Shown here piece after piece: positions 1 to 64,000 of a stretch of 64,000 bases of DNA. Made by a program: the position numbers and the translations under genes. The notes under the pieces were generated by a model that worked only from the letters and a program-made list of their open reading frames with translations, ran no database searches and was not told the DNA's origin. Every line of letters starts with the position of its first letter. Position 1 is the stretch's first letter. The stretch is from contig NZ_LGKG01000035.1 in the NCBI RefSeq assembly GCF_001294335.1, positions 62,001 through 126,000 on the forward strand, given 5' to 3'. This DNA is from Streptomyces chattanoogensis. Lineage in GTDB: Bacteria; Actinomycetota; Actinomycetes; Streptomycetales; Streptomycetaceae.

Positions 1-1
1 A

Positions 2-1294
2 GTACGGGATGCGCTGCTCGGCCGGCTCGGCAACGATCTGGACTTCACCACCGATGCCCGCCCCGAGGACGTCCTGAAGATCGTCCGGCCGTGGGCGGAC
101 GCGGTATGGGAGGTCGGCATCGCCTTCGGCACGGTGGGCTGCAAGAAGAGCTCGTTCGACATCGAGATCACCACCTACCGCTCCGAGGCCTACGACCGCA
201 CCTCGCGCAAGCCCGAGGTGTCCTACGGCGAGTCCATCGAGCAGGATCTGGTCCGTCGGGACTTCACGGTGAACGCCATGGCGGTGCTGCTGCCGCAGAA
301 GGAGTTCGTCGACCCGCACGGCGGGCTGGAGGACCTGGCTGCGCGGGTGCTGCGGACGCCGGGGACCCCGGAGGAGTCGTTCTCCGACGATCCGCTGCGC
401 ATGATGCGCGCGGCGCGCTTCGCGGCCCAGCTGGACTTCGAGGTCGCCCCCGAGGTGGTCGCCGCGATGAAGGCCATGTCGGAGCGGATCGAGATCGTCT
501 CCGCGGAGCGGGTACGGGATGAGCTCAACAAGCTGATCCTGGGCGCGTACCCCCGCAAGGGACTGCGGCTGCTCGTCGATTCCGGGCTGGCGGACCGGGT
601 GCTGCCCGAGCTTCCCGCGCTGCAGCTGGAGAGTGACGAGCATCACCGTCACAAGGATGTCTACGAGCACTCGCTGACCGTCCTCGAGCAGGCCATCGAC
701 CTCGAAGAGGACGGGCCCGATCTCGTGCTGCGCCTGGCAGCCCTGCTGCATGACATCGGCAAGCCCAAGACGCGGCGTTTCGAGTCGGACGGCAGGGTCT
801 CCTTCCACCACCACGAGGTGGTGGGCGCCAAGATGACCAAGAAGCGGATGACCGCGCTCAAGTACTCGAACGACATGGTCAAGGACGTCTCGCGGCTGGT
901 GGAGCTGCACCTGCGCTTCCACGGGTACGGGACGGGCGAATGGACGGACTCGGCGGTCCGCCGCTACGTAAGGGACGGCGGCCCGCTGCTGAACCGGCTG
1001 CACAAACTGACGCGCTCGGACTGCACCACCCGTAACAAGCGCAAGGCCAATGCCCTGTCGCGCGCGTACGACGGACTGGAGGAGCGCATTGCGCGGCTCC
1101 AGGAGCAGGAAGAGCTGGATGCGATCCGTCCGGACCTGGACGGGAACGACATCATGCAGATCCTGGGGATCGGTCCGGGGCCGGAGGTCGGCAAGGCCTA
1201 CAAGCAGATGCTGGAGCTGAGGCTGGAGCGCGGTCCTCTGGAGCGTGAAGCGGCGATTGCCGCGCTGAAGGAGTGGTGGGCCGCGCAGGGCTGA
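2..1294 (+). CDS. cca: CCA tRNA nucleotidyltransferase (5' end outside window)
   Basis: Adds the 3' CCA to tRNAs in the cytoplasm. The frame is open to the left edge, so the start lies outside the window. The nucleotidyltransferase head is visible: the LDFTTDAR stretch has the two metal-binding Asp, followed by the RRDFTVNAMA motif of class II CCA/poly(A) polymerases. An HD domain (LLHDIGKPKT) sits in the C-terminal half, as in actinobacterial CCA enzymes. The stop at 1292-1294 is followed 2 nt later by the first parS. In Streptomyces this gene lies near oriC with parAB and dnaA upstream (recalled, not visible here). Confidence 0.95.
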   Translation, partial: VRDALLGRLGNDLDFTTDARPEDVLKIVRPWADAVWEVGIAFGTVGCKKSSFDIEITTYRSEAYDRTSRKPEVSYGESIEQDLVRRDFTVNAMAVLLPQKEFVDPHGGLEDLAARVLRTPGTPEESFSDDPLRMMRAARFAAQLDFEVAPEVVAAMKAMSERIEIVSAERVRDELNKLILGAYPRKGLRLLVDSGLADRVLPELPALQLESDEHHRHKDVYEHSLTVLEQAIDLEEDGPDLVLRLAALLHDIGKPKTRRFESDGRVSFHHHEVVGAKMTKKRMTALKYSNDMVKDVSRLVELHLRFHGYGTGEWTDSAVRRYVRDGGPLLNRLHKLTRSDCTTRNKRKANALSRAYDGLEERIARLQEQEELDAIRPDLDGNDIMQILGIGPGPEVGKAYKQMLELRLERGPLEREAAIAALKEWWAAQG

Positions 1295-1296
1295 AG

Positions 1297-1310
1297 GTTT
1301 CACGTGAAAC
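1297..1310. other. parS: parS site 1
   Basis: Perfect GTTTCACGTGAAAC, the Streptomyces ParB-binding centromere site. It begins 2 nt after the cca stop codon and is first of a cluster of three in the cca/LppU-like convergent gap. Confidence 0.95.
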
Positions 1311-1331
1311 ATGCGGTCGATGAGTCGCGGT

Positions 1332-1345
1332 GTTTCACGTGAAAC
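1332..1345. other. parS: parS site 2
   Basis: Perfect GTTTCACGTGAAAC, start-to-start 35 bp from site 1 and 24 bp from site 3. Confidence 0.95.
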
Positions 1346-1346
1346 A

Positions 1347-1378
1347 CGGGGCGGTGTTTCACGTGAAACACCGCCCCG
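1347..1378. terminator. 32-bp palindrome containing parS 3, possible bidirectional terminator
   Basis: A perfect inverted repeat without spacer, with G/C-rich outer arms around the parS core. It lies between the ends of cca (+) and the LppU-like gene (-). As RNA it could form a long G+C hairpin in either direction. A terminator role is inferred. The parS core is seen directly. Confidence 0.5.
1356..1369. other. parS: parS site 3
   Basis: Perfect GTTTCACGTGAAAC at the exact centre of a 32-bp perfect palindrome (1347-1378), between two convergent genes. Confidence 0.95.
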
Positions 1379-1405
1379 ATTGATGTGTGAAGTGCCCGCT
1401 GGGCT

Positions 1406-1948
1406 CTACTTCTCGCTCGTAAGGCAGAGCACAAACTTCGTGTCGGAACCCCTACGGCGGTGCTGGCTCTCCGCGTAGGCCGTGGTGCCGACGGGGCAGA
1501 CGGACATATCGGTGGTGTCCGAGTGCACCTCCTTCACCTTGAACTTGGCCTCTGCGGTGCCGCAATCCACCACCTCAAGGTCGGGGTTGATCGTGCTGCC
1601 GTTGTTCTTCATGCAGTCGCCGACCTCGGCGGTGTCGGCATCGTTCCAACTGCTCACCCAGCCCACAGCGAGAACGATCAAGACGACGACAACGCCAATC
1701 GCCTTCAGGATCGCCTTGGGAGACCGGCGGGGACGTGCATACTGCGGCGGTACGGGAGCTCCGCCCTGCATGTAAGGCTGCTGCGGCGTGGGATAACCCG
1801 GCTGCGGCTGCTGCCCGTACGGAGCCTGCGGCTGCTGAGGGTAGGCGTAGCCGCCCTGGGGCTGGCCGTAGGGGGCCTGGGGCGCTTGCGGTGCCTGCGG
1901 ATAAGGATTCTGGCCGTACGGATTCTGGCCCTGAGGCGGCGTGCTCAT
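1406..1948 (-). CDS. LppU-like single-pass membrane protein
   Basis: 180 aa. Residues 1-75 are rich in Pro, Gln, Gly and Tyr. One transmembrane helix follows (about 82-103, AILKAIGVVVVLIVLAVG), then a small extracytoplasmic domain of about 75 residues with four Cys (DCMKN, DCG, SVCP, VLCL) that could form two disulfides. This architecture matches actinobacterial LppU/SCO3897-family proteins, whose function is unknown. The RBS GGGGGA lies upstream of the ATG at 1948. It follows the MFS gene in the same direction. Confidence 0.75.
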   Translation of the reverse strand: MSTPPQGQNPYGQNPYPQAPQAPQAPYGQPQGGYAYPQQPQAPYGQQPQPGYPTPQQPYMQGGAPVPPQYARPRRSPKAILKAIGVVVVLIVLAVGWVSSWNDADTAEVGDCMKNNGSTINPDLEVVDCGTAEAKFKVKEVHSDTTDMSVCPVGTTAYAESQHRRRGSDTKFVLCLTSEK

Positions 1949-2059
1949 GGGATTCCCCCGATATTGATGTGTACAGGCTCGTGTAGGACGCCCGTAAGGT
2001 ATCCGGTCCGGGCGCCTCGCTGCAGGGGCTGGGTCGCCATGAGGCGAGGGGGAGGGTGC

Positions 2060-3319
2060 CTAATGGTGGCCAAAGCGGATCATTGCCGCGGACACCATCG
2101 CGTAGAGCACGGTCACCACGCCGAGCAGGGTGGTTGACCTTCCGTCCGGCGGCAGCATGAGAGCCGCGACCGCGGCCGCTCCAACGAACGCGACGTTGAA
2201 CAGAACGTCATAGATGGCGAAGATGCGGCCTCGGAAGGCATCGTCGACCGACGACTGGACGACTGTGTCTGTGGAGATTTTGGTCCCTTGTGTGCCGAGG
2301 CCGAGCACAAACGCTGCGGCAAGCATCGGCCCCGGCATGAAGAACAGGCCGAGAGCCGGCACCAATACCGCGCCCAACCCGGCGCAGCAGGCGATCCAGC
2401 CGAAGGGGCCGAGTCGCCCGACTGCCCAGGGCGTGATGAGCGCGGCCGCGAAGAAGCCGGCTCCGGACACCACCACGGTGATGCCGAGCAGGGCCAGGCC
2501 GTCGGATGTGGTGTCGGCCCATGAGTAGCGGCACAGCATCAGCACCATGACCAACAGAGCCCCGTAGCAGAAGCGGATCACCGTCATTGCCGACAGGGCG
2601 CGGACGGGGGTGCGCCGCTGCCTGAGGTGACGCAGGCCGTCGACCAGCCCTCGTGCCGTGCTCAACAGGGCTTCCTGCAGATGAGGTTGGAGCCGGGAAG
2701 GGTCCGGTCCGAGGAGTTCCGGTGCCATGCGCAGGGCGGTGAGGGACGAACAGAGGTAGAGGGCCGAGGCAAGCAGTATGACGAAGGCGTCGACATGCGG
2801 GCCGGCCAGTCGGACGGCGAATGCCAGCCCGCCACCGGCCGTCGCGGCGAGCGTTCCGGCCGTGGGTGCAAGGGAGTTGGCCATCACCAACTGCTGTTCG
2901 TTGTCGACCACGCGGGGCAGCGCGGCCGAAATGCCGGCCAGGACAAAGCGATTCACGGCTGTCACGGAGAGGGCCGAGGCATAGAAGAGCCAGTCAGGGA
3001 CATGGAGCACGATCAATGCGGCCGTCGCGGCGGCCAGCAGGGTGCGCAGCAGATTTCCGTACAGCAGGACCTGGCGACGGCGCCAGCGGTCGAGCAGCAC
3101 TCCGGTGAACGGACCGAGGAGGGAGTAGGGCAGCAGCAGGACGGCCATGGCGGAGGCGATGGCCGCGGGCGAGGTCTGTTTCTCGGGGGAGAAGACGACG
3201 TATGTGGCGAGCGCGACCTGGAAGACACCGTCGGCTGCCTGGGACAGGAGCCGCACGGCAAGGAGAGAACGGAAGTCGCGTAGCCGGAGTAATACGCGGA
3301 GATCGCGCACTGCATGCAT
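2060..3319 (-). CDS. MFS transporter
   Basis: 419 aa, about 12 hydrophobic segments, with the major-facilitator loop signature after TM2 (GVLLDRWRRRQVLLYG). It is probably a drug or metabolite exporter in the cytoplasmic membrane; the substrate cannot be read. I chose the ATG at 3319 because GAGG lies about 9 nt upstream. A GTG at 3334 is in frame and adds five residues. A strong hairpin at 3341-3375 separates it from ino1, so it probably has its own promoter or relies on read-through. Confidence 0.85.
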   Translation of the reverse strand: MHAVRDLRVLLRLRDFRSLLAVRLLSQAADGVFQVALATYVVFSPEKQTSPAAIASAMAVLLLPYSLLGPFTGVLLDRWRRRQVLLYGNLLRTLLAAATAALIVLHVPDWLFYASALSVTAVNRFVLAGISAALPRVVDNEQQLVMANSLAPTAGTLAATAGGGLAFAVRLAGPHVDAFVILLASALYLCSSLTALRMAPELLGPDPSRLQPHLQEALLSTARGLVDGLRHLRQRRTPVRALSAMTVIRFCYGALLVMVLMLCRYSWADTTSDGLALLGITVVVSGAGFFAAALITPWAVGRLGPFGWIACCAGLGAVLVPALGLFFMPGPMLAAAFVLGLGTQGTKISTDTVVQSSVDDAFRGRIFAIYDVLFNVAFVGAAAVAALMLPPDGRSTTLLGVVTVLYAMVSAAMIRFGHH

Positions 3320-3340
3320 GGCGCACAGCCTCACACAGCC

Positions 3341-3375
3341 CGCAGGCCCCCGGGTGGAATTCCCGGGGGCCTGCG
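3341..3375 (-). terminator. Terminator of padR-ino1
   Basis: Perfect 14-bp G+C-rich stem (3341-3354 with 3362-3375) and 7-nt loop, 22 bp beyond the ino1 stop and immediately before the MFS start. Confidence 0.85.
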
Positions 3376-3396
3376 AAGGAGGGTGTGGCGAACGTC

Positions 3397-4479
3397 TTAG
3401 CGCTCGACCTCGCCCTGGATGAACTTCTCGACGTTCTCCCGCGCCTCGTCGTCGAAGTACTGCACCGGCGGCGACTTCATGAAGTACGAGGACGCGGAGA
3501 GGATCGGGCCGCCGATGCCCCGGTCCTTGGCGATCTTCGCGGCGCGCAGGGCGTCGATGATGACACCCGCGGAGTTCGGGGAGTCCCAGACCTCGAGCTT
3601 GTACTCCAGGTTCAGCGGAACGTCACCGAAGGCACGGCCCTCGAGGCGGACGTAGGCCCACTTGCGGTCGTCCAGCCAGGCCACGTAGTCGGACGGACCG
3701 ATGTGGACGTTGTCCTCGCCCATCTCGCGGTCCCTGATCTGGGAGGTGACGGCCTGTGTCTTGGAGATCTTCTTGGACTCCAGGCGCTCGCGCTCGAGCA
3801 TGTTCTTGAAGTCCATGTTGCCGCCGACGTTCAGCTGCATCGTGCGGTCCAGGATGACGCCCCGGTCCTCGAAGAGCTTGGCCATCACGCGGTGCGTGAT
3901 GGTGGCGCCGACCTGCGACTTGATGTCGTCACCGACGATCGGGACACCGGCCTCGGTGAACTTGTCCGCCCACTCCTTGGTGCCGGCGATGAAGACCGGG
4001 AGGGCGTTGACGAAGGCGACCTTGGCGTCGATGGCGCACTGGGCGTAGTACTTCGCGGCGTCCTCGGAGCCGACAGGGAGGTAGCAGACCAGAACGTCGA
4101 CCTGCTTGTCCTTGAGGACCTGGACGATGTCGACCGGGGCCTCGGCGGACTCCTCGATGGTCTGGCGGTAGTACTTGCCCAGACCGTCGAGGGTGTGACC
4201 GCGCTGGACCGTCACGCCGGCGCGCGGCACATCGCAGATCTTGATGGTGTTGTTCTCGCTGGCGCCGATGGCGTCCGAGAGGTCGAGGCCGACCTTCTTG
4301 GCGTCGACGTCGAAGGCGGCCACGAACTCGATGTCACGCACGTGGTAGTCACCGAACTGCACGTGCATGAGGCCAGGCACGCGGCTCTCCGGGTCGGCGT
4401 CCTTGTAGTACTCGACGCCCTGTACCAGCGAGGCGGCGCAGTTGCCCACGCCGACGATGGCTACGCGAACCGAACCCAT
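3397..4479 (-). CDS. ino1: myo-inositol-1-phosphate synthase
   Basis: 360 aa. Converts glucose 6-phosphate to 1L-myo-inositol 1-phosphate (NAD-dependent), the first step toward mycothiol and phosphatidylinositol in actinomycetes. The N-terminus has the NAD-binding Rossmann motif [16 protein letters not shown]. Internal blocks NALPVFIAG and [11 protein letters not shown] are typical of the short prokaryotic enzymes. The start is the ATG at 4479, with GGGAG upstream; the frame extends further but has no RBS there. It lies 47 bp downstream of a PadR regulator on the same strand, so the two are probably co-transcribed. Confidence 0.93.
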
Positions 4480-4502
4480 TCCGGTTGCTCCCTGTGTTCT
4501 CG

Positions 4503-4530
4503 ATGAGGACCTGGCACCGCAGGTCCTCAT
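4503..4530 (-). promoter_or_regulatory. Inverted repeat between padR and ino1
   Basis: A 10-bp perfect inverted repeat (ATGAGGACCT at 4503-4512, AGGTCCTCAT at 4521-4530) with an 8-nt spacer. It covers the padR stop codon and lies 24 bp upstream of the ino1 start. It could be an operator for ino1 or an mRNA hairpin that tunes expression within the operon. Confidence 0.45.
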
Positions 4531-5201
4531 GTGGTGGTGTCATCGGACGGATCCGGCCGGGAACCACCCCGGTGCCGGGGCAGGCCGTCCGCATCTTCTG
4601 ACTTCTTGTCCTGCTCTACGGGATCCGGTGCGCGCTGATCGCGCCCGGTGCGCTCACTCTCGATGAGCTCGTTCAACCAACGGACTTCACGCTCCACGGA
4701 CTCCATTCCGTGACGCTGCAGTTCGAGGGTGTAGTCGTCCAGCCGCTCGCGGGTCCTGGCAAGGGAAGTGCGCATCTTCTCGAGGCGCTCCTCCAGCCGG
4801 CTGCGGCGGCCTTCCAGCACGCGCATCCGAACGTCCCGTGATGTCTGACCGAAGAATGCGAAGCGGACGCCGAAGTGCTCGTCCTCCCACGCATCCGGTC
4901 CGGAGTGGGCGAGCAGCTCTTCGAAGTGCTCTTTGCCCGCTGCGGTCAATCGGTAGACGATCTTCGCTCGGCGCCCCGTCAGTGCCGTTGCGGGCGTGCC
5001 GTCGGGGGCATCGCCCGACTCCTCGATGAGCCAGCCGCTCGCGACCAGCGCTTTGAGGCAGGGGTAGAGGGTGCCATAGCTGAACGCACGGAAGACCCCG
5101 AGCGAGGTGTTGAGCCGTTTTCGCAGCTCATAGCCGTGCATCGGAGACTCGCGAAGCAGACCGAGGACGGCGAACTCGAGGATGCCGGATCGTCTGCTCA
5201 T
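4527..5201 (-). CDS. PadR family transcriptional regulator
   Basis: 224 aa. The N-terminal winged helix (residues 3-85) has the PadR pattern [20 protein letters not shown] and [13 protein letters not shown] basic coiled-coil C-terminus follows (residues 120-185, rich in Arg, Glu and Leu), then an acidic, disordered tail. The ATG at 5201 has AGGAGG 8 nt upstream; the frame extends upstream without an RBS. A perfect ATGT-N11-ACAT palindrome at 5242-5262 lies in its promoter and is probably its own operator. Position ahead of ino1 suggests it may control inositol synthesis (inference). Confidence 0.88.
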
Positions 5202-5241
5202 CCTCCGCCTCCTTGGCCTGGCGCGTTCTTTATCTCGTGCT

Positions 5242-5262
5242 GATGTATCGACTCGATACATC
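5242..5262. promoter_or_regulatory. Probable PadR operator
   Basis: Perfect 9-bp inverted repeat GATGTATCG-ACT-CGATACATC, 40 bp upstream of the padR start. The ATGT/ACAT ends match the half-sites known for PadR proteins. The remainder of the gap 5263-5562 shows no gene and only a weak inverted repeat (5393-5413). Confidence 0.7.
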
Positions 5263-5562
5263 CAGACGATAGAACGGTGCCCCGAACGGAACAAGGGTGG
5301 GCACGGTGAACGGCGTCACATCATCAATTCGCACCACGCCGGCTGACTGATTTGGAGTGAATTTCAACACTGGGCAGGTTTTGGCGGTGCGTAGTCTGTG
5401 CGGCATGCAGACTGCCGGGAACCGCGGGCCGATATCTGACGTCCCCGTCCTCGGTGTAGTGCGGCCCACACCCGGGGAGCGGGCCGTGCATCGGGGGGAC
5501 CTGAAGTCAATTGCCGCCTTCAGGCGACGAGAAAGCGCGCCTGCCCGAGGAGTAATCGTTCC

Positions 5563-8223
5563 ATGAGCGAGCACCGTCGCAAACCGCCACAGCCGCAGGG
5601 TGGCGGACGGGCTGCGGCCCGACGTGCCGCGCAGCAGTCGACAGGGCGCCGTGCCGCGCCCTCACGTGGGTCTGCTGCCAGTCCTCCGCCCACCTCTGAT
5701 CCGCATGGTCAGGAACAGTCGTACGGTGGGCGCGCCGAGGCTCGCCGGGCCGCACAGCGAGGAGGGCGTCGGCGGGCACCTGATCCCGCGGCGGCCGCCG
5801 GTGGTGGCGCCGGTGGCCGTGGCGGTGGAGGCCGCCGTGGTGGAGGTGGCGGAAACGGCCCCGAAGGGGGCCGAGGGCGCGGGCGCGGCGGCGGGCCGCC
5901 CGCCAAGAAGCGCTTCATTGATTATCCGCGTGCCAACCGCAGCGGCTGGCGCCGCTTTGTGCCGTCCTGGAAGCAGGTCGCCAGTCTGTGCGTCGGTTTC
6001 GCCGGTCTGGTCGTCGGAGCAGCCGGTGTGGCGCTGGCCGTGGTGACGGTCCCCAATGAAAATGACGCCGCCCGGGCGCAGAACAACGTCTATCTCTGGT
6101 CCGATGGCTCGGTCATGGCTCGCGACGGTGAGACGAACCGACAGAACGTCACGATAGACGAAATTCCCTATTCCATGCGTTATGCGGCGATCTCGGCGGA
6201 GAACGCCTCGTTCTACCAGGACTCGGGCGTCGACCCCATGGGAATCGCCCGCGCCCTGTTCAACATGGCCAGGGGCGGCGAGACCCAGGGCGGGTCAACC
6301 ATCACCCAGCAGTACGTCAAGAACGCGATGCTCAACCAGGACCAGACTCTCGATCGCAAGTTCAAAGAGCTGTTCATCTCGATCAAAGTCGGCTGGCAGG
6401 TGGACAAGGACAAGATCCTCCAGGGATACCTGAACACCAGCTACTACGGGCGCGGTGCCTACGGAATCCAGGCAGCCGCCCAGGCGTACTACGGCAAGAA
6501 TGCCAAGGAACTCAAGCCGGACGAGAGTGCGCTCCTGGCGACCGTGCTCAAGGGCGCCAATCTGTACGACCCGGCGGGCGGCACCGGCCCACAGGCCACC
6601 AAGGCGGAGAACACCAAGCGCGCCAAGGCGCGGTGGGCCTGGATCCTCGACCGGGAGGTCGCCAACCACCGCATGTCGAAGGCGGGCCGGGCCAAGTACC
6701 CGATGAGCAAGTTCCCCACGCCGGATCAGCCCAAGCCGGTGGCCAGCAAGAGCGGCCAGATCGGCTACTTGATGGACACCGCGAAGAAATACGTGCTGAA
6801 GCATGCGCAGGGCATGAACGAGCGGCAGTTCGACCAGGGCGGCTACACGATCCGTACGACCTTCGACAGGAAGAAGACCGAAGAGCTCACGGCTGCGGTG
6901 AAGAAGGTCAACAAGCGGTACATCGACCCGAAGAAGCGCGCCAAGGACCGATACGTCCAGTTCGGTGGCGCCTCCGTGGTACCGGGAGACGGAAAGATCG
7001 TCGCGCTCTATGGCGGCGAGGGCTACGACAAGGGTCACTTCAGCAACAACGCCGACACCTTTGGCGTGCCGGTCGGCTCGACGTGGAAGCCGTTCGTGCT
7101 CGCAGCAGCGATGAAGTACGGCACCAGCGAAAGCAACCAGCAGGGGATCTCGCAGGAGAGCCATTACAACGGCAATGACCATCTCAAGGTGAAGAAGGCG
7201 GATGGCACCTATGTCCTGAAGCAGGACGGCTCGCCCTTCTATCAGGAGAACGAGAGTAGCCACCGCTGGGGCTATATCCCCCTGACCAAGGCGATGGAGC
7301 AGTCCGTCAACACCCCGTTCGTCCAGCTCGCCATGGATGTCGGAATGGACAAGGTCAAGGAAACGGCACACAAGGCGGGTATCTCGCCGGAAAGCTTCGA
7401 CAAGAACCTCAACCCGTCCTTCGCCCTCGGCACCTCCACACCGAGCGCGATCCGGATGGCCGACGCCTATGCGACCTTCGCCAACTCGGGGACCAAGTAC
7501 GAGCCGTACTCGGTGACCAAGCTGATGTACAAGGGCGAGGACCAGCCAGGCTTCGAGAAGCCGACGCCGGAGTCGGCGATCGACTCCGACATCGCCAACA
7601 ACGTGACCAGCGTGCTGGAGAACGTGATCAAGAACGGTACGGCGAAGTTGGCCAGCCGGCTCGGGATGCCGGCTGCGGGCAAGACCGGCACCACCGATGA
7701 GAACAAGTCGGCATGGTTTGTCGGCTACACCAAGAAGCTTTCGACCGCCATCACGATGTTCCGCGAAGATGCGCAGAACCCGCGGCAGCTTTCCATGAAC
7801 GGTGTCGGTGGCTTCGACTCGATCCACGGTGGTGCGCTGCCCACCGAGGTATGGACCGAGTACATGCTGCAGGCGATGAAGGGCGTTCCATCCGAGCCGT
7901 TCCCGACTCCCGTAAAGATCGGTGAGCGAGTGGACGAGCCGGGCATGCCCGCTCCGACACCGACCCCCACGCCGTCGCAGGAGCCCTCGGACTCCCCGTC
8001 CGAGACGCCCAGCGAGTCCGCTTCCCCGAGCGAATCGCCGAGCCCCAGCCCCAGCGACACCTGCTCCAAGTGGGACATCGGCTGCGGCGGCACCGGCGGT
8101 GGTAACGGTAACGGTGGCGGCACCGGCGGGGGTCCGGGCGGCAGTACCGGGGGCGATACGACTCCGACGCCTGATCCCACCGACGGTGGCGGTATCTTCG
8201 GCGGCCCCCACGGGGGCTCATAG
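5563..8223 (+). CDS. Class A penicillin-binding protein
   Basis: 886 aa. Bifunctional peptidoglycan glycosyltransferase/transpeptidase. Residues 1-140 are a very basic, Gly/Arg/Ala-rich cytoplasmic tail. A TM helix (about 143-166) follows. The GT51 domain has catalytic Glu213 in AENASFYQDSG and the GGSTITQQYVKN block. The transpeptidase domain has S506-x-x-K (GSTWKPF), S581-V-N and K707-T-G-T. The end is a Pro/Ser/Glu-rich stretch then a Gly-rich tail of about 100 residues. The start ATG has GAGGAG upstream. It is divergent from padR. Two parS sites and a terminator follow it. Confidence 0.93.
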   Translation: MSEHRRKPPQPQGGGRAAARRAAQQSTGRRAAPSRGSAASPPPTSDPHGQEQSYGGRAEARRAAQRGGRRRAPDPAAAAGGGAGGRGGGGRRGGGGGNGPEGGRGRGRGGGPPAKKRFIDYPRANRSGWRRFVPSWKQVASLCVGFAGLVVGAAGVALAVVTVPNENDAARAQNNVYLWSDGSVMARDGETNRQNVTIDEIPYSMRYAAISAENASFYQDSGVDPMGIARALFNMARGGETQGGSTITQQYVKNAMLNQDQTLDRKFKELFISIKVGWQVDKDKILQGYLNTSYYGRGAYGIQAAAQAYYGKNAKELKPDESALLATVLKGANLYDPAGGTGPQATKAENTKRAKARWAWILDREVANHRMSKAGRAKYPMSKFPTPDQPKPVASKSGQIGYLMDTAKKYVLKHAQGMNERQFDQGGYTIRTTFDRKKTEELTAAVKKVNKRYIDPKKRAKDRYVQFGGASVVPGDGKIVALYGGEGYDKGHFSNNADTFGVPVGSTWKPFVLAAAMKYGTSESNQQGISQESHYNGNDHLKVKKADGTYVLKQDGSPFYQENESSHRWGYIPLTKAMEQSVNTPFVQLAMDVGMDKVKETAHKAGISPESFDKNLNPSFALGTSTPSAIRMADAYATFANSGTKYEPYSVTKLMYKGEDQPGFEKPTPESAIDSDIANNVTSVLENVIKNGTAKLASRLGMPAAGKTGTTDENKSAWFVGYTKKLSTAITMFREDAQNPRQLSMNGVGGFDSIHGGALPTEVWTEYMLQAMKGVPSEPFPTPVKIGERVDEPGMPAPTPTPTPSQEPSDSPSETPSESASPSESPSPSPSDTCSKWDIGCGGTGGGNGNGGGTGGGPGGSTGGDTTPTPDPTDGGGIFGGPHGGS

Positions 8224-8241
8224 CGCCAATGACCGCGCAGT

Positions 8242-8255
8242 GTTTCACGTGAAAC
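8242..8255. other. parS: parS site 4
   Basis: Perfect GTTTCACGTGAAAC, 18 bp after the PBP stop codon and 23 bp start-to-start from site 5. Confidence 0.95.
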
Positions 8256-8264
8256 ATCCAGCAG

Positions 8265-8278
8265 GTTTCACGTGAAAC
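8265..8278. other. parS: parS site 5
   Basis: Perfect GTTTCACGTGAAAC between site 4 and the PBP terminator. Confidence 0.95.
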
Positions 8279-8287
8279 ATGCACCCA

Positions 8288-8326
8288 CGAAGCCCCCGAC
8301 CCGCGTTGACCGGGCCGGGGGCTTCG
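8288..8326 (+). terminator. Terminator of the PBP gene
   Basis: 11-bp perfect stem (CGAAGCCCCCG at 8288-8298 with 8316-8326) around a 17-nt partly complementary interior, downstream of parS 5. Confidence 0.75.
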
Positions 8327-8363
8327 CCGTATTCGGCCGTGGACCGTACGGCAGGATGGGGCC

Positions 8364-9854
8364 ATGACGAGCGTGCGAAAGGACGAGCCGGTACGGCCGA
8401 CGAAGCGGGATGAGGTGGCGGCGGCCGGGAGCGAGCTGATCGGAGGGCCGATCGGCCGGCGCGCGCTGCTCAAAGGGAACTGGCTGACGCCGGTGCGAGT
8501 CGTCGCGCTGGTCGCCATCGGCCTGTTCGCGCTCGGCATGGTGCAGAAGCTGCCGTGCTACAACGGCGGGTGGTTCTTCGGGGCCACGACCCAGTACACC
8601 CACGCCTGTTACTCCGACATTCCGCATCTCTATGTGGGGCGGGGGTTCGCCGATGGGCTGATCCCGTATTTCCAGCGGCTGCCCGGCGATATGGAGTATC
8701 TCGAGTACCCCGTGCTGACGGGTCTCTTCATGGAGGTCGCCTCGTGGATGACACCGCACCCGGGGTCGATCCAGGAGCGCGTCCCCAGCGAGCAGATCTA
8801 CTGGCTGGTCAACGCCGGAATGCTGATGGTGTGCGCCGCCGTCATGGCGGTCTGCGTGGCCCGTACCCACCGCCGCCGTCCCTGGGATGGTCTCCTTGTC
8901 GCCCTGGCACCGGCCTTCGCTCTCACCGCCACCATCAACTGGGACCTGCTGGCGGTCGCGCTGACCGCCGCGGGGATGCTGATGTGGTCGCGCAGCCGCC
9001 CGCTGACGGCCGGCGTCCTGATCGGCCTGGCGACGGCGGCGAAGCTGTATCCGGTGCTGTTGCTGGGGCCGCTGCTGGTGCTGTGCTGGCGTGCGGGGGC
9101 CTGGCGGGCATACGGCAGAGCCCTGACCGGCGCCGTGGTGGCCTGGCTGGTGGTGAACCTGCCGGTGATGATCCAGCACGATGCGACCGGATTCCACATC
9201 CGGGAGGGCTGGGCGAAGTTCTACACCTTCAGCCAGGAACGGCCGGTCGACTTCGGTTCGCTCTGGCTGCTGATCTCGCAGCGCACCGGGAACCCCCTGG
9301 AGGACGCCAACACCTACGCCACGCTGCTGATGATCGTCGGCTGCGGCATCATCGGACTGCTGACGCTCTATGCGCCGCGTCGGCCGCGCTTCGCACAGCT
9401 CGCGTTCCTCGTCGTGGCGCTGTTCATCCTCACCAACAAGGTCTACTCGCCGCAGTACGTCCTCTGGCTCATCCCGCTTGCCGCGCTGGCCCGTCCACGC
9501 TGGCGGGACTTCCTGATCTGGCAGGGCTGCGAGGTCATGTACTACCTGGGGATCTGGATGTATCTCGCCTACACGAGCAACGGCGACAAGCATCAGGGGC
9601 TGCCGCCCGAGGGCTATCAGCTCGCGATCGTGCTGCACCTCCTGGGCACGCTGTACCTGTGCGCCGTGGTCGTACGGGACATCCTGATGCCGGAGCGCGA
9701 TGTGGTGCGCAGGGACGGGGACGATGACCCGTCGGGTGGTGTGCTCGACCGGGCGCCCGATGTGTTCGTGCTCGGGCAGGCCGCACACGAGCCACGGCAC
9801 GCAGCACACTTCGAAGGGGTGCCGTCGGTGCGCTGGGGCGCCGTACGGAAGTGA
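8364..9854 (+). CDS. GT87/DUF2029-type polyprenyl-phosphate glycosyltransferase-like membrane protein
   Basis: 496 aa polytopic membrane protein with about ten hydrophobic helices from residue 45 onward. It resembles GT-C fold mannosyltransferases (GT87), with an acidic motif near the first loop (YCNGG-like then YSDIPHLY and LEYPVLTG). Such enzymes use polyprenyl-phosphate sugars on the outer face of the membrane. The acceptor is unknown. It could act on cell-envelope glycans, given the PBP upstream. It ends at a strong bidirectional hairpin. Confidence 0.75.
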   Translation: MTSVRKDEPVRPTKRDEVAAAGSELIGGPIGRRALLKGNWLTPVRVVALVAIGLFALGMVQKLPCYNGGWFFGATTQYTHACYSDIPHLYVGRGFADGLIPYFQRLPGDMEYLEYPVLTGLFMEVASWMTPHPGSIQERVPSEQIYWLVNAGMLMVCAAVMAVCVARTHRRRPWDGLLVALAPAFALTATINWDLLAVALTAAGMLMWSRSRPLTAGVLIGLATAAKLYPVLLLGPLLVLCWRAGAWRAYGRALTGAVVAWLVVNLPVMIQHDATGFHIREGWAKFYTFSQERPVDFGSLWLLISQRTGNPLEDANTYATLLMIVGCGIIGLLTLYAPRRPRFAQLAFLVVALFILTNKVYSPQYVLWLIPLAALARPRWRDFLIWQGCEVMYYLGIWMYLAYTSNGDKHQGLPPEGYQLAIVLHLLGTLYLCAVVVRDILMPERDVVRRDGDDDPSGGVLDRAPDVFVLGQAAHEPRHAAHFEGVPSVRWGAVRK

Positions 9855-9876
9855 GCCGAGCACGGCGGATACGCAG

Positions 9877-9917
9877 CGGGCCCGGTGCCGCAGACCTCCT
9901 CTGCGGCACCGGGCCCG
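9877..9917. terminator. Bidirectional terminator
   Basis: Perfect 18-bp stem (9877-9894 with 9900-9917) and 5-nt loop between the ends of the convergent GT87-like and alanine racemase-like genes. Confidence 0.9.
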
Positions 9918-9936
9918 TGGCGTTACGGAGGCCGGT

Positions 9937-10968
9937 TCAGCGGTCCACGAGGCGGTCGAACTGAGTGGTGGTGTGCCGCAGGTGGGCCACCAGCTCCTCG
10001 CCGACCTGCGGCTCGGGTGCATCGCCCGGCACGAACAGAATGGACACCTGCATGTGCGGCGGCTCGGCGAACCAGCGCTGCTTACCGGCCCATACATAGG
10101 GCGCCAGATTGCGGTTGACGGTCGCCAGGCCCGCTCGGGCCACGCCCTTGGCACGGGGCATCACACCGTGCAGCGCCTTGGGGGACTCCAGGCCGACGCC
10201 GTGCGAGGTACCGCCGGCCACCACGACCAAGTAGCCGTCGGAGGCCGCCTTCTGCTGGCGGTAACCGAAGCGCTCCCCCTTCGCGACGCGGGTCACATCG
10301 AGCACCGAGCCGCGGTACTCGGTGGCCTCGTGGTCGCCGAGCCACAGCAGCGTGCCGATCCGCGCACGGAAGCGGGTCTGCGGGAACTGCTGCTGGAGCC
10401 GGGCGAGCTCCTGGGCCTTGAGGTGGCTCACGAACATGGTGTGCAGCGGAAGCCGGGCGGCCCGCAGCTGGTCCATCCAGCCGATGACCTCCTCGACCGC
10501 GTCGGACCCGTCGGCGCGGTCCAGCGGCAGATGGATCGCGAACCCTTCGAGCCGCACGTCCTCGATGCTCGCGGCCAGCTTCGGCAGGTCCTCCGGCCTG
10601 ACGCCGTGCCGCTTCATGCTGCTCATGACCTCGATGACCACGCGGGCGCCGACCAGGCCGCCCACACCCTCGACGGAGGAGACCGAGCGGATCGCCCGGT
10701 CCGGCAGCGGCACCGGCTCCTCGCCGTGCCGGAACGGGGTCAGGACCAGCAGATCGCCACTGAAGAAGTCCTTGATGCGGGCCGCTTCGTAGGTCGTGCC
10801 GACAGCGAGGATGTCGGAACCGAGGAGCGTCGCCTCCTCGGCCAGGCGCTCATGGCCGAAGCCGTATCCGTTGCCTTTGCAGACCGGGACCATCCCGGGG
10901 AACTGCTGGAGCACGCTCTGCTGGTGTGCCCGCCAGCGCGCGGTGTCGACGTAGAGGGTGAGCGCCAT
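9937..10968 (-). CDS. Alanine racemase N-domain family protein
   Basis: 343 aa PLP-dependent fold III protein. Lys31 in VPVCKGNGYGFGHE corresponds to the Schiff-base lysine of alanine racemases. The protein is shorter than typical Alr, and the C-terminal domain with the catalytic Tyr is not clear. It may be a racemase with a different substrate. It lies 78 bp downstream of femX on the same strand, which points to cell-wall amino acid supply or modification. Confidence 0.75.
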   Translation of the reverse strand: MALTLYVDTARWRAHQQSVLQQFPGMVPVCKGNGYGFGHERLAEEATLLGSDILAVGTTYEAARIKDFFSGDLLVLTPFRHGEEPVPLPDRAIRSVSSVEGVGGLVGARVVIEVMSSMKRHGVRPEDLPKLAASIEDVRLEGFAIHLPLDRADGSDAVEEVIGWMDQLRAARLPLHTMFVSHLKAQELARLQQQFPQTRFRARIGTLLWLGDHEATEYRGSVLDVTRVAKGERFGYRQQKAASDGYLVVVAGGTSHGVGLESPKALHGVMPRAKGVARAGLATVNRNLAPYVWAGKQRWFAEPPHMQVSILFVPGDAPEPQVGEELVAHLRHTTTQFDRLVDR

Positions 10969-11046
10969 GGCCGGGCCCGGGACCTTTCTCGTAGCTGGGT
11001 GTCTCAGGGTACGAACGGTGCGGTGGAGCTGTCGGCGATGCGCAGG

Positions 11047-12168
11047 CTATCCGCGGAGCGACATCGCGATGTCGAACGCCTTCTGAAGGACCTTGCTGAG
11101 CGGGAAGTCCCACTCGCCGAGGTACTCCGCCGCCTGCCCGCCCGTGCCGACCTTGAACTGGATCAGGCCGAAGAGATGGTCGTTCTCGTCAAGGGAGTCG
11201 CTGATGCCGCGGAGGTCGTAGACCGTGGCGTCGAGCTTGTAGGCGTCTTGCAGCATCTGCCACTGCATGGCGTTCGAGGGCCGGACCTCCCGGCCGATGT
11301 TGTCGGAGGCGCCGTAGGAGTACCAGACGTGCCCGCCGACGATCAGCATGGTCGCGGCGGAGAGGTTCACGCCGTTGTGCCGCGCGAAGTACAGCCGCAT
11401 GCGGTTGGGGTCCTCGGAGTTGAGGCTCTTCCACATACGCTGGAAGTAACCCAGCGGCCGCGGCGTGAACCGGTCGCGCTCCGCGGTGATCTCGTACAGC
11501 CGCTGCCATTCGGCCAGGTCGTCGTAGCCGCCCTGGACGACCTCGACACCGGCCTTCTCGGCCTTCTTGATGTTGCGGCGCCACAACTGGTTGAAGCCCT
11601 TGTGGACCTCTTCGAGGGAACGATTGGCCAGCGGCACCTGGAAGACATAACGGGGCTGTACGTCGGCGAATCCGGCACCGCCCTCCTCGCCCTGCTGCCA
11701 GCCCATACGGCGCAGCTGGTCGGCCACCTCGAAGGCGCGCGGCTCGATATGGGTCGCTTCGACCTCGCGCAGACGCTTGACGTCCTGGTTCTGGATGCCG
11801 GCCTTGATCGCCGCGGCGTCCCAGCGGCGGATGACCACCGGCGGGCCCATCTTCACGGTGAAGGCGCCCTGCTTCTTGAGATGCGCCAGCATCGGCTCCA
11901 GCCAGTCCTTCAGGTTCGGCGTGAACCAGTTGATGACCGGGCCCTCGGGCAGGTACGCGAGATAACGCTTGACCTTGGGAACCTGGCGGTAGAGGACCAG
12001 GCCGGCGCCGACCAGCTCGCCGCTCGCGTCGAACCAGCCAAGGTTCTCCGACCGCCATTCGGCCTTGACATCCGCCCAGGCAGGGACCTGCATGTGGCTC
12101 GCCGCGGGCAGGCTCTGGATGTATGCCAGATGCTGCTCTCGACTGATGGTCCTCAGGGTCAGGGTCAT
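11047..12168 (-). CDS. femX: FemX-type peptidoglycan bridge aminoacyltransferase
   Basis: 373 aa FemABX/GNAT-fold protein. These transfer an amino acid from aminoacyl-tRNA to the stem peptide of lipid II; Streptomyces FemX adds the single Gly bridge (established for the S. coelicolor orthologue). Visible family features: the N-terminal block SHMQVPAWADVKAEW, GLVLYRQVPKVKRYLAYLPEGP, and the C-terminal YGASDNIGREVRPSNAMQW block. The ATG at 12168 is preceded by GAGGAG. Upstream gene of the femX-alanine racemase-like pair. Confidence 0.9.
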   Translation of the reverse strand: MTLTLRTISREQHLAYIQSLPAASHMQVPAWADVKAEWRSENLGWFDASGELVGAGLVLYRQVPKVKRYLAYLPEGPVINWFTPNLKDWLEPMLAHLKKQGAFTVKMGPPVVIRRWDAAAIKAGIQNQDVKRLREVEATHIEPRAFEVADQLRRMGWQQGEEGGAGFADVQPRYVFQVPLANRSLEEVHKGFNQLWRRNIKKAEKAGVEVVQGGYDDLAEWQRLYEITAERDRFTPRPLGYFQRMWKSLNSEDPNRMRLYFARHNGVNLSAATMLIVGGHVWYSYGASDNIGREVRPSNAMQWQMLQDAYKLDATVYDLRGISDSLDENDHLFGLIQFKVGTGGQAAEYLGEWDFPLSKVLQKAFDIAMSLRG

Positions 12169-12297
12169 GCGGGGCGCTCCTCGGCAGGTGTGTCCCCATT
12201 GTCGGGGCTCCGGCTCTCGCGCCGAAGCCTACTGTGACCGGGGAGCGCCCTCACTGGGCCGTACGGGCACGGGCCCGATGCGTCCTGATCCGTTGCG

Positions 12298-12615
12298 CTA
12301 ACCGATGACGCCGCCGAAGAGGCCGCCATGGGCCAGGCCGAGGTAGAAGCCGAAGGCCGCCGCCCCGAGCCCGATGATCAACAGGAAGCGTTCACCCGTC
12401 GTCGACGAGATGAACTGGCCCCAGAGTCCGGTGCCGATACCGACCAGGCCGACCCAGGAGCTGAGCAGGTGCAGCCCTGGGGAAAGGGTGGAGAAGGCGG
12501 CGATCGCCCCGAGGACGATCGTCACGATGGCGAGGGTGTTCTCGACGGGATGCGCCTCACCGTCGCTGTTGAGCAGCGAGATGAGGCTGCGCTGGGTCCT
12601 TACTGCCTGTGCCAT
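12298..12615 (-). CDS. Small membrane protein of unknown function
   Basis: 105 aa with three hydrophobic helices (about 25-45, 48-68 and 78-100) after a polar N-terminus. No catalytic motif recognised. It diverges from the rpsF operon and precedes femX with a 129-bp gap. Confidence 0.7.
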   Translation of the reverse strand: MAQAVRTQRSLISLLNSDGEAHPVENTLAIVTIVLGAIAAFSTLSPGLHLLSSWVGLVGIGTGLWGQFISSTTGERFLLIIGLGAAAFGFYLGLAHGGLFGGVIG

Positions 12616-12845
12616 GCGGCACCTCCGATGACAGGGCGGCGCACTGTAACGCCGCTCACACCCGTTGTGTTCCAGATTGAGGGGTGTCCCGCTCGGATTT
12701 CAACCGGAAGGCTTGAGGAAGGTACTCTGTACGGTCTGCGCCTATGTCTGTCCGGATACTCCGGCCGGGCTCGGTGCGGAACGCATCATGACCCTCCTGC
12801 CACGGAACGACCGTGGCCGCTGAGTCCAAAGGAGGTGGGTTCTAC

Positions 12846-13136
12846 ATGCGTCACTACGAGGTGATGGTCATCCTCGACCCCGATCTCGAGGAGCGCGCTG
12901 TCTCCCCGCTGATCGAGAACTTCCTCTCCGTCGTCCGTGAGGGCAACGGAAAGGTCGAGAAGGTCGACACCTGGGGCCGTCGTCGTCTCTCGTACGAGAT
13001 CAACAAGAAGCCCGAGGGCATCTACTCGGTCATTGACCTGCAGGCCGAGCCTGCGGTTGTCAAGGAGCTCGACCGTCAGATGAACCTGAATGAGTCGGTC
13101 CTCCGGACCAAGGTCCTCCGTCCCGAGACCCACTGA
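12846..13136 (+). CDS. rpsF: 30S ribosomal protein S6
   Basis: 96 aa, usual length. Begins [17 protein letters not shown], typical S6. The strong RBS AAAGGAGGT at 12828-12836 sets the ATG at 12846; an in-frame ATG at 12813 lies upstream of that RBS and is rejected. First gene of the conserved rpsF-ssb-rpsR-rplI operon. Confidence 0.97.
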
Positions 13137-13218
13137 GCGCGCAAGCGTCCAGCGGTAACCGGGTTCGAGTAGCAGCAACACCAGCAGCCAGCAGCACACC
13201 CGCCGAGAGGTTCCCCTA

Positions 13219-13809
13219 ATGGCAGGCGAGACCGTCATCACGGTTGTCGGCAATCTTGTCGACGACCCCGAGCTGCGCTTCACCCCGTCCGGTGCGGCGG
13301 TCGCGAAGTTCCGCGTCGCGTCCACTCCCCGCACCTTCGACCGCCAGACCAATGAGTGGAAGGACGGCGAGAGCCTGTTCCTGACCTGCTCGGTGTGGCG
13401 TCAGGCGGCGGAGAACGTCGCCGAGTCCCTGACGCGGGGTACCCGCGTGGTCGTTCAGGGCCGCCTCAAGCAGCGGTCGTACGAGGACCGCGAGGGCGTG
13501 AAGCGCACGGTCTACGAGCTCGACGTCGAGGAAGTGGGCGCGAGCCTGAAGAACGCCACGGCCAAGATCACCAAGACCGGCGGTCGCGGTGGTCAGGGCG
13601 GCGGCTTCGGCGGCGGCCAGCAGGGCGGTGGCCAGGGTGGCGGCGGCTGGGGCGGCGGCCCCGGCGGTGGCCAGCAGGGCGGTGGCGGTGCTCCCGCCGA
13701 CGACCCGTGGGCGACCGGTGCCCCTGCAGGCGGCGGCCAGCAGGGTGGCGGCGGCGGTGGCTGGGGCGGCGGCTCCGGCGGCGGCTACTCGGACGAGCCG
13801 CCCTTCTAG
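13219..13809 (+). CDS. ssb: Single-stranded DNA-binding protein
   Basis: 196 aa. OB fold in residues 1-110 ([20 protein letters not shown], then [12 protein letters not shown]). A Gly/Gln-rich linker spans about 117-188. The acidic tip ends SDEPPF, which recruits replication and repair proteins. Lies 82 bp after rpsF. A parS palindrome follows before rpsR. Confidence 0.97.
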
Positions 13810-13836
13810 TCCGTAATCCGGTGCGTCCGGCGCGGT

Positions 13837-13850
13837 GTTTCACGTGAAAC
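13837..13850. other. parS: parS site 6
   Basis: Perfect GTTTCACGTGAAAC in the middle of a 24-bp perfect palindrome (13832-13855), inside the rpsF-ssb-rpsR-rplI operon between ssb and rpsR. Confidence 0.95.
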
Positions 13851-13921
13851 ACCGCCGTGGAACGACCGGGGCGGCCTTGAGGGCGTCAGCACAAACTTCT
13901 TGAACTCACTGGAGAGAGACA

Positions 13922-14158
13922 ATGGCGAAGCCGCCTGCTCGCAAGCCTAAGAAGAAGGTTTGCGTGTTCTGCAAGGAGAAGATCTCCTACGTCGACTACA
14001 AGGACACGAACCTGCTGCGGAAGTTCATCTCCGACCGCGGCAAGATCCGTGCCCGCCGAGTCACCGGCAACTGCACCCAGCACCAGCGTGACGTCGCCAC
14101 GGCCGTGAAGAACAGCCGTGAGATGGCGCTGCTGCCCTACACGTCCACCGCGCGATAA
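13922..14158 (+). CDS. rpsR: 30S ribosomal protein S18, zinc-binding type
   Basis: 78 aa. Cys14-x-x-Cys17, Cys51 and His54 form the zinc ligand set of the C+ type. Streptomyces often carry a second, zinc-free S18 elsewhere under Zur. RBS GGAGAG before the ATG. Confidence 0.96.
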
Positions 14159-14176
14159 GGGAAGGGTGACCGACAC

Positions 14177-14623
14177 ATGAAGATCATCCTCACCCACGAG
14201 GTCTCCGGCCTCGGCACCGCCGGCGACGTCGTTGACGTCAAGGACGGGTACGCCCGCAACTACCTGGTCCCGCGTGGTTTCGCGATCCGCTGGACCAAGG
14301 GTGGCGAGAAGGACGTCGAGCAGATCCGCCGCGGTCGCAAGATCCGCGAGATCGCCACGATCGAGCAGGCCAACGAGGTCAAGGGCCAGCTCGAGGGCGT
14401 CAGCGTGAAGCTGGCCGTTCGCGCCGGCGACGCGGGCCGTCTGTTCGGCTCCGTCACGCCGGCCGACGTCGCCTCGGCGATCAAGGCTGCCGGTGGTCCG
14501 GACGTCGACAAGCGCCGTGTCGAGCTCGGTTCGCCGATCAAGACCCTGGGCGCGCACCAGGTCTCCGTGCGTCTGCACGCCGAGGTCGTTGCGAAGCTCG
14601 GTGTCGAGGTCGTTGCCGCGTAA
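14177..14623 (+). CDS. rplI: 50S ribosomal protein L9
   Basis: 148 aa, usual length. Begins [30 protein letters not shown], the L9 N-domain, with a long central helix and C-domain. Lies 18 bp after rpsR. Last gene of the operon, followed by a 15-bp hairpin terminator. Confidence 0.97.
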
Positions 14624-14646
14624 TCGCAGCATCACAGCACCACGCT

Positions 14647-14682
14647 GAAGGGCCGTACCCCATCACCGGGGTACGGCCCTTC
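14647..14682. terminator. Terminator after rplI
   Basis: Perfect 15-bp stem (14647-14661 with 14668-14682), 6-nt loop. It serves rplI (+) and probably also the protease gene (-) in the convergent gap. Confidence 0.9.
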
Positions 14683-14711
14683 GTGGTGTCCGGGGCACCG
14701 CAGACCGGGGG

Positions 14712-15599
14712 TCAGTCCACGTCCTGGGCGTGCTTGTACAGCTCGGCGACGTCGTCGTCGAAGTACGCGGCATAGGAGACGTCGTCCTCGTCGCCCCCGC
14801 CCTCGTGGCCGCCCAGCACGCCGATGACCGTTCCGGTGTGGCTCTTGGGGTCGTAGTCGGCCAGCCAGGGGCTGCCGCTGGTGCCGCCCTCGAAGTCGGT
14901 GCACTGGATGCGCAACTGGGTGTCGCTGAACTTTGTGGTGCGGTTCTGGCAGGAGATCGGGGTGTTGCGGCTGGTGGGATAGCCGGTGATCTTGACCTCG
15001 TTGTCGTAGCCGCGGTCGATGCCGAGGGTGTTGCCGCCCAGGACATCCTGGATCTGCTTGCCGTCCTTCTTGTCGAGAAGGAGGAAGGCCATATCGAGAT
15101 CCTCGTCCTGCGACTTGGCCCAGCGCTTGTCGATGACCACCTTCTTGACCTTCCACAGGCCGCTGGGCTCCTTGCCGTTGCGGTAGTCGGGGGCGAAGAC
15201 GAGATCGTTCACGGTGGTCCCCGCCTCGGCGTCGAAGGCGCAGTGTGCCGCGGTGATCAGCATGTTCCGGCCGGGGCTCTGGACGACGCTTGCGGTGCAG
15301 AAGTGATCGCCGCGGTCGTCCTTCTCGAAGACCACGCCGACCCGGGCGTTCTGCTCCGTTCTGCGCGGGGTGTACGCATTGCCGTCATCGGCCGGGGCCG
15401 ACGCGGCAGGATCCTGGTCCTGGGGGTCCTGGCCCGCCTCGCCGGACTTGCCGAAACTGCTGCGGCCGCCTGCGCTGAAGCGGGTATCGGCCTCCTCCGT
15501 GGCGTAGCCCACCACAGCGGCAGCCACGATGACGATGAACGTCAAGGGCAGAACGGAATTCCTGGCGAACGCGCGCACACGGTCATTATCGACAGCCAC
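14712..15599 (-). CDS. Secreted or membrane-anchored trypsin-like serine protease
   Basis: 295 aa. An N-terminal hydrophobic segment (about 16-33) without an obvious lipobox suggests a signal anchor. An Asp/Gln-rich linker follows. Chymotrypsin/V8-fold catalytic residues are visible: His119 in LITAAHC, Asp169 in DLDMAFLL and Ser241 in GGTSGSPWL. The substrate is unknown. It lies 18 bp downstream of the MATE gene on the same strand. Confidence 0.85.
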   Translation of the reverse strand: MAVDNDRVRAFARNSVLPLTFIVIVAAAVVGYATEEADTRFSAGGRSSFGKSGEAGQDPQDQDPAASAPADDGNAYTPRRTEQNARVGVVFEKDDRGDHFCTASVVQSPGRNMLITAAHCAFDAEAGTTVNDLVFAPDYRNGKEPSGLWKVKKVVIDKRWAKSQDEDLDMAFLLLDKKDGKQIQDVLGGNTLGIDRGYDNEVKITGYPTSRNTPISCQNRTTKFSDTQLRIQCTDFEGGTSGSPWLADYDPKSHTGTVIGVLGGHEGGGDEDDVSYAAYFDDDVAELYKHAQDVD

Positions 15600-15617
15600 T
15601 CGCGGTTACGGGACAGT

Positions 15618-16955
15618 TCAGCGGGAGGCCCCGGTCACAATCCACCGGCCCGAGCGGGTACGGAGCCAGAGCGTCAGCATCCGCACGGTCATCATCAGGG
15701 CCATCGCCCACCACAGGGCGACCAGTCCCCCGCCGAGGGCGGGTACTGCCAGTGCCACCGGCGCGAAGAGAGCCAGCGTCACGACCATCGCCCCGGCGAG
15801 ATAGCGGCCGTCGCCCGCGCCCATCAGAACGCCGTCGAGTATGAAGACGATGCCGGATACCGGCTGGGTGAGCGCCACGACCAGGAGCGTGGTGGTCAGG
15901 GGGCGGTGGACCGCAGGGTCGGCGGTGAAGAGCGGGATGAACAGGGGCCGGGCGAGCGCAACCAGCACGCCGAGGACCAGTCCGGAGGCGATGCCCCACT
16001 GGACCATGCGGCGGCAGGCGGCCCGGGCGCCGTCGCGGTCGCCCGCACCGAGGTAGCGCCCGATGATGGCCTGGCCCGCTATGGCTATCGCGTCCAGGGC
16101 GAAGGCCAGCAGCGACCAGAGCGTGAGCACGATCTGGTGGGCGGCTATCTCGGCGTCGCCGAGCCGGGCGGCGACGGCGGTGGCGATCATCAGGACCGCG
16201 CGCAGCGAGAGGGTCCGGACCAGCAGCGGGGCGCCGGCCTGTGCACAGGCGCGTATCCCCGCCGCATCGGGGCGCAGCGAGGCGCCGTTGCGCCGTGCGC
16301 CGCGGATCACGACGGTGAGGTACGCGGCGGCCATACCGCACTGGGCGAGAACCGTGCCCCAGGCGGAGCCCGCGATCCCGAGGCCGGCGCCGTAGACCAG
16401 GAGGGCGTTGAGCGCGGCGTTGGCGGAGAAGCCGCCGACGGCCACGTACAGCGGGGTCCTGGTGTCCTGGAGGCCGCGGAGCACACCGGTGGCGGCCAGC
16501 ACGACGAGCATCGCGGGGATACCGAGGGCGCTGATGCGAAGGTAGGTGGTGGCGTACGGGGCGGCGGTACCGGATGCGCCGAGGGCTTCGACGAGCCAGG
16601 GAGCGGTGGGCAGCACGGCCGCGATGACCGCGGCGCCGAGGAGAAGGGCGAGCCAGATGCCGTCCATGCCCTGGCGGATGGCAGCGGAGAGATCGCCGGC
16701 GCCGACTCTGCGGGCGACCGCGGCGGTGGTGGCGTACGCGAGGAAGACGAAGACGGAGACGGCCGTGGTCAGCAGCGCGGCGGCGACGCCGAGACCGGCC
16801 AGCTGCGGGGTGCCGAGGTGGCCGACGACGGCGCTGTCGACCATGACGAAGAGCGGTTCCGCGACCAGTGAGCCGAAGGCAGGCAGGGCGAGTGCGATGA
16901 TCTCGCGGTCATGGCGGCGGGGGGCGCGCCGTGGCGTCGCGGGAGCCTGTGTCAT
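15618..16955 (-). CDS. MATE family efflux transporter (DinF-like)
   Basis: 445 aa with 12 predicted membrane helices, starting REIIALALPAFGSLVAEPLFVMVD, the MATE/DinF entry helix. It probably exports cationic or other drugs with Na+ or H+. Divergent from dnaB with 458 bp between. Probably co-transcribed with the protease gene. Confidence 0.88.
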   Translation of the reverse strand: MTQAPATPRRAPRRHDREIIALALPAFGSLVAEPLFVMVDSAVVGHLGTPQLAGLGVAAALLTTAVSVFVFLAYATTAAVARRVGAGDLSAAIRQGMDGIWLALLLGAAVIAAVLPTAPWLVEALGASGTAAPYATTYLRISALGIPAMLVVLAATGVLRGLQDTRTPLYVAVGGFSANAALNALLVYGAGLGIAGSAWGTVLAQCGMAAAYLTVVIRGARRNGASLRPDAAGIRACAQAGAPLLVRTLSLRAVLMIATAVAARLGDAEIAAHQIVLTLWSLLAFALDAIAIAGQAIIGRYLGAGDRDGARAACRRMVQWGIASGLVLGVLVALARPLFIPLFTADPAVHRPLTTTLLVVALTQPVSGIVFILDGVLMGAGDGRYLAGAMVVTLALFAPVALAVPALGGGLVALWWAMALMMTVRMLTLWLRTRSGRWIVTGASR

Positions 16956-17142
16956 GCGGGCAATCTAATCTTCCACAGGTAAGAGATGCAATAGCCATGT
17001 GATCCTTACTTTCCGCTGTGCGGAGTCGTCGTCCACGCGCCGTTTGTCGTGATCTTGAACAGGTCGCCGAAGTTTTTCTCCCCCACAGCCTATGGATGAG
17101 GAACGTGCAGGTCAGCGGCGTGTGGTGGAGCTGATTGTGTGC

Positions 17143-17231
17143 TTGTCCACAGTAGTTTCCCCCGGCCCGTGCACAGGATCAGGGGACTTCTCCACAGCTG
17201 GAGGCCCGTCATCCACACGGCCTGTGGATAA
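17143..17231. promoter_or_regulatory. DnaA-box cluster upstream of dnaB
   Basis: Perfect TTGTCCACA (+) at 17143-17151 and perfect TTATCCACA on the minus strand at 17223-17231. Near-matches TTCTCCACA (17188-17196) and TCATCCACA (17209-17217) lie between. These fit the Streptomyces and E. coli DnaA boxes. The rest of the 16956-17413 gap shows no gene. Possible roles are DnaA titration or DnaA control of dnaB. Confidence 0.75.
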
Positions 17232-17413
17232 CCAGATTGGCGGACGGTGCCCGCGGGCCTACCGTGGTCCGGCACCCGCCGCCTGTTCCGGCCTGAGACA
17301 TCGTCCGAACTCGACGCGCCGTAACCGGAGTCGGGCGTCTCGATTGTCAGAGCTGTGCCGTAAGAAAGAAGAGCACAGCAAGGTCCGCGTCGCGGACGGG
17401 AGGAGGTGCCGGG

Positions 17414-18886
<1,473 letters not shown>

Positions 18887-18892
<6 letters not shown>

Positions 18893-18969
18893 GGTGGGGG
18901 CCGTGGGGAGCCTCATTTTCCGGGTCCGGCCTCGGAACTCCACGGCCGGTGCGGGGGCTCACCTCACGT
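18887..18969 (+). terminator. Nested inverted repeats at the dnaB end
   Basis: Outer 10-bp perfect repeat (ACGTGAGGTG at 18887-18896 with 18960-18969) overlaps the dnaB stop. An inner 7-bp repeat pairs 18900-18906 with 18940-18946. This could fold into a branched terminator. Confidence 0.5.
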
Positions 18970-19005
18970 GGCGCAGCCTCGTTCGATCTTGGCGCTTGAG
19001 GGCGC

Positions 19006-19440
19006 CTAACGGCAATTGCAGGTGTCGGGGTGAGATGCCCAGGCCGGAGCAGTCTCGTCTCGGCTGGCGAGTGTGGTCGGGCGTTCCGGCTGTCCTCCTG
19101 GAAGCCTTCGGTACTTGAGGTTTTTGGGCGCTGACGCCGTGTTGGAGCAGTCCCCGGCCGGCCCGAGTTTCGCGATCTTGTTGTCCAGCAGGCTGACTTC
19201 GAGCCACACCAGGAGGTTCCGGGAGGCCGTCGAGCAGTGCTGCGTCTGCTTGAGGGAGTACCTGCCGTCCTTGCCGGTGTGGACGGACTGGCTCTTGTGG
19301 ATGCAGATTCTGTTGCGCTGGGCGTCGCGGGTGCAGTCGTCCGAGGGGCCTCCGGCATACGCCTCGGCGGCACCGGCGAAGGTCACGGCGAGGCCGCTCA
19401 GGATCCCTGAGACGACTGCGATCTTCTTCCGGCTGAACAT
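19006..19440 (-). CDS. Small secreted protein of unknown function
   Basis: 144 aa. Signal peptide MFSRKKIAVVSGILSGLAVT followed by the cleavage region AGAAEAYAGG. The mature part is small and cationic with several Cys (DDCTRD, RICIHKS, QHCSTAS, DCSNTAS, DTCNCR). The ATG at 19440 has GGAAGG upstream; the longer frame is not used. Not recognised as a named family. It ends facing dnaB. Confidence 0.7.
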   Translation of the reverse strand: MFSRKKIAVVSGILSGLAVTFAGAAEAYAGGPSDDCTRDAQRNRICIHKSQSVHTGKDGRYSLKQTQHCSTASRNLLVWLEVSLLDNKIAKLGPAGDCSNTASAPKNLKYRRLPGGQPERPTTLASRDETAPAWASHPDTCNCR

Positions 19441-19524
19441 GTGCTGCCTTCCTTGTGATCGACGCCCGGGCGCTGTGCACGGTGAACCGGCCCACGCCCG
19501 GGCCTCGCAGAGGGTCGGAAACGG

Positions 19525-19561
19525 GTCTCGGTGTCCGGGCCTGCGGCTCGGACACCGAGAC
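19525..19561 (-). terminator. Terminator between the two secreted-protein genes
   Basis: Perfect 13-bp stem (19525-19537 with 19549-19561) and 11-nt loop, downstream of the 19595-19846 gene. Confidence 0.75.
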
Positions 19562-19594
19562 ACCCATGTCCGTTACGTACGTGGCTGCAGGTGC

Positions 19595-19846
19595 TTACCA
19601 GCCGCCGCCGTTGCAGCCCATGCTCGAGCCGACGCCGCCGAACTGGCCGCCAGGGCCGCCCTCGCCGTTGAGGATGTTGCCCGCGATGCCGTTGGCGATC
19701 CCGACCTGGCCGAGGACGTCGACGTTCAGGTCGTGCGACCTGCACCAGTTGCCGCCATGCCCGGCGGCGGAGGCGGTGCCTGCGCCGAGGAAGCTGACGC
19801 TGCCGAGGACGGTGGCCACGACGGCCGCCTTGCGAAGCTTGCCCAT
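19595..19846 (-). CDS. Tiny Gly-rich secreted protein
   Basis: 83 aa. Signal peptide MGKLRKAAVVATVLGSVSFL with cleavage after GTASAAG. The mature part is about 55 residues, rich in Gly and Asn, with two Cys (NWCRS, MGCNGGGW). The ATG at 19846 has GGAGGA upstream, which decides against the longer frame. Similar small secreted proteins are common in Streptomyces; no function known. Size and composition recall chaplins but no chaplin motif is present. Confidence 0.72.
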   Translation of the reverse strand: MGKLRKAAVVATVLGSVSFLGAGTASAAGHGGNWCRSHDLNVDVLGQVGIANGIAGNILNGEGGPGGQFGGVGSSMGCNGGGW

Positions 19847-20065
19847 TTCTCCTCCATTGGTTGACCCGATGCGATCTGTAACAGATCCACTTCGTACAGT
19901 TACGAGACGATAATATGAAAAATGCCGCATCGCTCATCGAGGCGGCCATCCGGGGTCTCGGGGCTGGTGGGGCGGGGTGTGTGACGCGCGGGGTGCGGCT
20001 TCGCGGTCTTGCGGGGCGAGGGTGGTGCGGCAGTGTCGAGGCGATTCGCGGGCGGAGTCGAGTTC

Positions 20066-20096
20066 TTGACCTATGGGTCCAGAAAGGTGATACAGT
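20066..20096 (+). promoter_or_regulatory. Promoter/operator of the TetR gene
   Basis: TTGACC at 20066-20071 and TACAGT (or TGATAC) at 20088-20096 resemble a -35/-10 pair. The imperfect palindrome ACCTATGGGTCCAGA (20069-20083) overlaps the -35. A 12-of-15 match recurs upstream of the SDR gene. Confidence 0.5.
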
Positions 20097-20103
20097 TCCG
20101 ATC

Positions 20104-20682
20104 ATGGGAAGGCCTAAGCAGTTCGATCCGGATGCTGCCGTCGATCAGGCCATGGAGGTGTTCTGGCGCAAGGGGTACGCCGCCACCACGCCGCAGGACC
20201 TCGTCGATGCGCTCGGCATCGGCAAGGGCAGTCTCTACAACGCCTTCGGCAGCAAGCGCGCCCTGTTCGAGAAGGCGCTCTGCCGCTACCGCGACAGCCA
20301 GGCGCTGGCTCTGATCGAGATGCTCGAGGAGAAAGGGCCGGTGAAGGACCGGTTGCGCAAGGCGTTGCGGTTTCTTGCCGAGACGGACCTTGCCGACCCG
20401 GACCGTCGCGGCTGCATGGCGGTGAACACCGCAGCGGAGCTTGCAGGCACGGACGAGGCTGCCGCCGACCTGGTCCGACGCATGTTCGACCGCACCGAAG
20501 GCGCCTTTCGGGTGCTGGTCGAGGAGGGGCAGCGTGCGGGAGAGATCGCGCCCGGTCGCGATGCTCACGCCATCGGGAGTCTGCTGCTGAACGCCGTCGT
20601 CGGTCTGCGGCTCATGGCTCGCATTGCCGAAGGGCCCGACCGTCTTTCCAGGGTGATCGACGCGACCGTCGACGTTCTCTGA
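20104..20682 (+). CDS. TetR/AcrR family regulator
   Basis: 192 aa. N-terminal HTH (GRPKQFDPDAAVDQAMEVFW, then GIGKGSLYNAFGSKRALFEKAL, residues 2-58) and an all-helical ligand domain. The ATG at 20104 is set by the conserved N-terminus. No good RBS is visible, so the mRNA may have a very short leader. It is upstream of an SDR gene that carries a similar operator, so it probably represses both. Confidence 0.88.
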   Translation: MGRPKQFDPDAAVDQAMEVFWRKGYAATTPQDLVDALGIGKGSLYNAFGSKRALFEKALCRYRDSQALALIEMLEEKGPVKDRLRKALRFLAETDLADPDRRGCMAVNTAAELAGTDEAAADLVRRMFDRTEGAFRVLVEEGQRAGEIAPGRDAHAIGSLLLNAVVGLRLMARIAEGPDRLSRVIDATVDVL

Positions 20683-20733
20683 CCTGCCGGCGGGCGTGTG
20701 CCTCACCGGGGCCTTCATCTGTCCTGATTTTGT

Positions 20734-20748
20734 ACCTACGGTTCAAGA
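20734..20748 (+). promoter_or_regulatory. Probable TetR operator upstream of the SDR gene
   Basis: ACCTACGGTTCAAGA matches the TetR-gene site at 20069-20083 in 12 of 15 positions. It sits just upstream of the SDR RBS. Confidence 0.5.
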
Positions 20749-20758
20749 GCGGAGAATC

Positions 20759-21541
20759 ATGAAGCTCAACCTCGATTCCAAGACCGCTGTTGTCACCGGC
20801 GCCAGCCGGGGCATCGGACTGGCCACCGTCAGGATGCTGATCGACGAGGGCGTCCGCGTTGTCGGCGCTGCCCGCACGATCACCCCCGAACTCAAGGAAT
20901 CCGGAGCCCTCCCGGTGTCGGCCGACCTCAGCACCGCTGAGGGAGGGGTCACTCTCATGGAGAGTGCCTTCGCGGAGCTGGGCGGCATCGACCTGCTGGT
21001 GAACAACGTCGGTGCCGGCGATGCCGTCGAGCCGGTCGGGTTCCTCGACACCGATGACGCGCAGTGGGAGAGCATCTTCGACCTCAACCTGCTCAGCGCG
21101 GTCCGCATCAGCCGAGCCGCGCTTCCCAGCCTGATCGAGCGCCGCGGCGCCATCGTCAACGTCTCGTCCATCAACTCCCGGCTCCCGGCTGTCGGCCCGG
21201 TCGCCTACAGCGCGGCCAAGGCGGCACTTACTTCGCTCGGCAAGTCCCTCGCAGAGGAGTTCGGGCCGCAGGGCGTACGCGTCAACACCGTCTCGCCCGG
21301 TGTGGTGCGCACCGCCATTTGGGAGGACCCCAACGGCTTCGGCGGCAAGGTCGCAGCGGGCGCCGGCGCTGAGCATGCGGCGTTCCTCCAGCAGATCCCG
21401 GACGCGTTCGCCATCACGACCGGGCGGATCGCCGAACCCCAGGAGGTGGCATCCCTGATCACATTCCTTCTCTCCGACGTGGCCGGCAACATCACCGGTG
21501 CGGACTATGTCATCGACGGCGGCACGGTCAAGACGGTCTGA
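20759..21541 (+). CDS. SDR family oxidoreductase
   Basis: 260 aa classical short-chain dehydrogenase/reductase. TGASRGIG (residues 13-20) binds NAD(P). NNVGAGD replaces the usual NNAG. Ser in VSSINSR and Tyr150-x3-Lys154 (YSAAK) form the catalytic set. The substrate is unknown. The ATG at 20759 has GGAGA upstream. It is probably induced when the adjacent TetR protein binds its ligand. Confidence 0.9.
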   Translation: MKLNLDSKTAVVTGASRGIGLATVRMLIDEGVRVVGAARTITPELKESGALPVSADLSTAEGGVTLMESAFAELGGIDLLVNNVGAGDAVEPVGFLDTDDAQWESIFDLNLLSAVRISRAALPSLIERRGAIVNVSSINSRLPAVGPVAYSAAKAALTSLGKSLAEEFGPQGVRVNTVSPGVVRTAIWEDPNGFGGKVAAGAGAEHAAFLQQIPDAFAITTGRIAEPQEVASLITFLLSDVAGNITGADYVIDGGTVKTV

Positions 21542-21632
21542 CACGAGGGCCCCGTGGCCGTACGGCTCGGAGAGTGACGAGCGCTCGGTCGCCAGGTGCC
21601 TCTGAGGCACCCCTCCTCGGCTGCTGGATGGG

Positions 21633-22499
21633 CTACGAGGAGCGGGTTGCGGCACGGGGCTCTGCGGCCGGCAGACCAGCGGAATTCGGGGGCATCCATT
21701 TCCGGCCGACGAGGAGCCATATGCTGATCGCGGCCATCGGAATGGTGGGAAGCAGTGTGGTGACGAGGGCGCCCAGGCCGCCTCCGGTGCCCAGCAATTG
21801 TCCGGTGAGCAGGAACAGGACCATATTGTTTCCGGCGTGGGCCAGGCTTGCGACCCAGATGCTTCCACTGCGTATGTACAGCCAGGCCAGAATCGATTCC
21901 TGGAAGAGGAAGGACAGGGTCCAGGAGGCCAGCCCGGATATCACGTTCGGGAATGCGACATAGCCGGTAAAGGCCAAAGGGTAGTGCCAGACCGCCCAGA
22001 TGAGACTGGTGGCGATGACGGACGGTACCGTACGGCCGTCGTAGAGGCGCGGACGGAGATAGCTTGTCCAGCCGAATTCCTCGCCGCAGTACACCGGTGT
22101 GAGCACGGGGACCACCAGCATCAGAAGGGCCACCGTAACCCAACCGGGTATGCCGGGAACAAGGCTGCTCAGCGGGGAAAGATCCGGTCGCCACAGGCCC
22201 AGGAGGGCCGCCAGGCCGCCGGTGGCGCCGGCTGTCAGCAGGGGGCCGAGCCATGCTGCCAGGTAATAGGGCCAACCGTCCTTCAGCCGCAGACGCAGCC
22301 CGGCGTCGGCGAACCCTTCCCTGGTTGCCCAGCGGCGGACGATCAGCGCGGCAATAGCCGGCATGCAGCAATAGGGCAGTTGGAGTAGGGGGTTGAGCGC
22401 CGATAAGTCGAGGCCGAAGTGCGCGATCAGCAGCCATAGCCATGATCCCGCGAACGTGATGGTGAGGAATGTGGCGAGTCCTTTGTTTTTTGGCGACAT
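21633..22499 (-). CDS. CPBP family intramembrane glutamic protease
   Basis: 288 aa with about eight membrane helices. The Abi/CPBP motifs are CGEEFGWTSYLRPRL (motif 1 with the Glu pair and Arg), AVWHYPLAF (motif 2 His) and SLAHAGNN (motif 3 His). In bacteria this family processes membrane peptides or gives self-immunity to bacteriocins. It diverges from a two-component system across a gap with a pentanucleotide repeat. Confidence 0.85.
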   Translation of the reverse strand: MSPKNKGLATFLTITFAGSWLWLLIAHFGLDLSALNPLLQLPYCCMPAIAALIVRRWATREGFADAGLRLRLKDGWPYYLAAWLGPLLTAGATGGLAALLGLWRPDLSPLSSLVPGIPGWVTVALLMLVVPVLTPVYCGEEFGWTSYLRPRLYDGRTVPSVIATSLIWAVWHYPLAFTGYVAFPNVISGLASWTLSFLFQESILAWLYIRSGSIWVASLAHAGNNMVLFLLTGQLLGTGGGLGALVTTLLPTIPMAAISIWLLVGRKWMPPNSAGLPAAEPRAATRSS

Positions 22500-22550
22500 G
22501 GGGTTCCCGATCGATAGCAGGACGGTTGATATCCGGCGCAGTTAATGTCT

Positions 22551-22600
22551 CTTGCCTTGCCTTGCCTTGCCTTGCCTTGCCTTGCCTTGTGTTGTGTTGG
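22551..22600. repeat. CTTGC pentanucleotide tandem repeat
   Basis: Seven perfect CTTGC units (22551-22585), then decayed units CTTGT, GTTGT and GTTGG. It lies in the divergent gap between the CPBP gene and the kinase gene, where a unit change would move promoter spacing. Confidence 0.95.
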
Positions 22601-22748
22601 GTATGGGGTGTTGGGTGTCGATCGGCGATATCTGATTCGTTTTCCATAAGCTCGCACGAAGTGCTGTGTGCGCGCATCGCTACGGCGAGGGGTTTTCGGT
22701 ACCCCCGGAATCGGGAGGCCGGTCTGGCTCTTTCGGGGGAGGATTACG

Positions 22749-22778
22749 GCACGGTCCGCTGCCATCATCGGACCGTGC
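22749..22778 (+). promoter_or_regulatory. Inverted repeat at the kinase start
   Basis: Perfect 10-bp repeat GCACGGTCCG (22749-22758) and CGGACCGTGC (22769-22778), 10-nt spacer. It ends 6 bp before the chosen ATG and covers an alternative GTG start (22775). Could be an operator or translation-controlling hairpin. Confidence 0.5.
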
Positions 22779-22783
22779 GCAAA

Positions 22784-24070
22784 ATGAATCGCCCACGCTT
22801 CGGCAGGGCAGCCAAGCAAGGTATGTCCGATTGGGTTCACGCGTTCCTCGGCGCGATGCTGGGCATGGTGCCGCTGGTGACTGCGCTGTTGTGCGCGCCG
22901 CGGGTGTGGCCGACGGGGCTGCGGATCGCGGGCTTCATGCTCGCGCTCGCGGTGGTGATCACGGCGATGGGCTGTCCTCGCGCGGTGCGCCGGGGATCTG
23001 TGCGGCTGGCGAATGGTCTGCTGGGGACCGAACTGCCCGCTCCGCTGGAGTCGGCGTCGGAGGAACCCTCCAGGGGCCTGTGGATCAACCGGCTGCGTAC
23101 GGCGGGGTGGTTGGTGCCGCATATGGCGTTGGGCATGATGGTGACAGCGCTGAGCTGCCTGTTGCTGCTCAGCGCTGTCACCTTCGCCTCGGTATGGCTG
23201 GGCGGCGGAGGAGCCGTCGACGCCTTCGGGCAGACCCTCAGGGTGAACTCCGGGCTGCCAGGGCTGTGGGCAGTGGCTGCGGCCGCCGGATGTCTGGCGG
23301 TGGCGGTGGCGGTGTGCGCCGGTGCGGCCGCTGTCCTCCGGCTGCTCGCTCCGGTTTTCCTTGACCACACCCCGGCAGAGCGGCTGGCCGCCGTCGAGGA
23401 GCAGATGCGTCAGCTGGCCCAGCGCAATCGGCTGGCGCAGGAGTTGCACGACTCCATCGGCCACACCCTTACGGCGTCCACCATCCAGGCCGCCGTCGCG
23501 GGCGAGCTGATGGAGCGGGACCCGGACGCGGCGCGCCGGGCCCTGAGCAGCATCGAGGAGACTTCCCGGGCGGCGATGGACGACCTCGACCATGTGCTCG
23601 GCGTCCTGAGGGAGGGGCAATCGCCCCGGACACCGCAGCCGACGCTCGGCGATATCGGCCTCTTGGTGGAGAGGGTCCGAAGGGCCGGGGCCGAGGTGAG
23701 CGTCGAGACCGTCGGCGCGCTGGACCGGATACCGGCCACCGCCTCCCGGCAGGCGTACCGGATCGTCCAGGAGGGGCTGACCAATGCGCTGCGGCACGGC
23801 ACGAAAACGGGCATCGCGTTGAATGTCACCGCCCAGGACGGCTGGCTGAGCGTGGAGCTCACCAACCCTGTTGACGCGGCGGCCGGTTGCTTCCGGCCGG
23901 GTGAGCGGCGCGGGCAGGGGAACGGCCTGGCGGGAATTGCGGAGCGGGTGCGACTGCTGCGCGGCGAGGTGTCCACCGGGGTGACGGAGAGTGAGGGCGG
24001 CGCGGGAGAGGAGCGGAGCGGCAAACGCTGGCGCCTCGCTGCACGGATTCCGCTACGGTCGGCGCCATGA
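22784..24070 (+). CDS. Sensor histidine kinase (NarL-type, HisKA_3)
   Basis: 428 aa. Four to five membrane helices in the N-terminal half (starting DWVHAFLGAMLGMVPLV). The dimerisation/phosphoacceptor box LAQELHDSIGHTL contains His222. A HATPase_c domain follows (QGNGLAGIAERVRLL). The start is uncertain: the ATG at 22784, the GTG at 22775 or the ATG at 22823 are all in frame, none with a strong RBS. The stop overlaps the response-regulator ATG by 4 bp, so the two are translationally coupled. Confidence 0.88.
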   Translation: MNRPRFGRAAKQGMSDWVHAFLGAMLGMVPLVTALLCAPRVWPTGLRIAGFMLALAVVITAMGCPRAVRRGSVRLANGLLGTELPAPLESASEEPSRGLWINRLRTAGWLVPHMALGMMVTALSCLLLLSAVTFASVWLGGGGAVDAFGQTLRVNSGLPGLWAVAAAAGCLAVAVAVCAGAAAVLRLLAPVFLDHTPAERLAAVEEQMRQLAQRNRLAQELHDSIGHTLTASTIQAAVAGELMERDPDAARRALSSIEETSRAAMDDLDHVLGVLREGQSPRTPQPTLGDIGLLVERVRRAGAEVSVETVGALDRIPATASRQAYRIVQEGLTNALRHGTKTGIALNVTAQDGWLSVELTNPVDAAAGCFRPGERRGQGNGLAGIAERVRLLRGEVSTGVTESEGGAGEERSGKRWRLAARIPLRSAP

Positions 24071-24792
24071 GCACCGCGGGCACCGCGCAGAGCGCGCAGG
24101 CCGTCCTGGCCACACCGGATACGTCTCCGGACACGCCGGTGAGTGTGCTCATCGCCGACGACGAGGAGCTCACCCGTACCGGGCTTCGGGCCCTGCTGTC
24201 CGCCCAACCCGATGTGGACGTGGTGGGTGAGGCCGCCGATGGCGCAGAGGTGCTCCCCCTGGTCATGCGGCTGAGGCCCGATGTGGTGCTGATGGATGTG
24301 CGGATGCCTCAGGTGGACGGAATCGAGGCCACCCGGCGCGTGCGTGCCGAGCTGTCCGATCCGCCCAAGGTCGTCGTGATCACCACGTTCGAGAACGACG
24401 AATACGTCTACGACGCGCTCCAGGCCGGGGCGAGCGGGTTCGTCCTCAAGCGCGCCCCGGCGCGGCAGATCGCGCATGCCATCCGGCTGGTCGCCACCAG
24501 TGACTCCGTGCTGTTCCCCGAGGTGGTCCGGCGGCTGGCCACGAGCCGGCCGGTGCGCCGCGAAGCCGCGCGCAGGCTGGCCGCACTCACCCAGCGTGAG
24601 ACCGACATTCTGCGGCGGATGGCGAAGGGTCTGACGAACCAGGAGATCTCCGCCGAGCTGATCGTGAGCCTGGAGACCGTGAAGACGCATGTGGGCAATG
24701 TGCTGGCCAAGCTCGGTGCCCACAACCGCACCCAGGCGGTCATCCTGGCGTATGAGGCGGGGCTGGTGGGGCCCGGGGTGAGCGGTCTGTAA
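24067..24792 (+). CDS. NarL/LuxR family response regulator
   Basis: 241 aa. Receiver domain with acidic pocket Asp31-Asp32 and phosphoacceptor Asp77 (VLMDVRMPQVDG), Lys in FVLKRAP. The C-terminal LuxR HTH (LTQRETDILRRMAKGLTNQE, ETVKTHVGNVLAKL) is preserved. An extra Ala/Thr/Ser-rich N-tail of about 25 residues is present. ATGA overlap with the kinase. A likely target is the divergent CPBP gene (inference). Confidence 0.92.
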   Translation: MSTAGTAQSAQAVLATPDTSPDTPVSVLIADDEELTRTGLRALLSAQPDVDVVGEAADGAEVLPLVMRLRPDVVLMDVRMPQVDGIEATRRVRAELSDPPKVVVITTFENDEYVYDALQAGASGFVLKRAPARQIAHAIRLVATSDSVLFPEVVRRLATSRPVRREAARRLAALTQRETDILRRMAKGLTNQEISAELIVSLETVKTHVGNVLAKLGAHNRTQAVILAYEAGLVGPGVSGL

Positions 24793-24830
24793 CTCGGCGC
24801 CGGTGAGGCGTCCCACTGGTGCCGAAGCCT

Positions 24831-24861
24831 TTGACCTTCAGGTTGGTTGAAGCCCGACAAT
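24831..24861 (+). promoter_or_regulatory. MerR-type promoter with 19-bp spacer
   Basis: -35 TTGACC (24831-24836), spacer of exactly 19 bp, -10 GACAAT (24856-24861). The spacer holds the dyad CTTCA-N7-TGAAG. Long spacers with an internal dyad are the hallmark of MerR-controlled promoters. The -10 ends 7 nt before the ATG of the MerR gene, predicting a leaderless mRNA. Confidence 0.75.
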
Positions 24862-24868
24862 CCCGCTC

Positions 24869-26098
24869 ATGGACGAGGAAGAGCTGTTGGGCATCGGCGC
24901 GTTCGCGCGACGGGTGGGGCTGGCGCCGAGCGCGTTGCGTTTCTACGACGACTGCGGGGTGCTGCGGCCGGCCCTGGTGGATGAGGCGACGGGGTACCGG
25001 TACTACGGCGCGGGGCAGGCGCCCCGCGGAGTGCGGTTGCGACGCCTGCGGGCTGCGGGGTTGCCGTTGGTGGATGTTGCGGTGGTGCTGGACGGTCCGG
25101 AGGAAGCGGCGCGGGGCGTGCTGCGCGCGTATCTGGAGCGGACACGGCGTACGGCGGACGAGGCGCAGGCCGTGGTGGAGGGCTTTCTGCGGGAGGTGTC
25201 GGGGGACCCGGGCGGCCGAGGGGTGCGGGCCCGGGTCGACGGTGCCGAGCTCGCCGGTGCGGTACGGCAGGTGATGTCCGCTGCGGCAGTGGGTGCGGAG
25301 CGCGAGGAATTTCCGGTGTTGGGGTGTGTGCTGCTGGAACTCATCGACGGCGAGGTGCGGTTGGTGGCCACGGACCGCTATCGGCTGGCCGTAAGGGTGC
25401 TGCGGGCCACGGACTTCGAGGGCGGGCCGCGCAAGGCGCTGATCGAGGCGCAGGCAGCACAGGACCTGGCGGAGTGGGCCGTACGGCAGATGGCGGTCGA
25501 GGTGGAGTGCGGTGGCGTGGTGGGGGACACCGCGGATTCGACGTATGCGGGAGGTACGACGGATGCGGCAGGGTTTCGGCTTCGGGGAGCCGGTGGAGGC
25601 GAGCGCTGGGAGCCACCGCAGGAGAAGGGCCGTCGTCAGAAGTGGGAGCAGGGCAGGCACCCGGGCCCGGCTCCCGAGGAGTTCCCGGACTACCGGCTGA
25701 TCCTGGAGGGGCTTGAGGCAGGGAGAGACCGGATCATCGCCGACCGGAACGGGCTGCGGGACGCGGTCGCCGGGCGGGGCGGTGTGGTGTCGCTCGTCAT
25801 GAGCGCGGGGCAGGACGGCGAGCCTGAGCTCGAGGTGACGGGTGGGGAGCGGGAGCCCGTGCGGCTGCGAGCGGTGTTTCACGTGAAACATGGGACGGTT
25901 CCACGGATCGCCTTTGATCCGGCGGTCCTTGTGCCCGCGCTGGAGGCCGGGGTGGGGCCCGATGCGCTGCTGGAGATTGCCTCGGCGGACCGGCCCGTTG
26001 TGGTCCGGTCCGCTGACCAGGGAAGTTTTACGACGCTGGCGATGCCGGTGAGCGAGCGGTCCGGTGCCCGTACGCCTGCGGGTCGTGCCGATGGCTGA
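24869..26098 (+). CDS. MerR regulator fused to DNA polymerase III beta-clamp domains
   Basis: 409 aa. Residues 5-75 are a MerR winged helix (LGIGAFARRVGLAPSALRFY, then TGYRYYG). A helical linker (76-118) follows. From 120 the sequence reads like actinobacterial DnaN domain 2: DGAELAGAVRQVM, EEFPVLGCVLLEL and the signature VATDRYRLAVR (166-176). EFPDYRLIL (272-280) and the C-terminal IAFDPAVLVPALEAG...SFTTLAMPV (347-394) match clamp domain 3. Clamp domain 1 is absent; the MerR head takes its place. A perfect parS lies in the frame (codes VFHVKH, about residues 336-341). A MerR-type promoter sits directly upstream. The ligand and targets are unknown. Confidence 0.85.
   Translation: MDEEELLGIGAFARRVGLAPSALRFYDDCGVLRPALVDEATGYRYYGAGQAPRGVRLRRLRAAGLPLVDVAVVLDGPEEAARGVLRAYLERTRRTADEAQAVVEGFLREVSGDPGGRGVRARVDGAELAGAVRQVMSAAAVGAEREEFPVLGCVLLELIDGEVRLVATDRYRLAVRVLRATDFEGGPRKALIEAQAAQDLAEWAVRQMAVEVECGGVVGDTADSTYAGGTTDAAGFRLRGAGGGERWEPPQEKGRRQKWEQGRHPGPAPEEFPDYRLILEGLEAGRDRIIADRNGLRDAVAGRGGVVSLVMSAGQDGEPELEVTGGEREPVRLRAVFHVKHGTVPRIAFDPAVLVPALEAGVGPDALLEIASADRPVVVRSADQGSFTTLAMPVSERSGARTPAGRADG
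25876..25889. other. parS: parS site 7 (inside the MerR-clamp gene)
   Basis: Perfect GTTTCACGTGAAAC in the clamp-domain-3 coding region, read in the frame that gives FHVKH. Confidence 0.95.
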
Positions 26099-26114
26099 CG
26101 GGGGGAGCAGGGGG

Positions 26115-26813
26115 ATGGATCCGGAGCTGCCGGTGGTGCGGCTGTGTGTGGCGGGGATGCAGGCGGAGGCGGAGGGGCGGTCCGACGCCGCGTACGAACT
26201 CTTTCAGCAGGCCTGGGACGCGGCCGGAGACGACTACGAGGCGTGTATCGCAGCGCACTACCTCGCGCGCCACCAGACCTCGCCCGAGGAGACGCTCCGT
26301 TGGAACCAGGAGTGTCTGGACCGGGCCGACCGCGTGGCGGACGACCGGGTGCGGGGGTTCTATCCCTCGCTGTACCTGAATATGGGCCAGGCGTACCGGC
26401 AGTTGGGGCAACCGACCGTGGCGTACGGGTATTTCGTACGGGCCGCCGAGCGGGTGGATGAGCTGCCCGAGGGGCAGTACGGCGACTGGAACCGGTTCGC
26501 CATCGCGGAGGGACTGCGTGAGACGGCGTCGGAGGCATCGGCTGCCGGGACGGAAGGCGACGCCCCACCGGTGCGGCGGGTCCTCGATGAGGGCGTCGAT
26601 GCGCGTATCCGCGAACTGCTGTCGCGATGGTGTGCACGCGCCGATCTGACAGCGCTGGGACTGACGCTTCCGGCCTATCTCGGTTACCTGGGGACGGACG
26701 GGGACCGGCTGCGGCTGCGGTCCGCGCTGCATATGGTGCACGCGGCGCGTCGGCTGCCGCAGGACGAGCAGACGGCGCTCGGTGCGGTGATCGGGGCCGC
26801 CGCACTGGGGTGA
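26115..26813 (+). CDS. Tetratricopeptide-like helical protein
   Basis: 232 aa. Two or three helical repeats resembling TPR (GRSDAAYELFQQAWDAAGDDY, then YLNMGQAYRQLGQPTVAYGYF), then an uncharacterised C-terminal half. The ATG at 26115 has a G-rich RBS; an ATG at 26091 would overlap the MerR-clamp stop by 8 bp. Either way the gene is tightly linked and probably co-transcribed with MerR-clamp. It may be a protein-interaction partner (inference). Confidence 0.75.
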   Translation: MDPELPVVRLCVAGMQAEAEGRSDAAYELFQQAWDAAGDDYEACIAAHYLARHQTSPEETLRWNQECLDRADRVADDRVRGFYPSLYLNMGQAYRQLGQPTVAYGYFVRAAERVDELPEGQYGDWNRFAIAEGLRETASEASAAGTEGDAPPVRRVLDEGVDARIRELLSRWCARADLTALGLTLPAYLGYLGTDGDRLRLRSALHMVHAARRLPQDEQTALGAVIGAAALG

Positions 26814-26923
26814 CCACGCGGTGGAGGGCGCAAAAACCTCGCGTGCGGGGCGGTCGTCGGGAGAGGGTGATCCGCGGCGGGCCAAAGCCTGCCGACCAGC
26901 CGTATCGGCCGTTGAGGAGCACC

Positions 26924-28501
26924 ATGACCACAGCTGCGTCCACCGCGTCAAAGAAGCCTGAGCCACAGAAGCCCAGGCCCCGGCAGACCGAGGGCGACGA
27001 TGCCGCTGCCCAGGAGGCCGAGGCTCTGCCGGAGCCGCGTGCGGGCGAGCCGGGTTCGGCGGCCGGCCGGGCGGGAACGGTCGACACCGGTGACGCCTAT
27101 GCCGAGCTGCTGCCGGAGACACGGCGGGCGCTGCTGTGCCGGCTGGCGGTCGGCCAGGCCGAGGGGCGGGCGCCGTCGATGATGGGCGCGGTCGTCCGCG
27201 CTGGCCGGGCGGTGTGGACGGGTGCCCGGACGTCGGTTCCGGGGGAGGTGCCACACGGCGATGTGCAGTACCGGATCGGCTCACTCACCAAGACCTTTGT
27301 CGCGGTGATGGTGCTGCGGCTGCGGGACGAAGGGGTGTTGGGACTGGAGGACCCGGTTGGCAGGCACCTGGAAGGGACGCCGGTGCCCGAGGCGACGATC
27401 GCTCAACTACTGGCGCACACCTCTGGGTTGGCGGCAGAAGCACGAGGGCCGTGGTGGGAGCGCACCTCGGGACACCTGCGTCCCGAGCCGGCCGATCTCT
27501 TCGGTGAGCGGCCGCAGCGCCTCCCGGCCGGCCGCCGCCATCACTACTCCAACCCCGGCTACGCCCTGCTCGGCGCGCTCGTCGAACGGCTGCGGGACGG
27601 TGCGCCGTGGGACGAGATCCTGCGCCGCGAAGTACTGGAACCACTCGGCATGGCGCGTACGACGATGCGGCCCGAGATGCCGCACGCGGGCGGCTGGGCG
27701 GTGCACCCCTGGGCCGATGCGCTGCTGCCCGAACCGGCCCAGGACACCGGGCTGATGGGCCCGGCGGGCCAGCTGTGGTCCACGCTGGAGGATCTGTGCC
27801 GGTGGGCGGCGTTCCTGCTGCGGGGCGATGAGAGGGTGCTGAGCGCCTCGAGCGTGGCCGAGATGCGGGCCCCGGCGGTGCCGCCGGAGGGCGACGACGG
27901 GGCGGCGGGCTATGGCCTGGGACTGCAGCTCGTACGGACGGATCCGCGGCGGGCGGTCGGAGGCGAAGGCGCAGCGGGCGGGCGTCGGCTGGCCGGGCAC
28001 ACCGGCTCCATGCCGGGCTTTCTGGCGGCTCTGTGGGTGGATGCCGAGGAGGACCTCGCCGGGATCGCGCTGGCCAACTGCACGTCGGGGCCCGCAGTCG
28101 GGGGGATTGCGGCCGACCTCCTGGAGATCGTGGCCAACCGTGAGCCGAGGATTCCGGAGCCATGGCGTCCGGCGGCCGACCCGCTCGACAAGGAACTGCT
28201 GGCGCTGACCGGGCCGTGGTACTGGGGCGCGCGACCGTTCGTACTGCGGCTGAAGGCGGAGCGTGGGCTGGAACTGACACCGCTGTACGGTGCCGGGCGC
28301 GGTTCGCGATTCCGGCCGGAGGCGGACGGCAGTTGGACCGGTCTCGACGGCTACTACGTGGGCGAGACGCTGCGGGCGGTACACGCGGAGGACGGATCGG
28401 TAAGCCATCTGGACCTGGGGACCTTTGTCTTTACCCGCGGCCCGTACGAGCCCGCCGGGCCGGTGCCGGGCGGCATCGATGCGGAGGGCTGGCGGGTCTG
28501 A
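26924..28501 (+). CDS. Serine hydrolase of the class C beta-lactamase family
   Basis: 525 aa. Residues 1-55 are a disordered Pro/Glu/Ala tail with no signal peptide. The catalytic domain has Ser120-x-x-Lys123 (RIGSLTKTF), Tyr-Ser-Asn (HHYSNPGYALLG) and His-Thr-Gly (AGHTGSMPGF). A C-terminal beta domain of about 120 residues follows. Such proteins act as D-amino peptidases, esterases or carboxypeptidases; the substrate is unknown. The ATG at 26924 has GAGGAGC upstream; the open frame further 5' overlaps the previous gene. Confidence 0.88.
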   Translation: MTTAASTASKKPEPQKPRPRQTEGDDAAAQEAEALPEPRAGEPGSAAGRAGTVDTGDAYAELLPETRRALLCRLAVGQAEGRAPSMMGAVVRAGRAVWTGARTSVPGEVPHGDVQYRIGSLTKTFVAVMVLRLRDEGVLGLEDPVGRHLEGTPVPEATIAQLLAHTSGLAAEARGPWWERTSGHLRPEPADLFGERPQRLPAGRRHHYSNPGYALLGALVERLRDGAPWDEILRREVLEPLGMARTTMRPEMPHAGGWAVHPWADALLPEPAQDTGLMGPAGQLWSTLEDLCRWAAFLLRGDERVLSASSVAEMRAPAVPPEGDDGAAGYGLGLQLVRTDPRRAVGGEGAAGGRRLAGHTGSMPGFLAALWVDAEEDLAGIALANCTSGPAVGGIAADLLEIVANREPRIPEPWRPAADPLDKELLALTGPWYWGARPFVLRLKAERGLELTPLYGAGRGSRFRPEADGSWTGLDGYYVGETLRAVHAEDGSVSHLDLGTFVFTRGPYEPAGPVPGGIDAEGWRV

Positions 28502-28625
28502 GGCACGCGGCGGGCCCGGCAGGGGCCCAAGGCCCGTACGGCGGTGGTGCAGCGGCCGGACGTACAGTCGAACGAGACGTCAGGAGCCGCCTGGACCGGG
28601 CGGCTCGCTACCGCTGGAAGGCCTT

Positions 28626-29774
28626 GTGACTGCCGTGTCTGACCCGACCGCGAACCCCGCTGCCCCGGATCTGCTCGACCTGCCGCCGCTCACCGCCGCA
28701 CACTTCGCGCGGATCGAGGACAAGGTCGCCGCGCTGATGGGCACCCGCTGCGATGTGGTGGCGATGCAGGGCGAGGCGCTGCTGCCGCTGGAGGCCTGCA
28801 TCCGCTCGGCCGTACGGCCCGGCAGCACCGCGCTCAACATCATCACCGGCCCGTACGGCGAGACCTTCGGCGGCTGGCTGCGCTCCTGCGGCGCCGAGGT
28901 CATCACCCTCACCGCGCCGTTCACCGGTGCGGTGAGCCCCCAGCAGGTGGCGGATGCGCTGCGGGAGCACCCCGAGATCGATTTTGTGAGCCTGGTGCAC
29001 GCCGAGGCGGCGACCGGCAACACCAATCCGGTCGCCGAGATCGGTGCGGTGGTGCGCCGGCACGGGGCACTGCTGATGCTCGACGCGGTCGCCTCGGTCG
29101 GCGCCGAGCCGCTGCTCACCGATGAGTGGGGCGTGGACCTGTGTGTGATCGGCGGACAGAAGGCGCTGGCCGGACCGGCCGGGGTATCGGTGGCATCGGT
29201 CAGCGCCCGTGCCTGGGAGCGGATCGTGGCCAACGAGCAGGCACCGCGGCGCTCGTACCTCTCGCTGCGGGACTGGAAGGAGCGCTGGATCGACGGCGGC
29301 CGCACCGCCCTGCCGCATGCTCCGGCGCAGCTGGAGATGCTCGCCCTGGAGCAGGCGGTGGACCGTATCGCGGCCGAGGGGCTGGATGCGGTCATCGCGC
29401 GGCACCGGGCGGCGGCCGCGGCGGTACGGGCCGGTGTGCAGGCGCTGGGCGGCCCGGTGCCCTATGTGATCCGGGACGAGGACGCGGCGCCTGCCGCGAC
29501 CACGCTGCGCGCACCGCAGGGCGTGGATGCCCGCGAGGTGGTGTCGGCAGCGCTTGCCGCCGATGGCTCGGTGCCGGTGCAGGCCGCCGCGGGTGCGCTG
29601 GCCAAGGAGATGATCCGGGTGAACCACTACGGCCGCGCCGCGGACCGGGGCGTGGTGCTGGCCTCTTTGGCGGCGCTGGCCGTCGGCCTGCGGGCGCTGG
29701 GCACGGAGGTCGACGAGGCCGCAGCAGCCGGGGCGGCGGGCACGGCATGGGATGAGGCAGTGGCCGCGCGGTGA
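28626..29774 (+). CDS. PLP-dependent aminotransferase (alanine-glyoxylate/serine-pyruvate type)
   Basis: 382 aa fold-type I enzyme. Landmarks: NIITGPYGETFGGWL near the cofactor phosphate site, LMLDAVASVGAEPLLTDEW with the PLP-binding Asp, and CVIGGQKALAGP with the Schiff-base Lys. The class resembles AGXT and aspartate/serine aminotransferases of class V. The GTG at 28626 has GGAAGG upstream. Three parS sites follow the stop. Confidence 0.85.
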   Translation: MTAVSDPTANPAAPDLLDLPPLTAAHFARIEDKVAALMGTRCDVVAMQGEALLPLEACIRSAVRPGSTALNIITGPYGETFGGWLRSCGAEVITLTAPFTGAVSPQQVADALREHPEIDFVSLVHAEAATGNTNPVAEIGAVVRRHGALLMLDAVASVGAEPLLTDEWGVDLCVIGGQKALAGPAGVSVASVSARAWERIVANEQAPRRSYLSLRDWKERWIDGGRTALPHAPAQLEMLALEQAVDRIAAEGLDAVIARHRAAAAAVRAGVQALGGPVPYVIRDEDAAPAATTLRAPQGVDAREVVSAALAADGSVPVQAAAGALAKEMIRVNHYGRAADRGVVLASLAALAVGLRALGTEVDEAAAAGAAGTAWDEAVAAR

Positions 29775-29833
29775 GGGAGCCCGGGCGTTGCTGACGTTGG
29801 CTTGAGGACGGCGCAGGCCATGGGGTGGGTCCT

Positions 29834-29847
29834 GTTTCACGTGAAAC
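29834..29847. other. parS: parS site 8
   Basis: Perfect GTTTCACGTGAAAC in the 313-bp gap 29775-30087 between the aminotransferase and TetR genes. The gap otherwise holds two more parS and a 20-bp tandem repeat; no gene is seen. Confidence 0.95.
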
Positions 29848-29886
29848 GGGGTCCACCCTTTGCATACGGGTCCACACCTTGTACAT
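29847..29886. repeat. Imperfect 20-bp tandem repeat between parS 8 and 9
   Basis: Two adjacent copies of a CGGG(G)TCCACMC...TTGYAYA-type unit (29847-29866 and 29867-29886), with a few differences. Function unknown. Confidence 0.6.
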
Positions 29887-29893
29887 GGGGCGT

Positions 29894-29907
29894 GTTTCAC
29901 GTGAAAC
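29894..29907. other. parS: parS site 9
   Basis: Perfect GTTTCACGTGAAAC, 19 bp start-to-start from site 10. Confidence 0.95.
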
Positions 29908-29912
29908 CGAGG

Positions 29913-29926
29913 GTTTCACGTGAAAC
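29913..29926. other. parS: parS site 10
   Basis: Perfect GTTTCACGTGAAAC. With site 9 this is the tightest pair in the window. Confidence 0.95.
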
Positions 29927-30087
29927 ACGCCCTCTTTGCGTGGGAGGCCCTGTCGTCGGCCCCCGGCGTGCCCCGGCGAGGCCCTCCGGCCCCCCTCTCA
30001 GCCCTCCCATAGAATCGGAACGAACGGCCCGGTTGGAATTCCGGGCGGGCTCGGCGATGGATCCGGGCGCTTCCAGGAGGCTTACGG

Positions 30088-30891
30088 ATGGCGGACAACG
30101 GGTCGGCTCCCTCGCGCGCGGACGCCCGGCGCAATCGGGCACTGGTGCTCCAGGCGGCCCGATCCGCCTTCGAGGAACAGGGGTTGGGCGTACCGCTCGG
30201 CGAGATCGCGCGGCGGGCCGGCGTGGGGGCCGGGACGGTGTACCGCCATTTCCCTTCCAAAGAAGCCCTGTTCAGGGCATCGGTCGTGGACCGGATACAA
30301 CTTTTCACGGACACCGCAAGGGACTTGGCCGATGCCGAGGACGCGGGAGGGGTGTTCTTTCGCTTCCTCTCCTCGGTGGTACGGCTCGCCGCGCAGAACA
30401 ATGCGCTGTGCGATGCGCTGGAGGCGTCGGGCGAGACGGGTGAGGAGATGATGCCGGGCCCCGAGCGGGACTTCGCGGAAGCCCTCGGTGTGCTGCTGAT
30501 GCGTGCCCAACACGCAGGCGCTGTAAGGCCAGACGTTGATTTGGGCGATGTCCGTGCGGTGTTGGTCGGGTGTATGTCGATGGAGCGGCGACGGTCCGGT
30601 GCGGGGGGTGCGGCGGGGGCGCCGGGCCGGATGACGGTGCTGATGTGCGACGGTCTGCGCGCAAGCCGAACCGTAACGAAACTGCCGACGGAGGCACCCG
30701 GCCGTAACGAAACCCGGTGCGAGGTGTGTGACGGGCCGGTCGCGGCGGCGCGTACCGGCCGGCCTGCGCGCTACTGCGGCGCCGCTTGCCGGCAGAAGGC
30801 GCACCGGGCACGGGAGCGCGCCCGCCGGGTCCCACAGGCGTCGGCCGGGACCGAAAGTGCCCGCCTGGAGGAAAGCGCCTGGCGCGCGTGA
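30088..30891 (+). CDS. TetR regulator with C-terminal zinc finger
   Basis: 267 aa. HTH in residues 12-62 (IARRAGVGAGTVYRHFPSKE). The ligand domain runs to about 165, followed by a linker. Residues 211-234 carry C-x2-C-x15-C-x3-C (CEVCDGP...YCGAACRQKAHRARERA), an actinobacterial zinc-finger pattern with a basic helix after it. AGGAGG precedes the ATG. No obvious operon partner: the next gene converges. Confidence 0.85.
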   Translation: MADNGSAPSRADARRNRALVLQAARSAFEEQGLGVPLGEIARRAGVGAGTVYRHFPSKEALFRASVVDRIQLFTDTARDLADAEDAGGVFFRFLSSVVRLAAQNNALCDALEASGETGEEMMPGPERDFAEALGVLLMRAQHAGAVRPDVDLGDVRAVLVGCMSMERRRSGAGGAAGAPGRMTVLMCDGLRASRTVTKLPTEAPGRNETRCEVCDGPVAAARTGRPARYCGAACRQKAHRARERARRVPQASAGTESARLEESAWRA

Positions 30892-30913
30892 CGGCCCGAT
30901 GCGCCTGACGGCC

Positions 30914-31366
30914 TCAGAGCACGCGCTTGAAGCCCAGGTGAGAGGCCTCGAAACCGAGGCGCTCGTAGAAGCGGTGGGCGTCGACACGGGTCGCGTCGGA
31001 GGTGAGCTGGACCAGCGCGCAGCCGAGTACCCGGGATTCCGTGATCGCCCATTCGATGAGCTGAGTGCCCAGACCGCCGCCGCGCTCATCGGCGTGGACC
31101 CGTACGCCTTCGATGAGCGAGCGGGACGCGCCGCGGCGGGAGAGGCCGGGGATGACGGTGAGCTGGAGGGTGCCGACCGTACGGCCCTCGCGGACCGCGA
31201 CGACCAGGTGCTGCTGTGGATCGGCGGCGATCGCCTCGTACGCGGCACGGTACGGCGGCAGGTCGTCCGGCGACTCACGGGTGGCGCCCAGGGGGTCGTC
31301 GGCCAGCATGGCGACGATGGCGGGCAGATCGGCCTCGGTCGCGCGGCGTATCTCGATATCGCTCAT
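30914..31366 (-). CDS. GNAT family N-acetyltransferase
   Basis: 150 aa, a complete single GNAT domain: SDIEIRRATEADLPAIVAML at the start, the acetyl-CoA loop RGGGLGTQLIEWAI, and the C-terminal HRFYERLGFEASHLGF. The substrate is unknown. The start at ATG 31366 is fixed by the domain; longer frames run into the MarR gene. Probably co-transcribed with marR (46-bp gap). Confidence 0.9.
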   Translation of the reverse strand: MSDIEIRRATEADLPAIVAMLADDPLGATRESPDDLPPYRAAYEAIAADPQQHLVVAVREGRTVGTLQLTVIPGLSRRGASRSLIEGVRVHADERGGGLGTQLIEWAITESRVLGCALVQLTSDATRVDAHRFYERLGFEASHLGFKRVL

Positions 31367-31412
31367 GTGCCGGACCCTACGCGCGACCGGGAGCCCTGGC
31401 CCCGCATCCGCG

Positions 31413-31901
31413 CTAAGCCGACGGCGCCAGCGTCTCCACGGCTGTGACCAGCGGCGCCAGCTCGGGGCGCTTCGCGGCGTCCTGCAGGGCGTCGCGCAGC
31501 GCGCTGTCGTGTGTCGGCCGGGCCTCTTCGAGGAGGGCGAGGCCGTCCGGAGTGACGTTGGTGTAGATGCCGCGCCGGTCGTCCGGGCAGAGATAGCGCT
31601 CCAGCAGCCCGCGCTCCTCGAGCCGGGTGACCAGCCGGGTGGTGGCGCTCTGGCTGAGCACCACGGCGTCGGCGACCTGGTGCATCCGCAGATGGCCGCC
31701 CGGTCCGCTGTGCTGCTCGCTGAGCACGTTGATGACAGAGAACTCACGGACGCTGAGGTCGTGCTTGGCCTGGAGCGCGCGCTCGATGTGCGACTCGATC
31801 CGGCCGTGCAGGGCGGAGAGCGCGCACCAGCCCTGGGCGAGCCCACGGCCGGGCGCCCCTGAGGCTGCTGCCTGCGGCGTCTCATGCGTCTGCTGCGTCA
31901 T
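31413..31901 (-). CDS. MarR family regulator
   Basis: 162 aa. Winged HTH typical of MarR: LSVREFSVINVLSEQ, HQVADAVVLSQSATTRLVTRLEERGLLER with wing DDRRGIYTNVT. The ATG at 31901 has AGGAGG upstream. Divergent from an MFS exporter, the classic MarR/pump arrangement, with repeated half-sites in the gap. Confidence 0.92.
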   Translation of the reverse strand: MTQQTHETPQAAASGAPGRGLAQGWCALSALHGRIESHIERALQAKHDLSVREFSVINVLSEQHSGPGGHLRMHQVADAVVLSQSATTRLVTRLEERGLLERYLCPDDRRGIYTNVTPDGLALLEEARPTHDSALRDALQDAAKRPELAPLVTAVETLAPSA

Positions 31902-31960
31902 CGGAGACCTCCTCATGGGTCGTACGAACCAGGATAGGACACTTCCGAAATAGCCCGCGC

Positions 31961-31989
31961 TTGCAAGTAATGCGCGTCTGCAATTATTG
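31961..31989. promoter_or_regulatory. Probable MarR operator region
   Basis: Two similar half-sites, TTGCAAGTAAT (31961-31971) and CTGCAATTATT (31979-31989), in the marR/MFS divergent gap. The first sits in the palindrome CTTGCAAG. The region is more A+T-rich than its surroundings. Confidence 0.55.
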
Positions 31990-32072
31990 TGGACGCTCGT
32001 TAGCGACGGACGCAATGAACGTCGCACAGGAACGACGCAATCCACGGACGCAATCTTTCGAAGGGATCCGTC

Positions 32073-33293
32073 ATGCCTCTCGCACTCCTGGCGCTCGCCA
32101 TCGGCGCCTTCGGGATCGGAACGACCGAGTTCGCGGTCATGGGCCTGCTGCCCGACATGGCGGACGGCTTCGGCGTCTCCATCCCGCTCGCCGGATACGC
32201 GACCACCCTCTACGCCATGGGCGTGGTGGTCGGGGCGCCGTTGATGACAGCGCTCGGCACGCGGTTCACCCGCAAGCAGATGCTGACGCTGCTGATGGGC
32301 CTGTTCATCGTGGGCAACCTGCTCACCGGCCTCGCACCGAACTTCGGTCTCATGCTGGCCGGGCGGATCGTCGCCGCCTTCACCCACGGCGCGTTCTTCG
32401 GCATCGGCGCCCTGGTGGCCGCCGACCTCGTCGCGCCCCACAAGCGCGCCACCGCCATCTCGCTGATGTTCAGCGGTCTCACGGTTGCCAATGTCGTGGG
32501 CGTTCCGGCGGGCACCCTGCTCGGCCAGCAGTTCGGCTGGCGGACGACGTTCTACGCCATCACCGCGCTCGGCGTGCTCGCCCTGCTGGGCGTCGTCAAG
32601 CTCGTCCCCGCGCAGCGGGCGAAGGCCGCCGCACGCATCGGCAGTGAGCTCGCGGTCTTCCGCAACCCCCAGGTCGGGCTCGCGATGCTGATGACGGTCC
32701 TCGGCTTCGGCGGCGTCTTCGCGGCCGTCACCTACCTCGCCTCGATGATGACCGAGGTCGCCGGCTTCGCACCGTCCTCCGTCATCTGGCTGACGGCTGT
32801 CTTCGGGCTCGGCATGGTCGGCGGCAACCTGATTTCCGGCCGCTTCACCGACCGCGCCATGATGCCGATGCTCTACGTGGCCCTGGGCGGTCTTGCGCTG
32901 GCGCTCGCCGCGTTCGCCTTCACCGCGCACAACAAGGCCGGCGCCACCCTCACCATCGCGCTGATCGGCTTCTTCGGCTTCGCGACCGTACCGCCGCTGC
33001 AGAAGCGGGTGATGGATCAGGCCGCCTCCGCCCCCACGCTCGCCTCGGCGGGCAATATCGCCGCCTTCAACTTCGGCAACGCGCTGGCCTCCTGGCTCGG
33101 CGGGCTCGTCATCTCGGCCGGACTCGGCTACGCCGCGCCCAACTGGGTCGGCGCGCTGATGACCGTCGCGGCGCTCGGTGTGGCGGTCTTCGCCTCCGCG
33201 CTGGAGCGGCGTACGGGGCGCCGTGGCCAGGTGGTGGCCGGCGGCGGGCCCGCCACGGTTGCCGATCAGCCGGTGGCCAACCAGGCGGCGTAG
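32073..33293 (+). CDS. MFS transporter, AraJ/drug-efflux type
   Basis: 406 aa, 12 helices, starting LALLALAIGAFGIGTTEFAVMGLLPDMA, typical of sugar/drug efflux MFS proteins (AraJ, YdhP). Motif A-like loop GTRFTRKQML. RBS AAGGGA before the ATG. Presumably repressed by the divergent MarR and induced by its own substrate. Confidence 0.9.
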   Translation: MPLALLALAIGAFGIGTTEFAVMGLLPDMADGFGVSIPLAGYATTLYAMGVVVGAPLMTALGTRFTRKQMLTLLMGLFIVGNLLTGLAPNFGLMLAGRIVAAFTHGAFFGIGALVAADLVAPHKRATAISLMFSGLTVANVVGVPAGTLLGQQFGWRTTFYAITALGVLALLGVVKLVPAQRAKAAARIGSELAVFRNPQVGLAMLMTVLGFGGVFAAVTYLASMMTEVAGFAPSSVIWLTAVFGLGMVGGNLISGRFTDRAMMPMLYVALGGLALALAAFAFTAHNKAGATLTIALIGFFGFATVPPLQKRVMDQAASAPTLASAGNIAAFNFGNALASWLGGLVISAGLGYAAPNWVGALMTVAALGVAVFASALERRTGRRGQVVAGGGPATVADQPVANQAA

Positions 33294-33415
33294 TGGGCGA
33301 AAACCTCCCAAGCCGCCTGATATCTGGGAGTCCCACACCCCGTTCGCCTCCCCCCCCGCAACCCATCAATCGCACGACCCCCCTCGCGCACACCCCCTCA
33401 AGGAGCACCACCCCC

Positions 33416-33856
33416 ATGACCACCACCTCCGCCCCCACCCCCACCGTCCGCCCCCTGACCACCTGTGACGCCGAGGCGCTCATCGAGGCCGCCGTACGGG
33501 CAGCCGAGGGTCTCGGCGTACGGGGCAGCGTCACCGTGCTGGACGCGGGCGGCCACCTTCTCGGCTTCCGGCGCGATGACCAGGCCGTGCTGATCTCCGG
33601 GGAGACCAGCACCCGCAAGGCGTACACCGCGCTCCAGCTGGACGCGCCGACCGCCGACCTCGTCGATCTCGTACGGCCCGACGGGCTTTTCCACACGCTG
33701 CCCACCGCGCTGGACCGGCCGCTGCTCTTCATCGCCGGCGGGGTGCCGCTCCACCGGGACGGCCGGCTGATCGGCGCGATCGGCTTCGGCGGCGGCGCCC
33801 CGGAGCAGGACCACCGGATCGCCGCCACGGCGACGGCCGGGGCAGAGCTCGCCTGA
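33416..33856 (+). CDS. GlcG/HbpS-like (DUF336) heme-binding family protein
   Basis: 146 aa. The fold family includes the secreted heme sensor HbpS and the glycolate-locus GlcG. Landmarks: SVTVLDAGGHLLGFRRDD, ISGETSTRKAYTALQL, and the C-terminal GAIGFGGGAPEQDHRIA. No signal peptide, so it is cytoplasmic. The ATG at 33416 has AAGGAG upstream. Could share the MarR/MFS transcript. Confidence 0.85.
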   Translation: MTTTSAPTPTVRPLTTCDAEALIEAAVRAAEGLGVRGSVTVLDAGGHLLGFRRDDQAVLISGETSTRKAYTALQLDAPTADLVDLVRPDGLFHTLPTALDRPLLFIAGGVPLHRDGRLIGAIGFGGGAPEQDHRIAATATAGAELA

Positions 33857-33872
33857 GGGCGATGAGGCTCCA

Positions 33873-34379
33873 CTAGGCCGACTGTGCCCGGCGGCGCAGT
33901 CGGCTGCCGCGTTTGGTGCGGCCCCAGGGCTTGAGCACGGACACCGCGGTGATGAAGAAGTACGTGGCGGTGGCGACGGCCGGTGCGATGAGGAGGCCGA
34001 TGTCGGGTGCCGGTGTGCCCGCGGCGGCCTGTGCCGCCAGGCGATCGATGCCCGGCCGCAGTGAGAAGACCGACAGCAGCACGGTGACGAGGGTGAGCCA
34101 GAACTTCACGTAGACCCAGCGGTGGCGGGCCAGTCCCCATGCCGTACCGAGGGACAGCACCAGCCCGCTGACCAGCGCAATCAGCGCCACCGGGAGGACC
34201 AGCCAGTCAGCAAAGATCTTCATTGCCCGGTAGGCGACCGCCGCCGTATCGGGGGAGGCGGCGGTGTAACCCGTGATGCTCAGGGCGAGCAGCCCGAGCG
34301 TGAGCCCGAGCCAGCCGACGGAGACGGCGACATGGACGACAAGGACGGCCCGGCGGGCGGGGCGGCTGAGCTGAGGCAT
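33873..34379 (-). CDS. DUF2269-like four-helix membrane protein
   Basis: 168 aa. Four membrane helices (about 10-32, 57-78, 90-108 and 127-148) and a basic C-terminus (KRGSRLRRRAQ). The start at ATG 34379 has only a weak RBS; ATG 34415 is an alternative. Function unknown. Confidence 0.72.
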   Translation of the reverse strand: MPQLSRPARRAVLVVHVAVSVGWLGLTLGLLALSITGYTAASPDTAAVAYRAMKIFADWLVLPVALIALVSGLVLSLGTAWGLARHRWVYVKFWLTLVTVLLSVFSLRPGIDRLAAQAAAGTPAPDIGLLIAPAVATATYFFITAVSVLKPWGRTKRGSRLRRRAQSA

Positions 34380-34585
34380 ACGTCCCACGGTGGCGGGCGG
34401 CGCCGCGGCATACATCTGACGGCGGGAGTATCCGCGCGTACGCGGCCTTGAGTACGGGGGCGCGCACGGCGTTTGCGTACGGAGGGCGTGCGCAGCGCAC
34501 CCCGCCGGAGCGAAGGGATGCCCCGACGAACTCCCGGCGTACTCCCGAGGCACTCCCGATGTGCGCCCGACGTACCCTCCGACGC

Positions 34586-35221
34586 ATGACCAAGCTGCAT
34601 CTGTTCGACATGGACGGAACCCTGCTGTACGGGTCCGCCGCCGCCGTCGAGATCTCCCGGCAGCTCGGGCTGGGCCGGGAGATGGCCGAGTTGGAGCGCG
34701 GCTTCGCCGCGGGCGAGCTGACACCGGCACGGTTCGCGCAGCTGGCGGCCGATCTGTGGGCCGCCGAGCTGACCGAATCTCATCTCGAGGCGGCGTTCGA
34801 CAACGCACCCTGGCTGGCCGGGATCCGGGAGGTCTGGGCGGACATCCGTTCACATGGCGAACGGTGCGCGGTGATTTCCCTGTCCCCGGACTTCTTCGTC
34901 GAACGGCTGCTGCCCTGGGGCGCCGATGCGGCACATGGTTCGCGCTGGCCCGTGGTGCCGATCCGGCAGCCGGTGGAGCCGGCCGGCATTCTCACCTCGG
35001 CGGCGAAGGTGCGGATCGCGGATGAACTCTGTGTGCAGTACGGGCTGACCCGCGCCGACTGTGTGGCGTACGGCGACTCGATGTCGGACACCGACCTGTT
35101 CGCTGCGGTTCCGGCGTCGGTGGCCGTGAATGCGGACCACCATGTCCGTGACGTCGCCTCATATGCCTATGTGGGGCGTGATCTGCGTGAGGCGTACGAA
35201 CTGGTGCGTACTCGCGGGTAA
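34586..35221 (+). CDS. HAD-IB family phosphatase
   Basis: 211 aa. HAD motif I DMDGT with nucleophile Asp, motif II in AVISLSPDF, and motif IV GDSMSD. The size and pattern fit phosphoserine phosphatase-like HAD-IB enzymes. The substrate is uncertain. Divergent from the DUF2269-like gene. Confidence 0.85.
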   Translation: MTKLHLFDMDGTLLYGSAAAVEISRQLGLGREMAELERGFAAGELTPARFAQLAADLWAAELTESHLEAAFDNAPWLAGIREVWADIRSHGERCAVISLSPDFFVERLLPWGADAAHGSRWPVVPIRQPVEPAGILTSAAKVRIADELCVQYGLTRADCVAYGDSMSDTDLFAAVPASVAVNADHHVRDVASYAYVGRDLREAYELVRTRG

Positions 35222-35582
35222 TTCTGATCTTTCTACGGCGGCATTCGTCCAGGATATGTGCGGAAAACGCGCTCTGTGGGGAGTGTCACTGTTATCGAAG
35301 GGGGCGCGCTGAGTGCTCCCAGATCAGGGCTTGTGGTTTCAACCGGTGCCGGTATGGTCGAGTCCGGCTTGGCGGGGGTGAGGGCTTCCGCGAGCGCGCT
35401 CAGGGGCGAGCAAGTCCGCCAGGCTACCGGTGAAGCGGGTGCGACGACCGAACTTCCGGCTGTTTGTCCGATGTGCCGAGCCGGGATGGCATGCTGCTGA
35501 GTCGGCATCCGAGTTGATTGCTGCGAGGAAGTGAAAGTTGTCCGCTTTGGGGGGTGTTGCCGGAATAGCTTGAGTGGATTAA

Positions 35583-35632
35583 GAATTCCGGGGCAGGGCG
35601 GGGGGAATTCCGGGCAGTTCCGATCAACGGAA
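35583..35632 (+). promoter_or_regulatory. Repeats upstream of the flavohemoglobin gene
   Basis: Direct repeats of GAATTCCGGG at 35583-35592 and 35605-35614 (22-bp period, two helical turns), followed by the inverted repeat TTCCG-ATCAA-CGGAA near 35618-35632. They lie 41 bp upstream of the start. The 35222-35672 gap otherwise has no supported gene. Confidence 0.45.
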
Positions 35633-35672
35633 GTGCGAAGACGACCGAAAGACGTTCGAGGCGAGGCAGACC

Positions 35673-37562
35673 ATGGACGCTCCGACCACCACATCGGCCG
35701 ATAGCGGCTCTTCTGGCGGCAGCAGTGGCGATTGGGGTTGGTTCACTCCGCCGTCGAAAAAGTCTCCCGACGAGCAGCGGGACCAGCACCGAGGTCAGGA
35801 CGGCCGAAGCGATCAGGGCGATCCACGTGGTCAGGGCGGTGCCCGTGGCCAGGAGGAGCAGGTCCGGGAACAGGACGGCCGGGAACGGATACCCAGCCGG
35901 CCGGTCAGTCCGATCAGACCCGTAGGCACGGCCGCCGAGCGTGAGCGCGTACCGGAGCCGCGGCCGGAGTCACAGCCGCATCAGGATCCCCAGCAGCTCT
36001 GGGGGTCTCATCCGTTTGGGGATCCCCAGCCGCGCCCGGATCCCCAGCCGCGCCAGGAGGCTCGCCCCAGGCAGGAGCCTCGCCCCCACCAGCAACCTCG
36101 CCCGCCCGAGGAGACCCGGCCGCGCCGGGAGCCCGAGCCCGTACACCAATCGGTGCGCGCCACGGGGGTAGCCGGCGGCCCCGTGCCCACGACGGCACCG
36201 GACGCCCAGCCCGCCCCCCGCCCCTTCTTCACTCCCCCCGAGCGCCAGGCGGAACGCCAGCCGGAGCGACAGGCCGAGCGTCAGGCGGAACGACAAGCAG
36301 CACCCCAGCCGGAGCGTCCGACAGGGCCCCGGCCCGAGCGTGAGACCGTCGTGCGCCATCCCGTAGCCGCGGAGCCCACCCTGGAGGCAGTGGAAGCAGC
36401 CGCCTCCAGTGCCCCGCCCGCCTCCCCCGACGCGATTCTCATCCGTCGCACCATGGCGGAGATCGAGCCGGTCGCCGACAAGGTGACCTCGTACTTCTAC
36501 GCGCTGCTCTTCGTCCAGCACCCCGATCTGCGGGCGCTGTTCCCCGCGTCGATGGACACCCAGCGCGACCGGCTGTTCAAGGCGCTGCTCACCGCCGCCA
36601 AGCATGTCGACGACGCCGACATCCTCACCGAGTACCTCTCCCACCTCGGCCGCGGCCACCGTAAATACGGCACCATGCCCGACCACTACCCCGCAGTCGG
36701 CGAATGCCTGCTCAGCGCGCTCTCCCGGTATGCGACGTCCAGTTGGAGCAAGGAGACGGAGGAGGCCTGGGTACGTGCGTACACCGCGATCTCGCAGATC
36801 ATGATCGACGCGGCCGCCGAGAACGAGGCGGTCGCCCCCGCCTGGTGGCAGGCCGAGATCGTCTCGCACGAGCTGCGGACGCCGGACATCGCGGTGGTGA
36901 CGGTCCGCCCCGACCAGCCGTACCCGTTCCTTGCCGGCCAGTACACCAGTCTGGAAACCCCCTGGTGGCCGCGGGTCTGGCGGCACTACTCCTTCGCCTC
37001 GGCGCCGCGTTCGGACGGCCTGCTCTCGTTCCATGTGAAGGCGGTCCCGGCGGGCTGGGTCTCCAATGCGATGGTGCACCGCGCCCGCCCAGGTGACGTC
37101 ATCCGCCTCGGTGCCCCGTCCGGCTCGATGACCGTCGACCACGCCACCCGCAACGGCCTGCTGTGCGTGGGCGGAGGTACCGGCATCGCGCCCATCAAGG
37201 CGCTGGTCGAGGATGTCGCCCAGCACGGCATCCGCCGCCCCGTCGATGTCTTCTACGGCGCCCGCAGCGATCACGACCTCTACGACATCGACACCATGCT
37301 GCGCCTCGAGCAGGAACACCCCTGGCTCTCGGTCCGCCCGGTGGTCGCCAACGGGCCGACGGGTCGCGGCGGGGCGAGCAGCGTGACCGGCCAACTACCC
37401 GACGCAGTACGTCAATACGGCCCATTCCGGGAATACGACGCCTATCTCTCCGGTCCGCCCGGACTGATCCGCAGCGGTGTGGACGCGTTGGTGGGGGTCG
37501 GCATCCCGGCCGACCGCATACGGCATGACTCCATAGAAGAGCTGGTCTCGGCAGGAGATTGA
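35673..37562 (+). CDS. Flavohemoglobin-like globin-reductase with long disordered N-terminus
   Basis: 629 aa. Residues 1-250 are low-complexity Pro/Gln/Arg/Glu with DNA-level tandem repeats (e.g. 36020-36054). The globin domain (about 253-385) has proximal His329 in GRGHRKYG. The FAD domain has the WRHYSFAS motif and the NAD domain LCVGGGTGIAPIKALVED, ending YLSGPPGLIRSGVDAL. Flavohemoglobins detoxify NO to nitrate and respond to oxygen. Unusual: the family normally starts directly at the globin. Confidence 0.88.
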   Translation: MDAPTTTSADSGSSGGSSGDWGWFTPPSKKSPDEQRDQHRGQDGRSDQGDPRGQGGARGQEEQVREQDGRERIPSRPVSPIRPVGTAAERERVPEPRPESQPHQDPQQLWGSHPFGDPQPRPDPQPRQEARPRQEPRPHQQPRPPEETRPRREPEPVHQSVRATGVAGGPVPTTAPDAQPAPRPFFTPPERQAERQPERQAERQAERQAAPQPERPTGPRPERETVVRHPVAAEPTLEAVEAAASSAPPASPDAILIRRTMAEIEPVADKVTSYFYALLFVQHPDLRALFPASMDTQRDRLFKALLTAAKHVDDADILTEYLSHLGRGHRKYGTMPDHYPAVGECLLSALSRYATSSWSKETEEAWVRAYTAISQIMIDAAAENEAVAPAWWQAEIVSHELRTPDIAVVTVRPDQPYPFLAGQYTSLETPWWPRVWRHYSFASAPRSDGLLSFHVKAVPAGWVSNAMVHRARPGDVIRLGAPSGSMTVDHATRNGLLCVGGGTGIAPIKALVEDVAQHGIRRPVDVFYGARSDHDLYDIDTMLRLEQEHPWLSVRPVVANGPTGRGGASSVTGQLPDAVRQYGPFREYDAYLSGPPGLIRSGVDALVGVGIPADRIRHDSIEELVSAGD

Positions 37563-37566
37563 GGTC

Positions 37567-38466
37567 TTGGCAGTACAGGGTGATTTCGGTCGTACGGGGG
37601 GCGAACGGGGCATGCGCGGACAGCGCCCGGGGAGCGATGGCGAGCACTTGGTGCAGCAGAGACTCGGCACGACCCGGCGCGCCGACCGTTTCTACGACGA
37701 CCAGGTTCTGGACCACCTCAACGTCCGGATGCGGGAGTTCGTGGCCCGGCAGGAGATGTTCTTCCTGGCCACGGCCGACCGGCACGGCGAATGCGACTCC
37801 TCCTTCCGCGCCGGTCCGCCCGGATTCGTCCAGGTGCTGGGGGAGCGGATGCTGGCCTACCCGGAGTACCGGGGCAATGGCGTCATGGCGTCCATCGGCA
37901 ACCTCTCGGAGAACCCGCGGCTCGGCATTCTGATGATCGACTTCACCAGGGACCGCATCGGGCTGCACGTCAACGGCCGGGCCCGGGTGGTGCTGGACGA
38001 GGAGATGCGGGCCGACCGGCCCGATCTGCCGGTCGACCCGATACCCGGGCGGCGGGCGCAGCTGTGGGTGACGGTCGAGGTCGAAGAGGCGTACATCCAC
38101 TGCGCCAAGCACATTCCGCATCTGCAGAAGGTCCCGGCACGCGAGCGCGGTGCGCGCGCCTGGGGTACGGACGACGTCAAGCGCAAGGGCGGCGACTTCT
38201 TCGGCGCCGCGGCGGAGGCGGCGGATCGCGCGCCTTTCCAGCGTACGGAGCGCAAGAACGAGGACCTGTGGGACGGGCTGGACGAGGAGACGCACGACCC
38301 GCACGGCGCCTATGGATCCGACGTGCGGCCGGCTGCGCCCATGCGGCGCAGTTTTGCGGAGCAGCTGAACGGGGAATTCCTCGACCGTGTCGAGCAGGTC
38401 CTCGCGCGGGCCCAGCCGCGGCGTCCGGTGGAGGAGGAGCCGGAGTTCCGAGGATGGTTCGTCTGA
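37567..38466 (+). CDS. Pyridoxamine 5'-phosphate oxidase-like FMN-binding protein
   Basis: 299 aa. Split-barrel PNPOx-like domain in residues 45-190 (EMFFLATADRHGECDSSFRAG, then GNGVMASIGNLSENPRLGILMIDF). A charged C-terminal region follows. A TTG start at 37567, 4 nt after the flavohemoglobin stop, has AGGAG upstream, so translation is coupled to it. The MRGQRP start at 37612 is an alternative. It may act with the flavohemoglobin in redox detoxification (inference from coupling). Confidence 0.85.
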   Translation: MAVQGDFGRTGGERGMRGQRPGSDGEHLVQQRLGTTRRADRFYDDQVLDHLNVRMREFVARQEMFFLATADRHGECDSSFRAGPPGFVQVLGERMLAYPEYRGNGVMASIGNLSENPRLGILMIDFTRDRIGLHVNGRARVVLDEEMRADRPDLPVDPIPGRRAQLWVTVEVEEAYIHCAKHIPHLQKVPARERGARAWGTDDVKRKGGDFFGAAAEAADRAPFQRTERKNEDLWDGLDEETHDPHGAYGSDVRPAAPMRRSFAEQLNGEFLDRVEQVLARAQPRRPVEEEPEFRGWFV

Positions 38467-38564
38467 GGCATGCGCTTTGGCTGGTTCGCCGATGGCGAGA
38501 GAGTGAGCGGCCGACCGGAAGATGCCAGGGCCCGCCTCGCGGTCTCTACCCCTGACCGTCGGCT

Positions 38565-39044
38565 TCAGCCCAGGTCAGGTGCATGCATCGCCCGTACGCC
38601 CTCGATGTTGCCGTCGAGATAGTGCCGCAGCGAGAGCGGTACGACCTCGACGGAGGCGATCCCGACCCGGGTGAAGGGCACCCGCACGATCTCGTAATCC
38701 CCGCACGGCTCGTCGACCTCGGGGCCGTGCCGGCGTGAGGGATCCATCGAGTCCAGCCGGCAGACGAAGAAGTGCTGCACCTTCACACCGTCCACGCCGC
38801 CATCGCTGAAGTGCTCGACGGTGTCGACGAAGACCGGCACCACGTCCTTGACCTTCGCCCCCAGCTCTTCGTCCAGCTCACGGTGGAGCGCCTCGACGAC
38901 GGTGGCGTCCCCGGGCTCCACGCCGCCGCCCGGAGTGATCCAGTACGGGGCCCGGCCCGGCTTGGTGCGCTTGATCAGTACGAGGTCCGCGTCGTCGAGC
39001 AGAATCGCGCGGGCGGTGCGTTTGACGACTGGCCGTACTGTCAT
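38565..39044 (-). CDS. NUDIX hydrolase
   Basis: 159 aa. A Nudix box is present (GGGVEPGD...EALHRELDEELGA). These hydrolyse nucleoside diphosphate-X substrates; the exact substrate is not readable. The stop is convergent with the PNPOx-like gene. Upstream lies the 297-bp gap 39045-39341, which holds parS 11 and 12 and no gene. Confidence 0.9.
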   Translation of the reverse strand: MTVRPVVKRTARAILLDDADLVLIKRTKPGRAPYWITPGGGVEPGDATVVEALHRELDEELGAKVKDVVPVFVDTVEHFSDGGVDGVKVQHFFVCRLDSMDPSRRHGPEVDEPCGDYEIVRVPFTRVGIASVEVVPLSLRHYLDGNIEGVRAMHAPDLG

Positions 39045-39227
39045 AGGGGACAGATGCCGCAGTCATGGGCCGGTGAAACCCGTGCCGCAGGACGCGCTCT
39101 TCCTGAAGTTCCCCCGCGCACCAGCTCAGGGCCGTCCGCAGCCGCCACTCATGCGCAGCGAAGTCCGTCCTGTCGCCGGCGTGATGGGGCGCCGCCGATC
39201 GGCCAACTGGCCTTGTTGCAGCGGTTA

Positions 39228-39241
39228 GTTTCACGTGAAAC
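39228..39241. other. parS: parS site 11
   Basis: Perfect GTTTCACGTGAAAC, 27 bp start-to-start from site 12, in the NUDIX/trans-sulfuration gap. Confidence 0.95.
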
Positions 39242-39254
39242 ACCGCACTGGTTG

Positions 39255-39268
39255 GTTTCACGTGAAAC
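39255..39268. other. parS: parS site 12
   Basis: Perfect GTTTCACGTGAAAC downstream of the cystathionine lyase-like gene. Confidence 0.95.
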
Positions 39269-39341
39269 ACCGGGTCCGGCGGGGTGGCGAGGGGAATATC
39301 CGCCGACCAGTTCCCTCGAGGGCTCCGGCAACTGGTCCGGT

Positions 39342-40472
39342 TCAGCCGATCTGCTGCGCCATATCCAGTGCCCGCACGACGTCCGCGATCAGATCCTCCG
39401 GCTCCTCGATCCCGACCGAGAAGCGGATGAACCCCTCGGCTACCGCGTCGCCGCCCCAGCGGGCGCGCCGCTCGGCGGTGGACCGTACGCCGCCGAAGCT
39501 TGTCGCGTCGTCCACCAAGGTCAGCGCGGCCAGGAACCGCTCCGCATGTGCCTTGTCGGGCAGCGTGAAGGAGACCACGGAGCCGAAGAGGCCGGGACGC
39601 ATCTGCGCCGCGGCGAGCCGGTGGGACGGGTCGGAGGGCAGTCCGGGGTGGCGCAGGCCGGTGATCTCGGGGCGGCCGGCCAGTGCCTGGGCGAGGGCCA
39701 GCGCACCCGCCGCCTGCTGGCGGACGCGCAGCGCGAGGGTGGCCAGCGAGCGGTGCGCGAGCCAGCTCTCCATCGGGCCGGGGATCGCGCCGACCGTCTT
39801 GCGCCACAGCCGTACGGCATCGGCCAGCGCAGCGTCGCGGGTGCTGGCATATCCGAGCAGGACGTCGCCGTGTCCGGTGAGCGCCTTGGTGCCGCTGGCG
39901 ACCGAGAAGTCGGCGCCGAGGTCCAGCGGGCGCTGGCCGAGCGGGGTGGCAAGGGTGTTGTCGACGGCGACCAGGGCACCGCGTGCATGCGCGGCGTCGG
40001 CCAGCCGCCGGATGTCACAGACGTCGAGGCCCGGGTTGGAGGGTGTCTCGATCCACAGCAGCCGGGCGCCGTCCAGCTCGTCGAGCTGCGCGTCGCCCGC
40101 GGTCGGTGCCGTGCGGACCTCGATGCCGTAGCTCTCCAGACGGTCGCGGACGGCCGGCAGCAGCTGGTAGCCGTCGTTGGGCAGCACCACCGCGTCACCG
40201 GCGCGCAGCTGGGAGAAGAGGACGGCGGTGATCGCCGCCATGCCGGAGGCGAAGGCGACGGTGTGCGCGGGCTCCTCCGGCGATTCGAGTTCGCCGATGG
40301 CCTGTTCCAGCCGGGACCAGGTGGGGTTGGCCTCGCGGCCGTAGGTGTACGGGCCGACGGCGTCGCCGGGGAGGTGGAAATGGGCCGCGAAGACCGGTCC
40401 GGGGAGGGACGGTTCGTAGGCCGCGGGCTCGGGCAGCCCGGCCCGTACGACGCGGGTGCCGTCGCCCGTCAT
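39342..40472 (-). CDS. Trans-sulfuration PLP enzyme (cystathionine gamma-lyase/synthase-like)
   Basis: 376 aa. Cys/Met-metabolism PLP family: YTYGREANPTWSRLE (substrate-binding), AFASGMAAITAVL, LWIETPSNPGLDV, and the Schiff-base Lys in ASGTKALTGHGDVLLG. The C-terminus FIRFSVGIEEPEDLIADVVRAL is diagnostic. Overlaps the ptpA stop by 4 bp, so the two are coupled. Cysteine/homocysteine supply is the likely role. Confidence 0.9.
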   Translation of the reverse strand: MTGDGTRVVRAGLPEPAAYEPSLPGPVFAAHFHLPGDAVGPYTYGREANPTWSRLEQAIGELESPEEPAHTVAFASGMAAITAVLFSQLRAGDAVVLPNDGYQLLPAVRDRLESYGIEVRTAPTAGDAQLDELDGARLLWIETPSNPGLDVCDIRRLADAAHARGALVAVDNTLATPLGQRPLDLGADFSVASGTKALTGHGDVLLGYASTRDAALADAVRLWRKTVGAIPGPMESWLAHRSLATLALRVRQQAAGALALAQALAGRPEITGLRHPGLPSDPSHRLAAAQMRPGLFGSVVSFTLPDKAHAERFLAALTLVDDATSFGGVRSTAERRARWGGDAVAEGFIRFSVGIEEPEDLIADVVRALDMAQQIG

Positions 40473-41026
40473 GCGTGCTCCTTTGCCTCTGGCGTGGTGC
40501 TGAGGGAGAGGGACGTGTCCTGGGTGCCGGTGGCGACGGCGTCGCGGACCGCGTCCAGGAGGCCGTCACTGGCCTTCTCGATCATCTCCAGGCATTCCTC
40601 GAAGCCTTCGAATCCGCCGTAGTACGGATCCGGCACATCGAGACCGGGCTCTCCGTCGGGCGCCGCGTCGGCCGCGTACGAACGCAGCAGACGGAGCTTG
40701 GCGGTGTCCTCGCGGGTGGGGGCCAGCCGGCGCAGTGCGCGCAGATGACCGGAGTCGAGCGCGATCACCAGATCGCGGTCGGCGAACCAGGAGGCCTGGA
40801 ACTGCCGGGCGGTGTGGGTGTGGTCGTAGCCGCCCGCGCGCAGTACGGCGACCGTGCGTGGGTCGGCTCCGTCGCCCTCGTGCCAGCCCCCGGTGCCCGC
40901 GCTGTCGACCTCGACCAGGCCGTCGAGCCCCTCTTCCGCGATACGGGAACGGAAGACGGACTCGGCCATCGGTGAGCGGCATATGTTGCCGGTGCAGACG
41001 AAGCAGATACGGAAGGGGGCGTTCAC
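40469..41026 (-). CDS. ptpA: Low-molecular-weight protein-tyrosine phosphatase PtpA
   Basis: 185 aa. P-loop C-x5-R with Cys11 and Arg17 (CTGNICRS) and the general-acid loop DVPDPYYGG, the LMW-PTPase signature. S. coelicolor PtpA (SCO3921, recalled) affects secondary metabolism when overproduced. Followed by the trans-sulfuration gene with a 4-bp overlap. Confidence 0.92.
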   Translation of the reverse strand: MNAPFRICFVCTGNICRSPMAESVFRSRIAEEGLDGLVEVDSAGTGGWHEGDGADPRTVAVLRAGGYDHTHTARQFQASWFADRDLVIALDSGHLRALRRLAPTREDTAKLRLLRSYAADAAPDGEPGLDVPDPYYGGFEGFEECLEMIEKASDGLLDAVRDAVATGTQDTSLSLSTTPEAKEHA

Positions 41027-41120
41027 AGGGGCCAGTCCTTGTCGGGGCGGTTGTCGTCGTCGGAGGGTCCGGTGGTCGGCCGTTTGTTGGCCGTTCGTTG
41101 GCCGGTGGGGCCTGGGGCGG

Positions 41121-41498
41121 TCAGTCGTCCTCGGGGAGGATCATGTGCATCGCCCAGGAGACGATGGAGATGATCACGCCGCCGAGCACCGCGGTCCAGA
41201 AGCCGTCCACATGGAAGGCCAGGTCGAATTTTCCGGCGAGGAAGGACGTCAGCAGCAGCATCAGTGCGTTGACGACCAGGGTGATCAGGCCGAGGGTGAG
41301 GATGAACAGGGGGAAGGACAGCAGCTTCACCACCGGCTTGACGATGAAGTTGACCAGCCCGAAGATCAGCGCGACGAGGACCAGCGTGAGTATCTTGCGG
41401 CCGGTGTTGTCGCCGGTGAGCGTGATGTCCTTGAGCAGCCAGATGGCCACGGCAAGCGCCGCGGCGTTGGCGATCGTCTTGACCAGAAAATGCTTCAT
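41121..41498 (-). CDS. Phage holin family/DUF membrane protein
   Basis: 125 aa with four hydrophobic helices (MKHFLVKTIANAAALAVAIW; ILTLVLVALIFGLVN; LFILTLGLITLVVNALMLLL; AVLGGVIISIVSWAMHM). Resembles the YvlD/phage-holin-like small membrane family of Gram-positives. Divergent from the cupin gene. Confidence 0.78.
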   Translation of the reverse strand: MKHFLVKTIANAAALAVAIWLLKDITLTGDNTGRKILTLVLVALIFGLVNFIVKPVVKLLSFPLFILTLGLITLVVNALMLLLTSFLAGKFDLAFHVDGFWTAVLGGVIISIVSWAMHMILPEDD

Positions 41499-41546
41499 GG
41501 TGAGATCGTCGCAGACGACTCCGAATCCTCGAGGGGTGCGAACGGC

Positions 41547-41864
41547 ATGAAGGCCTTCAGACTGGATGAGCTGGAAGCGGAGCGGGCTGCGAACGACGGC
41601 GCGTATCTGCAGTTCATCCGGGAGCGCAACATGTCGGTCGGGCTGTATGCGCTGGATGCGGGCAGCATCGATCCACAGCAGCCGCATGCCCAGGACGAGG
41701 TGTATCTGGTGGTCAGCGGGCGGGCGGCGATCACCGTCGGCGAGGAAACGCAGTCGGTGGCGCGCGGCAGCGTGGTCTATGTGCCGGCCGGGGTGCCGCA
41801 CAAGTTCCACCACATCAGCGAGGACCTCCGGGTCATGGTGGTCTTTTCTCCCCCTGAGAGCTGA
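41547..41864 (+). CDS. Cupin domain protein
   Basis: 105 aa single cupin barrel: QQPHAQDEVYLVVSGRAAI (motif 1) and VYVPAGVPHKFHHI (motif 2) supply metal ligands. The reaction is unknown. The ATG at 41547 is fixed by the domain; an upstream open frame is a shadow of ptpA. Confidence 0.85.
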   Translation: MKAFRLDELEAERAANDGAYLQFIRERNMSVGLYALDAGSIDPQQPHAQDEVYLVVSGRAAITVGEETQSVARGSVVYVPAGVPHKFHHISEDLRVMVVFSPPES

Positions 41865-42073
41865 GAGACGGGCCCCGAACCCCTAAGGGTCGGATCAGGG
41901 AAGTACCAGGGCTGCGGAGTCCCCGCGGCAGGCTTCGGCGACCTAGCATCGTTGGTACAGGGGGACCGGAGACACGCCAGGCGGCGGTACGCGCGGCGTG
42001 CGGACGGTGCCATGGACGCGACAGACGATGACGCGAGACCGACCGAGACCGACAGAGAAGGCAGGGCAGAGCA

Positions 42074-42298
42074 GTGGCTGGTAAGGGGATATTCGCAGGG
42101 CTTCCGTGGTGGGTCACATGGGTTGTGGTGCCCGTCGTCGTGATCGTGGTGTTCGGCGGACTGATCGCCACGGCGGTCGGCATTCTGATCGGCCTGCTGT
42201 TCAAGATCCTCATAGCGGCCGCGCTGATCGCCGGAGTCATCTATCTCGTACGCAGGTTCAGCGGATCCTCGTCGTCCTCGTCGAAGAGCGACTGGTAG
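42074..42298 (+). CDS. DUF5326-like small membrane protein
   Basis: 74 aa. Two hydrophobic helices (12-33, VTWVVVPVVVIVVFGGLI; 37-59) and a Ser-rich tail ending SKSDW. A GTG start at 42074 with a weak G-rich RBS. The family is restricted to actinomycetes and has no known function. The region 41865-42073 shows no other gene. Confidence 0.75.
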   Translation: MAGKGIFAGLPWWVTWVVVPVVVIVVFGGLIATAVGILIGLLFKILIAAALIAGVIYLVRRFSGSSSSSSKSDW

Positions 42299-42388
42299 GT
42301 CAGGGGTCACCGGCCGTGCGGCTGGCACCGCCCGACCCGGCCGCCCCTTCGGTTGCCGTCCGTCTCCGCTCGACCCCCCGTCCGACCT

Positions 42389-42417
42389 CGCCCCGCTCCG
42401 GCCCTTGGAGCGGGGCG
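42389..42417 (+). terminator. Terminator after the DUF5326-like gene
   Basis: Perfect 11-bp stem CGCCCCGCTCC (42389-42399) with 42407-42417, 7-nt loop. Confidence 0.8.
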
Positions 42418-42481
42418 ACGTTCGTTCACCGGGCGCGCTCACCGTCACGCGGCGCCGGATCCGATCACGACGTGCGCCAGG

Positions 42482-42493
42482 TGAGTTAACTCA
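42482..42493. promoter_or_regulatory. Palindrome upstream of ssgR
   Basis: Perfect 12-bp palindrome TGAGTTAACTCA in an otherwise G+C-rich promoter region, about 97 bp before the ssgR start. Possible regulator site. Confidence 0.35.
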
Positions 42494-42549
42494 AAGGCTT
42501 TCGCCCTGCCGCCCGCACCGCCGCAGCTAGAGTGCGGACCGCAGGCGTC

Positions 42550-42572
42550 TTCCGGACGATGATGTTCCGGAA
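42550..42572. promoter_or_regulatory. IclR-type inverted repeat at ssgR
   Basis: TTCCGGA (42550-42556) and TCCGGAA (42566-42572), 9-nt spacer, ending 17 bp upstream of the ssgR start. TTCCG/CGGAA half-sites are common for IclR proteins, so autoregulation is possible. Confidence 0.45.
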
Positions 42573-42589
42573 AACTGCGGGTCCTGGGG

Positions 42590-43372
42590 GTGGCGTTGGC
42601 AGTCGGGAACGGCGAATCCGCTTCTCGCCCCACCCTGATCGGCTCGGTGCAGCGTGCGCTCCGCCTGCTGGAGGCGGTCGGCGCGCATGTCGGCGGAGCG
42701 CCCGCCAAGCAGCTCGCCAGAGAGACCGGACTGCCGCTTCCGACGACGTATCACCTGCTGCGGACCCTGACCCACGAGGGCTATCTGCGCAGGGAGAACG
42801 GCCTCTTCGTCTTCGGTGAAGCGGCCGAGGCCATCGGGCAGGCCGGGGCGCGGCGCCGACGGCGCACCCAGATCGCCGAGGCGCTCGCCATGGCCGGCCG
42901 CGAGCTGCGGGCTGCCGTCTACTTCGCCGTCTACCGGGAGGGTGAGGTGGAGGTGGTGGCCGTCTCCGACGACCCGGAACGACCGCCGGTCGAGGAGTGG
43001 GCGGACTTCCGTGCCACCGCGCACGCCCATGCCATCGGCCAGTGCCTGCTCGCACAGCTCGACGATGCGACCAGGAGGGAGCATCTGGCCCGCTACCCCG
43101 TCCAGTCCGTCACGCCGTTCTCGGTACGGACCGAGGACGACCTGCTGCATCGCCTGGACACGGTGCGTCGCGGACATGTCGCCTATGAACAACAGGAATA
43201 TGCCTTGGGCACCGTGTGCTCCGCCATTCCCGTACAGGTCGGCTCGGCGGTCGCGGCGCTAGCGGTATCTCTCCCCGCCCACGAACTGCATCGATTGCGT
43301 AACGTGACAGACCGACTACGAACAATGGCGGAGGCGACACTAACGACACTCGCGTTCTCTATCAGTATCTGA
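42590..43372 (+). CDS. ssgR: IclR family regulator SsgR
   Basis: 260 aa. IclR winged HTH (GSVQRALRLLEAVGAH, then RETGLPLPTTYHLLRTLTHE) and effector domain. Directly upstream of ssgA, as in S. coelicolor where SsgR activates ssgA (established). GTG start at 42590 with GGGG upstream; other in-frame starts are less likely. Confidence 0.9.
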   Translation: MALAVGNGESASRPTLIGSVQRALRLLEAVGAHVGGAPAKQLARETGLPLPTTYHLLRTLTHEGYLRRENGLFVFGEAAEAIGQAGARRRRRTQIAEALAMAGRELRAAVYFAVYREGEVEVVAVSDDPERPPVEEWADFRATAHAHAIGQCLLAQLDDATRREHLARYPVQSVTPFSVRTEDDLLHRLDTVRRGHVAYEQQEYALGTVCSAIPVQVGSAVAALAVSLPAHELHRLRNVTDRLRTMAEATLTTLAFSISI

Positions 43373-43506
43373 AAACTCACTCCTTGTGATCTGCTTGCAT
43401 GTGACAGACGATGGCGTCAATAGGGCTTGTGGGGATGTTTCCCGGCCATCTCCGATCAATTGCGGGGCAGTGGTTGATGACCGACACAGTTCAGGCAGAA
43501 GTGATC

Positions 43507-43899
43507 ATGAGCTTCCTCGTTTCCGAGGAGCTCGCGTTCCGGATCCCGGTACAGCTGGATTTCGACATCGCGGATCCGTTTGCCGTCCGTTTCACTTTCG
43601 ATCTCCCCGGCGATATGCCCGTGACCTGGGTCTTCAGTCGTGAGCTGCTGCTGGACGGGCTGAGCCGGCCGTCCGGCGAGGGGGATGTACGCATCGAGCC
43701 GTCGTCCGGGGAGCACCTCGGTGACGTCTTCATCAGCCTCCAAGTGGGCGCCGAACGGGCCCTGTTCCGGGCCGGCGCACCGCCGCTGGTCGCCTTCCTG
43801 GACCGTACGGACCGGCTGGTGCCGCTCGGCGAGGAAGAGGTGTGCGACACCCTGGAGGCCGTACTGGACCGGATTCTCGCGGAGGCTCCGGCCGGCTGA
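43507..43899 (+). CDS. ssgA: Sporulation-specific cell division activator SsgA
   Basis: 130 aa SALP family protein: MSFLVSEELAFRIPVQLDF, TWVFSRELLLDGLSRPSGEGDV, SLQVGAERALFRAGAPPLVAFLDRTDRLVP. SsgA controls septum and branch placement and recruits the sporulation division machinery. The start at ATG 43507 matches S. coelicolor SsgA; ATG 43477 is in frame. Lies 134 bp after ssgR. Confidence 0.95.
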   Translation: MSFLVSEELAFRIPVQLDFDIADPFAVRFTFDLPGDMPVTWVFSRELLLDGLSRPSGEGDVRIEPSSGEHLGDVFISLQVGAERALFRAGAPPLVAFLDRTDRLVPLGEEEVCDTLEAVLDRILAEAPAG

Positions 43900-43931
43900 C
43901 ACGGGGCCGGGCTGTCCGCCGGTCCCGGCCG

Positions 43932-45299
43932 TCACCGCTTACGGCGTCGGCCGCGTGCACCACGCCGCCCGGCCCGGCCGCCCGCGTCGGCCGGGCCGGA
44001 CGTATCCGCAGCGGACCCCGGCGTTCCCTGGTCCCGGCGGTCCGCCGAGACCACCAGCGCCGCCAGCAGCGTCGTCAGCGGCACCGATGCGACCAGCCCG
44101 ATGCTGCCCACGAGCGTGCGCACGATCTCCTCCGCGACCACCTCGCTCGTGGCGACCGTACCGACGCTGCTCTGCGCGATCGAGAACAGCAGAAGCAGCG
44201 GCAGTGCCGCGCCCGCATAGGCCAGCACGAGGGTGTTCACGACGGACGCGATGTGATCCCGCCCGATGCGCATCGCCGCGCGGTACAGCTTGCGCCAACT
44301 CGCCGACGGATCCGCCTCCTTGAGCTCCCACACCGCCGCGGTCTGGGTCACCGTCACATCGTCGAGCACACCCAGCGATCCGATGATGATCCCCGCCAGC
44401 AGCAGACCGCGGATCTCGATGTCCGGGTAGAGGCCGTGCACCAGGCCGGTCGTGTCGTCCGTATTGCCGGTCAGCAGCGCCCATTCGATGAACACCGAGC
44501 CGAGCAGGCTGATCAGCAGCAGTGACGCGAGCGTGCCGAGCACCGCCACCGACGTACGGGCCGTCAGACCGTGGCACAGATAGAGCGCGATCAGCATGAT
44601 GGCGCTGCCGCCGACGACCGCCACCACCAGCGGATTGGACCCCTGAAGGATGGCCGGCAGGATGAACAGCGTCAGGACGACAAAGCTGGCCGCCAGCGCC
44701 ACCAGCGCGAGCACCCCACGCAGCCGCCCGACAATCACGACCGCAAACGCGAAAATGCCGGCCAGTACCCACATCGGGAGGGTCCGGTCGACATCGGTGA
44801 CCGAGTACTGCAGATCCTTCGGGGCCTTGGGGGAGTACGCCACCACCACGCCCTGGCCGGTCGTGTAGTGCCGCAATGCGTCCGGCGTCACCACCGTCTG
44901 GAAGGTGCGCCCGGCGTTCTCCCCGGTGGTGACCCTGATCGTCGCCTGCTGGCAGTCCTTGCCCTTCGCCGCTCCCCCGGGCGGCGGCTGCCCCTGCGTT
45001 GCCGGTGGCTGCTGCTGCGGCTCGGCATGCACCTCCGCGCAGTCCACCTCCTCCACCTTGATCACCCGGGCCTGCTCCGTGGGCTGGTCGAAGCCGACCC
45101 CGGACGGCTTGTGCGGCGGTGCGCCGCCCGGCCACAGCACGACCAGACCGATCACCACCGCGGCGGCGAACGGGATCAGAATTGCCGCGATGACCTTGCG
45201 TAGATGACGGGAGACCGGCGCGGCCGGCCCATGACTGTGGGCGTGCGAATGTGCCACGGAGTGGTGATGGTGCTCGGAAGGGCTCACGGCCCGCATCAT
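43932..45299 (-). CDS. YibE/F family membrane protein
   Basis: 455 aa. A His-rich N-terminus (HHHHSVAHSHAHSHGP) could bind metal. One helix, an extracytoplasmic domain (residues 65-175) and then about seven helices follow. The family signature is GLLLAGIIIGSLGVLDDVTVTQTAAVWEL. The ATG at 45299 has GAGGAG upstream; an ATG one codon later is possible. Divergent from thiC; convergent with ssgA. Confidence 0.85.
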   Translation of the reverse strand: MMRAVSPSEHHHHSVAHSHAHSHGPAAPVSRHLRKVIAAILIPFAAAVVIGLVVLWPGGAPPHKPSGVGFDQPTEQARVIKVEEVDCAEVHAEPQQQPPATQGQPPPGGAAKGKDCQQATIRVTTGENAGRTFQTVVTPDALRHYTTGQGVVVAYSPKAPKDLQYSVTDVDRTLPMWVLAGIFAFAVVIVGRLRGVLALVALAASFVVLTLFILPAILQGSNPLVVAVVGGSAIMLIALYLCHGLTARTSVAVLGTLASLLLISLLGSVFIEWALLTGNTDDTTGLVHGLYPDIEIRGLLLAGIIIGSLGVLDDVTVTQTAAVWELKEADPSASWRKLYRAAMRIGRDHIASVVNTLVLAYAGAALPLLLLFSIAQSSVGTVATSEVVAEEIVRTLVGSIGLVASVPLTTLLAALVVSADRRDQGTPGSAADTSGPADAGGRAGRRGARGRRRKR

Positions 45300-45390
45300 T
45301 GCAAGAACTCCTCGGCTCTCCGCCAAGAACTCCCGGGGCCCCCTGTTCACCCCGCCGCGTCGGCCGCTACCGTGGTGGCACCTTTGCAAT

Positions 45391-47341
<1,951 letters not shown>

Positions 47342-47392
47342 CGCCTGCCGACGGATACGTGTCGCGGACACGGACCGGGAGCCGCCCGCACC

Positions 47393-47429
47393 GGCGCCGC
47401 CCCGAGGCTTCATGCCTCCGGGCGGCGCC
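47393..47429. terminator. Terminator after thiC
   Basis: 16-bp stem with a single mismatch (47393-47408 with 47414-47429), 5-nt loop, between the convergent thiC and membrane-protein genes. Confidence 0.85.
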
Positions 47430-47463
47430 ACTGCGCGGGTGACGGAGAGAGCGGGACGGGCCC

Positions 47464-48390
47464 CTACTCCGACGTTCCGCCGCCTGATGCCGACCCCGCA
47501 CCCGATCCCCCGTACTCCGGACTTGTGAAGTCCGGGCTGGAATATCGCGGACGCGACCCCGCCGAGCCGCTGTCCGGGCTCGAGAACTTGGGACGGGTAT
47601 AGCCGAGGGTGGGCATGCGGTGCTGGGGGGCGGAGGCGGGGCGGGGGATGTAGGGCGTGGGGTCGGGGCTGGGGTCGGGGTCGCTGAGGGCCTCGCGGAG
47701 GAAGGGCAGGAGGCCGCGTTCGAGGAGGGCCTGTCGCCAGGCGTCGCGGGCGCGGTCGAGGTCTGCCATCCGGAGTTCTTCCGCTCTGGTGGCGCGGGAG
47801 GATGTCGAACCGTTGCGCAGAGCGGTGATGACGAGTCCGGCCATCGCGACGAGCGAGCCCGCCGCCGTCAGGGCCGCGAATATCCAGCCGACGCTGATCA
47901 GCGGCTGAGCCATGGCCTTGTCGGGGCTGACGGCCCGCAGAACGTAGCCGATGAGCAGGAAGAGGACGGCGGCGATGCCGGCGAGGACCGGGACCAGGAC
48001 GGCGATCATGGCGGCCAGACCAGCGCCGGCCGTTTCCGTGGTCTCGTCCATGGGCGAGGCATCGCCCGTACCGGTGGCCAAACCTGTCGCCTCGTCGGCC
48101 GCGTCGTCCTCCGCCGCGCTGCCCGCACCGGCCCCCGACGGCGCCGCCGCAGGTGCGCGCAGGGCGGTGCGGAGCTGGACATAGCGTTGGTATTCGGCCG
48201 TCGCACAGGCGGCGATGGCGGTGGTGGCGCTGAGGGCCATCGTGCGCAACTGCTCGGTGCCGAGGGGCTTTCCCGCGGCGGAAGCGAGGCCGTCCGGGTG
48301 CTGTCCGGCGGTGCGCAGGGCCTCATCGAGGAGCCGCGCGAATTCCGCGCGGTCCTCGTTCAGCAGGTGCGGAGCGCTGTTCATGTGCAT
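47464..48390 (-). CDS. Two-helix membrane protein of unknown function
   Basis: 308 aa. Residues 1-75 look helical and cytoplasmic; a low-complexity Ala/Gly/Asp linker follows. Two hydrophobic helices lie near 125-150 and 165-190. The C-terminus is Pro/Ser-rich and disordered with tyrosine repeats (PRYSSPD, KFSSPDS). No recognised domain. ATG at 48390; a second Met two codons later is an alternative. Confidence 0.7.
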   Translation of the reverse strand: MHMNSAPHLLNEDRAEFARLLDEALRTAGQHPDGLASAAGKPLGTEQLRTMALSATTAIAACATAEYQRYVQLRTALRAPAAAPSGAGAGSAAEDDAADEATGLATGTGDASPMDETTETAGAGLAAMIAVLVPVLAGIAAVLFLLIGYVLRAVSPDKAMAQPLISVGWIFAALTAAGSLVAMAGLVITALRNGSTSSRATRAEELRMADLDRARDAWRQALLERGLLPFLREALSDPDPSPDPTPYIPRPASAPQHRMPTLGYTRPKFSSPDSGSAGSRPRYSSPDFTSPEYGGSGAGSASGGGTSE

Positions 48391-48603
48391 CCCCCGATGC
48401 TCCGTAGGGCCGTACCGGCCGGCTGGGCCGGGCAGTGGGCGGAAACGGAGGAGAGCCTGCTACGGATAGCCCGATGGTAGAGCGCCTCCGGCACGGGGTG
48501 ACAGTGAGTTTGCGGAATTTGCGTAATGCCGCGACCGGAATCCGCCCCACCCGATGGCCCGCCGCCCGCCCATCGGCCTGGCGTACGTCTGCCCCGGGAG
48601 CGC

Positions 48604-49755
48604 TCAGCCCGTCAGGGGGAGTTGCACCACCAGCAGCTTTCCGGCCATCGTGACGCCGCCGTCCATCGCGATGGCGAGCCCGTCGGCGTAGACATGCGGG
48701 CCGTCGACGGCGATGCCGTCGCCCTCGCCGTCCTCGGTGCCGACCTCACCCAGCAGATACGGAATCGGGCTGTGGCCGTGCACCACGCGCTCGCCGCCGT
48801 AAGCGTTCAGGAGCTCGCGTACGGCCTGCGAGCCGGCCTCGTCGCGGAAGGCGAAGCGCTTGGTGAACTTGCGGAACAGATCCCAGACTTCGTCGGCGTC
48901 GCTGCGGGTCAGCACGTCGTGGACGGTGTCGTTGACGGCCTCGATCGAGTCGCCGTATTCGAGGTAGGCGGTGGTGTCGGAGTGCACGAGCAGATGCCCG
49001 TCCTCCTCCATCACGGCGTCCAGGCGGGCCATCCACTGCAGGTGGTGGTCCTCCAGGCGGTCCATGTCGGACTTCTGGCCGCCGTTGAGGAGCCAGGCGG
49101 CCTGGAAGGAGGCGGTGCCGGCCCCGGACTGGACGGGCGTGTCGCCGAATCGCTTGGCGCCCAGCAGCAGGAGTTCGTGGTTGCCCATCAGGGCCTTGCA
49201 GTAGCCGCCGGCCGCCGCGGCCTCGGCGGAGAGCTGCATGACGAGGTCGATGACGCCGATGCCGTCCGGACCGCGGTCGGTGAAGTCGCCGAGGAACCAC
49301 AGGCGGGCGTTGCCGGCCGCCCAGTGGCCATCGGCGTCGATCAGCCCCTCGGCGGCGAGCGCCTCGCACAGCTCGTCGTAATACCCGTGGACGTCGCCCA
49401 CGACGAAGAGCGGACCCATGCCCTCGGGCGCGTCCTGGTCGGCGGCGGTCTCGGTCGCCGGAAGGAAGTCCGCGGCCGGGCGGTCGATCAGGGTGTCGGT
49501 GCGGCCCGCGCCGATGACCGGGAGGTCGCGTGCGGTCGGCGTGTACTCCTCGGGCAGCTCGATGGGTGCGGCGGGGGGCGGCACCAGTGGCGGCGCGGTC
49601 GGGGGCCCGGCGGGCAGATGGACCGGCGGACCGACCGGCGGCATGGGAGGCGGGCCCGCGGGCGCGCCGGAGTGAGGTCCGGGCGGCACAGCAGACACCG
49701 GAGTTCGTCCCGCCATGGTCCACACCATGGGTCCCTGACTGGCCCCCTGAGTCAT
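48604..49755 (-). CDS. PPP-type metallophosphoesterase
   Basis: 383 aa. After a Pro-rich N-tail of about 100 residues the calcineurin-like core shows VVGDVHGYYDEL, FLGDFTDRGPDG and MGNHELLL, the metal ligands of PPP protein phosphatases, then HGHSPIPYLLG. It may be a protein-Ser/Thr phosphatase or diadenosine-type hydrolase. ATG at 49755 has GGAGGG upstream. A TATGAT -10-like hexamer sits at 49833-49838 (-). Confidence 0.85.
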   Translation of the reverse strand: MTQGASQGPMVWTMAGRTPVSAVPPGPHSGAPAGPPPMPPVGPPVHLPAGPPTAPPLVPPPAAPIELPEEYTPTARDLPVIGAGRTDTLIDRPAADFLPATETAADQDAPEGMGPLFVVGDVHGYYDELCEALAAEGLIDADGHWAAGNARLWFLGDFTDRGPDGIGVIDLVMQLSAEAAAAGGYCKALMGNHELLLLGAKRFGDTPVQSGAGTASFQAAWLLNGGQKSDMDRLEDHHLQWMARLDAVMEEDGHLLVHSDTTAYLEYGDSIEAVNDTVHDVLTRSDADEVWDLFRKFTKRFAFRDEAGSQAVRELLNAYGGERVVHGHSPIPYLLGEVGTEDGEGDGIAVDGPHVYADGLAIAMDGGVTMAGKLLVVQLPLTG

Positions 49756-49867
49756 CGACCCCTCCACCGTCGCGCCGCCGTGCACCTCTCGGACCTTGCC
49801 TGGTCGACGGCGGTCCGCGGTGTCGTGCGCCCATCATAGGAATGCCGGTCGCAGGTTGTGACGCACC

Positions 49868-49935
49868 CGGGGTGATCAATCAGCTGCAGCCCGGCGTTCG
49901 CGGCTGATTTCTCCCGGGATCACCCCGTTTTTTCC
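49868..49935 (+). terminator. T-tailed hairpin without an upstream plus-strand gene
   Basis: Outer arms pair 49868-49877 with 49918-49927, inner arms 49878-49884 with 49903-49909, followed by a T-run (GTTTTTTCC) on the plus strand. All nearby genes are on the minus strand, so the terminated transcript is unknown. Confidence 0.55.
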
Positions 49936-49997
49936 TGACCGAAGGAGGCGCGTGGGCGGCGATGTTACGCGTGATTCGCCGTGTGACGGCACACGCC

Positions 49998-51098
49998 TCA
50001 GGCGCCGGCCGGTCCCCGTGGGGGGCTGACGGTGGTCCGCGCCGAGCGCCGCTGGGACGAGGTCCGCACGATCAGGTCGGTCGGTATCACCTGTTCGATG
50101 GGCAGGCCGTTGTCGAGACCTTCGATGGCGTCGATGAGGATCTGGACGACGGCGGTGCCGATGCGGCGGGGTTTGAGGGAGAGGGTGGTGATGGGCGGCT
50201 CGGTGCTGGCGTAGACGGTGGATTCGCTGCAGCAGACCAGCAGCAGATCCTCGGGAACGCGCAGGCCGTAGCGCCGGGCGGCGGCGAGCAGGTCGGTGCC
50301 GTTGGGGTCGAAGAGACCGTAGACGGCGTCGGGCCGGTCGGGGCGGGCCAGCAGCCGGTCGGCCGCGACGGCGCCCGCGCAGGGGTCGTGTGCCGGGTAC
50401 GACTCGTACACCGGGTCCTGCCCGACCCGCTCGCACCAGTGCAGATAGGCGGTGGTCGACAGCCGGGTGTAGGTGTCGGTGGTGGTGCCGGTGAGCAGAC
50501 CGATGCGGCGGGCGCCGGCGTCGGCGAGGTGGTCGAGCAGCCCGAGTACGGCGGCCTCGTGGTCGTTGTCGACCCAGCCGGTGACCGGCAGGGCACCGCC
50601 GGGGCGGCCGTCGGAGACGACGGGGATGCCGTGCCGGACGAGTTCGGTGACGACGGGGTCGCCGTCGGCGGGGTCGATGACGACGGTGCCGTCCAGCGCG
50701 ACGTTGGACCACACGTCGTGGCGGGAGGTCGCGGGCAGGATGACCAGCGCATAGCCGCGGGCCAGCGCCGCGGAAGTGGCCGCTCTGGCCATCTCCGCGA
50801 AATACGCGAACTCGGTGAAGGTGAAAGGTTCATCCCCGTACGTGGTCACGGTCAGGCCGAGCAGTCCCGACTTGCCGGTACGGAGGGTGCGGGCGGCGGC
50901 GGACGGGCGGTAGCCCAGCCGGTCGGCCACCTCGCGGACATGGCTACGGGTGGCATCCGGAAGCCGGCCCTTGCCGTTGAGCGCGTCGGAGACAGTCGTG
51001 ATGGACACACCGGCTGCGGCGGCCACGTCCCGGATGCCCGCCCGTCCCAGCCGGCGACCGGTCGACCGGCTCACCTGGTGCTTCCCTGCTGCTGTCAT
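49998..51098 (-). CDS. LacI family regulator
   Basis: 366 aa. N-terminal HTH (GIRDVAAAAGVSITTVSDALNGKGRLP, residues 20-70) and a periplasmic-binding-protein-like effector domain. ATG 51098 lacks a clear RBS; a TACTAT hexamer a few nt before it suggests a leaderless mRNA. The longer open frame upstream is not supported. The regulated sugar or metabolite is unknown. Confidence 0.88.
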   Translation of the reverse strand: MTAAGKHQVSRSTGRRLGRAGIRDVAAAAGVSITTVSDALNGKGRLPDATRSHVREVADRLGYRPSAAARTLRTGKSGLLGLTVTTYGDEPFTFTEFAYFAEMARAATSAALARGYALVILPATSRHDVWSNVALDGTVVIDPADGDPVVTELVRHGIPVVSDGRPGGALPVTGWVDNDHEAAVLGLLDHLADAGARRIGLLTGTTTDTYTRLSTTAYLHWCERVGQDPVYESYPAHDPCAGAVAADRLLARPDRPDAVYGLFDPNGTDLLAAARRYGLRVPEDLLLVCCSESTVYASTEPPITTLSLKPRRIGTAVVQILIDAIEGLDNGLPIEQVIPTDLIVRTSSQRRSARTTVSPPRGPAGA

Positions 51099-51116
51099 GG
51101 CGAGCCGATAGTAGGG

Positions 51117-51148
51117 CTCGGCAGGGCCATTCGCGGGGCCCTGCCGAG
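51117..51148. promoter_or_regulatory. Inverted repeat in the LacI/aminotransferase gap
   Basis: Perfect 12-bp arms CTCGGCAGGGCC (51117-51128) and 51137-51148, 8-nt loop. It lies 19 bp upstream of the lacI start. The 51099-51491 gap otherwise has an A+T-richer stretch (51149-51235) but no supported gene. Confidence 0.45.
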
Positions 51149-51491
51149 GCTTGTTAAAAGGTACGTTTCTGCATGGTGACTCTTCATCAATTTCCTTTGA
51201 AATCAAGGTAGTTGATGTCCAGGGTGATCATACGGGGGGACTTTCATGGTCCTTGCCTGTGGATCGGTCCAGGTCTCGAAGAGGTCTCAAGTCACCTTCA
51301 CGGGTGATGCGCGCCAGGGCGCGAGCCACCGGCGCGCGGAAGAGTGGGGAGCGCTCCCCAGGGCCTGTGCGCGGGGTGCCGGGCGACGCCCTTGCGGCTT
51401 GGCCGGCGGGCTGGGGGCTGCCGCCGGACGGGGCAATCCTCATAAGGTGTGCAGTATTGGAGTCGAGCGGGACGGTCGAGGAGGACCTGCG

Positions 51492-52571
51492 GTGAGCGAG
51501 AAGACCCCGAAGCTGCGTGCTGCGCTGGACGGCATCCCCACCTACAAGCCGGGCCGGCCCGCGGCGGCCGACGGGCCCGTGGCCTACAAGCTGTCCTCCA
51601 ACGAGAACCCTTATCCGCCGCTGCCGGGTGTCTTGGAGAGCGCGGTGACCGCCGCCGGCTCCTTCAACCGCTACCCGGACATGGCGTGTACGGGCCTGAT
51701 GGCGGAGCTGGCCGAGCGCTTCTCGGTGCCGCTGTCGCATCTGGCGACCGGGACCGGCTCGGTGGGTGTGGCCCAGCAGCTGGTGCAGTCGACGGCCGGG
51801 CCGGGCGATGAAGTGATCTACGCCTGGCGGTCGTTCGAGGCGTACCCGATCGTCACCCAGGTCTCCGGCGCCACGCCCGTACAGGTGCCGTTGACCTCCG
51901 GCGAGGTGCACGACCTGGACGCGATGCTCGCCGCGGTCACCGACCGGACCCGGCTGATCTTCGTCTGCAACCCCAACAACCCCACCGGCACCGTCGTACG
52001 CCGTGCCGAGCTGGAGTCCTTCCTGGACCGGGTGCCGAGCGATGTCCTGGTGGTGCTGGACGAGGCGTACCGCGAATTCATCCGGGACGAGGAGGTGCCG
52101 GACGGCATCGAGCTCTACCGTGACCGGCCCAACGTGTGTGTGCTGCGGACCTTCTCCAAGGCGTACGGGCTGGCGGGCCTGCGGGTTGGATTTGCGATTG
52201 CGCACGAGCCGGTGGCCGCGGCGTTGCGCAAGACGGCGGTGCCGTTCGGGGTGAGCCAGCTGGCGCAGGAGGCGGCGGTGGCGTCGCTGCGCAGCGAGGC
52301 GGCGCTGCTGGAGCGCGTCGATGCGCTGGTGGCCGAGCGGGCGCGGGTGGTCGACGGGCTGGTCGGGCAGGGCTGGACGGTCCCCGAGACGCAGGCCAAC
52401 TTCGTCTGGCTGCGGCTGGGGGACCGTACCGTCGATTTCGCGGCGGCGTGCGAGCGCGCCGGGGTGGTCGTGCGGCCGTTCCCCGGTGAGGGTGTGCGGG
52501 TGACCATCGGCGAGAGTGCGGCGATGGACCTGTTCCTGCAGGCCGCGGAGGAGTTCCGCAAGGCGCTGTAG
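51492..52571 (+). CDS. Aromatic amino acid/histidinol-phosphate aminotransferase
   Basis: 359 aa fold-type I PLP enzyme of the HisC/PAT group: [37 protein letters not shown], and the Schiff-base Lys in [14 protein letters not shown]. Actinobacterial relatives are phenylalanine aminotransferases (Pat); HisC cannot be excluded because the his operon is not present here. GTG 51492 with GAGGAC upstream. Confidence 0.88.
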
Positions 52572-52609
52572 GGCGTTGCGGGGTGCTGCATGGTGCAGCC
52601 GTTGTGCAT

Positions 52610-52640
52610 TGAGGCCGTGGGTCGCTGACCCGCGGCCTCA
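52610..52640. terminator. Terminator after the aminotransferase
   Basis: 14-bp stem with one G-U pair (52610-52623 with 52627-52640) and 3-nt loop. Overlaps the end of the convergent cyclophilin-like gene. Confidence 0.85.
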
Positions 52641-53006
52641 CGCTTTGCGTACGTGAATTGCTTCACCGGCGCGGACGGTGGCCAGTGCGCGAGGGTCGCC
52701 GTCGATGCGGCCCAGCACATTGCAGGGGGAGGCGAGCCGGGGTTCTTCGCCCCGGGATATCGGCGTGGGGCCGTACGGCAGCGCGAGGGCGTTGCCCTCG
52801 GTCCAGAAGGCGACCGTGCCGGCTTCGACGACCTGGCGGGCGTCGGCCTCCAGTGCGGGCGTGAGCCCGGTGTCGAAATAGACCTCTTCGCCCCAGGTGT
52901 GGGCGGTGCCGTCGATCGGCAGCGCCGCGAGCAGCGTCGCTGCGGTCGGTGTGTCGTCCAGGGTGGCGGTCACATGCCCTGCGGGCCAGGAGATACGGAT
53001 CTTCAT
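52638..53006 (-). CDS. Cyclophilin-like fold protein
   Basis: 122 aa. Resembles the TM1367-type cyclophilin-like family: MKIRISWPAGHVTATLDDTP, WGEEVYFDTG, DVVFWPEGNALALPYGPTP-type strand. Not known to be a prolyl isomerase. Divergent from cydA. The 206-bp gap contains the Rex and Crp-like sites. Confidence 0.75.
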   Translation of the reverse strand: MKIRISWPAGHVTATLDDTPTAATLLAALPIDGTAHTWGEEVYFDTGLTPALEADARQVVEAGTVAFWTEGNALALPYGPTPISRGEEPRLASPCNVLGRIDGDPRALATVRAGEAIHVRKA

Positions 53007-53103
53007 GGCGGCAAATTCAACAATATGTTGAAGGTGTAGGGAAGGGGCGTGCGCCGGTCGTGCAATAAGTACGGGATAAGGATTCGTACGCCATGGATTC
53101 CGG

Positions 53104-53119
53104 CGTGACCGCGGTCACG
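53104..53119. promoter_or_regulatory. Crp-like palindrome upstream of cydA
   Basis: Perfect 16-bp palindrome CGTGACCGCGGTCACG. It fits the GTG-N6-GNCAC pattern reported for Streptomyces Crp. Lies about 50 bp upstream of the Rex operator. Crp/FNR control of cydAB is known in actinobacteria. Confidence 0.5.
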
Positions 53120-53168
53120 TACCCCCCTTATCGAAGGTCGGAGGGTCATGAGTAATAATGCTTGTGAA

Positions 53169-53184
53169 TGTGAACGCGTTCACA
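53169..53184. promoter_or_regulatory. Rex operator of cydABCD
   Basis: Perfect palindrome TGTGAACGCGTTCACA, the Streptomyces Rex consensus. It lies just downstream of a TAATAAT -10-like element (53153-53159) and 28 bp before the cydA start. Rex represses when NADH/NAD+ is low. In S. coelicolor cydABCD is a known Rex target. Confidence 0.9.
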
Positions 53185-53212
53185 AGCTCACATCCGGCAA
53201 GGAGGAAGCGAC

Positions 53213-54721
53213 GTGGAACTGGCGTTGGCGCCAGAGACTCTGGCGCGATGGCAATTCGGCATCACGACCGTCTACCACTTCCTGTTCGTCCCCTTGACGA
53301 TCTCCCTCGCCGCTCTGGTGGCCGGACTGGAGACCGCATGGGTGCGGACGGCGAAGCAGAAGTACCTCAAGGCGACCAAGTTCTGGGGCAAGCTGTTCCT
53401 GATCAACATCGCGATGGGTGTGGTCACCGGCATCGTCCAGGAGTTCCAGTTCGGCATGAACTGGTCCGACTACTCGCGGTTCGTCGGTGATGTCTTCGGC
53501 GCCCCGCTCGCCTTCGAGGCGCTCATCGCGTTCTTCTTCGAGTCCACCTTCATAGGACTGTGGATCTTCGGCTGGGACAAGCTGCCCAAGAAGATCCACT
53601 GCTTCTGCATGTGGATGGTCTCGATCGGCACCATCCTGTCCGCGTACTTCATCCTCGCCGCCAACTCCTGGATGCAGCACCCGGTCGGCTACAAGTACAA
53701 CGCCGCCACCGGCCGCGCCGAGCTCACCGACTTCCTCAAGGTGCTCACCCAGGACACCACCCTGGTCGTCGCGTTCCACACGCTGACCGCCGCCTTCCTC
53801 ACCGGCGCCGCGTTCATGGTGGGCATCTCCGCGTATCACCTGATGCGCAAGAGGCACATCAAGGTGATGCGGACGTCGCTGCGCCTCGGCCTGATCACCC
53901 TGGTCATCGCCGGTCTGCTCACTGCGGTCAGCGGTGACGAGCTCGGCAAGGTCATGTTCAAGCAGCAGCCGATGAAGATGGCCGCCGCCGAGGCGCTGTG
54001 GGACAAGGAAGAGCCGGCGCCGTTCTCGGTCTTCGCCTACGGCGATGTCGAGAAGGGCCACAACACCGTCGCCATCGAGGTTCCGGGCCTGCTCTCCTTC
54101 CTCGCGCACAACGACTTCACCTCGCCGGTCCCCGGCATCAACGACGTCAACAAGGCCGAGCAGCAGAAGTTCGGGCCCGGCGACTACCGGCCCAACATCC
54201 CGGTCGCCTACTGGGGCTTCCGCTGGATGATCGGCTTCGGGATGTCGTCGTTCGCCATCGGACTGGCCGGGCTCTGGCTGACCCGTAAGAAGTTCTGGCT
54301 GGCGCCGGGGCTGCGGACCGGCGACGAGGAACCACCCCGGCTCGCCGTCACGAAGAACAAGGAGCTCGGCGCCCGCCTGAGCAAGTGGTACTGGTCGCTC
54401 GCCTTCCTCACCCTCGGCTTCCCGCTGATCGCGAACTCCTGGGGCTGGGTCTTCACCGAGATGGGCCGCCAGCCGTGGGTCGTCTACGGCGTGCTGCGCA
54501 CCTCCGACGCGGTGTCCCCGGGCGTCTCGCAGGGCGAGGTGATCACCTCCATGGTCGTCTTCACCGCGCTCTACGCGGTCCTCGCCGTGATCGAGGTCCG
54601 GCTGCTGGTGAAGTACGTCAAGGCCGGCCCCCAGGAACTGACCGACTCCGACCTCAATCCGCCCACCAAGATCGGCGGCGATCCCTCGGACGCCGACCGG
54701 CCGATGGCCTTCTCGTACTAG
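53213..54721 (+). CDS. cydA: Cytochrome bd oxidase subunit I
   Basis: 502 aa, about nine membrane helices. Heme b/d ligand His22 (TTVYHFLFVP), a second His in VVAFHTLTAAFL, and the GRQPW block (TEMGRQPWVVYGVLR). The Q-loop is short, as in Gram-positive enzymes. High-affinity quinol:O2 oxidoreductase. GTG start with AAGGAGG. First gene of cydAB-cydCD under Rex. Confidence 0.96.
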   Translation: MELALAPETLARWQFGITTVYHFLFVPLTISLAALVAGLETAWVRTAKQKYLKATKFWGKLFLINIAMGVVTGIVQEFQFGMNWSDYSRFVGDVFGAPLAFEALIAFFFESTFIGLWIFGWDKLPKKIHCFCMWMVSIGTILSAYFILAANSWMQHPVGYKYNAATGRAELTDFLKVLTQDTTLVVAFHTLTAAFLTGAAFMVGISAYHLMRKRHIKVMRTSLRLGLITLVIAGLLTAVSGDELGKVMFKQQPMKMAAAEALWDKEEPAPFSVFAYGDVEKGHNTVAIEVPGLLSFLAHNDFTSPVPGINDVNKAEQQKFGPGDYRPNIPVAYWGFRWMIGFGMSSFAIGLAGLWLTRKKFWLAPGLRTGDEEPPRLAVTKNKELGARLSKWYWSLAFLTLGFPLIANSWGWVFTEMGRQPWVVYGVLRTSDAVSPGVSQGEVITSMVVFTALYAVLAVIEVRLLVKYVKAGPQELTDSDLNPPTKIGGDPSDADRPMAFSY

Positions 54722-54730
54722 GAGGCGGCA

Positions 54731-55780
<1,050 letters not shown>

Positions 55781-55793
55781 CGGAGGGTTTCAC

Positions 55794-59354
<3,561 letters not shown>

Positions 59355-59429
59355 GGCATGCATGCGTCATGCCTGCACCCCGCATAACTGAACTTTCCCC
59401 GGATATGGGCCCTTATTAGGCTCGGGGGC

Positions 59430-61193
59430 ATGGCAGCCACGGCAGGACCCCCGGACCCGGCGGACAGCGGGCACACGGAGCGCGGGGAGACGGTCGCGCC
59501 CCCGGCCCGTGACGCCATGGCAGCGGCCACCGAGGCCACCCGCAGCCTGCAGGGGCTCTCGTCCGAGCTGACCTCCCGGATCCCGCAGCTGCTGGAGGCG
59601 ATGCGGACGGTCGGCGCCGGGCTCGATTTGCACATCACCCTCGACCGGATCGTGGAGACGGCCGCGGAGCTCGCCGACGCCCGCTATGCCGCGATCGGGA
59701 TCATCGACGAAGCCCGCGAGGGGCTGTCGGACTTTGTCACCTACGGCGTGACCGCGCAGCAGCACCGGCGGATCGGCGCGCTGCCCGACGGCCACAAAGG
59801 CCTGCTCGGCGCGCTGATCCATGACCCCAAGCCGTTGCGCCTCGCCGACCTCACCCAGGATCCGCGCTCGGCCGGATTCCCGCCGGAGCACCCCCCGATG
59901 CGGACGTTCCTGGGGGTGCCGGTCCGGGTCCAGGGCGAGATCTTCGGCAATCTCTATCTGACGGAGAAGCGCGGCGGCGGTCAGTTCAGCGAGGAGGACC
60001 TGCACATGGTGCGGGTGCTGGCCACCGAGGCCGGTATCGCGATCGGCAACGCCCGGCTGCACGCGGCGACCCGGCAGCGGGAGCGGTGGATCGAGGGCTC
60101 GGTGGCGGTGACCACCGAACTCCTCGCGGGCAATGTCGACGATGCGCTCACGGTGGTCGCCGAACAGGCGCGACGGCTGGCCGAGTCGGCGGCCGGCATC
60201 GTGCTGCTGCCCGACGACGAGGGCGGGCTGGAGATCGTCGCGGTGTCGGCGGACGACCCCGTCGGCATCATGGGCACACAGATTCCGCCGGACAGCCCGG
60301 TGGCGGAGCAACTGCTCGCCGGTGAAGCGGTGTTCGTGGACGATTCGGCCACCGATCCGCGGATGGTGACAGCCATCGCGCCGCGCTTCGGCCCGAGCAT
60401 GATGCTGCCGCTCAGGAGCGGCGACCGGGTGCTGGGCACGCTGGCGACCCCGCGCCACCGGGGTGCCCGTCCGTTCACCGCCGCCGAGCGGACGCTGGCC
60501 ACCCAGTTCGCGGCGCAGGCCGCGCTGGCGCTGGTGCTGGCCGAGGCCCAGCGTGACCGCGAGCGGCTGGCGGTCTTCGAGGACCGCGACCGGATCGCCC
60601 GGGACCTGCACGACCTGGTCATCCAGCGGCTGTTCGCGACCGGGATGATGCTGGAGAGCGCGCAGCGCAGATCGGTGGTGCCGGAGGTGCAGCGGGGCGT
60701 CGGCAAGGCCGTCGACGAACTGGACGTCACCATCCAGGAGATCCGGACCGCGATCTTCGCGCTCCAACAGGGCCCGGCCGAGGCACCGTCGGGGCTGCGG
60801 ACCCGGGTACTGCGCGAGATCGGCACCGCTGCCGTCCCGCTGGGCTTCCAGCCGTCGGCGAACTTCATCGGGCCGGTGGACTCCCGGGTCGGCGAGCGGA
60901 CCGGCAAGAACCTCATCGCCGCGCTGCGCGAGGCGCTCTCGAACGCCTATCGGCACGCCCAGGCCTCCCGGATCGAAGTCGTCGTCGACTCGACGATCAC
61001 CCTGCCGGACGGGTCCGAGGGGGTGCGCCTGACGGTGGCCGACGACGGCATCGGCATTCCGGCGGGCGGGCGCCGCAGCGGCCTGAGGAATCTCGCCAGG
61101 CGTGCGGAGGCGCTCGGCGGTTCCAGTACGTACGGGCCCGGGCTGGGCGAGGGCGGCACCGGGACGAAAGTGACATGGGAGGCGCCGCTGTGA
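59430..61193 (+). CDS. DevS/DosS-like GAF sensor kinase
   Basis: 587 aa. Two GAF domains (about 60-205 and 225-370) then HisKA_3 with His394 (RIARDLHDLVIQRLFATGMML) and HATPase_c. GAF-A keeps the EHPPMRTFLGVP block with His154, the position of the heme ligand in mycobacterial DosS/DosT. So it probably senses O2, NO or redox through heme. No response regulator is adjacent. Lies 75 bp after cydCD, so it may be co-expressed with cyd. Confidence 0.88.
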   Translation: MAATAGPPDPADSGHTERGETVAPPARDAMAAATEATRSLQGLSSELTSRIPQLLEAMRTVGAGLDLHITLDRIVETAAELADARYAAIGIIDEAREGLSDFVTYGVTAQQHRRIGALPDGHKGLLGALIHDPKPLRLADLTQDPRSAGFPPEHPPMRTFLGVPVRVQGEIFGNLYLTEKRGGGQFSEEDLHMVRVLATEAGIAIGNARLHAATRQRERWIEGSVAVTTELLAGNVDDALTVVAEQARRLAESAAGIVLLPDDEGGLEIVAVSADDPVGIMGTQIPPDSPVAEQLLAGEAVFVDDSATDPRMVTAIAPRFGPSMMLPLRSGDRVLGTLATPRHRGARPFTAAERTLATQFAAQAALALVLAEAQRDRERLAVFEDRDRIARDLHDLVIQRLFATGMMLESAQRRSVVPEVQRGVGKAVDELDVTIQEIRTAIFALQQGPAEAPSGLRTRVLREIGTAAVPLGFQPSANFIGPVDSRVGERTGKNLIAALREALSNAYRHAQASRIEVVVDSTITLPDGSEGVRLTVADDGIGIPAGGRRSGLRNLARRAEALGGSSTYGPGLGEGGTGTKVTWEAPL

Positions 61194-61283
61194 GGGGCGG
61201 GTGCTGCGCCGTTCGGGGCGTTGGGCGGGCCCTGGAGGCCTGAGGTACGGCGATTATGGGACATTTCGGGTCAATCTCAGGCT

Positions 61284-62459
61284 ATGCGTTCATGGGCATG
61301 CTGGAAGAAACGGGGGGTAAAGCGGGCAGGGGCGAGCGTGGTGTGCGTGTTCGTCCTGGTGGTGTCGGCGGCCGTGGGGATCACCTCGCGGTACGCCCCG
61401 GTGGCGAGCGCGGCCGCCACGGGGCGGCACCCCATCAGTGACCGCCCCGTAGCCGGTCCGGGCACGACGGCCCGGCATTCGCCCCGGCGGCGGCTGGCCG
61501 ATGTGAGCCTGGAGGTGATCCGGCTGGGCGAGGCGTCGCGCAGGGCGAGCCGTTCGTACGAGTCCAGGCGCCGTGCGGAGCTGGCACAGCGGGCCGAGCG
61601 CGACCGGCTGCGCAGGGCGCTGGACCGGGTCCGGCGGCTGGCCGAGACGCTGCGCCGCCGGGCAGGCGCGATCGCCGCCGCGCAGTACCGCACCGGCAGC
61701 CTCGTCGCATACACCCTGCGCACGGCGGCCACCGAGGGCCGGAAGCCGCTGTCCAGCGTGTACGAGGAGGTGCTGCGGCGGGAGCGGGCGCTGGTGGCGC
61801 GGATGGGCACCGTACAGCGCACCGGCCGGATGCTGGCGCGCAACAGCGCAACGGCGAGCGCCCGCGCTGCGGCGCTCGCGGCGGACCGGGACCGGCTCGA
61901 CCACGAGCGGGAACGGGCCGGCCGAGGTCTGGATTCGGCCCGTGACACGCTGCGGCAGCTGGCCTCGCAGGCCTCCCGGAGCGGCAACTGCGGCACGCTG
62001 CCGAGCGAGGTGTCCACCGCCGCCAGGGCCGCCGCGCCGGTGGTCGCTCCGAACGCCTCCTGGATGCGCCCGGTGGAGCACTATGAGCTGTCCGCCCCCT
62101 TCGGCGGCTCGGGCTCCCACTGGGCCTCCGGGCATACGGGCCAGGACTTCGCGGTGCCCGTCGGAACGCCCGTACGGTCTGCCGGCGGGGGCCGTATCGA
62201 GGGTCTGACCTGCGGTGACGGCTTCGGGATCAGCATGGTCGTACGGCATCGCGACGGCCTGTACACCCAGTACGCGCATCTGTCCGCGGCGCTGGCGAGA
62301 CCGGGACAGCGGGTCGCCCCGGGGGAGCGGATCGCGCTGTCGGGCGATACCGGCAACTCCACCGGCCCGCATCTGCACTTCGAGGTGCGGCGGACCCCCT
62401 ACCTGGGGTCGAGCGTCGACCCGGTGTCCTGGCTGCGGCAGCACGGCGTCACGCTGTGA
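61284..62459 (+). CDS. M23 family murein endopeptidase
   Basis: 391 aa. Signal/anchor helix (about 15-35, ASVVCVFVLVVSAAVGI). A coiled-coil rich in Arg and Ala (60-220) follows. The lysostaphin-type domain at the C-terminus has HTGQDF and HLHFEVR zinc-ligand motifs. It resembles EnvC/NlpD-like or Mpr-type envelope hydrolases. The start ATG 61284 has no strong RBS; the upstream open frame is less likely. Confidence 0.88.
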   Translation: MRSWACWKKRGVKRAGASVVCVFVLVVSAAVGITSRYAPVASAAATGRHPISDRPVAGPGTTARHSPRRRLADVSLEVIRLGEASRRASRSYESRRRAELAQRAERDRLRRALDRVRRLAETLRRRAGAIAAAQYRTGSLVAYTLRTAATEGRKPLSSVYEEVLRRERALVARMGTVQRTGRMLARNSATASARAAALAADRDRLDHERERAGRGLDSARDTLRQLASQASRSGNCGTLPSEVSTAARAAAPVVAPNASWMRPVEHYELSAPFGGSGSHWASGHTGQDFAVPVGTPVRSAGGGRIEGLTCGDGFGISMVVRHRDGLYTQYAHLSAALARPGQRVAPGERIALSGDTGNSTGPHLHFEVRRTPYLGSSVDPVSWLRQHGVTL

Positions 62460-62493
62460 GGGCCGACGGCCGTGCGGACGCGGTGCTGCGGCG

Positions 62494-63405
62494 CTAGCGG
62501 GAGTGCAGGATCCGCTCGATGACGACTGCGACGCCGTCGTCGTTGTTGGATGCCGTGCGGCGGGTGGTGGCGGCGAGCACGTCGGGGTGGGCGTTGGCCA
62601 TGGCGTAGGACGTCCCGGCCCAGGTCAGCATCTCTATGTCGTTGGGCATATCGCCGAACGCCACGACTTCCGCGGGCGAGATCTTGCGCTCCGCGCAGCA
62701 GCGGGCGAGGGTGCCGGCCTTGCTGACGCCGGGGCCGCTGATCTCCAGGAGGGCGGTGGGGCTGGAGCGCGTGAAGGACGCGAGGTGCCCCGCGGCCTTA
62801 CGGGCCAGCGCCAGGAAGGCATCCGGGTCGAGGTCGGGGTGGTGGGCGAGAAGCTTGAGTACGGGCTGGGCGGCGCCGTCCGGGGCCGAAGAGGCGGCGA
62901 AGTCCTCGGCGAGGAGCTTTTCCGCCGGGGCGACCACGGCGGTGGGGTCGAGGTGGAGGGGCGGGTAGCCCGGCTCGTAATGGAAGCTGCCGGTGCGCTC
63001 GACCGCGAAGGAGGTACCGGGAGCGGCGCTGCGCAGTGCGGTCACCACGTTCAGCGCGACGGTGTGTTCCAGGGGGCTGACCTCGACGATGCGGCGGCCG
63101 CGGTGCAGATCCACGACGGCCGCGCCGTTCGCGCAGATCGCCAGGCCGTGGCCGTGTACATGGTCGCTGACCACGTCCATCCAGCGGGCCGGGCGGCCGG
63201 TGACGAAGAAGACCTCGATGCCGGCCTCCTCGGCGGCGGCGAGCGCGGCGATGGTGCGGTCGGAGACCGTCTTGTCGTCGCGCAGCAGCGTGCCGTCGAG
63301 GTCGGTGGCGATCAGCCGGGTCGGCCGGTACGGAACGACCGGCTCGGGCACCGAGGGCGGCGTGGCGGAGGCGTCAGTCACGGGGCCATCTTCGCCTACC
63401 GCCAC
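62494..63405 (-). CDS. HAD superfamily Cof-like phosphatase
   Basis: 303 aa. Cof/HAD-IIB: motif I ATDLDGTLLRDD, motif II FVTGRPARWM, motif IV FGDMPNDIEML. Usually sugar-phosphate or flavin-phosphate hydrolases. A GTG at 63381 (VTDASATP) is an in-frame alternative to GTG 63405. Confidence 0.88.
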   Translation of the reverse strand: MAVGEDGPVTDASATPPSVPEPVVPYRPTRLIATDLDGTLLRDDKTVSDRTIAALAAAEEAGIEVFFVTGRPARWMDVVSDHVHGHGLAICANGAAVVDLHRGRRIVEVSPLEHTVALNVVTALRSAAPGTSFAVERTGSFHYEPGYPPLHLDPTAVVAPAEKLLAEDFAASSAPDGAAQPVLKLLAHHPDLDPDAFLALARKAAGHLASFTRSSPTALLEISGPGVSKAGTLARCCAERKISPAEVVAFGDMPNDIEMLTWAGTSYAMANAHPDVLAATTRRTASNNDDGVAVVIERILHSR

Positions 63406-63471
63406 GCACAGGTGTGCGCTGGGGCGAGCGCCTGAGCCCCCAGGGCGCCGGGGGCAAGCGCCCCCTTCCCC

Positions 63472-64000
63472 TCACCCGAGCTGCGCGGGCGCCTCGGTGG
63501 CGATCCGCTCGAACACCTTCTGGTCCGCTGCGAAGACGGAGTCCGGTATCGGCGCATGGATGACGATCTCGTGGAAACCGAGCGCGATATGCCGCCCCGC
63601 GAAGTCCACGAACGCGTCGAGGGACTCCAGAGGACGGCCGCCGTCCGGTGTGAAACCGGTGAGGAAGACCTTGTCCAGCTCGGCGATGTCCCGGCCGACC
63701 TCCACGCACTCCTTCTCCAGCTTCTCCAGCTGGCTCTGGACGGCGGCCAGCGAGTCCTCGGGCGTGCCCGTCGCAGAGACCTTGGGGTCGCCGGTCGTCA
63801 CCCAGGCCTGGCCATGACGGGCGGCGAGCCTGAGTCCGCGCGGCCCGGTGGCGGCGATGGCGAAGGGAATACGGGGCCGCTGCACGCAGCCGGGTATGTT
63901 GCGCGCTTCCTCGGCCGAGTAGTAAGTGCCCTGGTGGGAAACCGCGTCCTCGGTGAGCAGCCGGTCGAGCAGCGGCACGAACTCGCCGAAGCGTGCCGTC
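63472..64000 (-). CDS. LLM class flavin/F420-dependent oxidoreductase (partial)
   Basis: The C-terminal 176 residues are visible and the frame is open to the right edge, so the start lies outside. RFGEFVPLLDRLLTED, IPFAIAATGPRGLRLAARHGQAW and IVIHAPIPDS fit the luciferase-like (bacterial luciferase/F420) barrel end. Substrate unknown. Confidence 0.85.
   Translation of the reverse strand, partial: TARFGEFVPLLDRLLTEDAVSHQGTYYSAEEARNIPGCVQRPRIPFAIAATGPRGLRLAARHGQAWVTTGDPKVSATGTPEDSLAAVQSQLEKLEKECVEVGRDIAELDKVFLTGFTPDGGRPLESLDAFVDFAGRHIALGFHEIVIHAPIPDSVFAADQKVFERIATEAPAQLG

Follow-up and report, generated by a model that had tools for sequence, protein, structure and literature searches.

The locus raises the question of why a transcriptional regulator should carry part of the sliding clamp of the replication machinery, and what such a protein might respond to. 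It lies in the window, i.e. the whole stretch of 64,000 nucleotides of Streptomyces chattanoogensis DNA that was analyzed, and its features are collected in Table 1. Sequence and structure prediction show a MerR head, a long helix, clamp domains 2 and 3 with a conserved cleft, loss of positions of the ring interface, a MerR-type promoter and a co-directional gene for a TPR protein. We give an even chance to the reading that the product is a ligand-responsive, self-activating regulator of the MerR type, the sensor of which is a remnant of the sliding clamp comprising domains 2 and 3. The type of regulator is already known; the clamp fragment as a sensor domain appears to be new. In a search with most subscription journals outside its scope, none of the literature matches listed gives a functional account of a clamp domain as the sensor of a transcription factor, nor of the fusion itself, for which the initial annotation had likewise known of no functional description. 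Two of the papers retrieved (PMC7762955, PMC6344877) were rejected as accounts of such a fusion, since the matching words stand in unrelated places in the portions of text available.

Table 1. Features of the fusion locus (positions in the window).
Feature	Position	Strand	Details and basis
MerR-type promoter/operator	24831..24861	+	-35 TTGACC (24831-24836), -10 GACAAT (24856-24861), 19-bp spacer; sequence, conserved in family
MerR-clamp fusion gene	24869..26098	+	ATG start, 409 aa; ORF, Pfam, AlphaFold2 model
MerR winged-helix head, residues 1-75	24869..25093	+	Pfam and AlphaFold2 model
Long helix, residues 78-111 (by analogy the dimerisation helix of MerR proteins)	25100..25201	+	AlphaFold2 model
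Clamp domain 2, about residues 118-262	25220..25654	+	Pfam, family profile against PDB, structure matches
Cleft segment T168-D-R-Y-R-L173	25370..25387	+	Aligned with E. coli T172-L177; alignment
Clamp domain 3, about residues 287-394	25727..26050	+	Family profile against PDB, structure matches
Exact 14-mer GTTTCACGTGAAAC inside the fusion gene	25876..25889		In-frame reading FHVKH, inserted into a loop of domain 3; sequence match
Cleft C-terminal segment M392-P-V-S395	26042..26053	+	Aligned with E. coli M362-P-M-R365, with Ser in place of R365; alignment
TPR protein gene	26115..26813	+	Second gene of presumed operon; 16 bp past the fusion stop codon

Domain architecture and distribution of the fusion

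At the N-terminus of the protein the Pfam models MerR (PF00376, residues 9-46, E 1.5e-8) and MerR_1 (PF13411, residues 9-75, E 1.6e-7) both exceed their curated cut-offs, which identifies the head as a MerR winged helix, and in the AlphaFold2 model (pLDDT 85, pTM 0.63) it is followed by the predicted long helix typical of the family. The model DNA_pol3_beta_2 is matched at residues 125-200 (E 4.1e-6, 27.5 bits versus a cut-off of 27). A profile built from 74 members of the fusion family finds in the PDB both MerR proteins and, over domains 2 and 3, bacterial clamps (best 8dj6, 4.6e-17), and residues 118-396 of the AlphaFold2 model align structurally to clamps, the only proteins among the matches listed in the VIA-align structure search. 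The assignment of domain 3 is further supported by PF02768, precomputed for the relatives P0105 and P0110. Based on these profile and model matches, the protein has the fold of domains 2 and 3 of DnaN but not its three domains per protomer, the MerR head and the helix standing where domain 1 would be. The complete winged helix, the clamp domains 2 and 3 from about residue 120 and the DNA-binding head in place of domain 1, all read from the letters in the initial annotation, were thereby borne out, and the check that it proposed, profile searches and structure prediction of the C-terminal part, did recover a clamp fold. The motif VATDRYRLAVR is located at residues 166-176 as described, the LAMPV of the C-terminal end is found at residues 390-394, and EFPDYRLIL is present one residue earlier than claimed, at 271-279 instead of 272-280. 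Compared with the S. natalensis gene (a single pair), the MerR part has a dN/dS of about 0.17 and the clamp part one of about 0.38, indicating purifying selection on both. The same genome encodes a second MerR fusion, in which the head is joined to a PP2C-type phosphatase domain (L002, G000:C134:9077-12340, frame 1351-2556).

A search of 5.8 billion proteins, with 7994 candidates scored, yielded 1225 relatives at E <=0.001. Among the 120 matches listed, the named ones are mostly from Streptomyces, with other actinobacteria in addition, and the annotation is mostly 'MerR family transcriptional regulator' and in some cases 'DNA polymerase III subunit beta family protein', so that the fusion has, as had been supposed, already been catalogued by automated pipelines. 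It occurs in 81 of 199 genomes of the window's genus (E <=1e-20) and in 33 of 394 genomes, from 15 of 137 genera, of the class (E <=1e-30), and was not found in most genomes of genus or class at those thresholds. A draw across the phylum gave matches in 11 of 296 genomes, nine of them in the same class; outside the class, the match at L227 was rejected as a fusion, being by eye an ordinary DnaN beside dnaA-like and recF-like frames, and the other lies in G738. Sorted by profile score, 128 distinct members from the family loci fall into subgroups A (92 members, including that of the window), B (21) and C (15). In a tree of 74 rows, A forms one side of a branch (support 83/75), as does C (98/92), and B needs two changes because of the long-branch row L174. 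The tree is unrooted and C lies nearer to DnaN than A and B together, so that one fusion event fits as well as two. One genome of the genus with a subgroup C fusion also encodes a divergent second full-length clamp (L211, G449:C1:3580891-3581220).

Clamp residues kept and lost

The 128 fusion members were set against 18 DnaN sequences from actinobacteria, the DnaN consensus being built without the divergent second clamp L211 and without E. coli. The lists of cleft, interface and DNA-side positions follow E. coli work and are confirmed in part by papers. Among columns that 80% or more of the DnaN sequences share, the consensus residue is found at the 13 cleft positions in 0.72 of the cells in A, 0.73 in B and 0.90 in C, as opposed to 0.32, 0.31 and 0.33, respectively, at the 96 others (permutation p 0.0003 in A, 0.0003 in B and 0 of 10,000 in C). 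The ten dimer-interface positions of domain 3 agree with DnaN in 0.01-0.04 of cells, largely as a result of alignment gaps at these positions, and the ring interface of DnaN is consequently not found here. With domain 1 absent and these positions deleted or changed, the fusion should not form a ring. Positions on the DNA side match DnaN in 0.25 (A), 0.16 (B) and 0.29 (C) of cells, similar to the 0.21-0.23 of the remaining columns, and thus display neither special keeping nor special loss.

In the window protein the kept core of the cleft consists of threonine 168, R-Y-R-L at 170-173, proline 273, methionine 392 and proline 393, and in the alignment most residues of subsite 1 are the same as in actinobacterial DnaN. 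Subsite 2 has drifted in A and B, with Asn320 replaced by Asp or Glu and Tyr/Phe323 by Val or Thr (in A, N320 by Asp and Y323 by Val), and is retained in C. Arg365 is present in 0.50 of subgroup A, the window protein having a serine instead, and is not the commonest residue in B. The partner-binding cleft that had been predicted between domains 2 and 3 is therefore preserved in most of its subsite-1 residues, but those of subsite 2 are changed in subgroup A, in which a griselimycin-type ligand may not fit.

Promoter, partner gene and genomic position

A MerR-type promoter with a 19-bp spacer, in which the putative operator would be placed as in other MerR-family systems (19-20 bp), precedes 89 of the 92 genes in A, 20 of 21 in B and 14 of 15 in C. 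In the window the inverted repeat within the spacer is imperfect, matching at 10 of 18 positions, and many other subgroup A members also have such an imperfect palindrome. The -10 box, of the form xAnnnT, ends 7 nt before the ATG, and the mRNA of the fusion is probably leaderless. A scan of the 9.1-Mb genome with the operator pattern at up to two mismatches gives one site, in the fusion's own promoter, and three further sites appear at three mismatches; on the basis of these scans a larger regulon was rejected. Among the zero-mismatch sites listed for a slightly looser pattern across the 199 genomes of the genus, 21 of 22 are directly upstream of a fusion. The simplest reading of these sites is that the fusion's own operon is its main target, and, as for TipA-type regulators, its own promoter is thus a predicted target. 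The looser pattern gives, at <=2 mismatches, a second site in the genome of the window and matches in 152 of the 199 genomes, versus 81 with the fusion, many of these matches resembling chance or coding sequence; weaker targets may therefore exist. The remaining zero-mismatch site, in G138, precedes a frame in which the MerR head is joined directly to the TPR protein, the clamp part being gone (L217, G138:C9:101500-104500, frame 177-884).

The TPR protein has about 230 residues and is encoded in the same direction as the fusion; its start at 26115 agrees with the closest homologue (P0123, 232 aa), and an alternative in-frame ATG at 26091 would overlap the fusion gene. The structure predicted for the TPR protein (pLDDT 94.6) is a superhelix made up entirely of helices, and TPR domains rank first among its PDB matches, none of which goes below E 0.001; the Pfam TPR models match weakly and under their cut-offs, and 807 relatives were retrieved in the database search. 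The TPR profile matches just downstream of the fusion in 63 of 80 named loci (the best 80 of 256) and was not found at the other 17, L091 ending too soon. Among the 128 members, with flanks of about 1.5 kb at many loci, a TPR gene follows the fusion in 72 of the 92 loci of A, in 16 of the 21 of B and in none of the 15 of C. All these counts of fusion and TPR genes rest on profile searches, script-based gene calling having missed some of both. In L165 (G351, frame 964-2595) the MerR, clamp and TPR parts form a single reading frame, which may reflect either genuine fusion or an error in sequencing. No neighbor family other than TPR is found in more than 21 of the same 80 loci, so that no resistance genes hint at the ligand, and no common neighbor was seen by eye in four subgroup C loci. 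Both dnaB/ssb/rplI (about 20 of 80 loci, reflecting position) and a serine-hydrolase-like gene (20 of 80) were rejected as conserved neighbors.

Subgroup C, in which the TPR gene was not found, has another feature. In 13 of its 15 genes, ten of the fifteen being from the window's genus and so not independent, the linker just 5' of clamp domain 2 contains an in-frame ATG or GTG with a Shine-Dalgarno-like sequence, where the rate elsewhere in the same genes predicts 0.015 per linker. As the sequences around this start differ between families, it looks maintained. Similar starts were observed in 2 of the 21 genes of B, where 0.027 per linker is expected, and in 1 of the 92 of A, below the expectation of 0.10 per linker. 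None was found in the sequence of the window gene, which is accordingly not predicted to give the second in-frame product of TipA-type genes.

Regarding genomic position, dnaB (17414-18889, named by eye from its translation) is located about 6 kb upstream, in accordance with the few kb of the initial annotation, and dnaN is about 45 kb from the fusion on the same contig. Among the 23 genomes used for this comparison, in which the distance is usable where fusion and dnaN share a contig, it is 42-45 kb in the near relatives G036, G064, G094 and G090 (the fusion match of G090 being partial) and would be 42 kb in G137 if its record was rotated. It reaches 217 kb in G067, about 1 Mb in G088, G096 and G180, and more than 3 Mb in G049, G109, G449 and G566. 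The origin-proximal placement proposed earlier, along with a survey of its conservation, consequently holds for the near clade and is not kept outside it. The 14-mer GTTTCACGTGAAAC, which we take to be parS, has 15 exact copies in the window (spanning 1297-57553, several in close pairs or triplets), where 0.09 matches are expected even at <=2 mismatches. The presumed parS noted inside the fusion gene is thus an exact match, and it is found within the frame of 9 of 128 family members, all of subgroup A; the FHVKH insertion is missing from most relatives in the alignment shown.

A putative sensor of cleft ligands and its known counterparts

Several readings may account for these observations. 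The initial annotation had suggested a link between transcription and replication state, in which the cleft would bind the clamp-interaction motifs of the cell's own polymerases and repair proteins, so that transcription tracks the replisome. The identity of the subsite-1 residues to those of actinobacterial DnaN is compatible with such a role, as is the location of near relatives 42-45 kb from dnaN and close to dnaB, ssb and rplI (names by eye). Nevertheless, a replication link drawn from position was rejected, because origin proximity is a trait of the near clade and not of the family; presence is patchy (81 of 199 genomes in the genus, 33 of 394 in the class), and the one operator at <=2 mismatches in the genome is the fusion's own, hence no replication gene is visible as a target. 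We consider this reading unlikely. The clamp fold might also be a mere scaffold, its domains 2 and 3 having been recruited for another ligand and the cleft conserved for folding, which would suit the drift of subsite 2 in A and B and the unrelated C-terminal PP2C domain of another MerR head in the genome (L002). Against this, the cleft columns are kept far better than equally DnaN-conserved columns despite the loss of the interface, and a scaffold role seems improbable to us. The same cleft logic could serve to sense and trap clamp-binding phage proteins or toxins rather than small antibiotics, a defence role that the patchy distribution would suit; the structure matches include the Gp168-clamp complex 7evp, Gp168 presumably being a phage inhibitor. 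Yet with the PADLOC models the fusion obtained no more than a short match of MerR type (E 0.0068), and the TPR protein had no match at E <=0.01, nothing convincing for a known defence system, and we regard this last possibility as very unlikely.

Sensing of cleft ligands is the simplest role for a self-inducing MerR protein in which much of the cleft has survived and the ring has not. We hypothesize that the fusion protein occupies its own promoter and that a ligand fitting the protein-binding cleft of the clamp, for instance a clamp-targeting natural product of the griselimycin/mycoplanecin type or a clamp-binding peptide or toxin, would bind between domains 2 and 3. The change induced by the ligand would be relayed via the coiled coil and activate the promoter, so that the operon switches itself on; additional clamp-mimic protein and TPR protein would then take up the ligand and protect the genuine clamp, which makes the induced products candidates for a ligand trap. 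In subgroup C the internal start would also free the clamp fragment as a stand-alone trap. In the subgroup of the window, ligand and output may differ, given the drifted subsite 2 and the lack of an internal start. More tentatively, and somewhat short of an even chance, the system may supply, on induction, a decoy for an essential target of drugs, i.e. a ring-less clamp fragment acting as sensor and sponge for clamp-binding antibiotics or peptides within a self-inducing operon, with one subgroup freeing the decoy by an internal start and others having gained a TPR partner, once fused in frame. If the fusion senses ligands of the clamp cleft, its promoter would be a ready-made reporter to find clamp-targeting antibiotics, and the system a case of resistance via target mimicry. 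A testable function is also offered for a large gene family that pipelines partly label as a DNA polymerase subunit.

MerR-type regulators bind palindromes within spacers of 19 or 20 bp, according to the available text of PMC1526738, and the fusion resembles BmrR, MerR and SoxR-type proteins in its winged helix, coiled coil and operator in the promoter spacer; it differs from them in its effector domain and in having no second operator at <=2 mismatches with the stricter pattern. The closest parallels in organization are TipAL/TipAS and AlbA, in which, in the parts of PMC6078987 and PMC7762955 available, a MerR head is likewise followed by a C-terminal binding domain and the operator promoter precedes the regulator's own gene. 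The tipA gene yields two in-frame products, the regulator TipAL and the drug-binding TipAS, and drug binding raises its expression (PMC6078987, PMC7762955, same parts); subgroup C likewise has a predicted internal start, from which the binding domain would be made by itself. In contrast to these systems, the binding domain of the fusion is a sliding-clamp fragment and not a TipAS fold, most of subgroup A has a TPR partner and the window gene has no internal start. In fold, domains 2 and 3 of the fusion are those of DnaN, and most cleft residues of subsite 1 are shared as well, but the fusion lacks domain 1, has a deleted or changed domain-3 interface and carries an added DNA-binding head. The DnaN pocket bound by griselimycins and mycoplanecins has two subsites, and second dnaN genes of the producers are proposed to confer self-resistance, as stated in the accessible portion of PMC10817943; this pocket corresponds to the protein-binding groove between domains 2 and 3, which is consistent with the part of PMC3335792 available. 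Like these second clamps, GriR and MypR, the fusion provides an extra clamp sequence besides the housekeeping dnaN and possibly protection from clamp-binding antibiotics (PMC10817943, same portion), but GriR and MypR are DnaN genes located in biosynthetic clusters, whereas the fusion is a two-domain fragment carried by a regulator.
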